In this document: one piece after another, positions 1 to 64,000 of the stretch | Layout of the letters: the number at the start of each line of letters is the position of its first letter | Numbering within the stretch: position 1 is the stretch's first letter | DNA from: Roseivirga misakiensis | GTDB taxonomy: Bacteria > Bacteroidota > Bacteroidia > Cytophagales > Cyclobacteriaceae | Assembly: GCF_001747105.1 (NCBI RefSeq) | Contig: NZ_MDGQ01000005.1 | Coordinates: forward strand, 558,001 to 622,000 | DNA: 64,000 nucleotides | Reading direction: 5' to 3' | Made by a program: the position numbers and the translations under genes | The notes under the pieces: generated by a model | What the model saw: only the letters and a program-made list of their open reading frames with translations | What the model was told of the DNA's origin: nothing | Databases searched by the model: none

Positions 1-757
1 TATTATCAGGGAAACTGAGTTTTAGATTCTTTTGAGAACTATTTTTAGGATTGAGCTGACTAGCAAGTCGGGCATTTATCTGTGCAGATTTCTTTTGTCC
101 TTGTTCATCCAGATAGTCAATCTTGTATTCATCCGCAGGACCGAATCGAGACACATAAAAAAATGGGAAATATCTTTCGAAACGTTTAATCTTATTGGTT
201 TCAATAAAACCGTCACCAGAGACTACATTGCTTACTAACCGTAAAAGAGAGTCTGTCGTATACTCATTAATTTTTAAAATCTCCATTCCAGGCTTTAGTG
301 GTAATTCCTCATCGATTCTGCTTTCCAACATGTACATCTTGCCATTTAGGATTTTGATTTCAAATGGGAGCAGTTTTCCCGCTTGAGATATATGATCTCT
401 TGTAGGTATAGAAGTACGGATTACAGTATGACCGCATCGGATTTTTGAGGTAACAAAAGTGAGTTTTCTAAAAAACTCTAATTCAGATAGGCTATCGTTT
501 AGTGTGCTATGTACATCATCAAAGACCTGATCTAATTCATCTTTCGAGGTGTACCAATAGAGTCCAGCATGAAAATCTTCGAGACTACCCCTAAAGACTT
601 CAAAATCTTTCACCAATTGATCAGAACTGAAAGTCTTAATCGGTAGTCTATTTAATGGAGTATCAACTTGAGCATAAGAAGTGAAAGTTGAGAAAAGCAG
701 TATTAATCCTGAAAAGTATCCTAAGATGCTATTATTTCTATTTACTGATTTCGCCAT
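1..757 (-). CDS. S41-type peptidase-like secreted protein, N-terminal part (cut by window edge)
   Basis: A reading frame open for 252 codons runs from ATG at 757 to the left edge of the window, so the C-terminus is missing. Residues 1-30 form a signal peptide (N-terminal Lys/Arg/Asn, hydrophobic GLILLFSTF core, cut after SYAQ). The mature part starts with a helical segment (SSDQLVKDFEVFRGSLEDFHAG) followed by a motif about recognising short partners (KIRCGHTVIRTS), which resembles the N-terminal region of Bacteroidota S41 (tail-specific protease-like) proteins, where a CGH or DGH motif precedes a PDZ-like domain. The later stretch LPLKPGMEILKINEYTTDSLL looks like the PDZ core. The catalytic Ser/Lys region would lie beyond the edge, so activity cannot be judged. 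Family assignment is by resemblance only. Confidence 0.6.
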   Translation of the reverse strand, partial: MAKSVNRNNSILGYFSGLILLFSTFTSYAQVDTPLNRLPIKTFSSDQLVKDFEVFRGSLEDFHAGLYWYTSKDELDQVFDDVHSTLNDSLSELEFFRKLTFVTSKIRCGHTVIRTSIPTRDHISQAGKLLPFEIKILNGKMYMLESRIDEELPLKPGMEILKINEYTTDSLLRLVSNVVSGDGFIETNKIKRFERYFPFFYVSRFGPADEYKIDYLDEQGQKKSAQINARLASQLNPKNSSQKNLKLSFPDN

Positions 758-790
758 ATTCGCCAAAAGGTTGTACAACACTCGAAAAAG

Positions 791-831
791 TAAGCGTTAT
801 TTCTCTAATATTCTACGAAAAATAAGCGTTA
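791..831. repeat. Two TAAGCGTTA direct repeats upstream of the S41-like gene
   Basis: The 9-mer TAAGCGTTA occurs at 791-799 and again at 823-831, in the same orientation and with starts 32 bp apart (about three helical turns). Both lie 34-75 bp upstream of the ATG at 757. They could be regulator half-sites; no regulator is identified. Confidence 0.35.
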
Positions 832-976
832 GCCAACATAATTCCCAGGTATGATGCTCATTAATAAAACTAACCAATGAACTTCATGTTGTTCAAAGGT
901 GATTGTGTTTTTTTCTATCCCTTGTTAGTGATATGTGTATAAATTTCCATTATTCTGCTTGAATGATGCCCCAAAA

Positions 977-1549
977 TCACAATGAATTATAACCATTGTT
1001 AACTACCGTATTTTTCTTTTTCCCTCTAATAATCTCCTTCAATGTGCTGTCCAGGTTTGATCCTAAAAAGTAGTCATAGAAATACATTTCATCTCCATTT
1101 TTATTCACAGTTTCATCTGCTTCCGAGGTCAATAAAAATGAATGTGGTTCATTATTTAAGAGTTTTGCAAAATTTGATCGCCAAGTCTTATTCTGCGCTT
1201 CGATGACTATTTTTTTGGTTTGTTTTCGTGGGAGATAGATTGCGTCTGAAACACTGCTTGCTGCCAATTCATAGTATATGCTTTTAAACTCTCTTTTGTC
1301 CAATAATTTTAAAAGGCCTGCTTGACCAGGGATAAATGAAAATATAGAAGACCATTTTGGACCTGACCAACCTGTCCAAAGCAATTCACAATTTTTATTT
1401 GCTTCTATATACCTATAGAAGTTTCGGTCTTGTCCACCACTGCCATAAAGTAGTAAATCGTGAGTTTCTAAGTCTAAAGAATCAGCATTGCTGATTCTAT
1501 TTAACATTAACTCGTAATCTGAGACTTTAATGGTTTTGTACTTTCTCAT
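977..1549 (-). CDS. Hypothetical protein, 190 aa
   Basis: No family was recognised. The protein has no signal peptide and no membrane segment, so it is probably cytosolic. It is mixed in composition, with a Trp/Gly-rich stretch (LLWTGWSGPKWSSIF, about residues 56-70) and a basic tail (GKKKNTVVNNGYNSL). It starts at ATG 1549 and is followed by about 220 bases without a gene before the S41-like gene. It reads in the same direction as purL, but the purL terminator at 1631-1660 separates them, so it should have its own promoter. Codon use looks like that of its neighbours. It is accepted as real because of its length and lack of competing frames. Confidence 0.6.
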   Translation of the reverse strand: MRKYKTIKVSDYELMLNRISNADSLDLETHDLLLYGSGGQDRNFYRYIEANKNCELLWTGWSGPKWSSIFSFIPGQAGLLKLLDKREFKSIYYELAASSVSDAIYLPRKQTKKIVIEAQNKTWRSNFAKLLNNEPHSFLLTSEADETVNKNGDEMYFYDYFLGSNLDSTLKEIIRGKKKNTVVNNGYNSL

Positions 1550-1630
1550 TTCTTAGTAATCCGCAACCTTGTATGATATCACAAGATCATGCGACTATTT
1601 TTAATGTGTCATTCAATAGAAGATAATAAA

Positions 1631-1660
1631 AAAGGGAAACTCATCGCTAAGTTTCCCTTT
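1631..1660 (-). terminator. Rho-independent terminator of purL
   Basis: A perfect 10-bp stem (AAAGGGAAAC with GTTTCCCTTT) has a 10-nt loop, and a T-run follows on the minus strand. It starts 19 bases after the purL stop codon. The A/T runs on both sides would let it act on both strands. Confidence 0.85.
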
Positions 1661-1678
1661 TTTAGAAGTGTTTTATAC

Positions 1679-4600
1679 CTAAACTCTCTGTCCTACCCAG
1701 TCCTTAGCGGCCACAAAGGCTTTAATCCATGGGCTTAACACATCAGTCTTCTGATCCGATGGGTAGTTCCCCCAGTTCCATGGGAATACTGATCGCTCAA
1801 AGTGTGGCATAATCGCTAAATGTCTACCGTCTTTACTGGCTAAACCTGCCACATGATAGTCAGAACCATTTGGCGAAGCAGGATATGCTTCGTGTGAGTA
1901 TTTCGCGATTATATGGTAATCATTTTCAGCTTCTGGCAGTCTGAAGCGGCCTTCACCATGGGCTACCCAAATCCCTAGTCTTGTGCCGACCAAGCCTCCT
2001 AACATTACTGAGTTGTTTTCTGGAATGGTCACGTTCACAAAACCAGATTCAAATTTATGCGCAATGTTATGGTCTAATTTCGGGTGGATATCGTGTTCTG
2101 GGTATAGTAGTCCCAGTTCGCCCATCAACTGGCAGCCATTGCAAATACCCAATGAAATAGTGTCTTCACGGGCATAGAAATTGTCTAAGGCTTGTTTTGC
2201 TTTTTCATTGTATAAGAAGGCACCGGCCCAGCCTTTTGCTGATCCTAATACATCGGAATTAGAGAAGCCACCCACAAAGGCAATAAAGTTAACATCACTT
2301 AAATCCTCGGCACCAGAAATCAGGTCTGTCATATGGATGTCTTTCACATCAAAGCCCGCTAAATGCATGGCATAGGCCATTTCTCTGTCGCCATTTACGC
2401 CTTTTTCTCTAATAATGGCCGCTTTGTAGCCTGTTTTAATTTTCCTGTCTGGGTCTAGACCGAGATCGGCATACTGTCCATTAAATCCTTCTGGGAATGT
2501 GAAGGATAACGGTTGGTTTTTGTAGTTATCAAATCGAGCTTTGGCCAATTCTTCGCCTGATTGTTTGGCGTCTAACAGGTAAGAGGTTTTATACCAAGTA
2601 TCTCTCAGGCTAGCGATGTCGAGCAAGTAGCTTTGCGTATTCGTTTGGATCGCTAATATTGGTTCACCGATCGGGCTTCCAATTTCCACATAAGAAGCTT
2701 CAATTTCGTCGAAAAGCGTGGCAACATCCTCCAGATCTTCGTTAGCCACTTGGATTATTAGTGCTGGTTGCTCTGAGAAGAATATCGAAATGTCGTCGAG
2801 GTGCTGAATGTCTTTCAGGTCTGCCGCTATGCCGAGGTCTACTTGAGAGAAGGTCATTTCCAGCAAGGCGGTGATCATACCTCCAGCAGAAACGTCATGT
2901 CCCGCCAATATTTTGCCTTCTTCAATCAGGGCCTGAACCATATTGAAAGTTCTGGCAAACCGTGCACTGTCATCGACAGTTGGGGCAGAAGTACCTACTT
3001 TTCCGACAACTTGCGCAAATGAGCTACCGCCTAAGTTGAATTGACCATCAGATAGGTTCACATAAAGTAGGGTAGAGTCAAAGTTAGGTTGTAAGACCGG
3101 CTCAACCACTTTTTTGAGATCAGTTACTTGCGCACCTGCTGAAATTATCACTGTGCCTGGTGCATAGACCACACCGTCTTTGTATTTCTGGGTCATCGAC
3201 ATAGAGTCTTTACCCGTCGGTACATTGATTCCTAATTCGCAAGCAAAGTCAGAAACGGCCTCTACTGCTTTGTAAAGTCTGGCGTTTTCCCCTTCGTTTT
3301 TGGCTGGCCACATCCAATTGGCGCTTAAGGAAACGCCGCTTAGTCCCTTTTCTATCGGTGCCCAAACAATATTAGTCAGCGCTTCGGCTATGGATAACTG
3401 CGAACCTGCGACAGGATCGGCGAGCGCGGAAACTGGGGCATGCCCAATAGATGTAGCGATGCCTTTTTCTCCGCGATAATCCAAAGCCATGACACCCACA
3501 TTGTTGAGTGGCAACTGAATTGGTCCCGCTGTTTGTTGCTTAGCCACGCGACCTGTCACACAACGATCGACTTTATTCGTCAACCAGTCTTTACAGGCTA
3601 CAGCCTCCAATTGAAGTACTGCGTTTAGGTATTCCTGTATTTTTTTGATGTCATAAGTAACATCGCTGAATTGCTGTGCTTGAGTAGTATCTTCTAAAAC
3701 CGTTTTGGGTGATGAACCGAACATATGGGCTAGGTTCCAATCGATCGGGTGTTCGCCAGAAGTTTTATTTTCGAATTTAAAGTGGTGATCGCCAGTCGTT
3801 TCGCCAACTACATAGAACGGGGCACGTTCTCTCTTTGCCACCTTCTCCATGTATGGAATATCTTCTTCCTTAATGACTAGCCCCATTCGTTCTTGAGACT
3901 CGTTCCCAATGATTTCTTTATCGGATAGGGTAGGATCGCCAACCGGTAACTTCTGCACGTCGATGGTTCCGCCTGTTTCTTCAACCAATTCTGACAGACA
4001 GTTGAGATGGCCTCCCGCACCATGATCGTGTATTGAAACGATTGGGTTTTTACCCGATTCTGTCATCGCCCGCACTGCATTGTAAACTCGTTTTTGCATT
4101 TCAGGATTAGATCGCTGAATAGCATTTAATTCGATGCCGCTCGAAAACTCTCCTGTATCGACCGATGAAACTGAACTTCCGCCCATTCCAATGCGGTAGT
4201 TATCTCCTCCCATCACCACGATCTGATCGCCATTTTCTGGGGTTGCCTTCAACGCATCGGTTTTCTTGCCATATCCGATACCTCCAGCTAGCATGATTAC
4301 TTTATCAAACCCATGTCGCTTACCTGCTTCTTCGTGCTCAAAAGTAAGGACAGAACCAGCGATTAGCGGTTGGCCGAATTTGTTTCCGAAGTCACTGGCA
4401 CCGTTGGATGCTTTGATCAGAATATCCATTGGTGTTTGGTACAACCACTGTCTCTCAGGCATATTGGCCTCCCACGTACGTCCGTCTTCCAATCGAGAGT
4501 ATGATGTCATGTAAACGGCTGTACCAGCCAGCGGCATGGATCCTTTACCACCAGCCATTCTATCTCTTATTTCTCCGCCTGCACCAGTAGCGGCACCATT

Positions 4601-5374
4601 AAATGGCTCTACTGTGGTAGGGAAGTTATGCGTTTCGGCTTTTAGTGAGATGACAGATTCAAAATCTGATGACTCAAACCAATCTGCCTTGTCTTGTGTG
4701 GCTGGCGCGAATTGCTCAGCAACTGGACCTTGAATAAACGCGACATTATCTTTGTAAGCCGAGACTAAACCATCAGGATTCTCTTCCGAGGTTTTACGAA
4801 TCATTTTAAACAGAGAGTTTGGCATTTCTTGTCCATCAATGATGAACACGCCATTGAATATTTTGTGTCTACAGTGCTCAGAATTAACCTGTGAAAACCC
4901 AAAAACTTCACCATCGGTTAGCTTTCTACCTAACTTCTCACTGACCTCGTTCAAATAGTCAATCTCTTCTTGGCTTAGGGCTAAACCTTCCTCCTGATTG
5001 TAAGCGGCAATGTCTTCAATGTGCTGCACTGGTGCCGGCTCGACACTAATGTTGAATATCTCCTGATCTAACCCGGTGTAAAGTACTTGAAGCATCGGGT
5101 CAATGGCTGTGTTTTCACTAGCCACTTTTTCGAACTCCTCAATTCTCACTATGCCAGTAATACCCATGTTTTGGGTGATTTCCACCGCATTGGTACTCCA
5201 TGGGGTGATCATTTCTTTTCTAGGACCAACAAAAAAGCCCTCCAGAGTTTCGCCTTCTATCAGGGTGGCGTTTCCGAAGAGCCATTCAAGTTTAGGAAGG
5301 TCTTGTGGAGCGAGTTGCGAGGTAAGGCTAACAGCGTAGATTCTGTTGGCGCCTGCATCGAAAAATTGAATCAT
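1679..5374 (-). CDS. purL: Phosphoribosylformylglycinamidine synthase (single-chain, large type)
   Basis: Catalyses the fourth step of de novo purine synthesis, converting FGAR to FGAM with ATP and glutamine. At 1231 aa it is the long single-chain form that fuses the PurS-like N-terminus, the two AIRS-type synthase halves and the C-terminal class I glutaminase. Visible motifs are the HCRHKIF segment (about residue 168-174), the KAETHNFPTTVEPFNGAATG nucleotide/substrate loop (about 246-265), a second synthase half with GKDSMSM, and the glutaminase triad: Cys1078 in the GICNGCQLM nucleophile elbow, and His1191/Glu1193 in the MPHFERS motif. The start is ATG 5374; a -7-like TACTTTTG lies at 5409-5416 on the minus strand. 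It appears monocistronic, with its own terminator. No other purine gene is present in the window. Confidence 0.97.
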   Translation of the reverse strand: MIQFFDAGANRIYAVSLTSQLAPQDLPKLEWLFGNATLIEGETLEGFFVGPRKEMITPWSTNAVEITQNMGITGIVRIEEFEKVASENTAIDPMLQVLYTGLDQEIFNISVEPAPVQHIEDIAAYNQEEGLALSQEEIDYLNEVSEKLGRKLTDGEVFGFSQVNSEHCRHKIFNGVFIIDGQEMPNSLFKMIRKTSEENPDGLVSAYKDNVAFIQGPVAEQFAPATQDKADWFESSDFESVISLKAETHNFPTTVEPFNGAATGAGGEIRDRMAGGKGSMPLAGTAVYMTSYSRLEDGRTWEANMPERQWLYQTPMDILIKASNGASDFGNKFGQPLIAGSVLTFEHEEAGKRHGFDKVIMLAGGIGYGKKTDALKATPENGDQIVVMGGDNYRIGMGGSSVSSVDTGEFSSGIELNAIQRSNPEMQKRVYNAVRAMTESGKNPIVSIHDHGAGGHLNCLSELVEETGGTIDVQKLPVGDPTLSDKEIIGNESQERMGLVIKEEDIPYMEKVAKRERAPFYVVGETTGDHHFKFENKTSGEHPIDWNLAHMFGSSPKTVLEDTTQAQQFSDVTYDIKKIQEYLNAVLQLEAVACKDWLTNKVDRCVTGRVAKQQTAGPIQLPLNNVGVMALDYRGEKGIATSIGHAPVSALADPVAGSQLSIAEALTNIVWAPIEKGLSGVSLSANWMWPAKNEGENARLYKAVEAVSDFACELGINVPTGKDSMSMTQKYKDGVVYAPGTVIISAGAQVTDLKKVVEPVLQPNFDSTLLYVNLSDGQFNLGGSSFAQVVGKVGTSAPTVDDSARFARTFNMVQALIEEGKILAGHDVSAGGMITALLEMTFSQVDLGIAADLKDIQHLDDISIFFSEQPALIIQVANEDLEDVATLFDEIEASYVEIGSPIGEPILAIQTNTQSYLLDIASLRDTWYKTSYLLDAKQSGEELAKARFDNYKNQPLSFTFPEGFNGQYADLGLDPDRKIKTGYKAAIIREKGVNGDREMAYAMHLAGFDVKDIHMTDLISGAEDLSDVNFIAFVGGFSNSDVLGSAKGWAGAFLYNEKAKQALDNFYAREDTISLGICNGCQLMGELGLLYPEHDIHPKLDHNIAHKFESGFVNVTIPENNSVMLGGLVGTRLGIWVAHGEGRFRLPEAENDYHIIAKYSHEAYPASPNGSDYHVAGLASKDGRHLAIMPHFERSVFPWNWGNYPSDQKTDVLSPWIKAFVAAKDWVGQRV

Positions 5375-5408
5375 TAGAACGATTGGTTTTGGGTGTTAAT
5401 TCCACCCG

Positions 5409-5416
5409 CAAAAGTA
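5409..5416 (-). promoter_or_regulatory. Possible -7 element of the purL promoter
   Basis: TACTTTTG matches the Bacteroidota -7 consensus TAnnTTTG, 35-42 bp upstream of the purL ATG. The nearest TTTG upstream is 26 bp away, which is longer than usual, so only the -7 half is supported. Confidence 0.4.
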
Positions 5417-5701
5417 AGAAATTCTTTGGGTATTGGAGTACTCAAAAAAATGAATCGTTTCGTTTTATCAAGGAGGTATATCTGATAAATACTAGGTCTT
5501 ATCGGACCGGACAAAATGGGCATAAGTATAAATACGTGTTTTAGAATACAGGCCTTTTCACGCTCATCTGCTCATGTTCTTAGGTGCAATTTTGAATTGT
5601 CAATTAAAGAAGTGGAGCAGATATCACTCTAAATAACGGCCTTTCTGCTGGGTTAAATGCAGAGGAGAAAACTGAAAATCCTTAAGAGTAAGATAATTAT
5701 T
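5417..5701. other. Intergenic region between purL and the Cys-protein cluster
   Basis: This stretch holds the divergent regulatory region. There is no convincing ORF. An isolated AAGGAGGT lies near 5469-5476 and is not followed by a start codon. No complete TTTG-N19-TAnnTTTG promoter for the plus-strand gene could be picked out by eye. Confidence 0.5.
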
Positions 5702-6007
5702 ATGGGAATAAATTTAAAAATGATTAGCGTAAATCCGCTTTTGCAAGATCAAACTATTGAGGCTGGTGAAACACAGAATTGGTGTGCTGCTGGAGTCGAT
5801 CCATCCGTATTTTGTTTAGGAAGTGTATCCTCAAATGAAGCAACTGGTTGTTGGATTTCGATTACTAGTGGTTGGTACTCTGGTGAGGCCTACTCAGGAA
5901 CACATTTTAGTGTAAATAATATGGGAGGCACAACCAAGTACAATTTAGACTTCTTAACGGTTGGTGAGGACTCAATCGGTCAGTTGAAACTAGAAAGAAT
6001 GGACTAG
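5702..6007 (+). CDS. Hypothetical Cys-containing protein, 101 aa
   Basis: No family was recognised. The likely start is ATG 5702 (101 aa); an in-frame ATG at 5657 would add 15 mostly basic residues and is less attractive. There is no signal peptide or membrane helix. The centre is rich in Gly, Ser, Thr and Trp and has three cysteines (NWCAAGV, VFCLGS, TGCWIS), while the rest predicts as beta strands (SGWYSGEAYSGTHFSV, KYNLDFLTV). Immediately after its stop come two tandem hairpins (6010-6024 and 6023-6055), then a larger protein that also ends in cysteines, a membrane protein and a two-component system. A short, probably highly expressed first gene followed by a stem-loop suggests differential expression within one operon. 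A peptide-precursor or toxin role is conceivable but unsupported. Confidence 0.6.
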   Translation: MGINLKMISVNPLLQDQTIEAGETQNWCAAGVDPSVFCLGSVSSNEATGCWISITSGWYSGEAYSGTHFSVNNMGGTTKYNLDFLTVGEDSIGQLKLERMD

Positions 6008-6009
6008 GT

Positions 6010-6055
6010 CTTTCTGCCAGAAAGCCTCTCAAATAATATTGTAATTTGAGAGGCT
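6010..6055 (+). terminator. Tandem hairpins after the first gene of the cluster (attenuator or terminator)
   Basis: A 7-bp hairpin CTTTCTG-C-CAGAAAG (6010-6024) is followed at once by a 12-bp perfect stem, AGCCTCTCAAAT with ATTTGAGAGGCT (6023-6055), with an AU-rich tail (ATTTCTTAAATTATTCTTTTT). The tail is not a pure T-run, so partial termination or mRNA stabilisation is as likely as full termination. Confidence 0.65.
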
Positions 6056-6096
6056 ATTTCTTAAATTATTCTTTTTATAATACAAAAATTAATTTC

Positions 6097-6906
6097 ATGA
6101 CAGCTAATAATAGTCTTCATTATGATCGAATTAAAACTAACTGGTTGGCTTGTCTTCCGAGCGGTTTGGCCGATTGTTTTGAAGTAAAAGATGAATTAAA
6201 TATTGAGCCTAAGCGTATCACAGGGTTAGTTTATCGACCTTCTGCAGAATTTATCAAAGAGATAAACAAATTAAAAGCAGACAATAACCTTAAAAAGAAT
6301 GCACAACTGTGTTGGGTTATGGCAATTGATGATTCCAATCAATTCAGTCCATACTTTGAGCTAAGAATTTCGAATCCTTTGGAAAGTATTAGGTTAGAAA
6401 GTTCTGGGGTTCTAAATACAATTTACTATCAAAAGACATTTGCTTTTGCTAAAAAGCATAAAGGGGTGACACCGAACTATAGAAATGAAATCTGTTTGAA
6501 CTGGGGCGCACTGCCTTATTCAAATTTTCCTGATATCTTCTATACTTCCGTACATTACCCTGACTTTTCGGATATGGATAAAAAAGAAAATATCCCTCTA
6601 GAAATGCCTCAAAGACTTCGTGAATGTATTATTCCGTTTAGCGATTTTGCCGTTTTAGCGGATGATATAATTTTAAATCCTAATGCTTTAATTATAGTCC
6701 ACCTTGGTATCAGTAACCTGATAAGTGGTCAATATGGCGTCCCATTCAATCCAATAATAGAGGTGTTATCAAACCCTAAGGGCCTTTCAACTTCCGATGA
6801 GTATATGAGTTTTGATGATGGTTATGCCAAGCTTATAGAAAGCGATGAGACAGAATCGACAGATTTAGACTTTGTCTTTTATTGTCCACCGAATTGTCCA
6901 GGTTAA
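6097..6906 (+). CDS. Hypothetical protein with Cys-Pro C-terminal tail, 269 aa
   Basis: No family was recognised. The start is taken as ATG 6097; an upstream in-frame TTG at 6046 lies inside the preceding hairpin and is rejected. There is no signal peptide. The body is a soluble mixed alpha/beta protein with aromatic beta-like stretches (YFELRISNPLESIRLES, DIFYTSVHYPDFSDM). The end is distinctive: an acidic linker (ESDETESTDLDF) and then FYCPPNCPG as the last nine residues. It follows the 101-aa Cys protein across a stem-loop and precedes the membrane protein by 22 bases, so it is probably co-transcribed with the two-component genes. It could be a substrate, ligand-binding protein or modified peptide carrier; the sequence does not decide. 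Confidence 0.6.
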   Translation: MTANNSLHYDRIKTNWLACLPSGLADCFEVKDELNIEPKRITGLVYRPSAEFIKEINKLKADNNLKKNAQLCWVMAIDDSNQFSPYFELRISNPLESIRLESSGVLNTIYYQKTFAFAKKHKGVTPNYRNEICLNWGALPYSNFPDIFYTSVHYPDFSDMDKKENIPLEMPQRLRECIIPFSDFAVLADDIILNPNALIIVHLGISNLISGQYGVPFNPIIEVLSNPKGLSTSDEYMSFDDGYAKLIESDETESTDLDFVFYCPPNCPG

Positions 6907-6928
6907 TGCTTCTTTGCTTAGAAAGCCT

Positions 6929-7558
6929 ATGAGTTGGCCAAACGATTTATACTATATCCAAGTGGTAATACTATCTGTTATTCCAGTTCTCAGATGGGAT
7001 CGGTTTACCGCTATTCAACGAACTATCGCTCGTGTGGTAATTGTCGTAGTAATTCACGACTACCTCGCTAAACTATCGGGTGCCATGGGGATTGATTTAT
7101 GGTTGACACATTTTTATGTACCAATTCACTTTTTAGCTGTTACAGAAGTATATAAAAGGGTATTACGTAAATTGTATAAACAACGCTATTTTCAATATCT
7201 CCAAGTAGGTTTCTTAGTTTTTAGTGTTGTCAATAGCCTATTTATTCAAGAAGAGGGCGTCTTTACTAGTAATGCGATTGTTATCTCATATGGCACTTTT
7301 ATTTTTCTGAGCCTTTCAAGTTTTTATCAACTTTTAAAATACCCGGAAGGTCCTTTTCCTGAACGTAATCCTATCGTATGGTTCAATATGGGGGTGTTGT
7401 TATATTATTCAGGCGCTTTATTACTTTTTGTTTTCATTAATGATCTCATTGACTCTCCTGAATTCATAGAGAATAATTATTGGAATTTAAATACGGCACT
7501 CAACATCATTTTAATGTCTTTTTACGCTATAGGACTATGCGTCAGGCCGAAGAACTAA
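6929..7558 (+). CDS. Polytopic membrane protein, putative sensory partner of the kinase, 209 aa
   Basis: This is an integral membrane protein with about six or seven hydrophobic segments, around residues 8-20, 31-46, 61-75, 96-114, 123-143, 165-186 and 195-206. The start is ATG 6929; an upstream in-frame start overlapping the previous gene at 6872 is less likely because the first helix fits the later start. Charged residues (KRVLRKLYKQRY) separate two helical bundles. Its end overlaps the kinase start by 22 bases, so the two are translationally coupled. The kinase has only one membrane helix and no sensor domain, so it is inferred that this protein provides the sensing. No named family was recognised. 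Confidence 0.65.
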   Translation: MSWPNDLYYIQVVILSVIPVLRWDRFTAIQRTIARVVIVVVIHDYLAKLSGAMGIDLWLTHFYVPIHFLAVTEVYKRVLRKLYKQRYFQYLQVGFLVFSVVNSLFIQEEGVFTSNAIVISYGTFIFLSLSSFYQLLKYPEGPFPERNPIVWFNMGVLLYYSGALLLFVFINDLIDSPEFIENNYWNLNTALNIILMSFYAIGLCVRPKN

Positions 7559-8337
7559 ATCAAATAGAATTACTTATAGGCGCCATGTTGGGTATGTTTG
7601 TACTTGCCTTGGGAGTCATTTTCTTCTTCTTGGCCTATCAGCGCAGAATACTGAGACAACAAAAAGAGTATCAACAAAAGGAACAGGAATATCAACGGCA
7701 ACTCCTTCGTTCTAACCTACTTAGTCAGGAAAAGGAGCGCAATCGAATTGGTCAAGATTTGCATGATGAAATAGGAGCCTTACTTACCACCTCAAAACTT
7801 TACTTTAGACACCTTGCGCAGGATTCATCAAAGAAAACTTTCGATGATCTAAAACTTAGAGTTTTTGACCTTTTAGAAAGTACAATTGCGAGTGTTAGGA
7901 GGGTATCTCATGATTTAAGGCCAGTAGTTTTAGAGAATTTAGGTTTAGAAGCTGCTGTTGCCAGTATAAGAGATCAATTAAATATTTCTGGATTGATCAA
8001 AGTGAATTTTGATTGTGATCTGAAGGGAGAAGTAAGTAGAGAGTATCAGTTGAATTGGTATCGTATAATTCAGGAGTTGGTTAACAATACTATTAAGCAT
8101 GCCAATGCAGATTCCATTGAGCTCGAGCTTTTTGGGGACGGAGATAAGTTATCGCTGAAATATGCTGATAATGGGGTAGGAATGAAGGAGTCGGATCAAC
8201 GTAATGGACTTGGCTTTAGTAATATAGAAAGTAGATTGAGTTTAATGAATGGTGAACTAGTATTTAATGAAACTAATTCGGGACTTTCACTTAATCTATC
8301 ATCGAATACAATGAAAAACCTATTAACTGATGAATGA
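7537..8337 (+). CDS. Sensor histidine kinase, NarL/DegS (HisKA_3) type
   Basis: Autophosphorylating kinase of a two-component system. From ATG 7537 the protein is 266 aa: one membrane helix (about residues 10-34), a Gln/Glu/Arg-rich coiled coil (35-68), the HisKA_3 dimerisation domain with the phospho-acceptor His76 in RIGQDLHDEIGALL, and a HATPase_c domain with N-box (QELVNNTIKHA), G1 (YADNGVGM) and G2 (NGLGFSNIESR). The periplasmic part is minimal, so the signal must come from a partner, probably the upstream membrane protein whose gene it overlaps. The response regulator gene overlaps its 3' end by 8 bases. An in-frame start at 7480 lies inside the upstream gene and is not preferred. Confidence 0.9.
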   Translation: MRQAEELNQIELLIGAMLGMFVLALGVIFFFLAYQRRILRQQKEYQQKEQEYQRQLLRSNLLSQEKERNRIGQDLHDEIGALLTTSKLYFRHLAQDSSKKTFDDLKLRVFDLLESTIASVRRVSHDLRPVVLENLGLEAAVASIRDQLNISGLIKVNFDCDLKGEVSREYQLNWYRIIQELVNNTIKHANADSIELELFGDGDKLSLKYADNGVGMKESDQRNGLGFSNIESRLSLMNGELVFNETNSGLSLNLSSNTMKNLLTDE

Positions 8338-8983
8338 CATTCAGGTAACAATAGCGGATGATCATAAACTATTTCGAGAGGGTATTCGATTTTTATTGGA
8401 CCAGATGGATGGTATTTCAATGTTGCAAGAGTTCGGAGATGGAATGAGCCTATTGAATAATTTAGCCGAAAAAGTACCTGATATTTTGCTTTTAGATCTT
8501 GATATGCCTGAAATGGATGGTATTCAAACATTGAAGGTGATAAGAGAGGGCTATCCATCTATCGGGATTGTCATTTTGACAATGCATAGCGACCCTAAAA
8601 TGGTTTCTTATTTAATGGAATTGGGAGCAAATAGTTACTTGATGAAAGATACAAGCCCCAAGGAGCTTGAAAAAGCCATACGTCAGGTGTATAGTGAGGG
8701 CTTTTACTTCAATAAAATGGTTTCAGAGGCAATGCTTCATGGTCTAAAGAATCAAAACCCTAAAAGACCAGTACTCAAAAATTCTGCGACGCTAACTTCA
8801 CGCGAATTGGAAGTTCTAGAGTTAATCTGTCAAGAGTTTACCGCCAAAGAGATGGCTGAAAAATTATTTATCAGTCATAGAACTGTAGAAGGGCATCGCA
8901 AAAGTTTAATCGAGAAATTCTGTGTTAAGAATACAGCCGGATTAATCGTGAAAGCCATAAAAGAAGGAGTTATTAAAGTTTGA
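8330..8983 (+). CDS. Response regulator, NarL/LuxR family
   Basis: DNA-binding regulator paired with the preceding kinase (8-base overlap at the junction). At 217 aa it has a receiver domain at residues 4-120 with acidic pocket Asp10/Asp11, phospho-acceptor Asp56 (LLLDLDMPEMDG) and a Lys in LMKDTSP, and a LuxR/GerE helix-turn-helix domain at about 150-210 (LTSRELEVLELICQEFTAKEMAEKLFISHRTVEGHRKSL). The targets are unknown; the upstream genes of the cluster are natural candidates. It is the last gene of the plus-strand cluster. The stem-loop at 9183-9210, with a T-rich tail on this strand, could end the transcript. Confidence 0.93.
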   Translation: MNDIQVTIADDHKLFREGIRFLLDQMDGISMLQEFGDGMSLLNNLAEKVPDILLLDLDMPEMDGIQTLKVIREGYPSIGIVILTMHSDPKMVSYLMELGANSYLMKDTSPKELEKAIRQVYSEGFYFNKMVSEAMLHGLKNQNPKRPVLKNSATLTSRELEVLELICQEFTAKEMAEKLFISHRTVEGHRKSLIEKFCVKNTAGLIVKAIKEGVIKV

Positions 8984-9003
8984 AATAGCCTTAGATCGTT
9001 GTT

Positions 9004-9168
9004 TCATTTTGAGAGGCACGAGTCATACATTAATTCTTCCAAATAGCTACTGTATTTAGTTCCTTCAAAAACAATCGTTTTTTGCTCGATGCTGAGTCGT
9101 TTTTCTGACGGTATTTTAGGTTGATCAAGTGTTGGAATAGAAGATGGCAGAGTATCGTTATAGCTCAT
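9004..9168 (-). CDS. Possible small protein, 54 aa
   Basis: An ATG at 9168 opens a 54-codon frame ending in TGA at 9004, between the response regulator and the DUF4139 gene and convergent to the regulator. The peptide is soluble, with an N-terminal Pro/Ser-rich part (LPSSIPTLDQPKIPSEKR) and a C-terminal part with one Cys (MYDSCLSK). There is no signal peptide or clear ribosome binding site. It could be co-transcribed with the DUF4139 gene through the weak terminator at 9183-9210. The frame may be fortuitous. Confidence 0.3.
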   Translation of the reverse strand: MSYNDTLPSSIPTLDQPKIPSEKRLSIEQKTIVFEGTKYSSYLEELMYDSCLSK

Positions 9169-9182
9169 TTTAAGTATTGGGA

Positions 9183-9210
9183 GAGGAGTGATTTATAAAA
9201 ATCACTCCTC
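9183..9210. terminator. Stem-loop, likely terminator between convergent units
   Basis: A perfect 12-bp stem (GAGGAGTGATTT with AAATCACTCCTC) has an ATAA loop. On the plus strand it is followed by GTATTTTTAG, which suits termination of the 5.7-9.0 kb operon. On the minus strand it lies just after the DUF4139 stop but has no T-run. Confidence 0.7.
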
Positions 9211-9216
9211 GTATTT

Positions 9217-11043
9217 TTAGTCAATATCCAGGTTCATGTATTTAGGATAGTCAACGCTATAACTGAACTTGATTATCTTTTTGGCACCAGGCTCGAGTGC
9301 TATGTTCCAGGTGAGTAAACCAGTTTCCTTATCGTGTTCGGCACCTGCAATGTCCACAATATTTACCTTGTAATTCTTATTAGGAATGATTGGAACTTGA
9401 TCGTACACATTAATATTAACCTTTGTCGATTTAGTGTTCACGATGGTGATTTCAAAGGTTCTTTCATCCCTTTTCTTATTACTAAAGACTTTGTTTTTCT
9501 CGAATTCCTTGAGTCTTTTTCGACCAACTACAATCCCTTCATCCTTCCCTAGGGAAATATCTAGGGTATCTCTGCCGATGTTGGTGTCTATGATAGATTT
9601 CCCAACGAAACTCTCCTCAAAATAGAGGTTAGACTCTCCATCTAGAAGTTTCAATTCTTCCCACTCAGGGATTTCGGCCACTAAATAAGCATTCTCTTTG
9701 GCCTTTGGGCTAGTAGAGTAAATGTAGTCGGCATAAACCTCTAACGTTTGAATTTCTACCGTTTCAGTTTGTCCTGTGCTCGGAATAGAATAAGGGTGCT
9801 TGATTTCGTATACAAATGAAGTTTGGTAATCTATAATCTCGATATCACTTAAGCTTGACTCTTGTAATTGTCTTTTTTCTTTTCTTGAAACAGCTACGCC
9901 GCTTGTTGAATAACCAAGAGAGGTAACTACTTCTCCAAGTGACGTTACATCTGGTACAAGTGTAACATTAATTCTTGGATCTTTACCAACTTTTATTTCT
10001 TGACTCACATAACCTAAGTAGCTAAATACTAGTGTATTAAATCCGTTTGGGAGTTGTATGTCATAATCGCCGTTGACATCAGTTACAGTACCTAGAGTAG
10101 TTCCCTTAACGGCTACATTTACGTGTACTAAAGGAAGTCCATCATCGCTCGAAATAACTCTACCTTTGGCTTGACCTGAGCCATAACTGTAGATTTGATT
10201 ATGGCTGCCTAACCTAAAAGGTAACAAGGTAGGTGCAGTACCACTTGATTCAAGGTTTCCAGAACTTAGGATTAAGGCTACTTCTTTCCAGTCCACTCCT
10301 GAGTTTTGGAAAACCCTCGCCTTATAGGTCAGTGATAATGGTTTTGATGTGTTTACGGCCCTTATGTCATAAGATGGATACCAACCTGCATTTGGCAATG
10401 CATAGCTAATACTAATTTTTCTCGAACCAGATTGATTTGATGAAGCCGTCAATAGAATGTTGGAAGTTGGTTGTTCCTCTTTTGAATTGTAAGACTTGAT
10501 CTGCTTTTCAATAAGCTCTATCTCATCTTTGAATTCAGCTTTTTTTCTTTCATAAACAAACTTGAGATTAGCGTTTTTTTCGAATTTTAATTCAAAATAC
10601 TCTATCGCTCCCCTATAGTCTGAATTACCAATTCCTTCATTACCTATCACTTTCATGTTTTTTTTAAGTATTTCAGTTTCTGAATTCAGAATAGATAATC
10701 GAACGTTTGCCAAATCAATTGAATCGAGTAATGATTCTTTCTTATTAGACAGAAGTTCTACTTTTTCAGGCTTATTCGTTTCTATAAAGTCGTTTTCGTG
10801 TCTTACCGATAAGATTGTGATATCCTTACCTGAAATCTGAATGGTTTTTGGATCAAGGTTGGCCGATAGTCCCACCAATTTGATTTCATTTTTGCCCGCT
10901 TTTAAATCCAAGGCGGCAGTTCTTTTCAATTCAGCACCCTGTGTAAAAACTTTGGCTGAAATAATCTTGGATTCAACTTCGACTTGTCCATGTACCAAAT
11001 TGACGGCCATGAACATTACAATAAGTAATGCTAAGGGTTTCAT
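9217..11043 (-). CDS. DUF4139 (MuiA-like) exported protein with inserted carboxypeptidase-regulatory-like domain
   Basis: An exported protein of unknown function. Residues 1-20 are a signal peptide (cut after LVHGQ). Residues 22-125 match the DUF4140 N-terminal region (VEVESKIISAKVFTQGAELKR), 100-190 are a long coiled coil, and from about 200 the DUF4139 beta domain begins (SYALPNAGWYPSYDIRAV). At 292-385 (bases about 9889-10170) the DUF4139 domain is interrupted by a CarbopepD_reg_2-like beta sandwich (GRVISSDDGLPLVHVNVAVK) and a TonB-plug-like linker (SLGEVVTSLGY), after which DUF4139 resumes and ends in FSYSVDYPKYMNLDID. In this phylum such inserts are known in the family; the role is unclear. 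The gene appears monocistronic. The GATATC-centred dyad CATCAT-N7-ATGATG at 11072-11090 lies just upstream of its start. Confidence 0.85.
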   Translation of the reverse strand: MKPLALLIVMFMAVNLVHGQVEVESKIISAKVFTQGAELKRTAALDLKAGKNEIKLVGLSANLDPKTIQISGKDITILSVRHENDFIETNKPEKVELLSNKKESLLDSIDLANVRLSILNSETEILKKNMKVIGNEGIGNSDYRGAIEYFELKFEKNANLKFVYERKKAEFKDEIELIEKQIKSYNSKEEQPTSNILLTASSNQSGSRKISISYALPNAGWYPSYDIRAVNTSKPLSLTYKARVFQNSGVDWKEVALILSSGNLESSGTAPTLLPFRLGSHNQIYSYGSGQAKGRVISSDDGLPLVHVNVAVKGTTLGTVTDVNGDYDIQLPNGFNTLVFSYLGYVSQEIKVGKDPRINVTLVPDVTSLGEVVTSLGYSTSGVAVSRKEKRQLQESSLSDIEIIDYQTSFVYEIKHPYSIPSTGQTETVEIQTLEVYADYIYSTSPKAKENAYLVAEIPEWEELKLLDGESNLYFEESFVGKSIIDTNIGRDTLDISLGKDEGIVVGRKRLKEFEKNKVFSNKKRDERTFEITIVNTKSTKVNINVYDQVPIIPNKNYKVNIVDIAGAEHDKETGLLTWNIALEPGAKKIIKFSYSVDYPKYMNLDID

Positions 11044-11133
11044 AAGCGTTGATTTAAGGATGGATAATTAACATCATTGATATCATGATGCACTTTGTCA
11101 ACGCATTCCATAAATGAATGTGGAAAGCGAATG

Positions 11134-11147
11134 AAGACGGCCGTCTT
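11134..11147. repeat. Perfect 14-bp palindrome upstream of the DUF4139 gene
   Basis: AAGACGGCCGTCTT lies about 90 bp upstream of the DUF4139 start in a 142-bp gap. It is GC-rich against an AT-rich background, which makes chance occurrence less likely. It is a possible operator. Confidence 0.35.
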
Positions 11148-11185
11148 ACCGATTAAACAATATATAGACCTATGAACCCTTATTT

Positions 11186-11207
11186 AAACCAAAATAAATT
11201 TTGGTTT
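11186..11207 (-). terminator. Terminator-like hairpin after the small membrane protein
   Basis: AAACCAAAAT-AA-ATTTTGGTTT forms a 10-bp stem with a very short loop, 39 bases after the stop at 11246 on the minus strand. No strong T-run follows. Confidence 0.5.
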
Positions 11208-11245
11208 TGAGAGCGTGTGCGATTTAAAAGATTGTGAATAGTGGT

Positions 11246-11464
11246 TTAATTGGAATATTCTTTCCTGCAAATTAACGATGTCCCAATTTCTTCTAACTCC
11301 TTATTTGGGTCGATTGTCTGTTCTTTTGAACCTTCCAACCGCTCTTGTTGCTGTGATATGATTCGTTGATGGACAGCATGGTTATCTAAAGCTCTAAAGC
11401 TTAGTGATAAGACGATCGGAAAAGCCAGGAGTCCAAAGAATATCCATTTTTGACGCCTACTCAT
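11246..11464 (-). CDS. Small single-pass membrane protein, 72 aa
   Basis: No family was recognised. A start at ATG 11464 is preferred because its ATGAGTAG overlaps the stop of the permease gene by 8 bases, a typical coupling arrangement; an upstream ATG at 11476 would add four residues. A basic N-terminus (MSRRQKW) precedes one hydrophobic helix (IFFGLLAFPIVLSLSF, about residues 8-23), then a soluble Gln/Glu-rich tail. It is probably an accessory subunit or co-expressed partner of the permease. The tail carries one cysteine (SLICRKE). Confidence 0.55.
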   Translation of the reverse strand: MSRRQKWIFFGLLAFPIVLSLSFRALDNHAVHQRIISQQQERLEGSKEQTIDPNKELEEIGTSLICRKEYSN

Positions 11465-13829
11465 TTTTAAGTGCATTCGTCGGGTTCAGTTGAGCTGATT
11501 TAAGTGACTGTAAACTCGTAATTAGAAATACAATCATGTAGACAATCAAGGCGGCTAAAACAAAGGTTGTTGGTCTCAATGGTATGCTATATGCATAATC
11601 TTGCAACCAAGTATCGATTAATAAAAAGCTCAATGCGCTTCCTATAATGGCCGAGATCAAGATCAGGGTGAATAATTGTTTGTTGAGTAGCGCAATTACT
11701 TGCAGTAGCGTAGCACCAAGCACCTTCCTAACGGCAATTTCTTTCGATTTTAGCCCAATCATATACACCATAAATCCAGTGAGGCCCAGAAACGATAGTC
11801 CGACGGCTAAAAGTGAAAAAAGGATGGTTATTTGGCCTGTTTGTTTGTCTTTTTTATAGAGCCTTTTGACTGCGTCGTCCATATACTCATACTGCATTGG
11901 TACGTCTGATTGAATTTTTTGCCAAGCACTTTCTATCGCCTCAACAGTCGCCTTTAAGTCATTATTCGATGCTCTTACAAGAATGTTTGTATTGATAAAA
12001 TCTGGGTCGATTTTAAGGCTGATGATCTGTGGCGAAATCTTTTCTTTTAAAGAGAAGTAATGGAAGTCTTTGAAAACTGCAGTCACCTTTCTGTTTAATT
12101 CGTTTTCTGTTCCCGGCCGAAGGATCATCTTCTTTCCAATAGGGTCATCTTGCCAACCGAGATCATTTATAAATCGTGTGTTTACCACAGAAATAACTTG
12201 TCCAGAATCGGCAGAATTCAGCGTATTTTTAAAATCACCGGCTAAGATTTCAATGCCCATCACATCGAAATAATCGACGTCAACACCATAGGAGAGGAGG
12301 TTCTCAAAGATTTCATTTTGCCCTTCAGGTTTATAGGCCAAAGGATCGCTTCCATCCCCGATCATCGGCCCGAAAGTCACCCCTGAAATCTGAGGCGATC
12401 GTTTTAACTCATTTTTAAATAGGTAGTAATCAGGTATTTCTCCCAGTTCGTAAGCATTGGTTATTTTGACAATATTCTCCGTTTCAAAGCCCATGTCCTT
12501 GTTGTCTAAATAGCTGATTTGCTGATTCATAAACCAAGCAGATATGCCAAGGGTAAAGAGCAGAGCGAATTGGAAAAAGATGAGGATGTTTCTCAGTTTT
12601 ATGCCACTTGAAGAGTGAATAGAGACTTTGCTTTTTAGTAAAGTGCTGACTTTGGATTGGGTCAGTGTTAAGGCAGGGTAAATAATCGTTGCGAAAGAAA
12701 GAACGGCCACGAACAGTACTGATATTAGCCAGTAGGTCGGGGAGGACAAAAACTTATTCTCCATGTTGAGCCCCATGAATTGGTTGAGTTTTGGTAGCAG
12801 GAGTCCTAGCCCAAGGAGTGCCAAAGGAATAGTCATAAAAATCGTTATGCACGACTCTAAAAAGAAAGATTTAGTAATGCCTGACTTCGATTCGCCAAGT
12901 ACCTTCCTCATTCCAACTTCTTTGGATTTACTCGAAAAAATGGCCATCGAAAGGTTAATGTAGTTGGCGGTAGCAATTAATAATATCAGTAAACCGATCA
13001 CCATGAAAATTGAGAGCTGAAGCATGTCTCCGCTGGCGCCAGACCCAAAGTCAGCCTGTGATTTGAAATGGATATCAGCAATCGGTAAAAGCTTAACATC
13101 GGTAAGCTCATGAAATTCGTCTTCAGCCACTCCTTCCATGGCCATAATTTTGTCTTCCATGGTTTCGGGAAGTACATTATTGCTGAGTTTTATGTAAGAA
13201 TCTGCATGATAATGGTCTTGCGTAAATGCAGTGCCATTGGTATAGATGATATCAAAACTTAAATGTGTATTTGTTGGTAGGTCGGCAATCACGCCAGTGA
13301 CCTTTAGTAATTGGGTATCGTACTTCAGTACTCTGCCAATAGCTGGTGATTCACCAAAGTACTTCCTTGCCGTAGATTTAGTCAAAACCGCTGCATTGGG
13401 TACATCAAGAAGTGTTTGTCTGTTGCCTTCTATTAACTCAAAATCAAAGAAGTGAAAGAAATCAGAGCCCGGAGCGACAAGCTTCACATTGCTTTCCCAA
13501 AAGCCCTTGTCCAAAAATGATAAGAATATTCTGTTAGAATTAATTACCTCGACTATGGACTCTACTTCAGGATATTTTCCAGAGATAAGTTCCCGATTAT
13601 GTTCAATTCCTAGATTAGAAGACCATGAAGGGCTATTCGTTTGGGCTTCTATGCGATATATATTCTTAGCATCGGCATGAAATGTATCAAAGCTTAATTC
13701 ATGATCGACAAAGAGTAAGATGAGCGCGCTTGCGGTAAGCCCTAGTGACAATCCCAAAAGGCTAAGCGTGTTTAGGACTTTGTCCTTTAAAAAGTTTCTT
13801 TTGACTAGGTTGAAAAATATTTTGACCAT
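11457..13829 (-). CDS. FtsX/MacB-type ABC transporter permease
   Basis: Large permease of the MacB/FtsX superfamily (790 aa), typical of Bacteroidota, with two copies of the core. The order is a first transmembrane helix (about residues 17-43), a MacB-PCD periplasmic domain (45-250), FtsX helices (about 275-405 with the SKSKEVGMRKVLGE motif), another helix at about 415-435, a second periplasmic domain (440-650), and the last FtsX core (665-790 with IGLKSKEIAVRKVLGA). The two repeated KEVGMRKVLG/KEIAVRKVLG motifs are the coupling-helix signatures for an ATPase partner, yet no ATPase gene is next to it. A divergent two-component system starts 152 bases away and may respond to envelope stress or antimicrobial peptides. 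Confidence 0.88.
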   Translation of the reverse strand: MVKIFFNLVKRNFLKDKVLNTLSLLGLSLGLTASALILLFVDHELSFDTFHADAKNIYRIEAQTNSPSWSSNLGIEHNRELISGKYPEVESIVEVINSNRIFLSFLDKGFWESNVKLVAPGSDFFHFFDFELIEGNRQTLLDVPNAAVLTKSTARKYFGESPAIGRVLKYDTQLLKVTGVIADLPTNTHLSFDIIYTNGTAFTQDHYHADSYIKLSNNVLPETMEDKIMAMEGVAEDEFHELTDVKLLPIADIHFKSQADFGSGASGDMLQLSIFMVIGLLILLIATANYINLSMAIFSSKSKEVGMRKVLGESKSGITKSFFLESCITIFMTIPLALLGLGLLLPKLNQFMGLNMENKFLSSPTYWLISVLFVAVLSFATIIYPALTLTQSKVSTLLKSKVSIHSSSGIKLRNILIFFQFALLFTLGISAWFMNQQISYLDNKDMGFETENIVKITNAYELGEIPDYYLFKNELKRSPQISGVTFGPMIGDGSDPLAYKPEGQNEIFENLLSYGVDVDYFDVMGIEILAGDFKNTLNSADSGQVISVVNTRFINDLGWQDDPIGKKMILRPGTENELNRKVTAVFKDFHYFSLKEKISPQIISLKIDPDFINTNILVRASNNDLKATVEAIESAWQKIQSDVPMQYEYMDDAVKRLYKKDKQTGQITILFSLLAVGLSFLGLTGFMVYMIGLKSKEIAVRKVLGATLLQVIALLNKQLFTLILISAIIGSALSFLLIDTWLQDYAYSIPLRPTTFVLAALIVYMIVFLITSLQSLKSAQLNPTNALKNE

Positions 13830-13845
13830 TGGGCGAGTGTTTAAT

Positions 13846-13853
13846 CAAACATA
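13846..13853 (-). promoter_or_regulatory. Possible -7 element for the permease gene
   Basis: TATGTTTG (minus strand) fits TAnnTTTG and lies 17-24 bp upstream of the permease ATG. No clear TTTG partner was found at the usual distance. Confidence 0.35.
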
Positions 13854-13981
13854 CGCTGGCCCTTGTCTAAGGTCGATTAACGAGGAGTTAAGCTTGGCTA
13901 TAGAAAGTTTAAATTGGTTAAGCAAAAGTTAAAATCTAACATCAAGTCTTAAGATCACGTATTTTCGATTACGCTATCGAT

Positions 13982-15304
13982 ATGAATCTCTCAAGAAAAT
14001 CCATCGGCTTAGTAATTGGTCTAGCCACAATCGCGCTAGTTGGCCTTTCAGTGATGCAAATTAGAAACCTGAAATCGTCTATTAAGACCAATAGAGATAT
14101 ATTTCTTCAAAAAGTTGACCTTTGCAGTGGAATGATCGGGGAGGAATTTTTAAGAGATAAAACATATACCGATGAATTATATAAAGCGGTCAAGAAGTTA
14201 AGGAAGTCAGGGGAACTCAACGATTCAGTTATTGACAAAAAAATGCGTGCCTTAATTGATGGTGTATTTCAGACATATGCCCTCGATTTGCCTTATGAGT
14301 ATGCTATTTACGAGCATGATGTCAATAGGAAAAGCACTGGTTTTAACTTTGTACTGGGCGATAAAGGTACTAGTCTGGATTTTGAATTGACGAGTTGTGA
14401 AAACCCTCAGGAAAGAGGGCACGCTTGGTCCACATTGACCTGTTCCGATGGAATTGACAGTAATGGAGAATATCATTTGGCAGTGTTTTTTCCAGGAAGA
14501 GAAGCCTACGTTTTTGCACAGTCCAGCGGAGCAATCATCCTTTCCATAGTTTTCATATTGCTTCTCCTGTTTTGTTTCGCTTACACGCTTATCATCATTC
14601 AGCGACAGAAGAAGCTCTCTGTCATTAAGAACGAGTTCATTAATAATCTGACGCATGAGTTCAAAACACCGATCGCTTCAATTTCTTTGGCCACCAACAT
14701 GCTCAAAAGAGATAATGATGAGATAACCGAGCAGAAAAAAGCCAATTATTTGAATCTGATAGATCATGAGAGCAAACGTCTGGAAGGACAGGTAGACAAG
14801 GTGTTGCAAATTGCCATGATAGACTCTGGCAATTTCACGCTCAATAAAAAGCAAATTGATATTCACGAGGCCATTCAGCGCGTGGTGGACAGTATGGATA
14901 TTGTCGTGAAAAAGAGAAATGGTAGTATAAAATTAGATCTTCGCGCGACGCAATCTATGGTGCTCGCAGACGAGACCCATTTATTAAATATCATCTACAA
15001 CCTCTTGGATAACGCACTCAAGTATACACCCGAAACACCCGAAATATCAATACTTACATTTGATGGTGAAAAAGGGATTGAAATGGTGGTTAAGGATAAT
15101 GGAATCGGTATTGGAGAAGAAATTCAGAAATACATTTTCGATAAATTTTATCGCGCCGAAACGGGCAATCTTCACAATGTGAAAGGGTTCGGTTTGGGCC
15201 TCAGTTACGTGAAGAAAATAATAGAGGCGCATAGTGGTAATATCAACTTAAAAAGCAAAGTCAATCAAGGCAGTGAGTTTCGAATTTACTTTCCACTAGC
15301 ATAG
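13982..15304 (+). CDS. Membrane sensor histidine kinase (HisKA/HATPase_c)
   Basis: Classical orthodox kinase (440 aa) with two membrane helices (about residues 8-26 and 183-206) flanking a periplasmic sensor of about 155 residues that holds three cysteines. The HisKA domain follows, with phospho-acceptor His225 (NNLTHEFKTPIASI), then HATPase_c with N-box (NIIYNLLDNALKYTP), G1 (VKDNGIGIG), F-box (YIFDKFYR) and G2 (KGFGLGLSYV). The partner regulator begins 2 bases after its stop. The divergent ABC-type permease suggests a sensor-transporter module of the BceS/BaeS kind, though this is inferred from position only. Confidence 0.93.
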   Translation: MNLSRKSIGLVIGLATIALVGLSVMQIRNLKSSIKTNRDIFLQKVDLCSGMIGEEFLRDKTYTDELYKAVKKLRKSGELNDSVIDKKMRALIDGVFQTYALDLPYEYAIYEHDVNRKSTGFNFVLGDKGTSLDFELTSCENPQERGHAWSTLTCSDGIDSNGEYHLAVFFPGREAYVFAQSSGAIILSIVFILLLLFCFAYTLIIIQRQKKLSVIKNEFINNLTHEFKTPIASISLATNMLKRDNDEITEQKKANYLNLIDHESKRLEGQVDKVLQIAMIDSGNFTLNKKQIDIHEAIQRVVDSMDIVVKKRNGSIKLDLRATQSMVLADETHLLNIIYNLLDNALKYTPETPEISILTFDGEKGIEMVVKDNGIGIGEEIQKYIFDKFYRAETGNLHNVKGFGLGLSYVKKIIEAHSGNINLKSKVNQGSEFRIYFPLA

Positions 15305-15306
15305 TT

Positions 15307-15999
15307 ATGGGAAACATACTTTTGGTAGAAGACGACGATAGTTTTGGGTATATTCTGAAGGAATATCTCGAAATCAATGACTTTAATGTCGAGTGGGTTC
15401 AAAATGGAGAATTAGGCTTACAGGCGTTTAAACAACAGGTTTATGATCTCTGTATTTTGGACGTCATGATGCCTGTAAAAGATGGCTTTACCTTGGCGAA
15501 GGAGATTCAAGATCACGATCCCGATGTCCCATTTATTTTTCTTTCCGCTAAAAGTTTAAAAGTAGATCGGTTGAAAGGTTTTCGCTTAGGATGTGATGAT
15601 TATGTCGTCAAACCGATCGATGAGGAACTTTTTATAGCCAGAGTGAAAGCCATCGTAAAACGTGTTACTAATGATTCGGAAAACCAAAGTAAAAATGGTA
15701 GCTACCAGATTGGGCAGTATCATTTCGATTATGCAAATCAGTTACTTTCTATCGGCGAACAGGTGCATCGATTAACGACTAAGGAAGCTCGGCTTTTACA
15801 GCTCCTCTGCGAAAAGAAAAATCAGGTTTTAGATAGAAACAAGGCCCTGAAGATCCTTTGGGGAGAGAGTGACTTCTTCAACAGAAAAAGCATGGATGTA
15901 TTCATCCACAAGCTCAGAAAATATTTAGAAGAAGACCCATCGGTCAAAATCACTAATATTCATGGTAAAGGGTTCGTATTAGAGGCTTTACCCAATTAG
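15307..15999 (+). CDS. Response regulator, OmpR/PhoB family
   Basis: DNA-binding partner of the preceding kinase (230 aa). The receiver domain (about residues 3-115) has Asp9/Asp10, phospho-acceptor Asp52 (CILDVMMPVKDG), Ser/Thr-type switch residue in FLSAKS, and Lys in VVKPID. The winged-helix C-terminal domain (about 130-228) contains the TTKEARLLQLLCEKKNQVLDR segment and a RKSMDVFIHKLRKYLEEDP recognition helix followed by the GKGFVLE wing. It ends convergent with hutI, with a 4-base overlap of stop codons. The likely targets are the divergent permease genes. Confidence 0.93.
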   Translation: MGNILLVEDDDSFGYILKEYLEINDFNVEWVQNGELGLQAFKQQVYDLCILDVMMPVKDGFTLAKEIQDHDPDVPFIFLSAKSLKVDRLKGFRLGCDDYVVKPIDEELFIARVKAIVKRVTNDSENQSKNGSYQIGQYHFDYANQLLSIGEQVHRLTTKEARLLQLLCEKKNQVLDRNKALKILWGESDFFNRKSMDVFIHKLRKYLEEDPSVKITNIHGKGFVLEALPN

Positions 16000-17222
16000 A
16001 CCTTCTTAGCATTAATGTAGACACTTTCGATCCAGTCTACTCCAAAATTGTAAGAAATTGAGTTTAGGTTTTTACCCGGTTTGCCTACTATAAAGTTGGC
16101 GCGCTTACCTTTGGTAATACTCCCAACCTCGTCTGCCAACTCTAAGGCATAAGCCGCATTATGTGTAGTAGCATTGAAGGCCTCTTCTGGTAAAAGTTTC
16201 ATTTTTATGGCCGCTAGACTGTTGATAGTACTCATGTTGAACGATGGGGCTGAGCCCGGGTTAAAGTCCGATGCAAGTACTAATGGTAAACCGTTTTCAA
16301 TGATTTTGCGGGCAGGTGTAAATGGAATATTTAAGAAGAAAGAGCAACCTGGTAATCCCACGGGAATAGTATCTGAGTCTTTTAATAAACTGATCTCTTC
16401 ATCTGGTAAAACTTCAAGATGATCGACTGAAATAGCACCAAATTCTATTGCTTTCTCCACGCCACCTATCGCGTTGAACTGGTTTACGTGTACTTTGGGT
16501 TTTAGCTCGTACTTTTCACCTGCTTCCAAAAGATGGCACATTTGATCCGTATTGAAATAGCCCTTTTCACAAAAACAGTCAATGTAGTCAGCTAGCTTTT
16601 GCGAATAAATCTCAGGTAGCATTTCCTGTAGCAGCGTATCCATGTATTTATCATGGTCGGACGTGGGGAAAGCATGTGCGCCTAGAAATGTCGATTTGAT
16701 TGGTATGTCAAAGTCTTGCTTGAGTTGCGCAATCACTTGGAGCATTTTAATCTCAGCCTCCATGGTGAGTCCATAGCCACTCTTTATCTCGATCGCACCC
16801 GTTCCAGTAGAAATGGCGGCTTCCAATCGCCTTTTTGCGCCTGCCAATAGCTCGTTAAAGGGCGTTTCTTGTAGTCTTCGGGCCGAATTGAGGATGCCGC
16901 CGCCAGCTTCGGCAATTTCCTGATAGCCCATTCCTTTGATCTTCATCACAAACTCCTCATCCCTATCTGCGGCAAAGACAAGGTGTGTATGCGAGTCGAC
17001 AAAGGTTGGAGTCACCATTTGGCCATTTAAGTCTATCGTTTCATAGGCTGAGTCCTCTTGAAGTTCGGTCATTGGGCCATAATCCTCGATGATGCCGTCC
17101 TTAGTTTTGAGCCATGCGTTATCGATCGAAGGGACGTCTGCCATTAGAGTACCTCTCAATATATTGCTTTCAGATGCCCTCACTTGAGCGAGATTACCTA
17201 TGTTGATAAAGACTTTTTGCAT
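15996..17222 (-). CDS. hutI: Imidazolonepropionase
   Basis: Third step of histidine degradation: hydrolysis of 4-imidazolone-5-propionate to N-formimino-L-glutamate. This 408-aa amidohydrolase has the metal-binding DSHTHLVF motif (His78 and His80), later ligands in FLGAHAFP and KVHVNQF, SVDHLEVL, and the LASDFNPGSAPS aspartate segment. It is the last gene of hutH-hutU-hutI, with 25 bases between it and hutU. Its stop overlaps the stop of the convergent response regulator by 4 bases, so no separate terminator fits between them. The next enzyme (formiminoglutamase, hutG) is not in the window. Confidence 0.97.
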   Translation of the reverse strand: MQKVFINIGNLAQVRASESNILRGTLMADVPSIDNAWLKTKDGIIEDYGPMTELQEDSAYETIDLNGQMVTPTFVDSHTHLVFAADRDEEFVMKIKGMGYQEIAEAGGGILNSARRLQETPFNELLAGAKRRLEAAISTGTGAIEIKSGYGLTMEAEIKMLQVIAQLKQDFDIPIKSTFLGAHAFPTSDHDKYMDTLLQEMLPEIYSQKLADYIDCFCEKGYFNTDQMCHLLEAGEKYELKPKVHVNQFNAIGGVEKAIEFGAISVDHLEVLPDEEISLLKDSDTIPVGLPGCSFFLNIPFTPARKIIENGLPLVLASDFNPGSAPSFNMSTINSLAAIKMKLLPEEAFNATTHNAAYALELADEVGSITKGKRANFIVGKPGKNLNSISYNFGVDWIESVYINAKKV

Positions 17223-17247
17223 AGTTGAAGATACGGTTTTCGAGCTT

Positions 17248-19257
17248 CTAAACTTTTAAGTCATTTAACAAAGCATCATCAACCAAGTTTGGCTGAGTAA
17301 CTTTCAGTTGTTTTTCTTTTTGCATGGCTCTTTCAATAGTGCTCATGGCATTAGGGTTCCGTGCCCAGTTTCTTCTGGCAATTCCATTGTTTACATCCCA
17401 AAAGAGCATGTTTCTAAGTTTTTTGTCAGCCTCTTCTGATCCATCGAGTAACATGCCAAAGCCACCGTTTACAACTTCACCCCAGCCAACTCCACCGCCA
17501 TTGTGTAAGGAAATCCACGTAGCGCCTCTGAATGAATCGCCTACAAAGTTTTGTACCGCCATATCCGCAGTAAATTGAGAGCCGTCGTAGATGTTAGAAG
17601 TTTCTCGGTACGGTGAATCTGTTCCTGAGACGTCGTGATGATCTCGACCTAAAACAACTGGTCCAATTGTTCCAGCTGCAATAGCTTGGTTAAAGGCCGC
17701 TGCAATTCTCATTCGCCCTTCCGCGTCAGCGTATAATATTCTGGCTTGCGAACCAACGACTAATTTATTGGCTTTAGCCTCTTTTACCCAGTGTAAATTG
17801 TCCTGTAATTGAGGCTTGATCTCTTCTGGTGCTTCGTTGAGCATTTGCGTTAGTACCTCAGCTGCAATTTGGTCTGTTTTGTCTAGGTCTTCGGCATTAC
17901 CCGAGGCGCAAACCCAACGGAAGGGCCCAAACCCATAATCAAAGCATAGAGGCCCCATAATATCCTGTACATAAGATGGGTATTTAAATTCACCCGATTT
18001 AGCCTTTGAATCTTTGAAAATATCTGCTCCTGCTCGACCTGCCTCGAGCAAAAAGGCATTTCCATAATCGAAGAAGTAAGTGCCGTTGTCCGTATGATGA
18101 TTTACTACCGATGCATGTTTTCTAAGGGTGGCGTAAATTTCTTTTTTGAAGTCTTCAGGCTTATTGGCCATCATATCATTGGCTGCTTCGTAAGACATCC
18201 CCGTCGGGTAGTAACCTCCTGCACAAGGATTATGCAAAGAGGTTTGATCCGAACCGAAGTCTACCGTTACGTTGCGATCGGCAAGTGCCTGCCATAAATC
18301 CACAATGTTCCCTAAATAGGCAAAGGATGTATTAGCTCCCGCTTTTCGGGCAGCTTCTACTTTATCTAACAATAAGTCTAAATCTTCTACCAATTCATCG
18401 ACCCAACCTTGCTCGTGTCGTTTATGGGCTGCCTTAGGGTTAATTTCTGCAGTTATTGAAACTACGCCTGCAATTTTCGCTGCTTTGGGTTGTGCGCCAC
18501 TCATGCCTCCTAAGCCAGAAGTGACAAAAAGAAGTCCATTAAAATCTCCATTAGGGCGTTTCATGCGGGCAGCATTTAAAACTGTAATGGTGGTGCCATG
18601 TACAATTCCCTGTGGACCGATGTACATGTAAGAACCTGCTGTCATTTGGCCGTATTGGGTGACGCCAAGTGCGTTAAATTTCTCCCAATCATCTGGTTTT
18701 GAGTAATTGGGGATCATCATACCATTCGTCGCTACCACTCGTGGAGCGTTAGTCCCTGAGGGGAATAAACCCATAGGATGACCAGAATACATGGCTAAAG
18801 TCTGTTCGTCTGTCATTTCAGACAAGTACTTCATTGCCAATCTATACTGGGCCCAATTCTGAAAAACGGCACCATTGCCACCATAGGTAATTAGCTCATA
18901 AGGATGCTGTGCAATGGCTGGGTCCAAGTTGTTTTGGATCATGAGCATGATCGATTTGGCTTGGAGAGACTTGCCGGGGTATTCTTCAATTGGCCTTGCG
19001 TAAATAGAAGATTTGGGCATAAACCTGTACATGTAGATTCTTCCGTATCTTTTTAACTCTTCTAAGAACTCCTGCGCCAACTCTTTATGCCATTCCTCTT
19101 TAAAATATCTCAGTGCATTACGAAGAGCTAGCTTTTTGTCAGCTTCGGAAAGAATATCTTTTCTTTTGGGCGCACGACTCACTTGCTGATCGAATACTGG
19201 CGCTTGAGGAAGTTTTTCTGGAATTCCCTCTAAAATTTCTTGCTGAAAATCGTTCAT
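17248..19257 (-). CDS. hutU: Urocanate hydratase, long form
   Basis: Second step of histidine degradation: urocanate plus water gives imidazolonepropionate, using tightly bound NAD. At 669 aa it is about 110 residues longer than the 557-aa enterobacterial form and fits the long form known from Bacteroidota. Recognisable parts are the N-terminal YGGNGAVFQNWAQY segment, the NAD-interacting GMSGAQPKAAKIAG region, the QTSLHNPCAGGYYP stretch that aligns with the active-site Cys motif, and ISLHNGGGVGWGEVVNGGFG near the end. It sits 2 bases after hutH, so it is translationally linked. Confidence 0.97.
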   Translation of the reverse strand: MNDFQQEILEGIPEKLPQAPVFDQQVSRAPKRKDILSEADKKLALRNALRYFKEEWHKELAQEFLEELKRYGRIYMYRFMPKSSIYARPIEEYPGKSLQAKSIMLMIQNNLDPAIAQHPYELITYGGNGAVFQNWAQYRLAMKYLSEMTDEQTLAMYSGHPMGLFPSGTNAPRVVATNGMMIPNYSKPDDWEKFNALGVTQYGQMTAGSYMYIGPQGIVHGTTITVLNAARMKRPNGDFNGLLFVTSGLGGMSGAQPKAAKIAGVVSITAEINPKAAHKRHEQGWVDELVEDLDLLLDKVEAARKAGANTSFAYLGNIVDLWQALADRNVTVDFGSDQTSLHNPCAGGYYPTGMSYEAANDMMANKPEDFKKEIYATLRKHASVVNHHTDNGTYFFDYGNAFLLEAGRAGADIFKDSKAKSGEFKYPSYVQDIMGPLCFDYGFGPFRWVCASGNAEDLDKTDQIAAEVLTQMLNEAPEEIKPQLQDNLHWVKEAKANKLVVGSQARILYADAEGRMRIAAAFNQAIAAGTIGPVVLGRDHHDVSGTDSPYRETSNIYDGSQFTADMAVQNFVGDSFRGATWISLHNGGGVGWGEVVNGGFGMLLDGSEEADKKLRNMLFWDVNNGIARRNWARNPNAMSTIERAMQKEKQLKVTQPNLVDDALLNDLKV

Positions 19258-19259
19258 GG

Positions 19260-20807
19260 CTAATACTGTTCAAATTCGTTTTGAAATTCACTTTCTAGCG
19301 TTGCATTGCAGTGCTTGGGTAACTCTCGAGATTCTATAATGGCATGTGCCTTCTCGATGTCTTTTGCGAAGATTCTATCTTTTTCGGCGTGATCGATTTT
19401 GCTTCTCGTGTGTGCATGGCAAGCCTCTAGAATTGTGCTTGATTTTAATGGTCTTCGGAAGTCAAATGCCTGTGCAGCACAAAGTAATTCTATGGCTAAG
19501 ATTTGCTCAAGATTATTGATGATTTGCATGGCTTTTCTACCAGAAATCGACCCCATACTCACGTGATCTTCTTGTCCCAAAGAAGTAGGTACACTATCCG
19601 CACTGGCAGGAAAGCATAGGCTCTTATTTTCGCTTACGAGTGCCGCCGAAGTATACTGAGGTAGCATAAAGCCTGAATTTATACCAGTGTCTTTCATGAG
19701 TAGCTGTGGCAGGCCAGCAATTTTCCCTTCTAAAGAGAGGTATATACGTCGGTCTGAAATATTGCCTAACTCCGAGGCTGCGAGTGCCGCATAGTCCAAT
19801 GGTAGCGCTAGTGGTTGCCCATGGAAATTACCGCCACTTATAGTGTCTTCTGGGCTGAAGATGATGGGGTTATCTGTGACCGCATTAAGTTCAATTTCCG
19901 TCAATGTTTTCAAATGCGACCAAGTGTTTCGCGATGTGCCATGAACCTGCGGAATGCAGCGTAAAGAATAGGGGTCCTGTACACGATCGCAGTCTACATG
20001 AGCTTCTAATATTTGAGAGCCTGTGAGCATGGCTTTTACCCGATGGGCTACATGGATATTACCGTTGAACGGCCTGAGCGCATGAAGTTCTGGACTAAAT
20101 GGCTTGATTGATCCTTGAAGCGCCTCAATCATCATGGCCCCGATAATATCGGCATGGGTAAGGCAATTGTGCAGTTTATCTACTACCTCTATAGCGTGTG
20201 CGGCAATGAATTGTGTGCCGTTAATGAGCGCTAATCCTTCCTTTGGACCAAGATTTACTGGCTCAAGCGCTGCTTTTTGAAAGAGTTCTGGCCCTGTTAA
20301 TTTTTCACCTTGGTAGTGTACTTCGCCCAGTCCAATCAATGGTAAGAAAAGGTGCGCTAATGGGGCTAAATCTCCTGAAGCTCCCACAGAACCTTGCTCG
20401 GGAACTAAAGGGAGTGCATCATTATCAATATGCCAAATTATTCTTTTCAGGGTGGCTAACTGAATACCAGAAAAGCCCTGTGCCAAGGAGTGGACTTTCA
20501 AAATCATCATCAGTTTACTCAGCTGATTTGAAATGGGTTTCCCCACACCTACGCTGTGGCTTTTCAGGATATTGTACTGAAGCGTCTTCGTATCTTCTTC
20601 CGAAATGAGTGTTGTGCAAAGTGGCCCGAAACCCGTATTTATGCCATAAACCGTAGTTCCCTTTTCAGTGATGTCTTGCACATGCTGAGCACTTTTTAAG
20701 ACTTTGGCTTCGGCAATTTCAGACAAAATACCCTTGACTTCGCCTTGCGCTATTTTTAGGGCAAGGCTATTTGTCAAACGATCGATACCATAGTTGAATG
20801 TTTCCAT
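19260..20807 (-). CDS. hutH: Histidine ammonia-lyase
   Basis: First step of histidine degradation: L-histidine to trans-urocanate plus ammonia. The 515-aa protein carries the Ala143-Ser144-Gly145 triad (GSVGASGDLAPL) that cyclises into the MIO cofactor, the TTVYGINTGFG signature with the catalytic Tyr53, and the NFHGQPLALPLDY and SSAL-like QEDHVSMG motifs. It is the first gene of the hut operon. It is preceded by a TTTA-N20-TAGATTTG promoter-like sequence and faces a LysR gene across 95 bases that contain two dyads. Start ATG 20807. Confidence 0.97.
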   Translation of the reverse strand: METFNYGIDRLTNSLALKIAQGEVKGILSEIAEAKVLKSAQHVQDITEKGTTVYGINTGFGPLCTTLISEEDTKTLQYNILKSHSVGVGKPISNQLSKLMMILKVHSLAQGFSGIQLATLKRIIWHIDNDALPLVPEQGSVGASGDLAPLAHLFLPLIGLGEVHYQGEKLTGPELFQKAALEPVNLGPKEGLALINGTQFIAAHAIEVVDKLHNCLTHADIIGAMMIEALQGSIKPFSPELHALRPFNGNIHVAHRVKAMLTGSQILEAHVDCDRVQDPYSLRCIPQVHGTSRNTWSHLKTLTEIELNAVTDNPIIFSPEDTISGGNFHGQPLALPLDYAALAASELGNISDRRIYLSLEGKIAGLPQLLMKDTGINSGFMLPQYTSAALVSENKSLCFPASADSVPTSLGQEDHVSMGSISGRKAMQIINNLEQILAIELLCAAQAFDFRRPLKSSTILEACHAHTRSKIDHAEKDRIFAKDIEKAHAIIESRELPKHCNATLESEFQNEFEQY

Positions 20808-20833
20808 AGGCTGATTCTTAAAGGCTTCTGAAT

Positions 20834-20865
20834 CAAATCTACTCGGAATAATTAATTCTTATAAA
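20834..20865 (-). promoter_or_regulatory. Predicted hutHUI promoter
   Basis: On the minus strand TTTA (20862-20865), a 20-bp spacer and TAGATTTG (20834-20841) match the Bacteroidota promoter TTTG-N19-TAnnTTTG with one mismatch. The -7 box is 27-34 bp upstream of hutH. The -33 region overlaps the dyad at 20861-20879, as expected for control by the facing LysR protein. Confidence 0.6.
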
Positions 20866-20879
20866 TGATATATATTTAT
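20861..20879. promoter_or_regulatory. Dyad ATAAAT-N7-ATTTAT in the hut/LysR intergenic region
   Basis: Two 6-bp arms flank a 7-bp spacer, a geometry compatible with a LysR-type T-N11-A site. It overlaps the -33 element of the hut promoter. It is very AT-rich, so chance is possible. Confidence 0.4.
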
Positions 20880-20885
20880 GTATTA

Positions 20886-20900
20886 ATAACTATTAGTTAT
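20886..20900. promoter_or_regulatory. Perfect 15-bp palindrome before the LysR gene
   Basis: ATAACTA-T-TAGTTAT ends 2 bases before the LysR ATG at 20903. A bound regulator there would block LysR expression, as in typical LysR autorepression. Confidence 0.5.
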
Positions 20901-20902
20901 CA

Positions 20903-21769
20903 ATGGAAATTAGGCATTTGAGATACTTCTTAGCGCTCGGTAAGGAGCTTCATTTTGGCAGAGCGGCAGACAAATTGTTTATAACCCAGCCGGCCTTGAC
21001 TAAGCAGATTCAGCAGCTAGAGGAGGAATTAGATACTAAGCTTTTGAAACGTACCAAACGGAGTGTTTCCTTAACCCCTGCAGGGGAGTATTTTATGCAA
21101 GAAGCAGAGTATTTAATGAATCATTTGGATCGGGTGGTTGACGCTACCAAAAGAAAAGGTGAGGGCGAGGAAGGTGAAATTCGGATTGGTTTTGTTGGAT
21201 CAGCCATGCAACAGATAATTCCTAGTTTGCTTGAGCGGATGAGTCTAAAATTCCCCACTATTCATGCCTCACTCGATGAATTGAATAATAAGGATCAATT
21301 GAATGCAATTGCCAATGATAAGTTGGATATCGGTTTTGTAAGGCTTGAAAGTGTCCACGATGGTTACCAACAAAAAGTGGTGATGGAAGATTCTTTTTCG
21401 TTGGTTGTTTCTGGTCAACACCCGATTCAACCAAAGGACTTTAAGCATCTCAATCAATTCGAAAATGAGTCATTTATCCTGTTTTCCAATGACTATAGCC
21501 AAGAGTACTACGACAATATCATGAGTATTTTTTCGGATCATAACTTTAAACCAAAAGTGTCGCACCGATCGGTTCAGGCCAATAGTATTTTTCGATTAGT
21601 GGAGCGCCAACTCGGTGTAGCCATTGTGCCTTCAGCCTTACAAGGAGGTATCGATCTGGACGTTGAATTTATCTCGCTCGATCACTTACCACAACGCACT
21701 AAATTAATGGCTATCTGGAATGGGGAGAACAGAAATGAGGCGCTAGATAAGGTATTGAGACTGCTCTAA
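20903..21769 (+). CDS. LysR-family transcriptional regulator, probable hut regulator
   Basis: LysR-type regulator of 288 aa. The N-terminal winged helix-turn-helix (residues 1-60) shows the standard pattern MEIRHLRYFLALGKELHFGRAADKLFITQPALTKQIQQLEEEL. A linker helix (60-90) and a periplasmic-binding-like effector domain (91-288) with GEIRIGFVG follow. It starts 95 bases from divergent hutH, and the shared region holds dyads and the hut promoter, so control of hut by a pathway intermediate such as urocanate is a reasonable inference. In other phyla hut is usually controlled by HutC or HutP, so this arrangement is different. Other targets cannot be excluded. Confidence 0.92.
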   Translation: MEIRHLRYFLALGKELHFGRAADKLFITQPALTKQIQQLEEELDTKLLKRTKRSVSLTPAGEYFMQEAEYLMNHLDRVVDATKRKGEGEEGEIRIGFVGSAMQQIIPSLLERMSLKFPTIHASLDELNNKDQLNAIANDKLDIGFVRLESVHDGYQQKVVMEDSFSLVVSGQHPIQPKDFKHLNQFENESFILFSNDYSQEYYDNIMSIFSDHNFKPKVSHRSVQANSIFRLVERQLGVAIVPSALQGGIDLDVEFISLDHLPQRTKLMAIWNGENRNEALDKVLRLL

Positions 21770-21778
21770 CAGGTAGGT

Positions 21779-22645
21779 CTAGTTCACGATCAGATGCTGA
21801 AAAGCCTTTTTGTAGTGGGAGGGTTTGTGTCCTGTGATTTCCTTGAATTGCCGGTTGAAATAAGACAGACTTTTAAAACCCGAATCGAAGGCAACTGATG
21901 ATATCGAGCAATCTTCTGAATTTAAAAGTTGCAAGGCTTTCGTGACGCGGTATTCATTCAAGAAGCGGGTAAATGTCTTGGAGGTGAGTCTTTTAAAGAG
22001 CCTGCAAAATGATGGGACTGTTAGGTTGGTCAATGCTGCTACTTCTTGCAAACTGATATCTTCCATATATCGGTCTGCTACAAACTCATAAACGTGCTTC
22101 ATGCGATTAAAATCACCCGTTCAGATCGCCAGAGAAGCCGCGTTGCTATTAATGATTTTGTAGTCAGAAGATGTGGTCAATTCATGCAAAAAATCGAGTA
22201 ACAAGACCAGTCGCTTAAAAGGGTCGGCAGTCAAGATATTTAAAAGCATTTCCTCGGATCTCTCTTTAGTTTCCTTCCCAAAGATTATTCCTTGTTTCGC
22301 ACGTTCAAATAACTGCTTGATTTGTGCCAGCTCGGGCTTTTCAAAAAATCCTTCTCCCATAAAATCTTCTTTCAGCTGAAGAACGATTTCGAAGTTGTGG
22401 TCTTCGCCAGATTTCAGAAAGGGCTGATGAGGAATATTGGGGCCAATAAAAAGCAAAACACCATCTTGAAAATTCGATAGGTAATTGCCGATGCAAAGTT
22501 CTGCCTTCCCTTGGTGAACGTAAACGAGTTCGTACTCGGGGTGGTGGTGCCAATAGTCCAAAGCACACTCGTGCTTGGTCACATATTTCTGGATGTGAAA
22601 AGAGCTCCCGACGTCAGGCGATATTTTTTCGACTAAAGGCCGCAT
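21779..22645 (-). pseudogene. AraC-family regulator interrupted by an in-frame TGA
   Basis: One frame holds both halves of a typical AraC regulator of about 288 codons. Residues 1-174 form the cupin-type sensing domain (HHHPEYELVYVHQGKAELCIG), and after the stop a C-terminal part of 107 aa starting at Met 22102 holds both helix-turn-helix units (ISLQEVAALTNLTVPSFCRLFKR and ISSVAFDSGFKSLSYFNRQFKE). The single TGA at 22121-22123 lies in the linker, with no frame change on either side, so a one-base substitution (for example from CGA or GGA) explains it. The two parts could be translated separately, giving a sensor domain alone and a DNA-binding domain alone. A sequencing error is the main alternative. 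The VOC gene is divergent. Confidence 0.75.
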
Positions 22646-22662
22646 GATTCAATTTGAATCAT
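22644..22662. promoter_or_regulatory. 19-bp perfect palindrome overlapping the AraC start codon
   Basis: ATGATTCAA-T-TTGAATCAT is a perfect dyad (9 bp arms, 1 bp centre). It includes the first bases of the AraC coding region (ATG at 22643-22645 on the minus strand) and lies in the region shared with the divergent VOC gene. Its length makes it unlikely by chance; it is probably an operator for one or both directions. Confidence 0.6.
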
Positions 22663-22778
22663 ATTGACTTAAAATTCAAGTAATTAGGTTTTGTAAGTTA
22701 ATATTGTTCAAAAAGTGGTGAATATGCGAAGAAATACTTCCAAACAGACCAGCTTAATTTGGAGTAAACATTTCAGCT

Positions 22779-23174
22779 ATGGTGTTAGAACATGTTGCAC
22801 TTTGGACATACAAGCTTGACGAATTGAAGGATTTCTATGTGAAATATTTCGATGGAAAAGCGGGTAAAAAGTATAACAACGTCGCCAAAAAGTTTTCCTC
22901 CTACTTTCTTGAATTCGAAAGTGGTGCAAGATTGGAGTTAATGCAAATGCCTAAGATTCCAGCACATTCTTATGATATAAGGAAGCAGTTCACTGGGTTA
23001 ATTCACATCGCTTTTGGCCTAAATTCTCAAGAAGAAGTCACCAAGCTTACGGAGCGTCTTCAACGGGATGGTTTTGAAGTGATCGAGCCGTTACGCGTCA
23101 CAGGAGATGGCTATTTTGAAAGTGTTATTCTAGATCCAGATGAGAATAGGGTAGAGTTGACTTATAAACTATGA
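22779..23174 (+). CDS. VOC-superfamily (glyoxalase-like) protein
   Basis: A small cytosolic metalloenzyme-like protein (131 aa) of the vicinal oxygen chelate fold, with two beta-alpha-beta-beta-beta units. Strand 1 starts MVLEHVALWTYKLDELKDFYVKYF with a metal-type His, the middle has GLIHIAFGLN, and the end ESVILDPDENRVELTYKL matches the usual DPDGN-x-hEL ending with the Glu ligand. This points to a glyoxalase or dioxygenase-like reaction, but the substrate is unknown. It overlaps the following MFS gene by 4 bases (ATGA), so the two are translationally coupled. Confidence 0.85.
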   Translation: MVLEHVALWTYKLDELKDFYVKYFDGKAGKKYNNVAKKFSSYFLEFESGARLELMQMPKIPAHSYDIRKQFTGLIHIAFGLNSQEEVTKLTERLQRDGFEVIEPLRVTGDGYFESVILDPDENRVELTYKL

Positions 23175-24310
23175 TCAAGCGGATTAAACTTCTTCTGACT
23201 CACCCTGAGAATAAGGTAACTGCTTTTGTCTTTATGGCTTTGGCTATTGCCTTTGGCGCATTTATCACCAGACTGCCTGATATTAAATACAGGCTTAGCC
23301 TGAGTGAAAGTGAATTGGGTACTGCCTTATTTTTCCTGCCGCTCGGCGCGGCAACGTTACTTCCCTTTTACAGCAAAATTATCGCTCGATTTGGAGAGCG
23401 GCGAACTACGACGGCTGCCATAATCGTATTTCTGGTGGTTATCATTCTTCCGGGGTTGGCTCCTAGCTTTTATGGGTTGATGGCGGCCCTTTATTTGGTG
23501 GGTCTGGCTTTGGGGCTTACTGATGTAGCGATGAACGCGGAGGCAGCGGAAATAGAAAGTGTAAAATCAAGGTCGATTATGTCGGCTTGCCATGGCTTTT
23601 TCAGTATTGGGGGTATGTTTGGAGCACTGCTTGGAGCACTTTTTATATTCCTGAAAGTGGAATTGACATTACAAATGTCCATTCTGGCCGTACTCTTACT
23701 GCTCTTTTTACTTCCCCACTTTAAACATCTTATCGACGCTGAAAAGCGGCAGGCTTCGGCTGGTTTCCAGCTTCCACCAATTAAAGTGATTATATATGCT
23801 GTGATTGGTTTATGCGTAATGATGAGCGAAGGTGGAATTACGGATTGGAGTACTATTTACTTAAGGGACGACCTTGGCGTGAGCGCACAATTTGCTGGTT
23901 TTGGATTTGCTGGTTTTTCCCTAGCCACTGCCTTAATGCGATTTAAAGGAGACGAACTTACTGGTAGACTAGGAGGTCGATTTTTAGTAATACTCGGTTT
24001 AGTTATCGGGATATTTGGTTTGGGACTGACACTTTTGAACAACCCAATTTTGGTTATGCTTGGGTTTAGCGTTTCGGGTCTTGGTTATGCGGTTATCGTG
24101 CCGATCCTTTACAGTGCTACGGCTAAAATTGATGGCCTGAACCCTTCTAGTGGCATTGCCACGGTAGCATCTTCAGGTTATATCGGTATGCTGATCGGTC
24201 CTGTGATCATTGGTTTTATTGCAGAAGAATGGGGTTTAGCCAATGGCTTTGTCTTTCTCTTAGGGCTTACAATTTTTGCCCTGCTGCTTAGCTTAAAGTC
24301 GTTCAGATAG
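23171..24310 (+). CDS. MFS transporter, YbjJ-like
   Basis: Inner-membrane major facilitator with about 12 hydrophobic helices in 379 aa. Visible are the loop 2-3 motif (FGERRTTT), repeated Gly-rich helices (GLALGLTDVAMNAEAAEIES), and the middle loop with MSEGGITDWSTIYLRDDLGVS, which resembles the fucose/YbjJ-type branch of MFS proteins. The substrate cannot be inferred. It is coupled to the VOC gene by a 4-base overlap, so substrate and enzyme may belong together. It ends 5 bases from the convergent esterase stop, with no terminator between. Confidence 0.88.
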   Translation: MIKRIKLLLTHPENKVTAFVFMALAIAFGAFITRLPDIKYRLSLSESELGTALFFLPLGAATLLPFYSKIIARFGERRTTTAAIIVFLVVIILPGLAPSFYGLMAALYLVGLALGLTDVAMNAEAAEIESVKSRSIMSACHGFFSIGGMFGALLGALFIFLKVELTLQMSILAVLLLLFLLPHFKHLIDAEKRQASAGFQLPPIKVIIYAVIGLCVMMSEGGITDWSTIYLRDDLGVSAQFAGFGFAGFSLATALMRFKGDELTGRLGGRFLVILGLVIGIFGLGLTLLNNPILVMLGFSVSGLGYAVIVPILYSATAKIDGLNPSSGIATVASSGYIGMLIGPVIIGFIAEEWGLANGFVFLLGLTIFALLLSLKSFR

Positions 24311-24315
24311 TCTGT

Positions 24316-25194
24316 TTATCGTGTGAAGCTTTGCCCAATAAACTTCAAACCGATCGGTAGGGAAGTTCTCCAAAAGTCCCAAGTGTGGGCGCCATCTCTA
24401 ACCCTGTATTCGTGTCGAATGCCACGCTTTTTCATTTCAATATGTAAACTGGCATTCCCTACGGCAAGGAAATCATCATCGCCACAGTCGAAATAATATC
24501 GGACAGCATTAAGCTTTCTTTGGTCACCATTTTTAACGATATCCAGAATAGAGTTTTTTCGATAGTGATCCGATAAACGAGCTTCACCCTTTAGCCCTTT
24601 TCCTAAAACTCGACCCCAGTAGCCATCAAACCCAGCTTGACCACCAGAAAGTAACTCTTCATCTGTGTTAACCGCTGAACTAAAGCCTGCCGCTGCGCTG
24701 AACAATTCTGGATGCTGCATGGCCATTCTTAATGTACCAGCACCACCCATTGATAGTCCGCTAATTCCTCGAAACTCTTTAGTCGCCCTGACACGAAACT
24801 TCTCCTCTACAGTCGGCATGAGTTCTTCCAAAAACATATCTCCATACCGATAAGAGTTATCATGGTTATTCATGTACAACCGATCGTCGCCGTCAGGCAT
24901 CACGATGATCATCGGTGGAAAATCACCATTTTCAATGCCCTCATCGACTATCCGCTGCATATCACCAAACTGAATCCAATCTGTCTGGTCACCAGTGAAT
25001 CCATTTAAGAGATAGACGATAGGATAGAACCGCAAATTGCTTTTGTATCCATCGGGTAAATAGACAGAATAATAGATGTCGGTGCCCAATATTTGGCTCT
25101 TGAAGTGCTGGCTTTCCAATACTTGGCTTTGTCCAAAAATGGTATTTGAAATAAGCGCAAAAAACAAGGCAAGAATTGGGTAGGTCTTTTTCAT
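24316..25194 (-). CDS. Secreted alpha/beta-hydrolase, esterase D/XynZ-like family
   Basis: Exported serine esterase (292 aa). The signal peptide covers residues 1-21 (cut after IFGQ). The alpha/beta-hydrolase fold of the esterase D/antigen 85/XynZ group shows YLPDGY followed by PIVYLLNGFTG (oxyanion region), the nucleophile elbow GLSMG with Ser148, an acidic residue in CGDDDF (Asp239-241), and catalytic His270 in DGAHTWDFWR. Such enzymes cleave feruloyl/acetyl esters of plant or algal polysaccharides, or siderophore esters; the substrate here is unknown. No carbohydrate-binding or sorting domain is present, so it is probably periplasmic. Confidence 0.9.
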   Translation of the reverse strand: MKKTYPILALFFALISNTIFGQSQVLESQHFKSQILGTDIYYSVYLPDGYKSNLRFYPIVYLLNGFTGDQTDWIQFGDMQRIVDEGIENGDFPPMIIVMPDGDDRLYMNNHDNSYRYGDMFLEELMPTVEEKFRVRATKEFRGISGLSMGGAGTLRMAMQHPELFSAAAGFSSAVNTDEELLSGGQAGFDGYWGRVLGKGLKGEARLSDHYRKNSILDIVKNGDQRKLNAVRYYFDCGDDDFLAVGNASLHIEMKKRGIRHEYRVRDGAHTWDFWRTSLPIGLKFIGQSFTR

Positions 25195-25255
25195 GATTTT
25201 CTCGGTTGAAAGAATAATTGTTATAATTTAGTCAGTCGTCACAAAATATCCTCAA

Positions 25256-26740
25256 ATGTCTAAGTATATCATTACGGTCGATGCTGGAACTACCAGTGAA
25301 AGGGCCATCATATTCAACAAGAAAGGTGAAATCGTAAATGTCTCTCAAAGGGAATTTGAGCAGTTTTATCCTAAGCCAGGTTGGGTAGAGCATAATCCAT
25401 TAGAGATATGGGAAACGCAAAAATTCACGATTACTGATGTGCTTGAAAAACAAGGCGCGAATGCATCTGATATAGCGGCTATTGGCATTACAAACCAGCG
25501 AGAAACGACAATTGTCTGGGATAGGAAAACAGGCAAGGCCATTCACAAGGCGATCGTATGGCAAGATAGGCGTACGGCAGATGCTTGTGAGGTTTTAAAA
25601 ACGGTGGAGCAAATGGATTTGGTTCAACATAAAACTGGACTATTAATTGATGCCTATTTCTCTGCTTCGAAAATCAGGTGGATTCTAGATCATGTCGATG
25701 GTGCACAAGAAAGGGCAGAAAATGGAGAATTAGCATTTGGTACGGTGGACTCTTGGTTGCTTTGGAAACTGACTGGCGGCAAAGTTCATGCTACTGATGT
25801 AAGTAATGCGAGTAGAACGATGCTCTTCAACATTCATACCCTGGAATGGGATGAAGAATTGTTGAAAATGTTTAACGTACCAAAGTCGATGCTGCCAGAT
25901 GTGAAAAGCAGTAGCGAAGTTTATGGACATACTGATGCCGACCTTTTTGGAGCAGAAATTCCGATAGCGGGTATCGCTGGAGATCAGCAGTCTGCGCTTT
26001 TTGGACAAATGTGTACCGAGCCTGGTATGGTGAAAAATACCTACGGGACTGGCTGTTTCATGGTGATGAATACCGGAGATAAGGTGATCAAATCAAAACA
26101 TAAACTTCTTTCTACTATTGGCTGGCAAATAGATGGAAAAGTTACGTATGCCTTAGAGGGCAGTATTTTCATTGGAGGAGCCATTGTTCAGTTTTTAAGA
26201 GATAACCTTCACTTTGTTGACAATGCGCCCGAAATAGAAGCTATGGCGAAATCTGTTGAGGATAATGGTGGTGTTTACTTTGTGCCTGGTTTTGTAGGGC
26301 TAGGGGCACCGCATTGGGATCAGTATAGTACAGGCCTTATGATAGGACTAACGCGCGGAACACAGAAAGGCCATATTGCTAGAGCCGCATTGGAAGCTTT
26401 GGCACTACAAAGTATGGAGGTGATAGATACGATGGCGCTAGATTCTGGAATAGAACAAAAAGAACTCCGAGTGGATGGTGGTGCTTCTGCTAACAATCTC
26501 TTAATGCAAATACAATCCGATGTTACAGGATTAAAAATTGTAAGACCCGAAATTGTGGAGACTACAGCGCAAGGTGCGGCTTTCTTAGCAGGCTTGGCAG
26601 TTGGCTATTGGCAAAACAAAGAGGAGATTCAGTCGCTTTGGGCGATCGATAAGACCTTTGAGCCATCAGGCGTAGATGTGGAGGATGTTAAGAAAAATTG
26701 GTCCAGGGCTGTAGAACGTGCTAAAGCCTGGGTAGCGTAA
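25256..26740 (+). CDS. glpK: Glycerol kinase
   Basis: Phosphorylates glycerol to sn-glycerol 3-phosphate with ATP. The 494-aa FGGY-family protein has the N-terminal phosphate motif ([14 protein letters not shown]), the substrate region [34 protein letters not shown], the adenosine-binding GTGCF and the C-terminal [22 protein letters not shown]. The residues around the glycerol site (Arg/Glu of NQRE, Asp of [11 protein letters not shown]) are intact. The usual glycerol facilitator gene is absent; glpD follows after 46 bases, forming a two-gene operon. AT-rich DNA upstream (TTATAATTTAG) may hold the promoter. Confidence 0.97.
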
Positions 26741-26786
26741 GAGATTGTTGGTTTTTGAATTCCTCAGTTTTAGATAATTCAATGTT

Positions 26787-28358
26787 ATGAAGAGAGAGAA
26801 AATGCTGAAAAGGCTCAAAAAGCAAACAGAGCCTTGGGATATAGTAGTGATCGGAGGAGGAGCGACAGGTCTAGGAACGGCGGTAGATGCTGCTTCGAGA
26901 GGTTATAAAACCCTTCTTTTAGAACAGCATGACTTTGCGAAAGGCACGTCTAGCCGAAGTACCAAGCTTGTACACGGGGGGGTGAGATACTTACAACAAG
27001 GCGATATTTCTCTGGTTTTAGAAGCCCTCAAGGAAAGGGGTTTAATGATTCAGAATGCCCCTCATTTAGTTAAAAATCAAGCCTTTGTTATTCCAAACTA
27101 CGAATGGTGGGATGGACCATTTTATCAAGTCGGTCTGAAAGTTTATGACCTCATGTCAGGTAAGCTCGGTATTGGTTCATCGAAAAAACTGACGAAGGAC
27201 GAAACGATTGAACGAATACCAACCATCGACCAAAAAGGCCTCAAAGGAGGTGTAGTCTATTATGATGGCCAATTTGATGACGCGCGAATGGCACTTTCAT
27301 TGGCCCGCACGGCTAAGCATTATAATGGAACGCTCTTAAATTATTTTGAAGTTACCGGGATAGAAAAAGACGCAGATGACATAATCTGTGGTGTAAAAGG
27401 CAAAGATCTCGAATCTGGCAAACATTATAGCATTAAGGCAAAAACCGTAATTAACGCTACGGGTGTTTTTGCGGATCGCGTTAAAAAAATGGACGAACCT
27501 GACGTGAAGGAAATGATCCAACCAAGCCAGGGTATTCATTTGGTGGTAAGTAAAGACTTCCTTCCTGATAAACACGCGATTATGGTGCCACAGACTAAAG
27601 ATGGCCGTGTCATGTTTGCTGTGCCTTGGCACGATAAAGTAGTTTTAGGTACCACCGATACTATGATCGAAAAACCTAAGCTCGAACCTGAAGCCCAGGA
27701 AGCCGAGATAGATTTTATCTTGGAAACGGCAGGTCAGTATTTAGTTAAACAGCCAACGCGTGACGATATTTTGAGTGTCTTTTCAGGCCTAAGACCTTTA
27801 GCGAAGCCAGAAGGTGACGGAAAATCAACAAAAGAGATATCCAGACACCATAAAGTCATGATTTCTCAATCAGGTTTAATTACCATTATTGGTGGAAAAT
27901 GGACGACTTACCGAAAAATGGCCGAAGATACTGTCGATAATGCCATGCTGATCGGTGACTTGCCTGAGCGGAAGTGTATTACGAAAAACCTGCCTGTATA
28001 TGGTTACGATAAGAATTTAGACTTAACTACCGATCCGCTAGCAGTTTATGGAACTGATAAATACCAACTATTAGATTTGGAAGAAGATAATCCAGCAATG
28101 GCTGAAGTAATTAGTGAGACGCTTCCTTTGAAACGTTCACAAGTCTATTGGGCGGTAAAACATGAAATGGCTCGAACCGTGGAAGATATGCTTGGAAGAA
28201 GGGTTCGTGGGTTGTTTTTGGATGCAAAGGAGTCTTTGCGAATAGCACCTAGAGTGGCCGAAATTATGGCGGAAGAATTAGGCAGGGATAGTGAGTGGGT
28301 AGAGGATCAAATCGAGCTTTTCAATGAAGTAGCGACAAATTATAGAATACGAAACTAG
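26787..28358 (+). CDS. glpD: Glycerol-3-phosphate dehydrogenase, FAD-dependent
   Basis: Oxidises sn-glycerol 3-phosphate to dihydroxyacetone phosphate and passes electrons to the quinone pool on the inner membrane face. At 523 aa it has an N-terminal FAD-binding Rossmann fold (VVIGGGATGLGTAVDAASRGY, dinucleotide GxGxxG), the typical glpD signature GTSSRSTKLVHGGVRYL, a later GTTDT and GGKWTTYRKMAEDTVD region, and a C-terminal helical domain (about 400-523). It works directly after GlpK. It ends 6 bases from the convergent TPR gene, with no terminator between. Confidence 0.97.
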   Translation: MKREKMLKRLKKQTEPWDIVVIGGGATGLGTAVDAASRGYKTLLLEQHDFAKGTSSRSTKLVHGGVRYLQQGDISLVLEALKERGLMIQNAPHLVKNQAFVIPNYEWWDGPFYQVGLKVYDLMSGKLGIGSSKKLTKDETIERIPTIDQKGLKGGVVYYDGQFDDARMALSLARTAKHYNGTLLNYFEVTGIEKDADDIICGVKGKDLESGKHYSIKAKTVINATGVFADRVKKMDEPDVKEMIQPSQGIHLVVSKDFLPDKHAIMVPQTKDGRVMFAVPWHDKVVLGTTDTMIEKPKLEPEAQEAEIDFILETAGQYLVKQPTRDDILSVFSGLRPLAKPEGDGKSTKEISRHHKVMISQSGLITIIGGKWTTYRKMAEDTVDNAMLIGDLPERKCITKNLPVYGYDKNLDLTTDPLAVYGTDKYQLLDLEEDNPAMAEVISETLPLKRSQVYWAVKHEMARTVEDMLGRRVRGLFLDAKESLRIAPRVAEIMAEELGRDSEWVEDQIELFNEVATNYRIRN

Positions 28359-28364
28359 AGAGGC

Positions 28365-29543
28365 TTAAAAACCGAGTGCTTCAATTTTCTTTTCTACTTC
28401 ACGCTTTTTCTCACCCATTTCAAGCCGGCTATAATAGCTTACAAGCGTCTTTAATATCCCAATGTCGTCTGGCTTTTGTGCCGAAGCAGTTTCCATTAGG
28501 GTCAGGGCTTTTTTGATAAAATCAAGTGCCTTTTCCTCATAAGCTTGATGTCCATACTTATACTGTTCTAAAGTCATGGCATTAATAGACCTGTAGTAAG
28601 TATTCGCTTGATCGTTGTAGAGCATGGCTAGGTTGAAATTAGCCGTTACGTTCTCTTTATCCCGCTCCAATGCACTTAAATAAGCTGCTTCAGCCCAGTC
28701 AATTTCTTGTTGAAGCGCAGCACTATCCAAAGGCTCCGTACCCTTTATTTCTGCTATAAATTTATCGTGTAATACGGCTTTTCGGAGAAGGAGCTGGTTG
28801 TTGTTAGGTTCCTTTTCCATGATCTGATCAATTAAACCAATAGCAGCCCGATTTTCTTCTTGATCTAATAGAATATCCAATTTGTATCGATTGAAAACTG
28901 AAGACTCAGGAAAATCTGAATTTGCCTGCTCAATAGTGCTTAAAGCACCCGCTATATCTTTTTGAGTATCCTTTTGAAGGCTGATCATGTTCTGATAGGT
29001 TCGAACCTTTGGAGCGATATCAATCAATTTCTGAAAGTTGGCAATGGCTAAATCGTAGCGTTGGGCTTGAACCGCGGCATTAGCAGCATAAGTAATGATC
29101 GTAGTATCGGTTGGTTCAATCAGAATAGCGTTGTTAAATGCTTTAAGTGCCGCCTCATATTCCTGTTGCTGGTAAAAGGTAGCGCCATTTTGAATGAGCG
29201 TTTGGTAAAGTAAGTCTATGCTTTGACCCGCCGATAGGTTAATCCGAACATTGTCTGAAGGATTTTTAAGGGTCATTTGATACCCTCGGATCGCTTCCGT
29301 TAGAAATTCTGATTTCTCCGAGTCAACTTGGCTCTTTTGGAAAAGCGCTTTATTTAATTCAGCATAGGTATACCATGCACCGCCATCCTCAGATAATTCT
29401 TTGTTCACCGCCTTGCTGATCACCTCCAAAGCTTCCGTTAATTTGCCTTCAGCTTGAAGTGTTCTTGCCTCAATCAGACTACTACTTTGACCAAATGCAG
29501 AGTAGGAGAGCAAGAAGAGTAAACAGAAGTAGAGGTTTTTCAT
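28365..29543 (-). CDS. Secreted tetratricopeptide-repeat protein
   Basis: Signal peptide at residues 1-18 (cut after AFGQ), then about eight TPR-like helical pairs across 392 aa. The clearest is ATFYQQQEYEAALKAFNNAILIEPTDTTI, around residues 125-155, with others at about 156-190 and 300-345. It is probably a periplasmic scaffold. There is no catalytic motif. It faces glpD convergently and is followed on the same strand, upstream, by a small secreted protein gene 33 bases away, so the two may be co-transcribed. Confidence 0.85.
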   Translation of the reverse strand: MKNLYFCLLFLLSYSAFGQSSSLIEARTLQAEGKLTEALEVISKAVNKELSEDGGAWYTYAELNKALFQKSQVDSEKSEFLTEAIRGYQMTLKNPSDNVRINLSAGQSIDLLYQTLIQNGATFYQQQEYEAALKAFNNAILIEPTDTTIITYAANAAVQAQRYDLAIANFQKLIDIAPKVRTYQNMISLQKDTQKDIAGALSTIEQANSDFPESSVFNRYKLDILLDQEENRAAIGLIDQIMEKEPNNNQLLLRKAVLHDKFIAEIKGTEPLDSAALQQEIDWAEAAYLSALERDKENVTANFNLAMLYNDQANTYYRSINAMTLEQYKYGHQAYEEKALDFIKKALTLMETASAQKPDDIGILKTLVSYYSRLEMGEKKREVEKKIEALGF

Positions 29544-29576
29544 TCAAACAGAATTATCAAAAAGTTTTCAGTAAGC

Positions 29577-30032
29577 TTAATTATTTATTATTTCCGTAAG
29601 ATTTTTCATGTCTACGGTTCCCAATCGTTTCGTGGTAATGGTCCCGTCTTTGAACTGTAACAAGACCAATGCCGAAATTTTGTCTCCGGTACCAGTCCAT
29701 TTCAGTTTACTATTAATGTTTTTACTTAGGTTCATCTTTTTCAGGTTCATATTCGTGTCGTTGCGAACACTGACTAAGCAGGAATTACCACGTTTATCCA
29801 CTAGAATTTGTAACCCCAAATCACCAACAGCTTTGTTAATCATTTTTGAAGTCCAACCAGCAGTAATTTTATCAATTAGTTCTTTTTGATCGACTTTAAC
29901 ACGAATTAGATCGGTCTCAAACTTGAATTGGTCCAGATAGCAATCATCAAATTTAATCGGGTAAACGTGTTGCGCCGAAAGCTGTGAGGTGAACCCTAGA
30001 CTAAGGAATATTACGATAAAAAGGTAGCGCAT
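29577..30032 (-). CDS. Small secreted protein, 151 aa
   Basis: No family was recognised. The start is taken at ATG 30032 (signal peptide MRYLFIVIFLSLGFTSQLSAQ, cut after AQ); an upstream in-frame TTG would add seven residues. The mature protein has a Cys in the first part (FDDCYLDQF), one in GNSCLVSVRN, a run of amphipathic segments and many Lys/Asn residues. The Cys pair could form a disulfide. It lies upstream of the TPR gene and may be functionally linked, for example as a periplasmic partner. Confidence 0.6.
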   Translation of the reverse strand: MRYLFIVIFLSLGFTSQLSAQHVYPIKFDDCYLDQFKFETDLIRVKVDQKELIDKITAGWTSKMINKAVGDLGLQILVDKRGNSCLVSVRNDTNMNLKKMNLSKNINSKLKWTGTGDKISALVLLQFKDGTITTKRLGTVDMKNLTEIINN

Positions 30033-30053
30033 GGTTCGTGAGTGTAAAGTCAA

Positions 30054-30343
30054 AGTACGTGAAGTAAATCTACTTATTCAAATTGTCTTGATGGCAAAAA
30101 ATGACCCGTAGCACGATCGAAAAAAGAGGAAATTTAAAATCGAAAGATTATGACGTCATCTAACTGACGTTTTATTTTTTCAATTGTATTCTTCCTATTC
30201 ACTTCTGGAATCTCCTTTAGTCATGTGAATTCACGAAACTTCCTTTCGTTTATGCATACGTTTTCATTCAGTATTTCGAAAATATTTTTTCAAAAAATGG
30301 AACAAAAACATTCATTCTCACGTCATTAGCACATCAGGAAACT
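30054..30343. promoter_or_regulatory. Regulatory region upstream of the TetR efflux operon, with TGACGT/ACGTCA elements
   Basis: No gene is visible in these 290 bases. The perfect palindrome ATGACGTCAT is at 30150-30159; another TGACGT lies at 30165-30170, and ACGTCA at 30321-30326. The first two give a TGACGTCA-N6-TGACGT arrangement followed by TTTTATTTTTT, so a hairpin is also possible. Repetition of the same hexamer in both orientations suggests a TetR-type operator. Confidence 0.5.
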
Positions 30344-30374
30344 TTGGATACCAGAATAGTTTCCCTAGTTTTGT
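30344..30374 (+). promoter_or_regulatory. Promoter of the TetR-RND operon
   Basis: TTTG (30344-30347), a spacer of exactly 19 bp and TAGTTTTG (30367-30374) match the Bacteroidota sigma consensus in full. The start codon of the TetR gene follows 7 bases after the -7 box, so the transcript would have almost no leader; the second ATG at 30387 would give a 6-base leader. Confidence 0.8.
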
Positions 30375-30380
30375 CGAAGA

Positions 30381-31010
30381 ATGGAAATGAAAGAGAAGAT
30401 AGCAGAGCGGGCAAGTGAGCTAATGTTGCAGTTTGGCATCAGGACGGTCACGATGGATGATATATCCAGAGATTTAGGGATATCTAAAAAGACGATATAC
30501 CAATATTTCAAAGACAAAAAGGAGTTAGTCAATACCATTACTCATCTACATTTAAACCTTGAAAAAGAACGATTTCAAGGTTCTGCCAATGACAGTGAGG
30601 ATAGTGTCCAAGAGTTAATCTTGGTTTCTCAGTGTTTGAGAGAATCAATGAAAGATATGAAGATGAGTTTAATGAACGAGCTTCAGAAATTTTATCCTGA
30701 ATCGTGGCAAATGTATGAAGACTTCAAGCAAGGCGTAATGCTTGAGTCGATCACAAATGTCATCATTAGAGGACAAAAAGAAGGCTATTTTCGGGCCGAA
30801 GTTGACCCCAATATTGTGGCGGTTATGAGAATCGAACAAGTTCAGTCATTTATCATGAGGAACCTGTTTCCAAGAGAGCAATATTCTCTCTACGACGTAC
30901 AAATGCAATTATTTGATCACTTTATACATGGCCTGTTTACAATAGAAGGTCATCAACTTTTTAATCAGTACACCACTTCAAAAGTTAAGCAAAATGAAAC
31001 GCTCAATTAG
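30381..31010 (+). CDS. TetR-family repressor of the efflux operon
   Basis: TetR/AcrR-type regulator (209 aa). The N-terminal helix-turn-helix (about residues 5-50) reads IAERASELMLQFGIRTVTMDDISRDLGISKKTIYQYFKDKKELV, the family standard. The C-terminal domain is a helical ligand-binding bundle with no known ligand. The gene is first in an operon with TolC, an adaptor and an RND pump, and overlaps the TolC gene by 17 bases. It most likely represses its own operon until a toxic compound or bile-like molecule binds. The start at ATG 30381 is 7 bases after the -7 box; the ATG at 30387 is an alternative. Confidence 0.92.
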   Translation: MEMKEKIAERASELMLQFGIRTVTMDDISRDLGISKKTIYQYFKDKKELVNTITHLHLNLEKERFQGSANDSEDSVQELILVSQCLRESMKDMKMSLMNELQKFYPESWQMYEDFKQGVMLESITNVIIRGQKEGYFRAEVDPNIVAVMRIEQVQSFIMRNLFPREQYSLYDVQMQLFDHFIHGLFTIEGHQLFNQYTTSKVKQNETLN

Positions 31011-32340
31011 AAGAGTAAACTTTTTAGCACTGCTAATGCTGATAGCGTTCGGTGTTAATGCGCAGAATGTATTTTCTCTGCGAGAAGCCATAGAGTATTC
31101 TCTAGCCAATAATCAGGACTTGAAGAATGCCATGGTCACAACTAAAGATGCTGAGGCACAAGTTTTTGAAACTCGAGCCGATGGCTTGCCACAGATCGAT
31201 GCCAATTTTGGATATACGAACAATACCCAACTGCAGCAAAGTATTTTAAGAGCAAGTGTATTTGACCCGACCGCCGGGCCAAATGATATCACTACAGTGG
31301 CTTTTGGTATTCAGCACCAGAGTAATTTCAATATTACGGCCTCACAAATGATATGGGATGGCTCATTCTTTATTGGATTAAAGGCAGCCCGAAAACTTCG
31401 TGAAAAAGTGGTGGTAGATCAGAAGAAGACAGAAGTTGACGTGGTGGAAGCTGTTACAAAGGCTTATTACTTGGTTTTAGTCAACCAGGTAAGAACAGAT
31501 TTGATCGATACCAATATAGAAACCATAGAAAAGACGCTCGAAGAAACTCGACAGCTTTACGAAAATGGTTTTGCAGAGAAAATCGACGTAACGCGCCTTC
31601 AAGTGCAGTTGAATAATCTCAAAACGGAAAGACAAGGAGTTTCTCAGGTAATTGCTTCAAGTAAAAACATACTAAAATTGAGTATGGGTATGCCTGTCAT
31701 TCAGCCGCTAAGTCTATCTGATACTTTAGACGATTTTGACTTTAGTTATTCAAATAGCGAAGTGCAGGCCTACAATGTTCAAGAGCGATTAGAGGCACAA
31801 CAGATTAATTACTTGAAAGACCTAGCGATTCTAGATATCAAGAATATCAGGTCTCAGTATATTCCAAAAGTGACTTTAAATGCAGGATGGGGTAGAAATA
31901 CAGGTAATGATTCCTTTGGCACCCTTTGGAATAGCGATAGAATGTGGTTTGGAAGTTCCTTTGTTGGACTAAATGTGAATATCCCGGTTTTCGATGGCTT
32001 AAGGAAAAAATATACTACAGAGAGAAAAAAGTATCAGCTGGAAACGCTGAACAACCAGTATGATTTATTGACCAATAACTTACAACAAGAGCTAATTAAT
32101 GCTAAAGACGCTTTAGAAGTAAATCTTCAGCGTTTGGAAGTACAAGAGGCAAACATGGCATTAGCCAAAGAAGTAACCGAAATAACCAGAGAAAAATACA
32201 CTGAAGGTATCGGCTCAAATCTAGAATTGATCAATGCAGAAGATGGCTACAAACAAGCTGAGGTAAATTACCTCACCGCCTTGTATGATGCGATTATCGC
32301 AAAAATTGATCTCGATAAATCTTTAGGAAAACTCAACTAA
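30994..32340 (+). CDS. TolC-family outer-membrane channel
   Basis: Outer-membrane efflux duct (448 aa). Signal peptide at residues 1-24 (cut after VNAQ). The two repeated halves start with FSLREAIEYSLANNQDLKNAM and, in the second half, with long helices (NVQERLEAQQINYLKDLAILD; YQLETLNNQYDLLTNNLQQELINA), as in OEP domains. The protein ends in a helical EITREKYTEGIGSNLELINAEDGYKQAEVNYLTALYDAIIAKIDL segment typical of the family. It works with the adaptor and pump encoded directly downstream. Confidence 0.94.
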   Translation: MKRSIRRVNFLALLMLIAFGVNAQNVFSLREAIEYSLANNQDLKNAMVTTKDAEAQVFETRADGLPQIDANFGYTNNTQLQQSILRASVFDPTAGPNDITTVAFGIQHQSNFNITASQMIWDGSFFIGLKAARKLREKVVVDQKKTEVDVVEAVTKAYYLVLVNQVRTDLIDTNIETIEKTLEETRQLYENGFAEKIDVTRLQVQLNNLKTERQGVSQVIASSKNILKLSMGMPVIQPLSLSDTLDDFDFSYSNSEVQAYNVQERLEAQQINYLKDLAILDIKNIRSQYIPKVTLNAGWGRNTGNDSFGTLWNSDRMWFGSSFVGLNVNIPVFDGLRKKYTTERKKYQLETLNNQYDLLTNNLQQELINAKDALEVNLQRLEVQEANMALAKEVTEITREKYTEGIGSNLELINAEDGYKQAEVNYLTALYDAIIAKIDLDKSLGKLN

Positions 32341-32380
32341 TACAACAATGACTTACAGAATATCAAAAAAATATATAGAC

Positions 32381-33511
32381 ATGAAACCTCAGAGTATCAT
32401 CACAATTTTAGTATTGGCTTTGGTTGCTTTTAGTTGTGGCCAAGAAGATACTATTGAAAGTAAAAAGGCACGAATTCAGGAAGCAAAAGCTGAAATGAAA
32501 GCGTTGGAAACCGAAGTTTCGGAAATTGAAAAAGAGTTAGTGGCCGAAGATCCTAACTATAATAAACCAGCAGAATCAGCAACGCTGATCACTACGGTAA
32601 ATGCTTTAAAAGAGAATTTCGAACATAAGATCGAAATCCGAGGCAACGTAGAGTCTAGAACAAATGTCACTATTAGTGCTGAAATGATGGGCCTATTGAC
32701 AAGTCTTCCAATAAAAGAAGGACAATATGTAAATAAGGGGCAAACTCTTGCCACTATTGACGCTGATAACCTTCAGAAAACGGTAGATGAATTAGAGAAT
32801 CAGTTAGAATTTGCAACAACTGTTTTTGAGAAAAGAGATAGACTTTGGAAAAAGAATATCGGTACAGAAATAGATTACTTACAAGCAAAGAATAACAAGG
32901 AGTCTTTAGAAAAGCAGTTAGCTACACTACAGACGCAAATAGACAAAGCGGAGATAAAGGCACCTTTCAGCGGAACAATCGAAACTGTTTCTGTAAGACA
33001 GGGTGAAATTGCTCAGCCTGGTATGCCGATCGCTTATTTAGTAGGTAACTCTAATATGTATATAACTGCTGAGGTATCTGAAGCATATATTGCTAAGTTC
33101 AAAAGAGGCGACAAAGTGACTGTGAGTATCCCGTCACTCAATAAAGAAGAAGTGTCTAAAATCATTTCTGTGGGTAAAGTGATTAACCCAGCCAGCAGAA
33201 CTTTTACGATTGAGGTACAACTGCCTAAACTTGGAAGTGCTGTTAAAACCAATTTGGTGACACAATTAAGACTTACGGATTACGCGGCAGATGAAGCCAT
33301 CGTTATTCCATCTAGACTGATCCAAGAAGATTTTGAAGGCAATTTTGTCTACACAGTAGAAAACAAAAGAGCAACAAAAGTACATGTCAAGTTGGGCTAT
33401 TCTTACGATAATCATACAGAAGTGCTTTCAGGCCTAAAAGGCGGAGAAGTGGTTGTAGACAAAGGCAACAGAACAGTAGCCAACGGTACAATCGTAAATG
33501 TTCAAAACTAA
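32381..33511 (+). CDS. RND efflux periplasmic adaptor lipoprotein (HlyD/AcrA family)
   Basis: Membrane-fusion protein (376 aa) linking pump and TolC. The start is ATG 32381, because it gives a clean lipoprotein signal peptide with the lipobox cysteine at residue 19 (LALVAFSCGQ); an upstream in-frame ATG at 32348 would add 11 residues. After the lipid anchor comes a Lys/Glu coiled-coil linker (AKAEMKALETEVSEIEKELVAED), a biotinyl-lipoyl-like half (about 85-130), a long helical hairpin (about 130-185, QLEFATTVFEKRDRLWKKNIG), the second lipoyl half (APFSGTIETVSVRQGEIAQPGMPI) and beta-barrel and membrane-proximal domains. It sits 40 bases after the TolC stop. Confidence 0.94.
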   Translation: MKPQSIITILVLALVAFSCGQEDTIESKKARIQEAKAEMKALETEVSEIEKELVAEDPNYNKPAESATLITTVNALKENFEHKIEIRGNVESRTNVTISAEMMGLLTSLPIKEGQYVNKGQTLATIDADNLQKTVDELENQLEFATTVFEKRDRLWKKNIGTEIDYLQAKNNKESLEKQLATLQTQIDKAEIKAPFSGTIETVSVRQGEIAQPGMPIAYLVGNSNMYITAEVSEAYIAKFKRGDKVTVSIPSLNKEEVSKIISVGKVINPASRTFTIEVQLPKLGSAVKTNLVTQLRLTDYAADEAIVIPSRLIQEDFEGNFVYTVENKRATKVHVKLGYSYDNHTEVLSGLKGGEVVVDKGNRTVANGTIVNVQN

Positions 33512-33532
33512 TCAACCTCACTGCGATAGATT

Positions 33533-36500
33533 ATGGCTAAAGAGAACGAAAAACAGATAGTTGATAAGGAATTTGGGTTAACCTCCCTTTCCTTACGCAA
33601 TAAGATTACGGTCTACGTACTGACACTACTCATAGTGTTTGCAGGTATATACTCGTACATAACATTGCCAAAAGAGAATTTTCCGGAAGTAGAGCAACCA
33701 ACGGTTTACGTCAGTACGGCGCACCCTGGTAACTCTCCAGAAGATATCGAAAGCTTGATCACAAGAGAGCTAGAAAAGGAAATCAATACGATTGAAGGCG
33801 TAGATAATATTCAGTCTACTTCAGTTCAAGATTTCTCTGCAATAGTAGTAGAATTTCAGGTGGGTGTAGATGTAGATGAAGCAGTCATCGATGTGAAAGA
33901 TGCCGTGGATAGAGCTAAATCAGAACTTCCAAACGACCTGAAAACGGATCCGAATGTGATCAAATTTAGCTTCTCGGAAAACTTCCCAATCCTCAATGTC
34001 AACTTAACAGATCCGACAAAAACGTTGGATGAGTTGAATGATATTGCTGAGTTCTTGGAAGATGAAATCGAGAAGTTTGCACAGGTTTCTAAAGTAAATA
34101 TCGTTGGGGTTGATGAGAAAGAAGTCAAAATCAAAGTTGATCCATTCAAGCTAGAAGCTAGAAAAGTCACTTTCAATGACATAGAAAACGCTATTTCATC
34201 AGAGAACTTAACGCTTTCGGGTGGTAATGTGATCGCTGACGGTATTAGAAGAAACGTCCGTGTGATTGGTGAATTTGATGATCCTTCTCAGATGGAAGAC
34301 ATCATCATTAGTAATGAAAACGGAAATATCGTTTATCTAAAGGATGTCGCTACAGTTGAGTTTGATTATAAAGACAAACAAAACTATGCACGCCTTGACC
34401 TGGACCCGGTGGTGAAGATAGACGTGATGAAAAGAAGTGGTGAGAACTTATTGATCGCTACAGATAACATTATGGCACTTTTAGATGAAAGTGTTGAAAA
34501 TGGTCAGATTCCAGAAACTACAAAAGTGACCATTACAAATGACCAGTCTAAAGACACAAGAGAGCAAGTAAGCAGCTTAGGTAACAACATTATTTTTGGT
34601 GTAATCCTGGTAGTTACTGTTCTATTATTCTTCCTAGGTACAAGAAACTCACTTTTCGTGGGTATGGCCATCCCATTATCCATGTTTATGGCATTAATGA
34701 TTCTCGGTTTAGCTGGAATCACTATTAACACAATGACGCTGTTTGGACTAATTATGGCCTTGGGTATGTTGGTAGATAATGGTATTGTGGTTGTAGAAAA
34801 CGTATATCGTTTGATGGAAGAAGGGCTAAGCCCAATGGCTGCCACACGAAGAGGTGTTGGTGAAGTGGCCCTGCCGATTATTTCCTCAACCGCTACTACA
34901 CTTGCTGCCTTTATTCCTTTGGCATTCTGGCCTGGAATTATCGGTGAGTTCATGCTTTACTTGCCGTTAACCTTAATCATCACTTTAGGATCGTCATTGT
35001 TCGTAGCGCTTGTGATTAACCCAGTGTTCATCTCTAGCTTCATGAAAGTAGATGGTCAGAAAATGTATGATCACAGGAAAATCTTAATCAGATCTGGTTT
35101 GGCAATAATCGCTGGTTTAGTGTTCTCTTTTGTGCTATCAGTTCCACCACTTGGCAATCTGTTAATGCTTATTGGTGTAATCACTTTATTGAATGTTTAT
35201 GTATTAGGTCCACTTTCTTCCAGATTCCAAGCTAGTTTTCTACCAGCCTTAGAAAGAAGGTATGTCAGGGTCCTAAAGAGTGCAGTAAAACATCCTTTCC
35301 TTTATCTAGGAGGCGCATTTATGACTTTGGTGATATCACTAGGAATATTTGGTGCATTTCAACCAAATGTGCTTTTCTTCCCTGAAAATGAGCCTAAATA
35401 TGTGAATGTGTTTGTGGAGTACCCGGTAGGAACTGACATAGAGGTGACCAATGATTTTTCAAAGGATATTGAAGCACAAGTACTTAAAATAATTGAGCCT
35501 TATCAGAGTATCGTTGAATCTGTATCCACGAACGTGAGTCAAGGAGCCGCTGATCCGAATGACCCAACGGCAGTTGGTCAGTCTGAGGAGCCGCACAAGG
35601 CACGAATTACAGTAAACTTTATTGAAAGTAAGCTGCGTGGCGATCTGAACACGAAAGATGTAATGAATGACATCCGAGAGCAAGTGAAGCTACAGCCAGG
35701 AGTTACGCTAACTGTCGATAAGGATGCAGCGGGACCTCCAACAGGTAAGCCAATTAACTTGGAGCTAATCGGTGAGGATTTACAGACATTGATCAGCCTT
35801 GGCGAAGATGTGCAACAGAAGATAGCAGAATCAGGAATTCAAGGGATTGAAAAACTGAAAAGCTCGCTTGAATTGGGAAAGCCAGAACTGGTCATCGACA
35901 TCGATAGAGATAATGCTAGGCGATTCGGATTGTCTACCTATTCTATTGCCAATGAGATTAGAACTGCACTTTTTGGAAAGGAAGTATCTAAATACAAAGA
36001 AGGTGAGGATAACTATGAGATTAACGTAAGACTAAATCAGGATTACCGATACGATGTTGATGCTTTGATGAACAAGAACATCACTTTCAGAGATCAGAGT
36101 TCAGGGAAACTTGTACAGGTACCTATCTCTTCTGTAGCCGATGTAAGATATAGCTCAACATATGGTTCGATTAAGAGAAAGGATTTGGACAGAGTGGTAA
36201 CGTTAAGTTCAAACGTTTTAGCGGGAGCCAATGCCACTGAAATCAATGATCAGTTGAAATTGTTAATGGCAGATTATGATATGCCGGCAGGCTACAGCTA
36301 CGCCTTTACAGGTGAAGCGGAAGAGCAAGCTGAGAACATGGCCTTTTTGGCAAAAGCGCTTTTAATTGCTGTATTCATGATCTTCTTAATCATTGTATCG
36401 CAGTTCAATAAAATTACGGCGCCATTCATTATCATGGTTTCTGTACTACTCAGTACCATTGGTGTGTTCTTAGGCCTTGTAATATTTAACATGGAGTTTG

Positions 36501-37009
36501 TGGTCATCATGACCATGGTAGGAATTATCGCGCTTGCAGGAATTGTGGTAAACAACGCCATTGTATTGATTGACTTCATTGAGCTAACACGAAAAAGAAG
36601 AAGAAAAGAGTTGGGCATACCAGAAGATGGCAAGTTACCAATGGAAGAAGTGGTTAACTCTATTATTGCGGCAGGTAAGACAAGGTTAAGGCCAGTATTA
36701 TTAACTGCTATTACTACAATTTTAGGGTTAGTTCCGCTAGCGGTAGGTCTGAACATAGACTTTATCGGTGCATTTGTGAGCTACAATGCAGACTTCTATG
36801 TGGGTGGTGACAACGTGATTTTCTGGGGGCCAATGTCTTGGACGATCATCTTCGGACTGACGTTTGCGACATTCTTTACACTCATCATGGTACCGACCAT
36901 GTATCTACTTGCCGACAGAGTGATTTATAGAATTGCTCGATGGAGAGGAGATGCAAATATTATAGATATGACACAAACATCTGGAGGGTCGAAAGAGGTT
37001 TTGGCCTGA
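33533..37009 (+). CDS. RND-superfamily efflux pump (HAE1/AcrB type)
   Basis: Proton-driven inner-membrane drug pump of 1158 aa, longer than AcrB (about 1050). Twelve membrane helices in two halves (about residues 25-45, 345-520, 540-560 and 925-1130) surround two large periplasmic loops (porter and docking domains, about 45-340 and 600-920). In TM4 the proton-relay motif reads GMLVDNGIVVVENV with Asp415, where AcrB has two consecutive Asp residues, so here one is Asn416. TM10 shows GIIALAGIVVNNAIVLIDFI. The extra length lies mainly in the long loop before TM12 (FIGAFVSYNADFYVGGDNVIFWG) and a C-terminal tail. It is the last gene of the operon, followed by a strong terminator. Confidence 0.95.
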   Translation: MAKENEKQIVDKEFGLTSLSLRNKITVYVLTLLIVFAGIYSYITLPKENFPEVEQPTVYVSTAHPGNSPEDIESLITRELEKEINTIEGVDNIQSTSVQDFSAIVVEFQVGVDVDEAVIDVKDAVDRAKSELPNDLKTDPNVIKFSFSENFPILNVNLTDPTKTLDELNDIAEFLEDEIEKFAQVSKVNIVGVDEKEVKIKVDPFKLEARKVTFNDIENAISSENLTLSGGNVIADGIRRNVRVIGEFDDPSQMEDIIISNENGNIVYLKDVATVEFDYKDKQNYARLDLDPVVKIDVMKRSGENLLIATDNIMALLDESVENGQIPETTKVTITNDQSKDTREQVSSLGNNIIFGVILVVTVLLFFLGTRNSLFVGMAIPLSMFMALMILGLAGITINTMTLFGLIMALGMLVDNGIVVVENVYRLMEEGLSPMAATRRGVGEVALPIISSTATTLAAFIPLAFWPGIIGEFMLYLPLTLIITLGSSLFVALVINPVFISSFMKVDGQKMYDHRKILIRSGLAIIAGLVFSFVLSVPPLGNLLMLIGVITLLNVYVLGPLSSRFQASFLPALERRYVRVLKSAVKHPFLYLGGAFMTLVISLGIFGAFQPNVLFFPENEPKYVNVFVEYPVGTDIEVTNDFSKDIEAQVLKIIEPYQSIVESVSTNVSQGAADPNDPTAVGQSEEPHKARITVNFIESKLRGDLNTKDVMNDIREQVKLQPGVTLTVDKDAAGPPTGKPINLELIGEDLQTLISLGEDVQQKIAESGIQGIEKLKSSLELGKPELVIDIDRDNARRFGLSTYSIANEIRTALFGKEVSKYKEGEDNYEINVRLNQDYRYDVDALMNKNITFRDQSSGKLVQVPISSVADVRYSSTYGSIKRKDLDRVVTLSSNVLAGANATEINDQLKLLMADYDMPAGYSYAFTGEAEEQAENMAFLAKALLIAVFMIFLIIVSQFNKITAPFIIMVSVLLSTIGVFLGLVIFNMEFVVIMTMVGIIALAGIVVNNAIVLIDFIELTRKRRRKELGIPEDGKLPMEEVVNSIIAAGKTRLRPVLLTAITTILGLVPLAVGLNIDFIGAFVSYNADFYVGGDNVIFWGPMSWTIIFGLTFATFFTLIMVPTMYLLADRVIYRIARWRGDANIIDMTQTSGGSKEVLA

Positions 37010-37038
37010 TGTTTGTAAACAATATTAACGTGGTGATT

Positions 37039-37062
37039 TTGGCGCCATTAAAGTGGCGCCAA
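37039..37062 (+). terminator. Stem-loop after the RND gene
   Basis: TTGGCGCCA with TGGCGCCAA forms a 9-bp stem with a 6-base loop (TTAAAG), 30 bases after the pump stop. It has no T-run and is probably an mRNA-stabilising or accessory hairpin ahead of the terminator at 37085. Confidence 0.6.
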
Positions 37063-37084
37063 TCATAGTTAAGGTTGATTTGGT

Positions 37085-37118
37085 GGCTCCCGAGGTGGTA
37101 CTCGGGAGTCTTTTTTTT
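37085..37118 (+). terminator. Rho-independent terminator of the RND efflux operon
   Basis: GGCTCCCGAG pairs with CTCGGGAGTC (10 bp, one G-U) around a GTGGTA loop, followed by eight T. It is the cleanest plus-strand terminator in the window. Confidence 0.92.
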
Positions 37119-37152
37119 GAACGCTTTTTAAAGCTAGACCGTTAACACTTCA

Positions 37153-38403
37153 ATGACTATTTCTCCAGTCGTATTTATCCTTTTAATCGCCTTAATGATA
37201 TGGATGGATTACTATGCCTACCAAGCAACTCGCTTGGTCATTAAGGAGAAATCGGCAGGCTTTAGGAAAACAGTTCGAGCTATCTATCTGGCACAGGCCA
37301 TTACACTTATTGTACTAACGATATCACTCAGGTGGACAACATCGGGAACAGTAAGCTCTATGTTTTCCCTTTCTATAATATTCATGGCCTACACCGCTAA
37401 GCTAATCGCCATAATCATCACATTTATTGATGATATCAGACGTGTGCTCTCTTTGTTTTTCTCAGGACGGAAGAGGAGGTACGAGAAAAGGGTCGCTTCG
37501 GGCCAAAAGATGCCAAGGTCTAAATTCCTAGCCAGAAGTGCAGTGGTCATGGCAACCTTACCCATCGTAACCATGAGTTTTGGCATAGTAAGGGGTGCCT
37601 ACGATTATAGAATAAGAAGAAGAAAAGTTTACTTACCGAATTTACCGAAGGCTTTTGAAGGGATTAAAGTAGCACAGCTTTCAGATATCCACAGCGGTAG
37701 TTTTTATGATAAAGTCGCGGTTCAAGGTGGTATTGAAATGCTCATGGCAGAAAAACCAGATCTGGTGTTCTTTACAGGAGACCTTGTCAATAATCAGACG
37801 AAAGAAGTAAGCGAGTATGTCGACCTATTTTCAAAAGTAAAGGCTGATCTGGGAGTTTATTCAACCCTTGGTAATCATGACTATGGAGATTATTTGAGAT
37901 GGTCTTCGATAGGTGCAAAGAAAAGGAATCTTGAGGATATGATTAAGACTCATGAACTGATGGGATGGAAACTACTCATGAATCAAAATGAGGCCATTCG
38001 AGTCGGAACTGATCAGATTTCTATTTTGGGAGTGGAGAATTGGGGAGCAGGTCGATTTGCAAAATATGGCCAATTAGATCAAGCAGCCTTGAATGCCGAA
38101 GGAGATGTGAAATTGCTCTTATCGCACGACCCTAGTCACTGGGATGCACAAATCAGAAATCAACAACCCGATATAGACCTTACTTTTTCAGGCCATACCC
38201 ATGGGATGCAATTAGGGGTGGAAATAGGTGATTTCAGGTGGAGCCCTTCCAAATACATCTACAAACAATGGGCTGATTTGTATCAAGAAGGAAATCAATA
38301 TCTATATGTCAACAGAGGCTTCGGGTTTCTAGGATTTCCAGGTCGTATCGGGATTTTACCAGAAATCACCCTATTAGAATTAACCTCTAGGCCGATCGCC
38401 TAG
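37153..38403 (+). CDS. Membrane metallophosphoesterase (YaeI-like)
   Basis: Calcineurin-like phosphoesterase with N-terminal membrane helices (416 aa). Four hydrophobic segments cover about residues 3-20, 33-55, 65-95 and 130-150, followed by the catalytic domain (about 170-400). All metal motifs are present: QLSDIHSG (first Asp-His), FTGDLVNN (bridging Asp), LGNHDYGD (GNHD), LLSHDPSHWD (His) and FSGHTHGMQLG (GHTH). The YaeI-type branch acts on lipids or UDP sugars, but the substrate here is unknown. The gene starts after the RND terminator, so it has its own promoter. Confidence 0.92.
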   Translation: MTISPVVFILLIALMIWMDYYAYQATRLVIKEKSAGFRKTVRAIYLAQAITLIVLTISLRWTTSGTVSSMFSLSIIFMAYTAKLIAIIITFIDDIRRVLSLFFSGRKRRYEKRVASGQKMPRSKFLARSAVVMATLPIVTMSFGIVRGAYDYRIRRRKVYLPNLPKAFEGIKVAQLSDIHSGSFYDKVAVQGGIEMLMAEKPDLVFFTGDLVNNQTKEVSEYVDLFSKVKADLGVYSTLGNHDYGDYLRWSSIGAKKRNLEDMIKTHELMGWKLLMNQNEAIRVGTDQISILGVENWGAGRFAKYGQLDQAALNAEGDVKLLLSHDPSHWDAQIRNQQPDIDLTFSGHTHGMQLGVEIGDFRWSPSKYIYKQWADLYQEGNQYLYVNRGFGFLGFPGRIGILPEITLLELTSRPIA

Positions 38404-38456
38404 TATGAGCCTTTTCGCAGTAGATTAGTATTAACGGTCTTCCATCTTAACACTTC

Positions 38457-38480
38457 TTTTGGTACCTTCCGAGACCAAAA
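38457..38480. repeat. Inverted repeat before the tricorn-like gene
   Basis: TTTTGGT and ACCAAAA form a 7-bp inverted repeat with a 10-base spacer, 9 bases upstream of the start codon at 38490. It may be an operator or a leader hairpin affecting translation. Confidence 0.3.
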
Positions 38481-38489
38481 ATCAACCAA

Positions 38490-41400
38490 ATGAAAAGACT
38501 CCTATCAGTATTATTAGTGGTATTCACTATTAACCTGAATGCCCAAACAACACCAAAATGGATTCGATATCAGTCCATTTCTCCCGACGGTCAACATATC
38601 GTTTTTACCTATAAAGGTGATCTGTATCGGGTAGCTTCCAGCGGCGGAGATGCCGTACAGTTAACCTTCCATCAAGCGCATGACTACATGCCAGTTTGGA
38701 GTAACGATAGCAAGCACATTGCCTTTGCTTCTGATCGGTATGGTAATTTTGATATCTATGTAATGAGTGCAATGGGTGGCGCAGCTACTCGACTCACTTA
38801 TCATTCAAATTCAGAAAGTCCTTTTAGCTTTTCAAGCGACAATAAACACGTCATTTTTGGTGCACAACGCCAAGATATCGCAGAGCATAGACAGTATCCG
38901 ACAGGATCGCAGCCAGAGCTTTATCAAGTTCCTGTAAGTGGCGGTAGAGTAGATCAAGTATTTACCATTCCGGCAGAATATACTCAATTGAGCAAAGATG
39001 GGCGTTACATGGTTTACCATGATAAAAAAGGAGGTGAAAATGAATTTAGAAAACATCATAAGTCAGCCATTACGCGTGACATTTGGATGTATGACAAAAG
39101 AAAAAATGAGCATAAGATGCTCACCAACAGAGAAGTAGAAGATAGGCAGCCTGTATTCTCAGCCGATGAGAAAAGTCTCTATTATCTCAGTGAGATCAAT
39201 GGAAATTTCAATGTGCATAAAATGTCAATTGAAAACCCGTCTCAAAGCGAGCAATTGACGGATTTTAAGCTACATCCCGTTCGTTTTTTAAGTTTCGGAA
39301 ATGGTACGCTCAGTTTTGGTTACGACGGCGAACTTTATACCATGCGTGAGGGGAGCCAACCACAAAAAGTTGAGGTGAACATTCGTACTCAGGAAATTGC
39401 CAATTCAGATAAATTCATCACCATTAATGGAGGCGTCCGTGAAATGGCCATATCACCAAATGGGAAAGAAATTGCCTTCATTGCAAGAGGGGAAGTATTT
39501 GTGACTTCTGTTGACGGGGCGATAACCAAAAGGATTACCAATACGCCAGAACAGGAGCGTTTTGTGACTTGGGGACCAGAAGGTAAAAGCGTGGTTTACG
39601 CTAGCGAAAGAGGGGATAAATGGAATGTTTATAAGGCGACAAGAACACGCGAAACAGAAGAGCCTTTCTTTTTTGCCGCAACTATTATCAAGGAAGAAGC
39701 CCTGATCAGCACGGATGAGGATAACTATATGCCGAAGTATTCTCCAGACGGTAAAAAATTGGCCTATATAGCAGGAAGAAGAACCTTGAGAATCATGGAT
39801 GTAGCCAGTGGTTCGACGAATGATCTTTTAACGCCAGAAGACCTCTATCATATGAGAGATGGCGATAAGTATTTCACCTGGAGCCCAGATAGCAAGTGGT
39901 TGCTCGTAGAGTGGGGTCAAACACTGAGTAATAGCGAAGTGCTGCTGATGTCTGCTGATGGGAAAGAAAGAGAGAACTTAACAGAAAGTGGCTACAGAGA
40001 TTCTCGGCCTAAGTGGGTAAACGGAGGCAAGCAGATGCTTTGGTTTAGCAACAAAAATGGTCTAAAGAGCTATGCAACTAGTGGCCGTTCTCAAAGCGAT
40101 GTCTATACCATGTTTTTTACGCAAGATGCTTGGGATAAGTATAAAATGAGCAAGGACGATTATGCCTTGATGAAGGACATAGAGAAGGAGACAGAAAAGG
40201 CAAAAAAGGCTGACGCAGATAAGGATAAAGACAAGAATAAAAAAGATGACAAGAAAAAGGATGAAGTAAAAGCACTCCAATTCGATAAAGACGATATGCG
40301 AGATCGTCAGGCACGATTGACGATTCATTCTTCAAGTCTAGGAGATGCTACATTATCAAAAGATGGAGAGAAACTCTACTATTTAGCAAGTTTCGAGGGT
40401 GGTCAAAACTTGTGGACTACGAATTTAAGAACACGTGAGACTAAACTGGCCATTAGGTTAAATACGGGCTTTGGATCGCTACAATGGGATAAGGATATGA
40501 AGAACCTCTACCTATTGAGTGGGGGGCGTATTTCAAAGATTAATCCAGATGGAGGCAAGAGAACTGGGATTACCATTAGCGGAGAAATGGAGTATGATGC
40601 CATTGCAGAAAGAGCATATGCCTTTAATCACGTGTGGATTAGAACCAAGAACATCTTTTACGAACCAACCTTCCACGGAGTAGATTGGGACCTGATGAAA
40701 AAGGAATACAGCAAGTATTTATCATCCATCGGAAATGGTTATGAATTTTCTGAGATGCTATCCGAAATGCTAGGCGAACTCAATGTATCACATGCAGGAG
40801 CACGATACGGTACTAGTATTCCTAATGCCGATGCCACTGCCTCTTTGGGTATTTTCATGGATTATAAGCACAAAGGAAATGGTATCAAGATTACAGAAGT
40901 AATGAAAGGCGGCCCGCTTGATAAAGCAAAGTTTGATATCAAACCAGGCATGATCATCGAGAAGATTGATGGAGAATTAGTAACACCAAATCGAGATATT
41001 GCTACTTACTTAAACCGAAAAGCCGGTAAGTTCACCCTGCTTGAGATTACAGGACCAAAAAAGTCGGATAGACAGCAAATCACGGTGAAGCCTGTTTCGT
41101 TAGGTGCAGAGCGAGGACTATTATACAGTCGTTTCGTCAAGATAAATGAGAAAGAGGTTGAAGAGAAATCAAAAGGGCAATTAGGATACGTCCACATTCC
41201 GGGTATGAGCGACGGTCCATATAGAAGTATTTACGAAGATATTATGGGTAAATACTACGATCGAAAAGGAATCGTCGTCGATACACGTTTCAACGGCGGA
41301 GGTGACCTTGTGGCTGATTTAGCCATGTTTTTTACAGGTGTGCCATTCATAACCTATGAAACAGAGGCGAAGGTTGTTGGAGCTGAGCCAACGTCGCGCT

Positions 41401-41729
41401 GGACCAAACCCACTTTAGCCCTATTTAATGAAAGTATGTATTCAGATGGGCATTGTTTTGCGAGCGGCTACACGGACCTTAAAATTGGTAAGACAGTGGG
41501 GATGCCTGTTCCAGGTACTTGTAGTTTCGCAGGATGGGAAGGTCTACCAGGTGGAGGACGCTGGGGAGTTGTTCCGGTTAGTGCAAAGAATAAAGCGGGT
41601 GAATGGATGGAGAATAACCAAACAGAACCTTTGATTAAGCTGAAAAATATGCCGGGAATGATTGACCAAAATCGAGATCAACAATTGGAAAGAGCAATTG
41701 AAGAAATGCTGAAAGATATTGGTAACTAG
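38490..41729 (+). CDS. Exported tricorn-type S41 protease
   Basis: Exported peptidase of 1079 aa. Signal peptide at 1-19 (cut after LNAQ). A first seven-bladed-type PD40/beta-propeller region (about 20-300, SPDGQHIVFTYKGDLYRVASSGG and similar repeats), a second propeller (about 300-560), a Lys/Asp-rich linker (about 570-595, KAKKADADKDKDKNKKDD), a further propeller part, a helical C1 region, a PDZ domain (about 785-870) and the S41 catalytic domain follow. The tricorn active residues are present: His768 (LNVSHAGA), Ser985-Asp986 (ESMYSDGHC) and Glu1046 (NQTEPLIKL). It probably degrades peptides in the periplasm, in contrast to the cytosolic archaeal enzyme. The gene has its own terminator. 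Confidence 0.92.
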   Translation: MKRLLSVLLVVFTINLNAQTTPKWIRYQSISPDGQHIVFTYKGDLYRVASSGGDAVQLTFHQAHDYMPVWSNDSKHIAFASDRYGNFDIYVMSAMGGAATRLTYHSNSESPFSFSSDNKHVIFGAQRQDIAEHRQYPTGSQPELYQVPVSGGRVDQVFTIPAEYTQLSKDGRYMVYHDKKGGENEFRKHHKSAITRDIWMYDKRKNEHKMLTNREVEDRQPVFSADEKSLYYLSEINGNFNVHKMSIENPSQSEQLTDFKLHPVRFLSFGNGTLSFGYDGELYTMREGSQPQKVEVNIRTQEIANSDKFITINGGVREMAISPNGKEIAFIARGEVFVTSVDGAITKRITNTPEQERFVTWGPEGKSVVYASERGDKWNVYKATRTRETEEPFFFAATIIKEEALISTDEDNYMPKYSPDGKKLAYIAGRRTLRIMDVASGSTNDLLTPEDLYHMRDGDKYFTWSPDSKWLLVEWGQTLSNSEVLLMSADGKERENLTESGYRDSRPKWVNGGKQMLWFSNKNGLKSYATSGRSQSDVYTMFFTQDAWDKYKMSKDDYALMKDIEKETEKAKKADADKDKDKNKKDDKKKDEVKALQFDKDDMRDRQARLTIHSSSLGDATLSKDGEKLYYLASFEGGQNLWTTNLRTRETKLAIRLNTGFGSLQWDKDMKNLYLLSGGRISKINPDGGKRTGITISGEMEYDAIAERAYAFNHVWIRTKNIFYEPTFHGVDWDLMKKEYSKYLSSIGNGYEFSEMLSEMLGELNVSHAGARYGTSIPNADATASLGIFMDYKHKGNGIKITEVMKGGPLDKAKFDIKPGMIIEKIDGELVTPNRDIATYLNRKAGKFTLLEITGPKKSDRQQITVKPVSLGAERGLLYSRFVKINEKEVEEKSKGQLGYVHIPGMSDGPYRSIYEDIMGKYYDRKGIVVDTRFNGGGDLVADLAMFFTGVPFITYETEAKVVGAEPTSRWTKPTLALFNESMYSDGHCFASGYTDLKIGKTVGMPVPGTCSFAGWEGLPGGGRWGVVPVSAKNKAGEWMENNQTEPLIKLKNMPGMIDQNRDQQLERAIEEMLKDIGN

Positions 41730-41735
41730 TCCGTT

Positions 41736-41789
41736 TTTGATGAAATGACTTTAAGCTCTGGTGGTAGACTTTCCATCAAAGCTTTTTTT
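41736..41789 (+). terminator. Terminator of the tricorn-like gene
   Basis: TTTGATGAAA near 41736 pairs with TTTCCATCAAA near 41770-41780 (one mismatch), with a long loop, then GCTTTTTTTG. The long loop makes it weaker than the terminator at 37085. Confidence 0.55.
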
Positions 41790-42226
41790 GTGACTAACCA
41801 AATAAGAGTTCACTGATAATCGCTATTCCAAACCCGTCAGCTATTCTCAGTAGGTATGAATTCTTACAAAATTGTATGCATGTAATTTTTATCTATGATT
41901 AATTTGAACATGAAATAGTCAATGATAGAAATAAATTAATTATGAAATACTTAAGGAGGTTTCTATATTTACACTGAAAGCTCAACGCTAATTAGGCTGT
42001 TTTTTAAAACAGAATTGGAGTGTTTAAACAGGAACACTTACTAAATGGTTGCTCAGGTTTTCTGAACCAAATCCTGTATCACAGTCACAGGAATTACCCC
42101 CTGACATTATTAAAAGGCTTTTAGCCCAGATTAATCTGGTGCTAGAGTTTCCCAATCCTTCTTCGTGTGGAGTTCCCGGTATATATCGGTTTCAAAGAAT
42201 AATGTCACAATCAACCGAAATTCAAG
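41790..42226. other. Intergenic region before the giant adhesin
   Basis: No convincing gene is present in 437 bases. The frame at 42049-42264 has no support. The region is AT-rich and contains an isolated AAGGAGGT near 41952 and two small inverted repeats: CTGTTTT-TT-AAAACAG (41997-42012) and AGTGTT-N8-AACACT (42019-42038). It is the likely promoter and 5' leader of the adhesin. No complete promoter consensus was found. Confidence 0.5.
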
Positions 42227-45200
42227 ATGGGGTTAATGCGCCAATACGAACCAGTCAAAAGTAGCTTAGGTTTAGTTTTTTTTAGTCTACTCTTTAATGT
42301 TGTCTCTTTTTTAACGGGCGAGAATACCGCTGCGATACCCGATAATCTACAGTTTACTGGTACAATTACTTTTGAACACGTGAAAGATGTTGGAGGAACT
42401 TTCGCCACTGATAATGCCCAGTTTTATACTTCGGAAAGTCAAGAGCATGTATTAGTCGTAGACGGGGAAAGTTTAGGGACGCGAGGTGCCGATAATAGGG
42501 TGTATAGCTATACTGAAGACGATATTGAAGCTCAAAACGACTTTGAAACCAAGATAAGGTTATCATTTTCTGAGTCAGAATTATTTGATGTTACCAGCAC
42601 AAATTCAATTTACATCTACAATAATGGAAATGAGGCAGTTTTCAGTATTACGAGTAATACAGGTCAAATGGCCGGTTTAGTTTCGATACCAGGGCAGTCA
42701 GGTATTGCCGTTAATCTTACCGACAATAACACAGCAATTTCCTTTATCGATATCACTACGAACAACAACTTCTCTATTTACATTTCATCACTAGCCATAG
42801 AAAATGTTACTACGAGCAATGCACCTGCTCTCGATGTAGGCGATGCGACAATTACTTTTGCTCAAGGAGATGAACCGATACAGATTTCTCCAGCTGGCAC
42901 TGTCAGTTTAGCAGATGAAACCTTATGGGACGGGGGCAGTTTGTCCGCCCAAATCTCAACCAATGCGAAACCAGGAGATTCTCTTTCGATTTTAGATGAT
43001 GACGGCGACGACCTAGCTATTTCCATTGATGATACAGATTTATTGGCCAATGATGTGGTAGTGGGTAGTCTTAATGTCACCGATGGGAAGGTAGATGGCG
43101 AAAGCTTATTGTCAGTGGTCCTGAACGAAAATGCTACTAACGCAATTCTCCAAGAGATTTTACAGTCCATGAGGTTTGAAGAAGCCTACGGATTCGTTCA
43201 GGAGGAACTTCGAGAAATAACGGTAGTAGCTACAAATGGCGAAGGGATAGAAATCAAAAGATTTAAGAAAGTTGAATTGAATAGCTATCCTACATTTGAC
43301 GGATGTCCTATGGGAGAGTTAATATGCCCTGACTTCTCACCCACTAGTGGGGCAAGTAGTATTGTTGACATTAACGGAACTACCGTACTTGGTTTGTCAG
43401 ACCTAACAGGAGGATTTACAGCTCCAGAAGGGAGTTATTTTAAAGTTGAAAAGTTTAATGGTGAATTATTAATTAATGATAAGGCTGTTGTCAAAGATCA
43501 AAACGACAGCATTAGCTCAATCGATGTTGCCAAGTTTACACCAAATCGGGGAAGTGGCCAATACAATATTATTTATGGCACTTTGTACTTTCTGACAAGT
43601 CCGGATACATACTTCGAAGTTCCAGCACCTGCTCGGGTTTTTGCGGATGTAGATAATACAGTTTTGTCGCCGACTTTCACTCATGCTGGAAACCAAACTG
43701 TCGATCAAAATGCTGGTGCTACTACTAAATTGAATTTCATTACATCCATTGATGATGGTGATCTACTTTCGGATCAAGAAGTGACATTTTTAATCACTGA
43801 AAATGATAACACAGATTTATTTAGTTCGGTACCTGCCATTTCCAATAGTGGAATTCTAACCTATACTCCAAAATCAGACACTTACGGAAAGGCTAATTTA
43901 ACCGTAACCATGTCTAACGAAGATGATCAAACGTCCACACAAGATTTTACGATTTATGTAACGCCAACGGGCTTATTAATAAATGAAATACAACCCAAGG
44001 CAAGTGCTGATTTTGAGTTTGTGGAGATCTTTAATAATAGTAACGAAACCCAAAATTTAAGTGGTTTAGTGTTGGTTTTATTCAATGGGTCCAATGATTT
44101 GGCTTATAAAGATATCGGACTTGAAGGCACCCTCGTTGGTAGCGATTATTTAGTAATTGGTGGCGAGCAAGTACCTAATTTAGATGAAGACTGGGGGAGT
44201 ACTTCGTTTCAAAATGGTACTGACGCCGTAGCCTTGTATGTTGGTTCAACTTCGGATTTCAATACATCGTCACCGCCAAGTTTAGATGGGTTGGTAGACG
44301 TGATTGTTTATGGTGACTCAGATGGCGAAACTTTGAGAGCCTCCTTTGGTAATGCAGCCCTCAGAGCTCCAGGGGACGATAGTAACTCACTTTCTCGTAC
44401 AGTAGATGATTCCAATGTTTTTGTGGTACAACCAGAAACACCGGGAGAATCAAATATTAATCAGGCTATAACGCTTACAATTAGTGGTCTTACAGGTCTA
44501 AATAAGGTTTATGATCGGAATACTGCGACACAAGCTGAGGGAACAGCTGAGCTGTCAGGTATAGAAGAAGGAGATGATGTTTCATTAGGCGGAACTCCTG
44601 AATTCAATTTTAGCACCTCAGATGTTGGAACGAATCTCGAAATATTAGTTACAGGATATTTACTTGAAGGGGCGGATAAAGATAAATATGAACTCTCTTT
44701 ACCAACATTGACCGGAAATATCACGCCTAAAGAATTAACGGTTAGTGTGACGGCTAATAATAAGGTTTATGATAAGACGACGACTGGTACAGTAGGATCA
44801 GCTGGTTTATCAGGTATTGAAAGTGGCGATGTAGTAACGATTGATGGTAGTCCGAGTGCATTTGCCTTTGGAAGCGATGATGTTGGTTCTGGTGTTACTG
44901 TCACTGCTACAGGTACCTATACCTTAACAGGTACAGATGCTGGTAACTATACATTGTCGCAACCTACACTTTCAGCAGACATTACGCCTAAAGAATTAAC
45001 GATCAATGTAACGGCTAATAATAAGACTTATGATAAGACGACGACTGGGACAGTAGGTTCAGCTAGTTTATCAGGCGTAGAAATTGGCGATGTAGTAACG
45101 ATAGATGGTAGTCCAAGTGCATTTGCCTTTGCAAGCGATGATGTTGGGACTGGCATTGCGTTTACAGCCACAGGCAACTATACAATTACAGGCACAGATG

Positions 45201-48200
45201 CTGGTAACTACACGGTATCACAGCCGAGTGGCTTATCGGCCGACATTACTGCTAAAGGCTTAACAGTTGATGTCACAGCCAATAACAAGACTTATGATAA
45301 GACGGCTGCTGCGACCGTAGGTTCAGCTAGTTTATCAGGTGTAGAAAGCGGAGATGTAGTGACGATAGATGTTAGCCCAAGTGCATTTGCCTTTGTGAGC
45401 GATGATGTTGGGACTGGTATTGCAGTTACAGCCACAGGGAACTATACAATTACAGGTACAGATGCCGGTAATTATACGGTATCGCAACCTACACTTTCAG
45501 CAGACATTACCGCTAAAGGCTTAACAGTTGATGTAACAGCGAATAACAAGACTTATGACAAGACGACGGCTGCGACGGTAGGTTCAGCTAGTTTATCAGG
45601 CGTAGAAATTGGCGATGGAGTGACGATAGATGTTAGCCCAAGTGCATTTGCCTTTGTTAGCGATGATGTTGGGACTGATATTGTGGTTACAGCCACAGGG
45701 AACTATACAATAACAGGTACTGATGTTGGTAATTATACACTATCGCAACCTACACTTTCAGCAGACATTACCGCAAAAGGCTTAACAGTTGATGTCACAG
45801 CGAATAGCAAGACTTATGACAAGACGACGGCTGCGACGGTAGGATCAGCTAGTTTATCAGGCGTAGAAATTGGCGATGTAGTGACGATAGATGTTAGCCC
45901 AAGTGCATTTGCCTTTGTTAGCGATGATGTTGGGACTGATATTGTGGTTACAGCCACAGGTACTTACACTTTAACAGGCACAGATGCTGGTAATTATACC
46001 TTGACACAGCCAAGTGGCTTATCGGCAGATATTACAGCTAAAGGCTTAACAGTTGATGTCACAGCTAATAATAAGACTTACGATAAGACAACGATTGCGA
46101 CCGTAGGTTCAGCTAGTTTATCAGGTATAGAGAGCGGCGATGTAGTGACGATAGATGGTAGTCCAAGTGCATTTGCCTTTGCAAGCGATGATGTTGGGAC
46201 TGGTATCGCCGTTATAGCAACAGGTACCTACACTATCACAGGCGCAGATGTCAATAATTATTCTGTCACTCAACCTTCAGGACTGTCTGCGGATATCACG
46301 CCGAAAGTCTTGTCAGTAATCGCTCAAGCAGACAATAAAACTTATGATGGTGATGTAACCGCTACGGTAAGTTCGGCAAGCTTAAATACCGATGAAGAGG
46401 TCATTGAAAATGATGACGTGTCAATTGATGAAAGTCCGAGCGCTTACGCATTTGTAGACTCAGATGCAGGCAGTGGGAAATCGGTCGTCATAGTGGAGGG
46501 AGAATTTACCCTGAGTGGAAACGATGCTCACAATTATATGGTCACTCAGCCTGATAATCTTAGCGCAGATATTATTCCAAAGGGATTGACACTAATCGTA
46601 ACAGTCAATGATAAAGTGTACGATGGAGAATTGTCGACAACTGTTGATCAAGCTTCGATAGAAGGCCTAATCGAGGGCGATCTTGTCACTTTGTCGGCAC
46701 CGAATACTTTGGATTTCGTAGATCCCAGTGTTGGAAATGATAAAACTGTGGTGGTAGATGAGCTCTTCTCAATCGAAGGTGCTGCTGCTTCCAATTATTT
46801 TATAGATGATAGCCAATCAGAAGGAAGCATACTCCCTAAAGAATTGTCGATTACGGGTCTTGTAGGTATTGATAAAACCTATGATGGTAGCACTGCTGCA
46901 AGTACGAATGGGATAGCAAATTTAACAGGGCTTGTTGGGGAAGATGAAGTCGTTTTAGATGGAAATCCGACTTTTATATTTACGAGTGCAAATGTTGCTG
47001 ATAATATCACGATCACTACTTCTGGATATGCGATATCAGGAGCTGAAGCAGGTAATTACACCATTATTCAACCAATACTCTCGGCAGATATTTCGGCCAA
47101 GGCTTTAGTGATAGTTGGAATTACAGGTGATAATAAAGTCTATGATGGAGGTACTTCGGCCTCAATTAGCGGCTCAGCGGCATTAACAGGTTCGGTAACG
47201 GGTGATGACATCAGTATAAGTGGAATGCCAGAATTTACCTTTGAGAACAAGAATGTCGGAACAGGCATTGCTGTCACAGCAACAGGCGACTATACTTTAA
47301 CAGGCGCAGATGCTAATAACTACACGGTGTTGCGGCCTACACTCACGGCAGACATTATAGCGAAAGAATTAACGATTAGTGTAGCAGCTAATAATAAGAC
47401 TTACGATAAGACGACATCCGCGACCGTAGGATCAGCTAGTTTATCAGGTATAGAGGGTGGCGATGTAGTAACGATAGATGGTAGTCCAAGTGCATTTGCT
47501 TTTGCAAGCGATGATGTTGGGACTGGCATTGTAGTTACGGCCACAGGTACTTACACTTTAACAGGCACAGATGCTGGTAACTACACGGTATCACAGCCTA
47601 CACTTTCAGCAGACATTACAGCGAAGACTCTGACAGTGACTGGTCTAACCGGAGACAATAAAATCTTTGATGGTAATACAACAGCTAGTGCTAGCGGTAC
47701 CGCAGTCTTGAATGGTGTTATCGGTGCAGATGATGTAATCTTAGATGGTGTCCCTGTCTATACCTTTGTTAGCTCAAGTGTTGGAACAGGAATTGTGATC
47801 AATACATCGGGTTATTTCCTCATTGGATCTGATGCGGGTAACTACACAGTAACCCAGCCAACGCTTTCTGGTGATATTACAGAACCAACGGTAGCCTTTG
47901 CATTAACCACTAGTAATCAATCGGAATCGGCAAGCACAGCGAATATAAACGTTGCTTTATCTTCAGTGACAGCTGCTGCCGTTACTGTGAATTACACAGT
48001 TTCTGGAACAGCTACAGGGTCAGGCACAGACTATACCTTGGCCGATGGTACCCTAACAATCAATCCTAATAGTAGCTCAGAGGATATCTCAATAAGTATA
48101 ATTGATGACTTATTAGATGAGTTTGACGAGACAGTGGTTGTGACCTTAAATAATCCAACTGGAGCAACCTTAGGTAGCAATACGGTACATACTTACACAA

Positions 48201-51019
48201 TCAACGATAATGACGATGCGCCAACTGTTCAGTTTGATATTGCTACAGATGGTCAGTCAGAAAATGAAGAAGCTCAAGACCTGCCTATATCGATAAGTGC
48301 AGAGAGCGGTAAAACAGTAACAGTTGACTATGCAGTTACAGGAACAGCAACAGGTAGTGGGACGGATTATACCCTTGCCGATGGTACATTTACTTTCAAT
48401 GCAGGAGACGTAGGCCGAACATTTTTCTTGACAGGTATTGTTAATGATCTATTGGACGAAGACGATGAGACCATTATCATCACCCTTTCCAATCCAAGCA
48501 ATGCAACGCTAGGTGGTCAGCAAACTTTGACTTACACGATTCAGGACGATGATGCATCACCAACAGTAATACTTTCAGTTGGAGATAATACGATTGATGA
48601 AGCCTCTGGAACAAGTAACATCACGGCTACATTATCGGCGATATCGGGTCGCGATGTTACCGTGAACCTAGGCTACACAGGTACTGCTACGAATGGCACT
48701 GATTATAACAGCACAGCCAGTACGTCGATTACAATTCCAGCAGGACAATCTTCGGCAAATGCAGCCATAGGTCTTACGGCCACTCAGGATACCGATGGAG
48801 AAGGTAATGAGACAATTATTATCGAAATAACCTCAGTTGTTAATGGTACCGAAGATGGTATTCAGCAACAGACCATCACTTTAGTAGATGATGATGACAT
48901 CACTGCACCAAGTGGTTACAGCGTAACGATGGATGATGAACTGATTGGAGGAGCAGAAACGGCAACTAGCACTTTCACCTTCGTAGGAGCAGAAGTAGGA
49001 GCCAACTATAACTATACGGTGAGTTCAGATGGTGGTGGAAATGATGTGACTGGCACAGGAACAATTGCAACGGCAACTGATCAAATAACGCTTGCGGACC
49101 TGTCAGGCTTGGTTGATGGCACATTGACCTTAACAGTAGCCCTAACCGATCCATCAGGGAATATTGGGACGGCAGTAACGAGTAGTACAACATCAAAAGA
49201 TACAACGGCTCCAAATGCTCCAATGGTGAACAGTATAACTACCGATAGTGGCAGCAACGGCACAGACCAAATCACTAATGACAATACGCCAGATGTAAAT
49301 GGCACAGCAGAAGCCAATGCCATGGTAGAAGTCTTTGTAGATGGAAGTAGTGTCGGTACAACAAGCGCTGATATGGATGGAAACTGGACAATGGCCTATA
49401 ATGGCAATGACCCAATAACTGATGGAGAGTTAGTGATCACGGCTACGGCCACTGATGAGGCAGGAAACCAGAGTTCTGAAAGTAGTGCTTTGAACGTAAT
49501 TATCGACACTACTGCCCCTACCGCACCAATGGTGATTAGTATAAGCACAGATAGTGGGGCGAATGGAGCTGATCAAATTACCAACGATAATACCTTATAC
49601 ATTAATGGTATAGCAGAGGGTGATGCCACTGTAGAAGTACTCATAGATGGAATAAGCATTGGTCATACCACAGCAGATAGCAATGGAAACTTCAGTTTCG
49701 ATCATACTGGTACTGAACTGAGTGATGCGAGTTACAGTCTGACAGCCAAGGCTACGGATATAGCAGGTAATGAAAGTGCGGAAAGCACCGAGTTTGATCT
49801 AACCATAGATACTGCGTCGCCAGAGGTGATTTCCATTGTTAGAAAAGAGGCAGATCAGCTAAGGACGGGAGCTGAAGAGGCGAATTTTACAGTGATATTT
49901 TCTGAGATAATAATTGACGTAGATATAGCTGACTTCGCGATTACGCTATCAGGGACGACAGGCGTTATCAACACAGTTACCGCTATTGACGGTAAAACTT
50001 ATGAGGTCAATGTGAATGGTATTTCAGGTGAAGGTACTATTGGTATAGAGGTTGTTGATGACGATAGTATTCTAGACGAGGTCGGTAATCCTTTGGGTGG
50101 AATAGGTGCCGACAATGGAAACTTCACAGCAGGCGAGATTTATACCACCAATTTCGCACCAATTGATATAATAGATTTAGGGTGTTTTGTAGAAAATAAT
50201 TCGATTGGAGATGTTGTAAGAGAACTAATTAGTGTAGATCGTGATACAGATGATCACCATGTATATTCCCTTGTCGAGGGAATAGGGGATGCCGATAATG
50301 CAAGTTTCACAATTGACGGTAACCAGTTAAAGGCAGCTGAAATATTTGACTTTGAAACCGCAAACAGTTACTCCATAAGAGTGAAAACGGATGATGGCTT
50401 TGGAGGGGTATTTGAAAAAGCCCTGACAATTGACATTGGAAACGAATTGGAACCATCGATAACTATAGCAGAAACAGAAACTGCTTTTGATGTTTCGGCA
50501 CTTGGCTTAAGTCAAGAAAGAACGATTAATGTCACTAATAATGGCGAGGTATTGGTTCAGGTTACTACAGCGGTAACTTCAAATAACTTCAATGCATCTC
50601 CTTCAATATTCGACATTGAGGTTGGCGAAACAGTTCAAATAACAATTTCTTTCGTACCGACTGAAGCGAGAACATACAACGAAAGTTTCACTTTTATTTA
50701 TGAGGGAGGCGAAGTAAATCATCCTGTCAGTGGGGAGGGTGCTGTTATTACGTCAGTTGACCAAAAGATAGATCCGGCAAGTATTTCTGTTTATCCTAAC
50801 CCAGCGGATAAGTTGCTTACAATTGACTTATCAAAATTAGCAGTTAGCCAAATTGATGTTGAAATAGTCAATACGGTAGGGTTGAAGATAATAAGTATGA
50901 GCACTTCAACTGATGAAGTAATTCAACTCGATATTTCAAGCTACAAGTCGGGTGTCTATATACTGCAATTCAACAATGGTGTCTCAATGGCAAGAAAGAA
51001 AATAGTGATTAAACGATAG
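42227..51019 (+). CDS. Giant T9SS-secreted repeat protein (adhesin-like), 2930 aa
   Basis: Multidomain surface or secreted protein. Order along the chain (rough bases): signal peptide with hydrophobic LGLVFFSLLFNVVSFL (42227-42330); an unassigned beta-rich part with a small Cys cluster (FDGCPMGELICPDF); a cadherin-like segment (43670-43960); a lamin-tail-like domain (INEIQPKASADFEFVEIFNN, 43970-44450); thirteen MBG/YDG-type repeats with the (N/D)K-x-YD motif (44471-47881); three Calx-beta domains (47885-48897); bacterial Ig-like domains (48908-49815, two of them close copies); another Ig-like part, a cadherin-like segment (50164-50440) and an ASPM/HYDIN-like domain; and the C-terminal T9SS type A sorting domain (VYPNPADKLLTIDL ... 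GVYILQFNNGVSMARKKIVIKR). Secretion by T9SS and anchoring to the cell surface are therefore expected. The function is probably adhesion or biofilm. Confidence 0.92.
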   Translation: MGLMRQYEPVKSSLGLVFFSLLFNVVSFLTGENTAAIPDNLQFTGTITFEHVKDVGGTFATDNAQFYTSESQEHVLVVDGESLGTRGADNRVYSYTEDDIEAQNDFETKIRLSFSESELFDVTSTNSIYIYNNGNEAVFSITSNTGQMAGLVSIPGQSGIAVNLTDNNTAISFIDITTNNNFSIYISSLAIENVTTSNAPALDVGDATITFAQGDEPIQISPAGTVSLADETLWDGGSLSAQISTNAKPGDSLSILDDDGDDLAISIDDTDLLANDVVVGSLNVTDGKVDGESLLSVVLNENATNAILQEILQSMRFEEAYGFVQEELREITVVATNGEGIEIKRFKKVELNSYPTFDGCPMGELICPDFSPTSGASSIVDINGTTVLGLSDLTGGFTAPEGSYFKVEKFNGELLINDKAVVKDQNDSISSIDVAKFTPNRGSGQYNIIYGTLYFLTSPDTYFEVPAPARVFADVDNTVLSPTFTHAGNQTVDQNAGATTKLNFITSIDDGDLLSDQEVTFLITENDNTDLFSSVPAISNSGILTYTPKSDTYGKANLTVTMSNEDDQTSTQDFTIYVTPTGLLINEIQPKASADFEFVEIFNNSNETQNLSGLVLVLFNGSNDLAYKDIGLEGTLVGSDYLVIGGEQVPNLDEDWGSTSFQNGTDAVALYVGSTSDFNTSSPPSLDGLVDVIVYGDSDGETLRASFGNAALRAPGDDSNSLSRTVDDSNVFVVQPETPGESNINQAITLTISGLTGLNKVYDRNTATQAEGTAELSGIEEGDDVSLGGTPEFNFSTSDVGTNLEILVTGYLLEGADKDKYELSLPTLTGNITPKELTVSVTANNKVYDKTTTGTVGSAGLSGIESGDVVTIDGSPSAFAFGSDDVGSGVTVTATGTYTLTGTDAGNYTLSQPTLSADITPKELTINVTANNKTYDKTTTGTVGSASLSGVEIGDVVTIDGSPSAFAFASDDVGTGIAFTATGNYTITGTDAGNYTVSQPSGLSADITAKGLTVDVTANNKTYDKTAAATVGSASLSGVESGDVVTIDVSPSAFAFVSDDVGTGIAVTATGNYTITGTDAGNYTVSQPTLSADITAKGLTVDVTANNKTYDKTTAATVGSASLSGVEIGDGVTIDVSPSAFAFVSDDVGTDIVVTATGNYTITGTDVGNYTLSQPTLSADITAKGLTVDVTANSKTYDKTTAATVGSASLSGVEIGDVVTIDVSPSAFAFVSDDVGTDIVVTATGTYTLTGTDAGNYTLTQPSGLSADITAKGLTVDVTANNKTYDKTTIATVGSASLSGIESGDVVTIDGSPSAFAFASDDVGTGIAVIATGTYTITGADVNNYSVTQPSGLSADITPKVLSVIAQADNKTYDGDVTATVSSASLNTDEEVIENDDVSIDESPSAYAFVDSDAGSGKSVVIVEGEFTLSGNDAHNYMVTQPDNLSADIIPKGLTLIVTVNDKVYDGELSTTVDQASIEGLIEGDLVTLSAPNTLDFVDPSVGNDKTVVVDELFSIEGAAASNYFIDDSQSEGSILPKELSITGLVGIDKTYDGSTAASTNGIANLTGLVGEDEVVLDGNPTFIFTSANVADNITITTSGYAISGAEAGNYTIIQPILSADISAKALVIVGITGDNKVYDGGTSASISGSAALTGSVTGDDISISGMPEFTFENKNVGTGIAVTATGDYTLTGADANNYTVLRPTLTADIIAKELTISVAANNKTYDKTTSATVGSASLSGIEGGDVVTIDGSPSAFAFASDDVGTGIVVTATGTYTLTGTDAGNYTVSQPTLSADITAKTLTVTGLTGDNKIFDGNTTASASGTAVLNGVIGADDVILDGVPVYTFVSSSVGTGIVINTSGYFLIGSDAGNYTVTQPTLSGDITEPTVAFALTTSNQSESASTANINVALSSVTAAAVTVNYTVSGTATGSGTDYTLADGTLTINPNSSSEDISISIIDDLLDEFDETVVVTLNNPTGATLGSNTVHTYTINDNDDAPTVQFDIATDGQSENEEAQDLPISISAESGKTVTVDYAVTGTATGSGTDYTLADGTFTFNAGDVGRTFFLTGIVNDLLDEDDETIIITLSNPSNATLGGQQTLTYTIQDDDASPTVILSVGDNTIDEASGTSNITATLSAISGRDVTVNLGYTGTATNGTDYNSTASTSITIPAGQSSANAAIGLTATQDTDGEGNETIIIEITSVVNGTEDGIQQQTITLVDDDDITAPSGYSVTMDDELIGGAETATSTFTFVGAEVGANYNYTVSSDGGGNDVTGTGTIATATDQITLADLSGLVDGTLTLTVALTDPSGNIGTAVTSSTTSKDTTAPNAPMVNSITTDSGSNGTDQITNDNTPDVNGTAEANAMVEVFVDGSSVGTTSADMDGNWTMAYNGNDPITDGELVITATATDEAGNQSSESSALNVIIDTTAPTAPMVISISTDSGANGADQITNDNTLYINGIAEGDATVEVLIDGISIGHTTADSNGNFSFDHTGTELSDASYSLTAKATDIAGNESAESTEFDLTIDTASPEVISIVRKEADQLRTGAEEANFTVIFSEIIIDVDIADFAITLSGTTGVINTVTAIDGKTYEVNVNGISGEGTIGIEVVDDDSILDEVGNPLGGIGADNGNFTAGEIYTTNFAPIDIIDLGCFVENNSIGDVVRELISVDRDTDDHHVYSLVEGIGDADNASFTIDGNQLKAAEIFDFETANSYSIRVKTDDGFGGVFEKALTIDIGNELEPSITIAETETAFDVSALGLSQERTINVTNNGEVLVQVTTAVTSNNFNASPSIFDIEVGETVQITISFVPTEARTYNESFTFIYEGGEVNHPVSGEGAVITSVDQKIDPASISVYPNPADKLLTIDLSKLAVSQIDVEIVNTVGLKIISMSTSTDEVIQLDISSYKSGVYILQFNNGVSMARKKIVIKR
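44726..46300 (+). repeat. Six tandem 261/264-bp MBG-type repeats in the adhesin
   Basis: Units start at 44726, 44987, 45251, 45512, 45773 and 46037; each encodes 87 or 88 aa (the longer form ends QPSGLSADIT, the shorter QPTLSADIT). DNA identity between neighbours is high: the first 195 bases of units 4 and 5 differ at about five positions, while their last third differs much more. This indicates recent duplication with gene conversion. More diverged units continue to 47881. Confidence 0.9.
47360..47620 (+). repeat. Displaced copy of the array repeat
   Basis: This 261-base unit is close to the units at 44726-46300, but is separated from them by four diverged units (46301-47359). It shares, for example, the GSPSAFAFASDDVGTG coding segment with units 2 and 6, so a non-adjacent copying event is likely. 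Confidence 0.8.
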
Positions 51020-51030
51020 CCCCTAGTAAG

Positions 51031-51447
51031 ATGAAAATTCAACAAAAGATATCCCTGATAGCGATTTTATTGATCACTTTTTTGTGGTCATGTTCGAGCG
51101 ATGACCCTAATGCAAAAGAAATAGCATTCGAAAAACTTGAGGGTGATTGGAGTTTGGATGAGAGTGGAATCATTGAACTTGACGGTACCGATATAAGCCT
51201 GAATTACAGCGATTTTTCCTTGTCTTTTGCTGATGGTACCTATGAAACTATCAATGGTGGAGATCTCTTTAACGCGAGTGGTACATGGGAATGGATAGGT
51301 GATGATGGAACAACTTTGCTCTTAGATACTGGCGAAGGAGTATCTATACTCACTTTAACAGAAAGCGTATTCAGGTTCTCATTCTTTCACCAAGGCAGTA
51401 CACGAACAGGACTTCGAGGTAGTTATATAGTGCAAGTGGGAAAATAA
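51031..51447 (+). CDS. Small lipocalin-like lipoprotein
   Basis: Lipoprotein of 138 aa. The signal peptide ends with the lipobox WSCSSDD (lipidated Cys21). The mature part is mostly beta strands with a pattern like Bacteroidota lipocalin-like proteins (FEKLEGDWSLDESGI, a start typical of the lipocalin-like domain; GTWEWIGDDGTTLLL; FRFSFFHQG). It starts 11 bases after the adhesin stop, so it is probably co-transcribed and may help export or anchoring of that protein, but this is inferred. Confidence 0.75.
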   Translation: MKIQQKISLIAILLITFLWSCSSDDPNAKEIAFEKLEGDWSLDESGIIELDGTDISLNYSDFSLSFADGTYETINGGDLFNASGTWEWIGDDGTTLLLDTGEGVSILTLTESVFRFSFFHQGSTRTGLRGSYIVQVGK

Positions 51448-51510
51448 CTTGAGTCAGTCATTCTTTTCATATCCGCTGGTATTTATTACCGATGATATCT
51501 AGTTTTGGGT

Positions 51511-51969
51511 ATGAGAAAGTTATTAGTAATAGCAGTTATACTTTTTGGATTTTCTGGCTTACAACAAGTAAAAGGTCAAGAAATTGGTGTCCGATTCGGC
51601 AATGGTCTTGTTAGCGATGTAGCTTTTGATGCCGTTTTTTCTTTTGGTCAGTTTAGTAGAATTCATTCCAATGTAGCATTTGGCAACGATCAGGTAGGTG
51701 TTAGTGCATTATTGGACTTTATTTATCGCCCATTGGGGGAAGAAGGCTTTAGCTGGTATACTGGAGCTGGCCCATATGTAGCATTGGGTGGTGATTTCCA
51801 ATTAGGAGCCGCTGGTGAAATAGGACTAGAATATCAATTTGGCCAAGTGCCTCTATCTTTAAGTTTGGACTGGCGACCAGCATTTAGACTTGTCGATGAT
51901 ACGGACTTCAGCGTAGATGGTTTTGGATTTAACCTGAGGTACGTCTTCAAAAGTAAAGAGCGAGACTAG
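51511..51969 (+). CDS. Small secreted beta-rich outer-membrane-like protein
   Basis: 152 aa. The start is ATG 51511; a TTG two codons upstream is possible. Signal peptide MRKLLVIAVILFGFSGLQQVKGQ (cut after KGQ). The mature part has alternating hydrophobic strands with many Gly and aromatic residues and ends in DGFGFNLRYVFKSKERD, resembling an eight-strand outer-membrane barrel, close in feel to short porin-like or OmpW-type proteins. The substrate is unknown. It lies 63 bases after the lipoprotein gene and may be part of the adhesin operon. Confidence 0.65.
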   Translation: MRKLLVIAVILFGFSGLQQVKGQEIGVRFGNGLVSDVAFDAVFSFGQFSRIHSNVAFGNDQVGVSALLDFIYRPLGEEGFSWYTGAGPYVALGGDFQLGAAGEIGLEYQFGQVPLSLSLDWRPAFRLVDDTDFSVDGFGFNLRYVFKSKERD

Positions 51970-51979
51970 CCGAAGCAAT

Positions 51980-53134
51980 TTAGTTTTTGATGAGTCTTTT
52001 GTTTCTCAATAGAACCACAAATGACGTAAAGATCATGGCGATCGATAGGTAGAGAAACCCACTTTTAATAGAGGTAGCATCTATAAGTGGCTGGAAAAAA
52101 AGCGGAGATGCAAACTGTCCAAGAAAAATAAAGGTCGTTAACAAACCAAGCACCTTCCCTCTAATTTCGGGAGAAGCCATAGTAACTAGGCATAAATTTG
52201 AGTTCGGCATCAGTAATCCCGCACCCAGGCCAGAAATTAATAGTCCGGGAAATGTCATCGCGTAACTATTTGCAGTGGAGATTAATAGATAGCCTATTCC
52301 CATGAACAGAAAAGTCAATGCATAGATTTGATAGTGAGTGAATCTTCTTTTTAGCTTTGGGTATTGGAAAGATGTGACACCGCCTACGAGCATGACCGTG
52401 GCAATGGCAAAGCCGGTTTCTTTACTGCCCACACTTGAAATCTCTTGCATTAAAAAGGGTGTTTGAACGGGCATGAGATAGAAAGTAATCATTCCAATAA
52501 AGGAAATGATGAAAATCGTCCAGGCGAGCTTTGGAATACTTGTCTTATCCTGATTTTTTGAAATATTAGCTGTTCTAATCGGCTCTTTTAAGAAAAGTAA
52601 GACCATTGGCACAGCAACTAAGGCCAGTAGATAAATTGCGAACGGATATCGCCAACTGATATCGGCTAGAACTCCACCCAATGAAATGAACAATGTGCCA
52701 GACAATGCCATGATACCTGCTTGAGTGCCGATAAACTGTTGTCTTTCGTCCCCTTCGAAATAATCGCCTATTAGCGCGACTGCTGTGGTCATAATCCCAC
52801 CTACGGCAACTCCTAGAAAAACCCTTCCAATAATTATTTCAATTAATGTATTAAGGTACAACCCAGAACTGCCAGCCGCAGCGTACAAGAATAGCATAGA
52901 GGCCAAAAGCTTGATACGACCAAATTTGTCAATAAACCAGCCAGAAATAGGGGATGTTAATGCAATGAATAGACCTGGAATAGTCAAGACAAGCTTTACC
53001 AGCGTCTCCGCACTTGGATTATTTGGAAATGCGTTAGTCATTTCTGGTAATGACGGGGCAATTGTGGCCCCAGCCATCACGGTCATCATACTACAGAAAA
53101 GAATGGTTGACTTTACAAGTGCGGTATTTTTCAA
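51980..53134 (-). CDS. MFS transporter, DHA1-type drug exporter
   Basis: Inner-membrane exporter with 12 hydrophobic helices in 384 aa. Motif A is seen in loop 2-3 (GWFIDKFGRIKLL), motif B/C-like Gly patterns in TM4-5 (GRVFLGVAVGGIMTTAVALIGDYF). The start is TTG 53134, 13 bases after the marR stop; the next in-frame ATG would cut into the first helix, so the alternative start is preferred. It lies in an operon after marR, a common arrangement for drug-responsive exporters. The substrate is unknown. Confidence 0.85.
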   Translation of the reverse strand: MKNTALVKSTILFCSMMTVMAGATIAPSLPEMTNAFPNNPSAETLVKLVLTIPGLFIALTSPISGWFIDKFGRIKLLASMLFLYAAAGSSGLYLNTLIEIIIGRVFLGVAVGGIMTTAVALIGDYFEGDERQQFIGTQAGIMALSGTLFISLGGVLADISWRYPFAIYLLALVAVPMVLLFLKEPIRTANISKNQDKTSIPKLAWTIFIISFIGMITFYLMPVQTPFLMQEISSVGSKETGFAIATVMLVGGVTSFQYPKLKRRFTHYQIYALTFLFMGIGYLLISTANSYAMTFPGLLISGLGAGLLMPNSNLCLVTMASPEIRGKVLGLLTTFIFLGQFASPLFFQPLIDATSIKSGFLYLSIAMIFTSFVVLLRNKRLIKN

Positions 53135-53147
53135 TTGAGGAAAGAAC

Positions 53148-53597
53148 CTAGGCTCTCAGTTTATTTAATAACTGGTTAAGCACTTTGAGCTCTTTTTCGT
53201 TCAAATTATTTGTGATATCATCAATTAAAGTCATTTCGTCATCGATTTGGCCCAGTAAGTTTAAACCATTTTCATTGATGAACACTTGAATTTTACGTCC
53301 ATCATGAGGGCAAGGCTTTTTCCAAATAAGTCCTTTCGTACAGAGCTTGTCGACCAATCTAGATGCATCAGCATTCCCGATAATCATTTTATCCTTAATT
53401 TCTAAAGTACTGATGGGCTCCGAATTCTGACCGCGTAAAATTCGCAGTACGTTCAGCTGTTGTAGCGTAATGTTGTGCGGTTTTAACAACTCAGTCATTC
53501 GTTGTGTAAGCCAGTAACCTGAGTATAAAAGGTTGACTCTGGATTTATGTTGTATACTTTGGAATGAGCCTTTTATCAACTGTTCATCTAATGTCAT
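53148..53597 (-). CDS. MarR-family regulator
   Basis: MarR-type winged-helix regulator (149 aa). The DNA-binding core is seen as LNVLRILRGQNSEPISTLEIKDKMIIGNADASRLVDKLCTKGLIWKK followed by the wing PHDGRKIQVFINENG; dimerisation helices flank it (1-40 and 115-149). It is the first gene of an operon with the MFS transporter, 13 bases apart. A palindrome CAATGTT-GA-AACATTG (53624-53639) lies 27 bases upstream of its start and recurs upstream of the neighbouring operon, so it is likely its own operator. Confidence 0.92.
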   Translation of the reverse strand: MTLDEQLIKGSFQSIQHKSRVNLLYSGYWLTQRMTELLKPHNITLQQLNVLRILRGQNSEPISTLEIKDKMIIGNADASRLVDKLCTKGLIWKKPCPHDGRKIQVFINENGLNLLGQIDDEMTLIDDITNNLNEKELKVLNQLLNKLRA

Positions 53598-53623
53598 CTC
53601 AAAATGATTTAGGTAAAGTAATA

Positions 53624-53639
53624 CAATGTTGAAACATTG
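53624..53639. promoter_or_regulatory. Predicted MarR operator upstream of marR
   Basis: CAATGTT-GA-AACATTG has 7-bp arms and a 2-bp centre. It shares the core ATGTTG-AACATT with the region upstream of the carboxymuconolactone decarboxylase gene (54759-54788). It lies 27-42 bases upstream of the marR ATG. Confidence 0.6.
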
Positions 53640-53664
53640 AGTGAGTATTGCAAACTGATGATAT

Positions 53665-53707
53665 AAAAAAGGCCATCCTTACTTGCGGAGGCAAGTCATA
53701 GGATGGC
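53665..53707 (-). terminator. Terminator of the CMD-cupredoxin operon
   Basis: On the minus strand GCCATCC pairs with GGATGGC, and inside them ACTTGC pairs with GCAAGT around a 4-base loop; CCTTTTTT follows. It lies 30 bases after the cupredoxin stop. Confidence 0.85.
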
Positions 53708-53736
53708 ACCTTAATTAACACTACAAATCAACTCAC

Positions 53737-54108
53737 TTATTCTTTCACCACTATTTTGTAGTGTGGTGTTGGGTTTAATGGGCAGAAGTAATTGTACGTT
53801 CCAGCCGCTAGGTTTACCACTTTGGAAGAACCTTTTTCGCCATCCTTAATCGCTTTTGAAAGGTATCCGGCCTTAATGTGATCGCCTTCTTTTCCATCTT
53901 TCACTGGAGCAATTACAAAACCTACTTCATGGTCAACTCCTTTATTCGTTACCTCGAAAATGTATTTTCCCGGTTTTAAAGTCAGCTCTTTTGTTACAAA
54001 TTCGCCTGGTGTTTGGTCAAGCTTAATTACTGTTGCTTCTTTTTGTTGCGCAAAACCAATGGCTGAAAATCCTATTAGTAATGCCGCGATGATTAATGAT
54101 CTTTTCAT
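53737..54108 (-). CDS. Exported cupredoxin-like protein
   Basis: Small exported protein of 123 aa (start ATG 54108; a longer frame from 54135 would put extra residues before a clear signal peptide MKRSLIIAALLIGFSAIGFAQ). The mature domain is a beta-sandwich of the cupredoxin type with candidate copper ligands: His in GVDHEVGF, Cys and His in YFCPLNPTPHYKI. The Cys-to-His spacing (six residues between) is larger than in blue copper proteins such as pseudoazurin (two residues), so copper binding is probable but unproven. It follows the CMD gene and shares its upstream palindrome, suggesting a redox or stress role. Confidence 0.85.
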   Translation of the reverse strand: MKRSLIIAALLIGFSAIGFAQQKEATVIKLDQTPGEFVTKELTLKPGKYIFEVTNKGVDHEVGFVIAPVKDGKEGDHIKAGYLSKAIKDGEKGSSKVVNLAAGTYNYFCPLNPTPHYKIVVKE

Positions 54109-54151
54109 CTTATTTAAATTGTTATTATTTGTCAATTGATTGATTGTTCTA

Positions 54152-54706
54152 TTAAACTAAAGCTGGCTCTTCTATTGGTTGAGCTACAGGGAAGTCAATA
54201 GCAATTTGGGTTAGGTTGTGCACATAATTAGCTAATGTTTTATCAGCTACTAATGCGATCAGATCTATTAGAGCCGCATTGTCAAAACCTTGAGCGAAAA
54301 ATGCTTCGACGGTCTCTTCAGATGCTCTTCCGCGATTTTCCGTGATATCTTGAGCAAGTTTTACAATCGCATCAAGTCTAGCATTGTCGCTTTCACCTTT
54401 TCGTAAGGAAATAGTTTCTTCTTCGGTAAACCCGTTCATTTTACCTAAAGCTGTATGCGCAGCTTGGCAATAATCACAGCCATTGATCTGTGAAACAGCT
54501 AGGTATACGGCTTCACGTTCTTTGGCGTTAAATGTTCCTTTAGCTTGAGCGCCTTGGAAAGCTAAGAATGAGCTTAGTGCATTAGCTGATTGGCCAATGG
54601 TCGCGTAAAGATTTGGAACCATTCCTACTTGCTTTTTCAAATTATCAAAGATGGCTTGTGCCTCTGGTGAAACTTGATCTCTGGTTGGTACTTCAAAAGT
54701 TCTCAT
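54152..54706 (-). CDS. Carboxymuconolactone decarboxylase (AhpD-like) family protein
   Basis: Cytosolic helical protein of 184 aa of the CMD/AhpD family. The redox pair CDYCQAAH carries two cysteines spaced CxxC followed by His, which is the AhpD-type peroxidase/disulfide-reductase active site. The N-terminal part contains the family helix (YATIGQSANALSSFLAFQGAQAK). It is first in an operon with the cupredoxin gene (44 bases apart). The MarR-like palindrome upstream (54759-54788) suggests control by the neighbouring MarR. The likely role is peroxide or quinone stress defence. Confidence 0.9.
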   Translation of the reverse strand: MRTFEVPTRDQVSPEAQAIFDNLKKQVGMVPNLYATIGQSANALSSFLAFQGAQAKGTFNAKEREAVYLAVSQINGCDYCQAAHTALGKMNGFTEEETISLRKGESDNARLDAIVKLAQDITENRGRASEETVEAFFAQGFDNAALIDLIALVADKTLANYVHNLTQIAIDFPVAQPIEEPALV

Positions 54707-54758
54707 GATGATTTTTATTTATGTTTTCTTTTTGTTTTCAAAATTCAGATACAAAACT

Positions 54759-54788
54759 GATGTTGTAACATTAAAGTTCAAACATTGA
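54759..54788. promoter_or_regulatory. Predicted MarR operators upstream of the CMD-cupredoxin operon
   Basis: GATGTT-GT-AACATT at 54759-54772 is followed immediately by AAAGTTCAAACATTGA at 54773-54788. Both match the motif upstream of marR (GTTGAAACATTGA), the second with 12 of 13 bases in common. They lie 53-82 bases upstream of the CMD start. Confidence 0.6.
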
Positions 54789-54869
54789 AAAATAAATTAA
54801 AATATTTAATCAAGACAGGTGTTAACTATCAGTGAATCAGTTGAATAGATATTTCAGAAAAATATACGC

Positions 54870-55220
54870 TTATGTGAAAAGCCATGCCCAATAGACTAAC
54901 CATCCTTGAAGCGGTAGTCTTAACCAGAGCATAATGGTGTAGAAAAGACGTTTACGATTATCGGTGATCACCATGTGAAAGTTAGCCGGAAATACACCGA
55001 TTAGAACGGTTATTATACCCCAAGCACCAATTGATTGCGTCTCGGGTAAAAGTAACAGTACTCCAAAAAGAATCTCTAAGGCGCCACTCAGATATACCAT
55101 CGCCAATGGGAATGGTATATACGGCGGCATAATTTTAAGGTATGCTTTTGGCTTCCAAAAGTGTGGAATGCCGGCTAGAATATACATGCCGGCCATTATA
55201 TATAGTGAATCGTTATCCAA
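54870..55220 (-). CDS. DoxX-family membrane protein
   Basis: Small integral membrane protein with four helices (about residues 8-25, 45-65, 70-90, 98-115) of the DoxX/SURF4-like group, 116 aa. The motif AGIPHFWKPKAYLKIMPPYIP is typical of the family in this phylum. The start is TTG at 55220 or ATG at 55196 (108 aa); both fit the first helix. It follows the molybdenum hydroxylase gene by 9 bases and may be co-transcribed. DoxX proteins are linked to quinone redox or thiosulfate metabolism in other species; the role here is unknown. Confidence 0.75.
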   Translation of the reverse strand: MDNDSLYIMAGMYILAGIPHFWKPKAYLKIMPPYIPFPLAMVYLSGALEILFGVLLLLPETQSIGAWGIITVLIGVFPANFHMVITDNRKRLFYTIMLWLRLPLQGWLVYWAWLFT

Positions 55221-55229
55221 CCTATTTTA

Positions 55230-57398
55230 CTACACTTTCTGCAAATCAAACGGCAATACCCTAATTCGTTTTCCAGTCAAATTAAACACGGCATTAGTCA
55301 GCGCAGGGGCAATAGGGGGTAGGCCTGGCTCACCAACTCCACCTGGCGCTTCATCATTTTCCATTAGATGAACTTGGATATCTTTTGGTGCCTCATTCAT
55401 TCTAAGCATCCTGTAAGTGTCAAAATTGTCTTGCTCCGCTGCCCCATCTTTGAATGTAATGGCATCCTTTAGGGCTGCCGTCAACCCATAGATAATGTTG
55501 CCTTCGGTTTGAGCAATTACTTGATCTGGGTTTACAAAAACACCACAGTCAACTACAGAAACTACTTTTGGTATGCTTACCAGACCATTTTCCTTTTTCA
55601 AAAAGACAGCATGGGCGACAATTGAACCAAAGCTTTCTACAATCGCCATACCTTTGCCCTCATTAGGGCCGAGCTTTTGACTCCAGTTCGACTCCTTTTC
55701 AAGGCGTTTCAATACATTAACAAATCTAGACTCTAATAAGAGTTTATCTTTTCTAAATTCAAGAGGGTCAACTTTCAATTCAGCTGCCATTTCATCTATA
55801 AAACTCTCATGCGGGAAGGCATTGGTAGACCCAAAGACAGAACGCCACCAGTGGATCGGAATTTGGTTTTTGTACTCGGTATATCTTACCGATATATCGT
55901 CAAAGTCATAGTGCGTATTGATGGCTTCCATCACTTCAAAGGGTACGCGACCATTGCTACCTCTTCCTTGGGTAGTAATAGCAGGACTAATTAGTTTATG
56001 CTGTAAACTGACCCTGTCTTCATTGTAAACCGCTGTTAGTTGATGGTAACTAGTTTGTCTAAAAGGTCCTTGAAGCGTATCGTCTTCTCGAGACCAAATG
56101 AGCTTTACCGGTTTTCTTAACGCCTTTGATATCTGGAAACACTCTTCCAATGAATCATTCATCGAGCGTCTTCCAAACCCACCTCCGAGATAGGGTAGGT
56201 GTACTTTGATCTTCGATTCTGCCTCATTATCAGCAATACCGAGTTGTCTGGCAAAATTTCTCTGTACTTGAGGACTCTGGCTTGGTGCCCATACCTCAAC
56301 GGTATTGTCCTCTCTTACATGAACAGTGGCGTTCATCGGTTCCATACAAGAATGGGCCATATGTGGTAGCCTATAGTGGACCCTTTTTACTTTAGCACCC
56401 CTTGCCGTAAGACTCTTTTTGAAATCTCCTTTTTCAACGTGTTCCAAGCCATCTTCCTTGCTTAGATTTTGCATGTCTTTATTCATGCTTTCAGTTGAAA
56501 TATTTTTGAATTCAGCATTATCCCAGCTTACATTCAACTTCTTTCTTCCTTCCGTTGCCGCGAAGTAATTCTCAGCGATTACAGCAATACCCGTATTCTT
56601 TTTACCATAAACAGTACGCGTTACCTCCATGACGTCTATTACGCCTTTTACAGATTTTGCAGCATCAGCATCGTAGTTTTTTACTTTCCCTTGTAAAGTA
56701 GGGCATCGTTCTATGGTAGCGTAGAGAAGACCTTCGGTTTTTGCATCGATTCCAAAGTCGGCAGAACCATTAACTTTTGCTGGCAGATCTGGCCGAGGCG
56801 TGGTTTTTCCGATGATCTTGAAATCCTTCTTGGTTTTCAATGTTGGCTTTTTGGGTAATGTCAACTTGGAAGCATCGGTGACTAGTTCGCCATAATTAAG
56901 CTGTTTATCAGTTCCTTTTTGGTAAACAATACCATCTTTAGCTTCGCATGCTGAAATTTGAACCCCCCATTTTTTTGATGCCGCTTCCAACAGAACAGCT
57001 TTTGTAGCGGCTCCCAGTTGGCGCATTGGCATAAAGAGGCTTCTTACACTTCTACTTCCGCCAATGGATTGTCTTCCATACTGCCTTGACGCACTAGCTT
57101 TAATAATCTTTACTTGGTCCATACTGACCTCAAGTTCTTCCGCTATAATGGCCGGTATTCCTTGAGAAATACCTTGCCCCAACTCCGGTACGTGTGCCAT
57201 GATGGTGACTAAACCGTCGGTATTAATTGAAACGTACGGATTAAGTTGTGTGCCATCGATCAAGTCCTCAGGCATTAGCATCTTAAAGGAACTATCATTT
57301 GACCCAAAAGCAAGCGTATCAAACCCAACGGCTAGCATAACGCTGGCCATGCCCGTTACTTTTAGAAATCTTCTTCTATCGAGTTTATTTGCTTCCAT
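55230..57398 (-). CDS. Molybdopterin-dependent oxidoreductase, large subunit (IorB-like)
   Basis: Large subunit of a xanthine dehydrogenase/isoquinoline oxidoreductase-type enzyme, 722 aa. The start is ATG 57398, because it overlaps the end of the small-subunit gene by 14 bases and gives the twin-arginine signal [19 protein letters not shown], which directs export of a folded, cofactor-loaded protein. An upstream in-frame ATG at 57422 is possible. Molybdenum-cofactor-binding segments follow: [28 protein letters not shown] (Gly-rich), and near the end [20 protein letters not shown] with the catalytic Glu. It probably oxidises an aldehyde or N-heterocycle in the periplasm. No maturation genes are visible. 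Confidence 0.92.
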
Positions 57399-57858
57399 TG
57401 TTGATTTCTTTAGAGGCGACATGAATTGCTTTTCTTATTCTGTGATATGTTCCACATCTACAAATATTACCCGACATGGCTTGGTCAATATCTTGATCGG
57501 AAGGGGATGGCTTCTGTTCTAACAAAGCGACTGCCGACATGATCTGTCCCGATTGACAATACCCACATTGAGGTGCTTGAACTTCTAGCCAAGCTTTTTG
57601 TACAGGGTGCTCATTATTAGTTGATATACCCTCTATCGTTGTGATTTTCTGACTGGCCGAAGCTGAAACAGGCAATGCGCATGAACGGACTGGAGCCCCA
57701 TTTAAATGTACAGTACATGCACCGCACTGAGCAATGCCGCAACCGTACTTGGTGCCTGTTAAACCTACTTCGTCGCGGATAACCCAGAGCAACGGAGTCT
57801 GAGGCTCTGCCTCAACGGTATACTCTTTATTGTTGATATTGAGTTTATAAGAAGCCAT
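57385..57858 (-). CDS. [2Fe-2S] small subunit of the molybdenum hydroxylase (IorA-like)
   Basis: Ferredoxin-type small subunit of 157 aa, partner of the IorB-like protein. Two iron-sulfur motifs are present: the plant-type cluster ([16 protein letters not shown] ... C for the fourth ligand at RSCALP) and the second helical-domain cluster ([10 protein letters not shown] and [14 protein letters not shown]). It has no signal peptide, so it is probably carried through the membrane with the TAT-bearing subunit. The two genes overlap by 14 bases. A possible regulatory dyad CTACAT-ACA-ATGTAG (57874-57888) lies upstream. Confidence 0.95.
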
Positions 57859-57873
57859 TAGTGGAATTTTAAT

Positions 57874-57888
57874 CTACATACAATGTAG
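57874..57888. promoter_or_regulatory. Dyad upstream of the molybdenum hydroxylase operon
   Basis: CTACAT-ACA-ATGTAG is a 6+3+6 inverted repeat, 16-30 bases upstream of the small-subunit ATG. It is a possible operator; the partner regulator is unknown. Confidence 0.35.
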
Positions 57889-57955
57889 TGGTTTTAGGAA
57901 TATATAGCTATAGATTCTTATGATCAACAGAATGTTAATCGTCTTGTTTTGAACT

Positions 57956-57987
57956 AAAAAAAAGCCCAGCTTCTCAGCTAGGCTTTT
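57956..57987 (-). terminator. Terminator after the M1 peptidase gene
   Basis: On the minus strand AAAAGCC-T-AGCT pairs with AGCT-G-GGCTTTT (one mismatch), followed by a run of eight T. It begins 20 bases after the peptidase stop. Confidence 0.85.
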
Positions 57988-58006
57988 GCAGTTCTTATAA
58001 CAAACG

Positions 58007-59908
58007 TTATTTCTTTTCTTCCAACTTTTCAGCTGCCCATTTATTGTTTTCCTTGTCTACATCAGCCATTCTACCCGATGGGTCAATAACTACTGAAGCA
58101 ATGTCTGAAATAGGTCTGTCAACTGAGAAATTATACGTTGGGTTAGTCCAAGGCCAATCTTCATGGACAATTCTCTTGTCATTTGTTTCAGCTGGTTTTT
58201 CGCCGCGCATCATTCTCAGGGCCATATAGTGAACCTCTTTGGTGCCATCCTTGTAAGTCACAACTACGTCGATCGGCATAGGCATTTTTCCAACTTTATT
58301 CAATGTAATGTTAGTTTTGCCGCCTTCTCCAACAACTTCACCTACCGCATAATCTATTTGTTTGGTCGTGAAAACGAAATATTCGTTATACCAATCCAAT
58401 TCAAGTCCTGATACCTCTTCAAATACCCTTAGTACATCATTCGGGTTAGGATGCTTGAATTTCCACTGGTTAAAGTATTCCAAAAGACCTTTGTCTCTTG
58501 CTTCTTCACCGATTACATATCCCATTTGGCTCATCCAAACGGCACCTTTTCCGTAAGCTGCGGCACTGTAGATGCCATTGTAGTCATAGTGATCAGAATG
58601 AGTACTCAAAGCTTCTTCTCGTCCGCTTTTAGCTGAACTTAAATAGCTTCCTTGTCCAGATCTAGAGCCAATGTTTTCAATGGTTGTTTCTGGTTTTTCA
58701 GCATCGGTCGTTTCATAGCGAATATGTGAAGAGATTCTAGAGGAAGCGTAAGATGTAAAACCTTCATCCATCCAAGGGTGTAAAGCTTCGTTACTTCCTA
58801 AAACACCATGATACCAGTCGTGCATAGACTCATGAATTGTAACACCGAGGAGGCTTCCTCTTTGTCCTGTGATAAGCGTGGACATTGGGTATTCCATACC
58901 GCCGTCACCCCCTTGGATCACTGAGAATTGCTTGTATGGGTATTGGCCAAAGTACTTATTGGCGTATTCGAATGACATTTCTGTCAGTGGTCTTAGTTTT
59001 TCCCAGTTCTCTTCATTTTGACCTTTTTGGTGAAAAAAGTGAAGCACAATACCATTTTTCATCGTGAGTTTATTGTGCAAATAGTCGGGGTCCGCGGCCC
59101 ACATAAAATCATGTACATCTGGTGCTATAAAGTGCCAAGTTAGTTTGCCATTTACTACTTTTTTATTCACTTCTTGTCCTTCGTCCTCATAGCCATGTCC
59201 TATTTCTTGAGGGTTTTGTAAGTATCCAGTACCACCGACAACGTAGTCTTTGTCGATAGTGAGTTTTAATTCATAATCGCCCCAAACACCGTAGAACTCA
59301 CGTCCGATGTATTCGTCAGCATGCCATCCTTGATAATCATATTCGGCTAATTTAGGGAACCACTGGGCCATAGAATATCGAACACCTTCTCGGTTATCTC
59401 TTCCCGATCTTCTGATTTGAAGCGGCACTTGACCATTCCAAACCATATCGAAAGTTACAGTCTCGCCTGGCTTAATTGGCTGGTTGAGCTTTACTTCTAA
59501 AACGGTTCCTACGACCTCATACTTCACGTCAGCTCCATTTTGCTTGAGTGAAGTAATCTTCTGATAGCCAATTTCATCTTCGCTTAACTTTGAAATACGG
59601 TCCCTTACTCGTCTATCAGGATCAGCAATTGTTCGCGATCTTACGTCCATCATACTTCCAGGCTGAAATGCATTGAAATAGAGGTGATAGAATACTTGGT
59701 TTAATTCATCAGGAGAGTTATTAGTATAATCAAGTTTTTGTGTGCCGTAGAACTTATTGGTCTCTACGTCCATCTCCACTTCCATGTAGTAGTTTACCCG
59801 TTGCTGCCAACGTTCATTACTACTTCTATCAGCCAGGTTTTGCCCCATCACAAAGGTGCAAACTGACAATAAAAATGACGCTTGTATTGCGACTCGTCTA
59901 ATATTCAT
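58007..59908 (-). CDS. M1-family zinc metallopeptidase, exported
   Basis: Aminopeptidase-type gluzincin of 633 aa, signal peptide 1-23 (cut after VMGQ). The N-terminal beta domain (about 30-290) is followed by the catalytic domain with zinc ligands His359 and His363, catalytic Glu360 (IHESMHDWYH) and third ligand Glu382 (WMDEGFTSY), the HExxH-x18-E pattern. The substrate-binding motif GGMEY appears upstream (GGDGGMEYPM). The protein is probably periplasmic or surface exposed and trims peptides. It lacks the C-terminal armadillo-like domain of full-length aminopeptidase N, as usual for this branch. Confidence 0.93.
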   Translation of the reverse strand: MNIRRVAIQASFLLSVCTFVMGQNLADRSSNERWQQRVNYYMEVEMDVETNKFYGTQKLDYTNNSPDELNQVFYHLYFNAFQPGSMMDVRSRTIADPDRRVRDRISKLSEDEIGYQKITSLKQNGADVKYEVVGTVLEVKLNQPIKPGETVTFDMVWNGQVPLQIRRSGRDNREGVRYSMAQWFPKLAEYDYQGWHADEYIGREFYGVWGDYELKLTIDKDYVVGGTGYLQNPQEIGHGYEDEGQEVNKKVVNGKLTWHFIAPDVHDFMWAADPDYLHNKLTMKNGIVLHFFHQKGQNEENWEKLRPLTEMSFEYANKYFGQYPYKQFSVIQGGDGGMEYPMSTLITGQRGSLLGVTIHESMHDWYHGVLGSNEALHPWMDEGFTSYASSRISSHIRYETTDAEKPETTIENIGSRSGQGSYLSSAKSGREEALSTHSDHYDYNGIYSAAAYGKGAVWMSQMGYVIGEEARDKGLLEYFNQWKFKHPNPNDVLRVFEEVSGLELDWYNEYFVFTTKQIDYAVGEVVGEGGKTNITLNKVGKMPMPIDVVVTYKDGTKEVHYMALRMMRGEKPAETNDKRIVHEDWPWTNPTYNFSVDRPISDIASVVIDPSGRMADVDKENNKWAAEKLEEKK

Positions 59909-59984
59909 ATCGTTCGTTTTTTAACAGGAGGTAAAATATCAAAGTTTGAAGTCCGCAACAAGTCATAACTTTTGAACGGACTCA

Positions 59985-62054
59985 TTAATTGATTTTGTAT
60001 CGGATTTGGAATTTCACATCCGTACGTTTATTGCCTTCGATAGTATCAAGACCTGTGCCAATGGTGTCTCTGTCGTAAAAAGTGGTTCTAGCTACTCTAA
60101 ACCATATATCTGCTCGACGTGAAATCTTGTGGTTTAATAATATGTAGTTTCTAATACCTCTGCCAGAATATGCGGGAATTGAAAAAGCATAGAGTACATC
60201 CCTTTCGTAAACATACTGTCTATTTTGATTACCATTTGTGTCGAATAAAGCGACTCTGGTACTTATGCTGAATCCATCTAATTTCATAGTAGCATCTTGA
60301 ATAAAAGCGATTCCCTCTGACCGCTCGCCTTGGATGGTATAGTTACTATATTGGATTCGAGATTTTAATCTTAGTGCTTGATGGTTTAATGCTAGATTTA
60401 GGAGCCATTGTTGTTTAGTACCCAAGGTTACGATTCGTTGATTTAAATCAGGAAGCGTGTAGTTCACTTCCTTCTTCTTTTTTCTGTATTGCAAGTAGGT
60501 TAAGATGTGTCTTTTTGGGGTATAGTTCAACCTGACCATATAGTCACTGCCGCTAGATGGATTGTCAACTTGAAAACGTAACCAAGGGAACTTAAAAGTG
60601 TCGTAATAGGCAGTGATGTTTAGTTGGTTGTTCCAGGTATATTTCATGCCCGTGTACTGCCCGCTTTCATTTATGTTTCTACTGCCTTCTGCTAAGGAGG
60701 CGCCTTTTAGTGCATGAAAATCTCTTTGATAATTTCTTACTACCATAGCCAATTCAACTCTATCCGAAAGACTGGTAGTAAACCCAAAGATTATTCCTTT
60801 GCCACCACTTTTTGATATAGCCGCTTCCCCGAAAAAATCGAACTGTTTCCAGTTGAAATTGCCATAGAGCCCAAGATTGTAATTATACCTGCCCGAGAAA
60901 TCAAATTTATTGTAAGGCTGATCTGCTCGACTAACGGGTAGTGATAAATGACTTGCAGCGGCTATAAACCCTATGCGTTTAAAGTCATTTGGTTTATGAT
61001 CTAGCGTTATGCCGTAAATGGCTTCGCTTAATTGGTGCTTATTATTTAGTTCACTTTCGGTTCTGTGAAACCCAGTATTTAGTATGGACGAAACACTCGA
61101 ATCTGAACTATCAATATCAATCTTCACATTTCCATCAAGCGGTGTATATGAGAGGAAGCTTGTAAGGGTTAATTCATCGCTTAGTTTGTAACTGGCAGCC
61201 ATTCCACGCAGAAAACCACTTTCGACCACCGAAGTATATGGCCTTATACCTGTATGATACCGCTTCATGCCACTGACAGCTGCCGCACCTTTGCCAGTGT
61301 TGAGCCCAGCACCAAATAGTAAACCTTGTCCGAATTGAAGTTGGTAATCCCCTATAATGACTCTTTTCCAACGACCGATATTTTCTTTCATGAAATGCAC
61401 CGACCAGAAGTCGCTACCAAATTTTTTATCACTAGGTCTCCATTGAAATCTTTCACCAGCATCTTTTTCTGTAGTAAAGCCAAGACTAAAATCTCCAGAC
61501 TTAGCCACTCTGTATCTTAAATAAACCTTCAGCGGTGTTCCGATGTAGGCAGGCTGTGTTTCGTCATCTATTAGTTTGAATCCTTTTTTTGTCTCTAGTC
61601 CTTGTTCAAAACGGAGAAGAAAATAGTTATTCCTTTCGGTTAGGATTTTTCTTAGTAATGATCGGTCATCAATTTTATCCTTATTAAAGTCGATTGTGAT
61701 AAAGGGTAAGAGCTTGTTAATCGTGACTTCATCAAAGCCTTTCATAAACTGAAGTTCAAATAAGGTCAAAAGTTTGCCTGAAACTTGAATGTAATTTTGA
61801 AGAGAAGCTATTTGTCGTGCCGAAAGCATAAAGAGACCCTGCATTTCTTCGGCAGTCGCGGTATTGATATTTATTGGGTTTTCATAGATCAGTAGAAGCC
61901 TTTCAAATAGGTCTTCGGAGTTTGAAGATTCTTCTTGTGTATTAAACCTCGCTTCGATGATTGATTGCAGATCAGATTCATCGATACTTTGGGCGTGCCC
62001 GTGATGAATAAGGTAGATTTGGAAAACGGTGAATATTAAGAGAAACCTATTCAT
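59985..62054 (-). CDS. Helix-hairpin-helix protein with C-terminal outer-membrane barrel
   Basis: 689 aa. Signal peptide 1-21 (cut after GHAQ). Residues about 25-125 contain helix-hairpin-helix pairs of ComEA type (PININTATAEEMQGLFMLSARQIASLQNYIQVSG and FDEVTINKLLPFI), and the rest is a long series of alternating strands with aromatic girdles (FSLGFTTEKDAGERFQW, YQLQFGQGLLFGAGL) ending in KFQIRYKIN, typical of an outer-membrane barrel. ComEA-type HhH domains bind DNA in uptake systems, so DNA contact is conceivable but unproven. The gene overlaps the preceding PorV-like gene by 4 bases, so the two are coupled. Confidence 0.8.
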   Translation of the reverse strand: MNRFLLIFTVFQIYLIHHGHAQSIDESDLQSIIEARFNTQEESSNSEDLFERLLLIYENPININTATAEEMQGLFMLSARQIASLQNYIQVSGKLLTLFELQFMKGFDEVTINKLLPFITIDFNKDKIDDRSLLRKILTERNNYFLLRFEQGLETKKGFKLIDDETQPAYIGTPLKVYLRYRVAKSGDFSLGFTTEKDAGERFQWRPSDKKFGSDFWSVHFMKENIGRWKRVIIGDYQLQFGQGLLFGAGLNTGKGAAAVSGMKRYHTGIRPYTSVVESGFLRGMAASYKLSDELTLTSFLSYTPLDGNVKIDIDSSDSSVSSILNTGFHRTESELNNKHQLSEAIYGITLDHKPNDFKRIGFIAAASHLSLPVSRADQPYNKFDFSGRYNYNLGLYGNFNWKQFDFFGEAAISKSGGKGIIFGFTTSLSDRVELAMVVRNYQRDFHALKGASLAEGSRNINESGQYTGMKYTWNNQLNITAYYDTFKFPWLRFQVDNPSSGSDYMVRLNYTPKRHILTYLQYRKKKKEVNYTLPDLNQRIVTLGTKQQWLLNLALNHQALRLKSRIQYSNYTIQGERSEGIAFIQDATMKLDGFSISTRVALFDTNGNQNRQYVYERDVLYAFSIPAYSGRGIRNYILLNHKISRRADIWFRVARTTFYDRDTIGTGLDTIEGNKRTDVKFQIRYKIN

Positions 62055-62866
62055 TTAAATGAATAAGTAATGCCAAAACTATGCGTTCCTCTGATATCTA
62101 TGTTCGATTGGTAGCTGTAATCTATGGCGAAAACTTCTAAAGCAAGACTGGCACCAAACGAGCGTCTGTTAGTTAATGATGAAACTCCAGACCTCAATTG
62201 AATATTATCGATAAACTCATAGGCAATTCCGAATTTAAGGTCAGGAGCAAGCCCTATATCTTTTTCACCCTCTAAGAATAAGTTTAATTGATCGGTAGGA
62301 TGATAATCAAACGCCATGCGAATGACTGTTGGTATATTCTCATTTGAGTCCCAGATAAATGATGACTGACTGAGGTTGTTTATGAATATGCCAAAGTTGA
62401 CGGTAGGAGATAATTCGGCAATTCCACCTACGTCGACCATGAAAACACTGTTTTGTCCAAAGTCTTGGATTTGATATTGCGCCAAATTTATCTTGAGCCC
62501 AAGACTCATGATCCCCATTTTTTTGGCAAACGATAAACCAATCACTTGATTACTGAATACATCATCACCGAACTTAGTGATAGACAATGCAGCCACTCCC
62601 AGTTGATTTGGGAAGGAGGCAGAACCCGAAATAGTATTAAAAGGAGCGAACCCGATGATGGTTTTATAAGCAACCGTCGCGGTAGTTTCTTCGATTGAGG
62701 TTAGCCCCGCTGGATTATTGAAAGCCGACCATGGTGATGACAATACTGAGGTAATGCCACCTAAGCCTGACGAAACTGGGTCAGCGTAGGGTATACCAGA
62801 AGTTTGACCTTTGAGGTAAAACGAATGGAAAACAAGTAAACTAAAGAACATTAGCCTGTGGCGCAC
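62051..62866 (-). CDS. PorV/FadL-like outer-membrane protein
   Basis: 271-aa outer-membrane barrel resembling PorV/PorQ (FadL-like) proteins of the type IX system. Signal peptide with RHR in its n-region if the GTG at 62866 is used (MRHRLMFFSLLVFHSFYLKGQ); from the ATG at 62851 the n-region would be uncharged, so the GTG start is preferred. The mature start with GLGGITSVLSSPWSAFNNPAGLTS matches the usual NPAGL motif of this family. A later strand pattern ends with FGITYSFK. It may be a PorQ-type shuttle component, but without other T9SS genes nearby this is not certain. Confidence 0.8.
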   Translation of the reverse strand: MRHRLMFFSLLVFHSFYLKGQTSGIPYADPVSSGLGGITSVLSSPWSAFNNPAGLTSIEETTATVAYKTIIGFAPFNTISGSASFPNQLGVAALSITKFGDDVFSNQVIGLSFAKKMGIMSLGLKINLAQYQIQDFGQNSVFMVDVGGIAELSPTVNFGIFINNLSQSSFIWDSNENIPTVIRMAFDYHPTDQLNLFLEGEKDIGLAPDLKFGIAYEFIDNIQLRSGVSSLTNRRSFGASLALEVFAIDYSYQSNIDIRGTHSFGITYSFK

Positions 62867-62924
62867 AAACTAATATATAAAAATATATGGATTAATTATA
62901 TTTATTAAATATTAATAATGATAA

Positions 62925-64000
62925 TTAAATTGCTGCTTTAAAGTTGAAGAAGAGCCCAGTATTACCTTGCTTATTGACGCTATACTCTAGTCTAAAGACA
63001 AAATCATAGTATGTAACTAAGTCTACACCCAGGCCGATACTCCCCAAAAACTGATTGTTAAAAAAGTTGTTCTCGGTATTAGGAAGTGGGTTTCCTGTGT
63101 AGCCTGTATCGATGAAAACCTTTATATAAAAAGCATACGGAAGTGTTCTAAACTGATTGATTAAGCTTCGTCTGCTCAATTCTTGTACGCCGTCTAAGAC
63201 CTTAAGCCGTAAGGCGCTGCGATGAGAAATAAGGGCATTACTTTCCACGACAAACCTTTCATAACCCCTAATAAAGTCTGGCCTATACCCAAAACCTGAC
63301 CTTATGAGATAAGGGATGTCACTGGAGAAGTTTTTAAATGCTTCTGTTCGAGTGGCTAAATAGAAACCTTTTTTTAGGTCGAAGTATTTGGCATAGCTAA
63401 TTCTAGCTGTGAATAAGTCAAGATTATTGGCTATGCCAAGACCAAATTTTGTTGCTTGAAAGCTGAAATTACTACCTGTAAGTGGGTAAGCGATATAGTC
63501 TCTTTTGTCAACCCCGAATACATAGGACAACCTTAAATACTTCTGGATATTCTGACTGTCCGTATGATAGTTAGCGTTTAGGTTGAGAATCAAATCATCT
63601 ACGGATGACCTCCCATAACCCAGGCTAACGCTATGTCTTGTATAAAAACTAGGGCGGTAAGTAATGGTCCCACTGATACCAAATGATCTTCTTATAACAT
63701 TATCACTTTCAACAAATTCAAGTCTATGTCCTCTACTTTGAACACCGACAGTTTTGTTGGTGGTGAAATTGGTGGAGAATCCTAGGCCAATAGTCTGTGC
63801 ATTATTAATATAAGGGATGCTGTAGCTGAGTGAATATTGTTTTGCGAAACCGAATTGCGCCCTAACTCTAAGCTTATCGTTTCTACCGGTTAAGTTGGTG
63901 TGAATAAGCTGAGCCCCATAGTTCACCCTTCCAAAATCTCTGTTTTGATTAACCCACCATTCGGTAAAGTTTCGATCGGCAAGTTTAAAAACAGGTAGCG
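62925..64000 (-). CDS. BamA/TamA-like outer-membrane assembly protein, C-terminal part (cut by window edge)
   Basis: The frame is open from the right edge (64000) to 62925, at least 358 residues; a GTG at 63926 is not a real start because homologous-looking sequence (LADRNFTEWWVNQNRDFGR) continues upstream. The C-terminal 16-strand-type barrel of the Omp85/surface antigen D15 group is seen, with the NYGAQLIHTNLTGRNDKLRV start, FVRGYE-like motif (FIRGYERFVVESNAL, substitute of the VRGF/Y motif in loop 6), and a C-terminal strand ending in FFNFKAAI. It probably inserts or exports outer-membrane proteins or lipoproteins. The N-terminal POTRA part lies outside the window. Confidence 0.85.
   Translation of the reverse strand, partial: LPVFKLADRNFTEWWVNQNRDFGRVNYGAQLIHTNLTGRNDKLRVRAQFGFAKQYSLSYSIPYINNAQTIGLGFSTNFTTNKTVGVQSRGHRLEFVESDNVIRRSFGISGTITYRPSFYTRHSVSLGYGRSSVDDLILNLNANYHTDSQNIQKYLRLSYVFGVDKRDYIAYPLTGSNFSFQATKFGLGIANNLDLFTARISYAKYFDLKKGFYLATRTEAFKNFSSDIPYLIRSGFGYRPDFIRGYERFVVESNALISHRSALRLKVLDGVQELSRRSLINQFRTLPYAFYIKVFIDTGYTGNPLPNTENNFFNNQFLGSIGLGVDLVTYYDFVFRLEYSVNKQGNTGLFFNFKAAI

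Follow-up and report, generated by a model that had tools for sequence, protein, structure and literature searches.

A tract of 13 YDG units within a 2930-residue protein of Roseivirga misakiensis is probably a fibrillar stalk that lengthened in the past through tandem duplication and occasional recombination between units, with a presumed stalk role and a presumed location at the cell surface. The tract occupies 44462-47875 of the window, i.e., the whole 64,000-nucleotide stretch of DNA analysed here, and its units are listed in Table 1 together with the carrier gene and the neighbouring genes that served as synteny markers.

Table 1 Features of the YDG array gene and its surroundings; positions are those of the window, and U1 to U13 are the YDG units in order
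Feature	Position	Strand	Remarks
Upstream neighbour, tricorn-like S41 peptidase gene, synteny marker	38490..41729	+	
Surface-protein gene carrying the array	42227..51019	+	single ORF, 2930 residues; Pfam: YDG x13, Calx-beta, Big_13, Por_Secre_tail
YDG unit U1, old edge unit	44462..44719	+	47% aa to best own unit, 56% to G308 unit
YDG unit U2, K-type, QPTLSAD ending	44720..44980	+	
YDG unit U3, K-type, QPSGLSAD ending	44981..45244	+	
YDG unit U4, K-type, QPTLSAD ending	45245..45505	+	92% nt to U5
YDG unit U5 (unit 4 of the initial annotation), K-type, QPTLSAD ending	45506..45766	+	
YDG unit U6 (unit 5 of the initial annotation), K-type, chimeric, QPSGLSAD ending	45767..46030	+	
YDG unit U7, K-type, QPSGLSAD ending	46031..46294	+	
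Divergent YDG units U8-U11	46295..47353; starts 46295, 46565, 46832, 47093	+	29-54% aa to others, except U11-U12 58%
YDG unit U12, displaced K-type copy, QPTLSAD ending	47354..47614	+	81-85% nt to U2-U7
YDG unit U13, old edge unit	47615..47875	+	71% aa to G308 unit vs 53% to best own unit
Calx-beta and Big_13 modules, 3' of the YDG tract	47882..49510	+	Pfam best stretches residues 1886-1996, 2338-2428
Type IX secretion C-terminal sorting domain	50789..51010	+	Por_Secre_tail residues 2855-2928
Downstream neighbour, MFS transporter gene, synteny marker	51980..53134	-	

The family identity of the units is given by Pfam, whose YDG model (PF18657) matches the protein in 13 stretches with 554.4 bits, the cut-off being 25; across the whole genome all 13 YDG matches lie above the cut-off, and every one of them falls within the array gene. 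The repeats had initially been annotated as MBG, a label rejected here because the YDG score stands at 554 bits while none of the MBG families matches the protein at E <= 0.001; the MBG_2 profile has no match over the genome either, although the same model does fire on proteins of three other genomes (G012, G016 and G036). The C-terminal end of the protein matches Por_Secre_tail in Pfam (48.5 bits, cut-off 27) and, over the same tail, TIGR04183 in NCBIfam (35.6 bits, cut-off 23), marking it as a predicted type IX secretion cargo. At the opposite end, Pfam recognises no adhesive domain in residues 1-745 beyond a sub-threshold match to LTD (29.6 vs 34.3 bits).

Searches around the gene give little else: Rfam has no match over 41000-54200, tblastn against plasmids returns only distant multi-domain matches, and the C-terminal region searched across genome contigs yields 31 pattern matches, with no relative among them and no second isolate of the species. 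The same genome encodes more giant proteins with shared C-terminal modules (G000:C4:357726-364037 and C5:768516-769379, in open frames 2604 and 4240 residues long), and elsewhere in the window a 689-residue open frame (59985-62054, minus strand), for which Pfam gives nothing at E 0.001, adjoins an M1-like peptidase gene. A literature search found nothing on this Roseivirga gene, and the phrase 'YDG domain' led only to eukaryotic papers which, judged by their titles, deal with the separate UHRF/SRA domain; the accession PF18657 turned up in two papers.

The six units of 261/264 bases first reported from the raw sequence are present, in frame and in tandem, at 44720-46294 when delimited by protein phase (lengths 261, 264, 261, 261, 264 and 264), and form part of the larger YDG tract; TRF identifies a single array in the 64-kb window (44727-46250, period 261, 5.8 copies, 86% matches). 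The motif VTANNK.YDK or a near variant characterises seven of the 13 units, namely the tandem U2-U7 and the displaced U12, for which we use K-type as our own label. The initial description of the repeats as nearly identical in places holds locally, but whole K-type units share only 77-92% of their DNA and the longest exact repeat in the array is 81 bp; the remaining YDG units are much more diverged. The two alternative endings are mixed through the array as originally described, QPTLSAD being found in U2, U4, U5 and U12 and QPSGLSAD in U3, U6 and U7, and the alignment resolves the latter into two DNA forms, with codons common to U3 and U6 and other codons in U7.

A contrast between U5 and U6 had also been noted in the initial annotation, and the alignment bears it out, with 6 differences over the first 195 columns and then 24 over the remaining 69 (these counts include gap columns). 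The same contrast appears in synonymous divergence, which rises from a dS of 0.08 in the first 195 columns to a saturated pS of 0.80 in the remainder. U6 is thus U5-like over 45767-45961 and unlike U5 over 45962-46030, where its nearest unit is U12, followed by U3. Recombination tests on the aligned units, which the annotation had proposed as a check, support past recombination between them. PHI on the seven K-type units gives p = 0.0002 (56 informative sites, three window sizes), and none of 400 recombination-free simulations on fitted trees (0/200 under HKY+G, 0/200 under a codon model) reaches the observed PHI z, which is -6.2 against a simulated minimum of -3.9. A GENECONV-like permutation retains four of 21 pairs at global p<0.05 (U2/U5, U6/U12, U2/U4 and U3/U12). 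In AU tests each part rejects the tree of the other (p=0.0004 and 0.004); these tests are partly post hoc, since the breakpoint at column 195 was taken from the finding itself, whereas PHI is independent of any breakpoint. Gap columns were dropped for the simulations, the AU tests and leave-one-out PHI. The last of these remains at p <= 0.002 on removal of any unit but U6, whose omission raises p to 0.09 (p=0.048 without U6 and U12). Because of this dependence on U6, a single chimeric unit composed of two unit lineages is well supported, and exchange beyond it is only suggested; of the recombining array originally proposed, past recombination is sustained by PHI, simulations and AU tests, but most of the signal comes from one unit.

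Two explanations of the mosaic appearance dispense with recombination between units altogether. A mutation rate that varies along the unit, or convergent selection acting along it, would fit the observation that the last third is likewise more divergent in U3/U7 and some other pairs, but would leave unexplained that the U5/U6 contrast is synonymous, that U2/U5 show the opposite gradient and that the simulations fell short of the observed PHI z despite including rate variation, and we regard this explanation as extremely improbable. An assembly artefact, with repeats collapsed or made chimeric, might be feared in a repetitive array, all the more as the YDG gene of a relative (L047) is cut by a contig end; however, the 81-bp maximum lies below common short-read length and the reading frame is open throughout, which leaves this possibility with next to no weight.

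A third explanation retains recombination but moves its source outside the genome, the last third of U6 having come from an allele of the gene in another strain or species. In its favour, no present unit matches the 3' part of U6 along its entire length (in the best 45-column windows U12 matches at 39-44 of 45 positions and U3 at 38), for which reason we assign no donor. Against it stand a 41-bp exact match between U6 and U12, which sits in the same gene behind the divergent units and away from the tandem six, the U3-like codons in the U6 ending, the lack of any further YDG tract in the genome, and the fact that 16 of the other 18 genomes of the genus give no YDG match above the cut-off. Such an import is unlikely, although we would grant it some chance.

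Of the 19 genus genomes, five match YDG at E 0.001 and three score above the cut-off; besides the window's genome these are G002 and G009, each with one unit, that of G002 lying in a frame interrupted by a contig end. The weak matches of G012 and G016 fall in MBG_2 arrays. At the slot between the peptidase and MFS genes, G001 has a 3564-residue protein devoid of YDG, whose identity to the window protein is 68% across residues 1872-2532 and 43% across 2656-2930; BLAST finds nothing N-terminal of residue 1872. Since the match is confined to the C-terminal regions, the YDG tract and the N-terminal part behave as an exchangeable block. Relative to G001, positions 42227-47880 are replaced, and a sharp module junction lies exactly where the YDG tract stops. 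Complete proteins without YDG are found near the slot in G010 and G016 (3390 and 3734 residues), contig ends truncate those of G012, G015 and G018, whose N-terminal parts thus fall outside the assembled sequence, and the frame in G013 is no longer than 609 residues. In G010 the MFS neighbour gene has shrunk to a 41-residue frame beside the adhesin (G010:C2:516771-516863). A further Roseivirga-genus protein (L047:1769-3268) combines fn3 with a YDG unit before the contig end cuts its frame, possibly concealing an unassembled YDG array.

The age of the K-type units can be approached from their synonymous divergence, which ranges from dS 0.26 to 0.89 over all 21 pairs. The C-terminal region of the same gene shared with G001 has a dS of 2.21, so the units arose after the split from G001; in the flanking peptidase, synonymous sites are saturated or nearly so in comparison with each of the four relatives tested. 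The units are not young, however: no whole unit is a recent copy, and these dS values speak against recent expansion. Over the same pairs dN/dS is 0.12-0.21, well below 1, which indicates constraint and argues against diversifying selection. These values likewise tell against the antigenic change postulated in the initial annotation, and as Roseivirga is a marine, free-living genus, antigenicity would have no evident host context.

YDG is present in 30 of 395 class genomes, and the 13 matches of the window's genome are the most listed, the next having 10. The arrays compared comprise the window gene and 18 loci, drawn from 16 of the 29 other YDG-matching genomes plus G002 and G027; in two of them (G336 and G303) no unit passes the filters (E <= 0.001, hits covering <55 profile positions dropped), leaving 16 loci with units. 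Three species of one genus (G054, G254 and G347) have three units each, one-to-one orthologous, with 70-92% identity between orthologues of different species vs 51-59% otherwise, in proteins that are 86-92% identical. G162 and G223 have seven units each in proteins 82% identical over 1633 residues; their first and last units are clear orthologues, and units 4-6 of G162 are 87-92% identical to one another and all best match unit 4 of G223 (85-88%). Unit number is therefore equal within both comparable genera (3/3/3 and 7/7). The array of G308 (L162), where DNA identity among units 2-5 reaches 95-100%, is much younger, and active length change would be better sought there. YDG arrays can thus be stable, newly expanded or reworked in their core. 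It is the last of these cases that the window's array fits, because its K-type units form one clade in the tree (7/7, support 99) and U13 falls among units from other genomes, and it resembles the G162 and G223 arrays in its tandem 87-residue YDG units with conserved edges; those of G308 differ in being younger.

An AlphaFold2 model of U4-U6 predicts three serial all-beta domains (mean pLDDT 95.1, pTM 0.75), from an input alignment of U4-U6 with 34 related triples in which 24 of 25 references were used, one G308 triple being left out. Sequence search finds no convincing solved structure (the better of two hits has E 0.54), and a fold search with the model finds no Foldseek match at E<=0.001 and no VIA-align Z>=5; the missing fold match is not evidence for a new fold.

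PMC9210967 lists YDG as a stalk domain, and according to PMC8201768 the family was built from searches for repeats during the study of Periscope Proteins. The window protein shares with Periscope Proteins, as described there, tandem folded domains of more than 50 residues, a putative surface location and high identity between adjacent units: neighbouring K-type units are 83, 86, 92, 92 and 83% identical in protein, over the 80% threshold of the Periscope repeat screen, these values being pairwise and those of PMC8201768 having been obtained with T-REKS. It differs from that account in its DNA identity of 77-92% with high synonymous divergence, and in its type IX tail where a sortase anchor or an outer-membrane barrel is described. 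The defining trait of Periscope Proteins is length variation between strains, while the window array is known from one genome; since this trait lies outside one-genome data, we describe the protein as Periscope-like in architecture and do not file it as a Periscope Protein. Fibrillar-adhesin-like proteins, as described in PMC9210967 and PMC8286594, likewise have YDG as a stalk domain and include proteins with Por_Secre_tail, mostly from Bacteroidetes, whereas the window protein, which has this tail too, is without a recognised adhesive domain. Taken by its sequence features, it is best described as a putative YDG-stalked, type-IX-secreted, fibrillar-adhesin-like protein.

These comparisons bear directly on the reading in the initial annotation, that of an actively recombining, variable-length array of Periscope type in which unit number depends on the strain and alters surface display or antigenicity. 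The identity of adjacent units and the recent expansion of the G308 array are what such an array would lead one to expect, but no pair of K-type units is near-identical, constraint prevails, and unit number is the same within both comparable genera; moreover, the most extreme variation in repeat number coincides with the highest repeat identity in the data set out in PMC8201768. We therefore judge active length variation to be improbable here, more so than the import of the U6 ending.

In the interpretation that we prefer, growth by past duplication and occasional exchange, one subtype, the K-type, multiplied inside an older YDG tract and gave rise to six tandem units and a displaced one, which have since diverged under purifying selection. 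RecA-type homologous recombination between out-of-register units, by unequal crossing-over or conversion, may have produced both the duplications and the U6 chimera. A variant in which U12, protected behind the divergent units, serves as a donor, converting parts of the array time and again and so renewing its units at constant number, seems to us very unlikely. Additional units would lengthen the stalk and set the distance of the N-terminal part from the cell, in events that are presumably rare and do not constitute a fast length switch.

The array would accordingly be an ordinary example of bacterial stalk-protein growth, with no sign of present length change in the one genome from which it is known, and it cautions that a mosaic appearance in raw sequence is not proof of current length variation. 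It may serve as a dated example of how stalk arrays grow in Bacteroidota surface proteins, by the multiplication of a core within an old tract whose edges are conserved, and it suggests that the units of such arrays can recombine at times and yet remain constrained.
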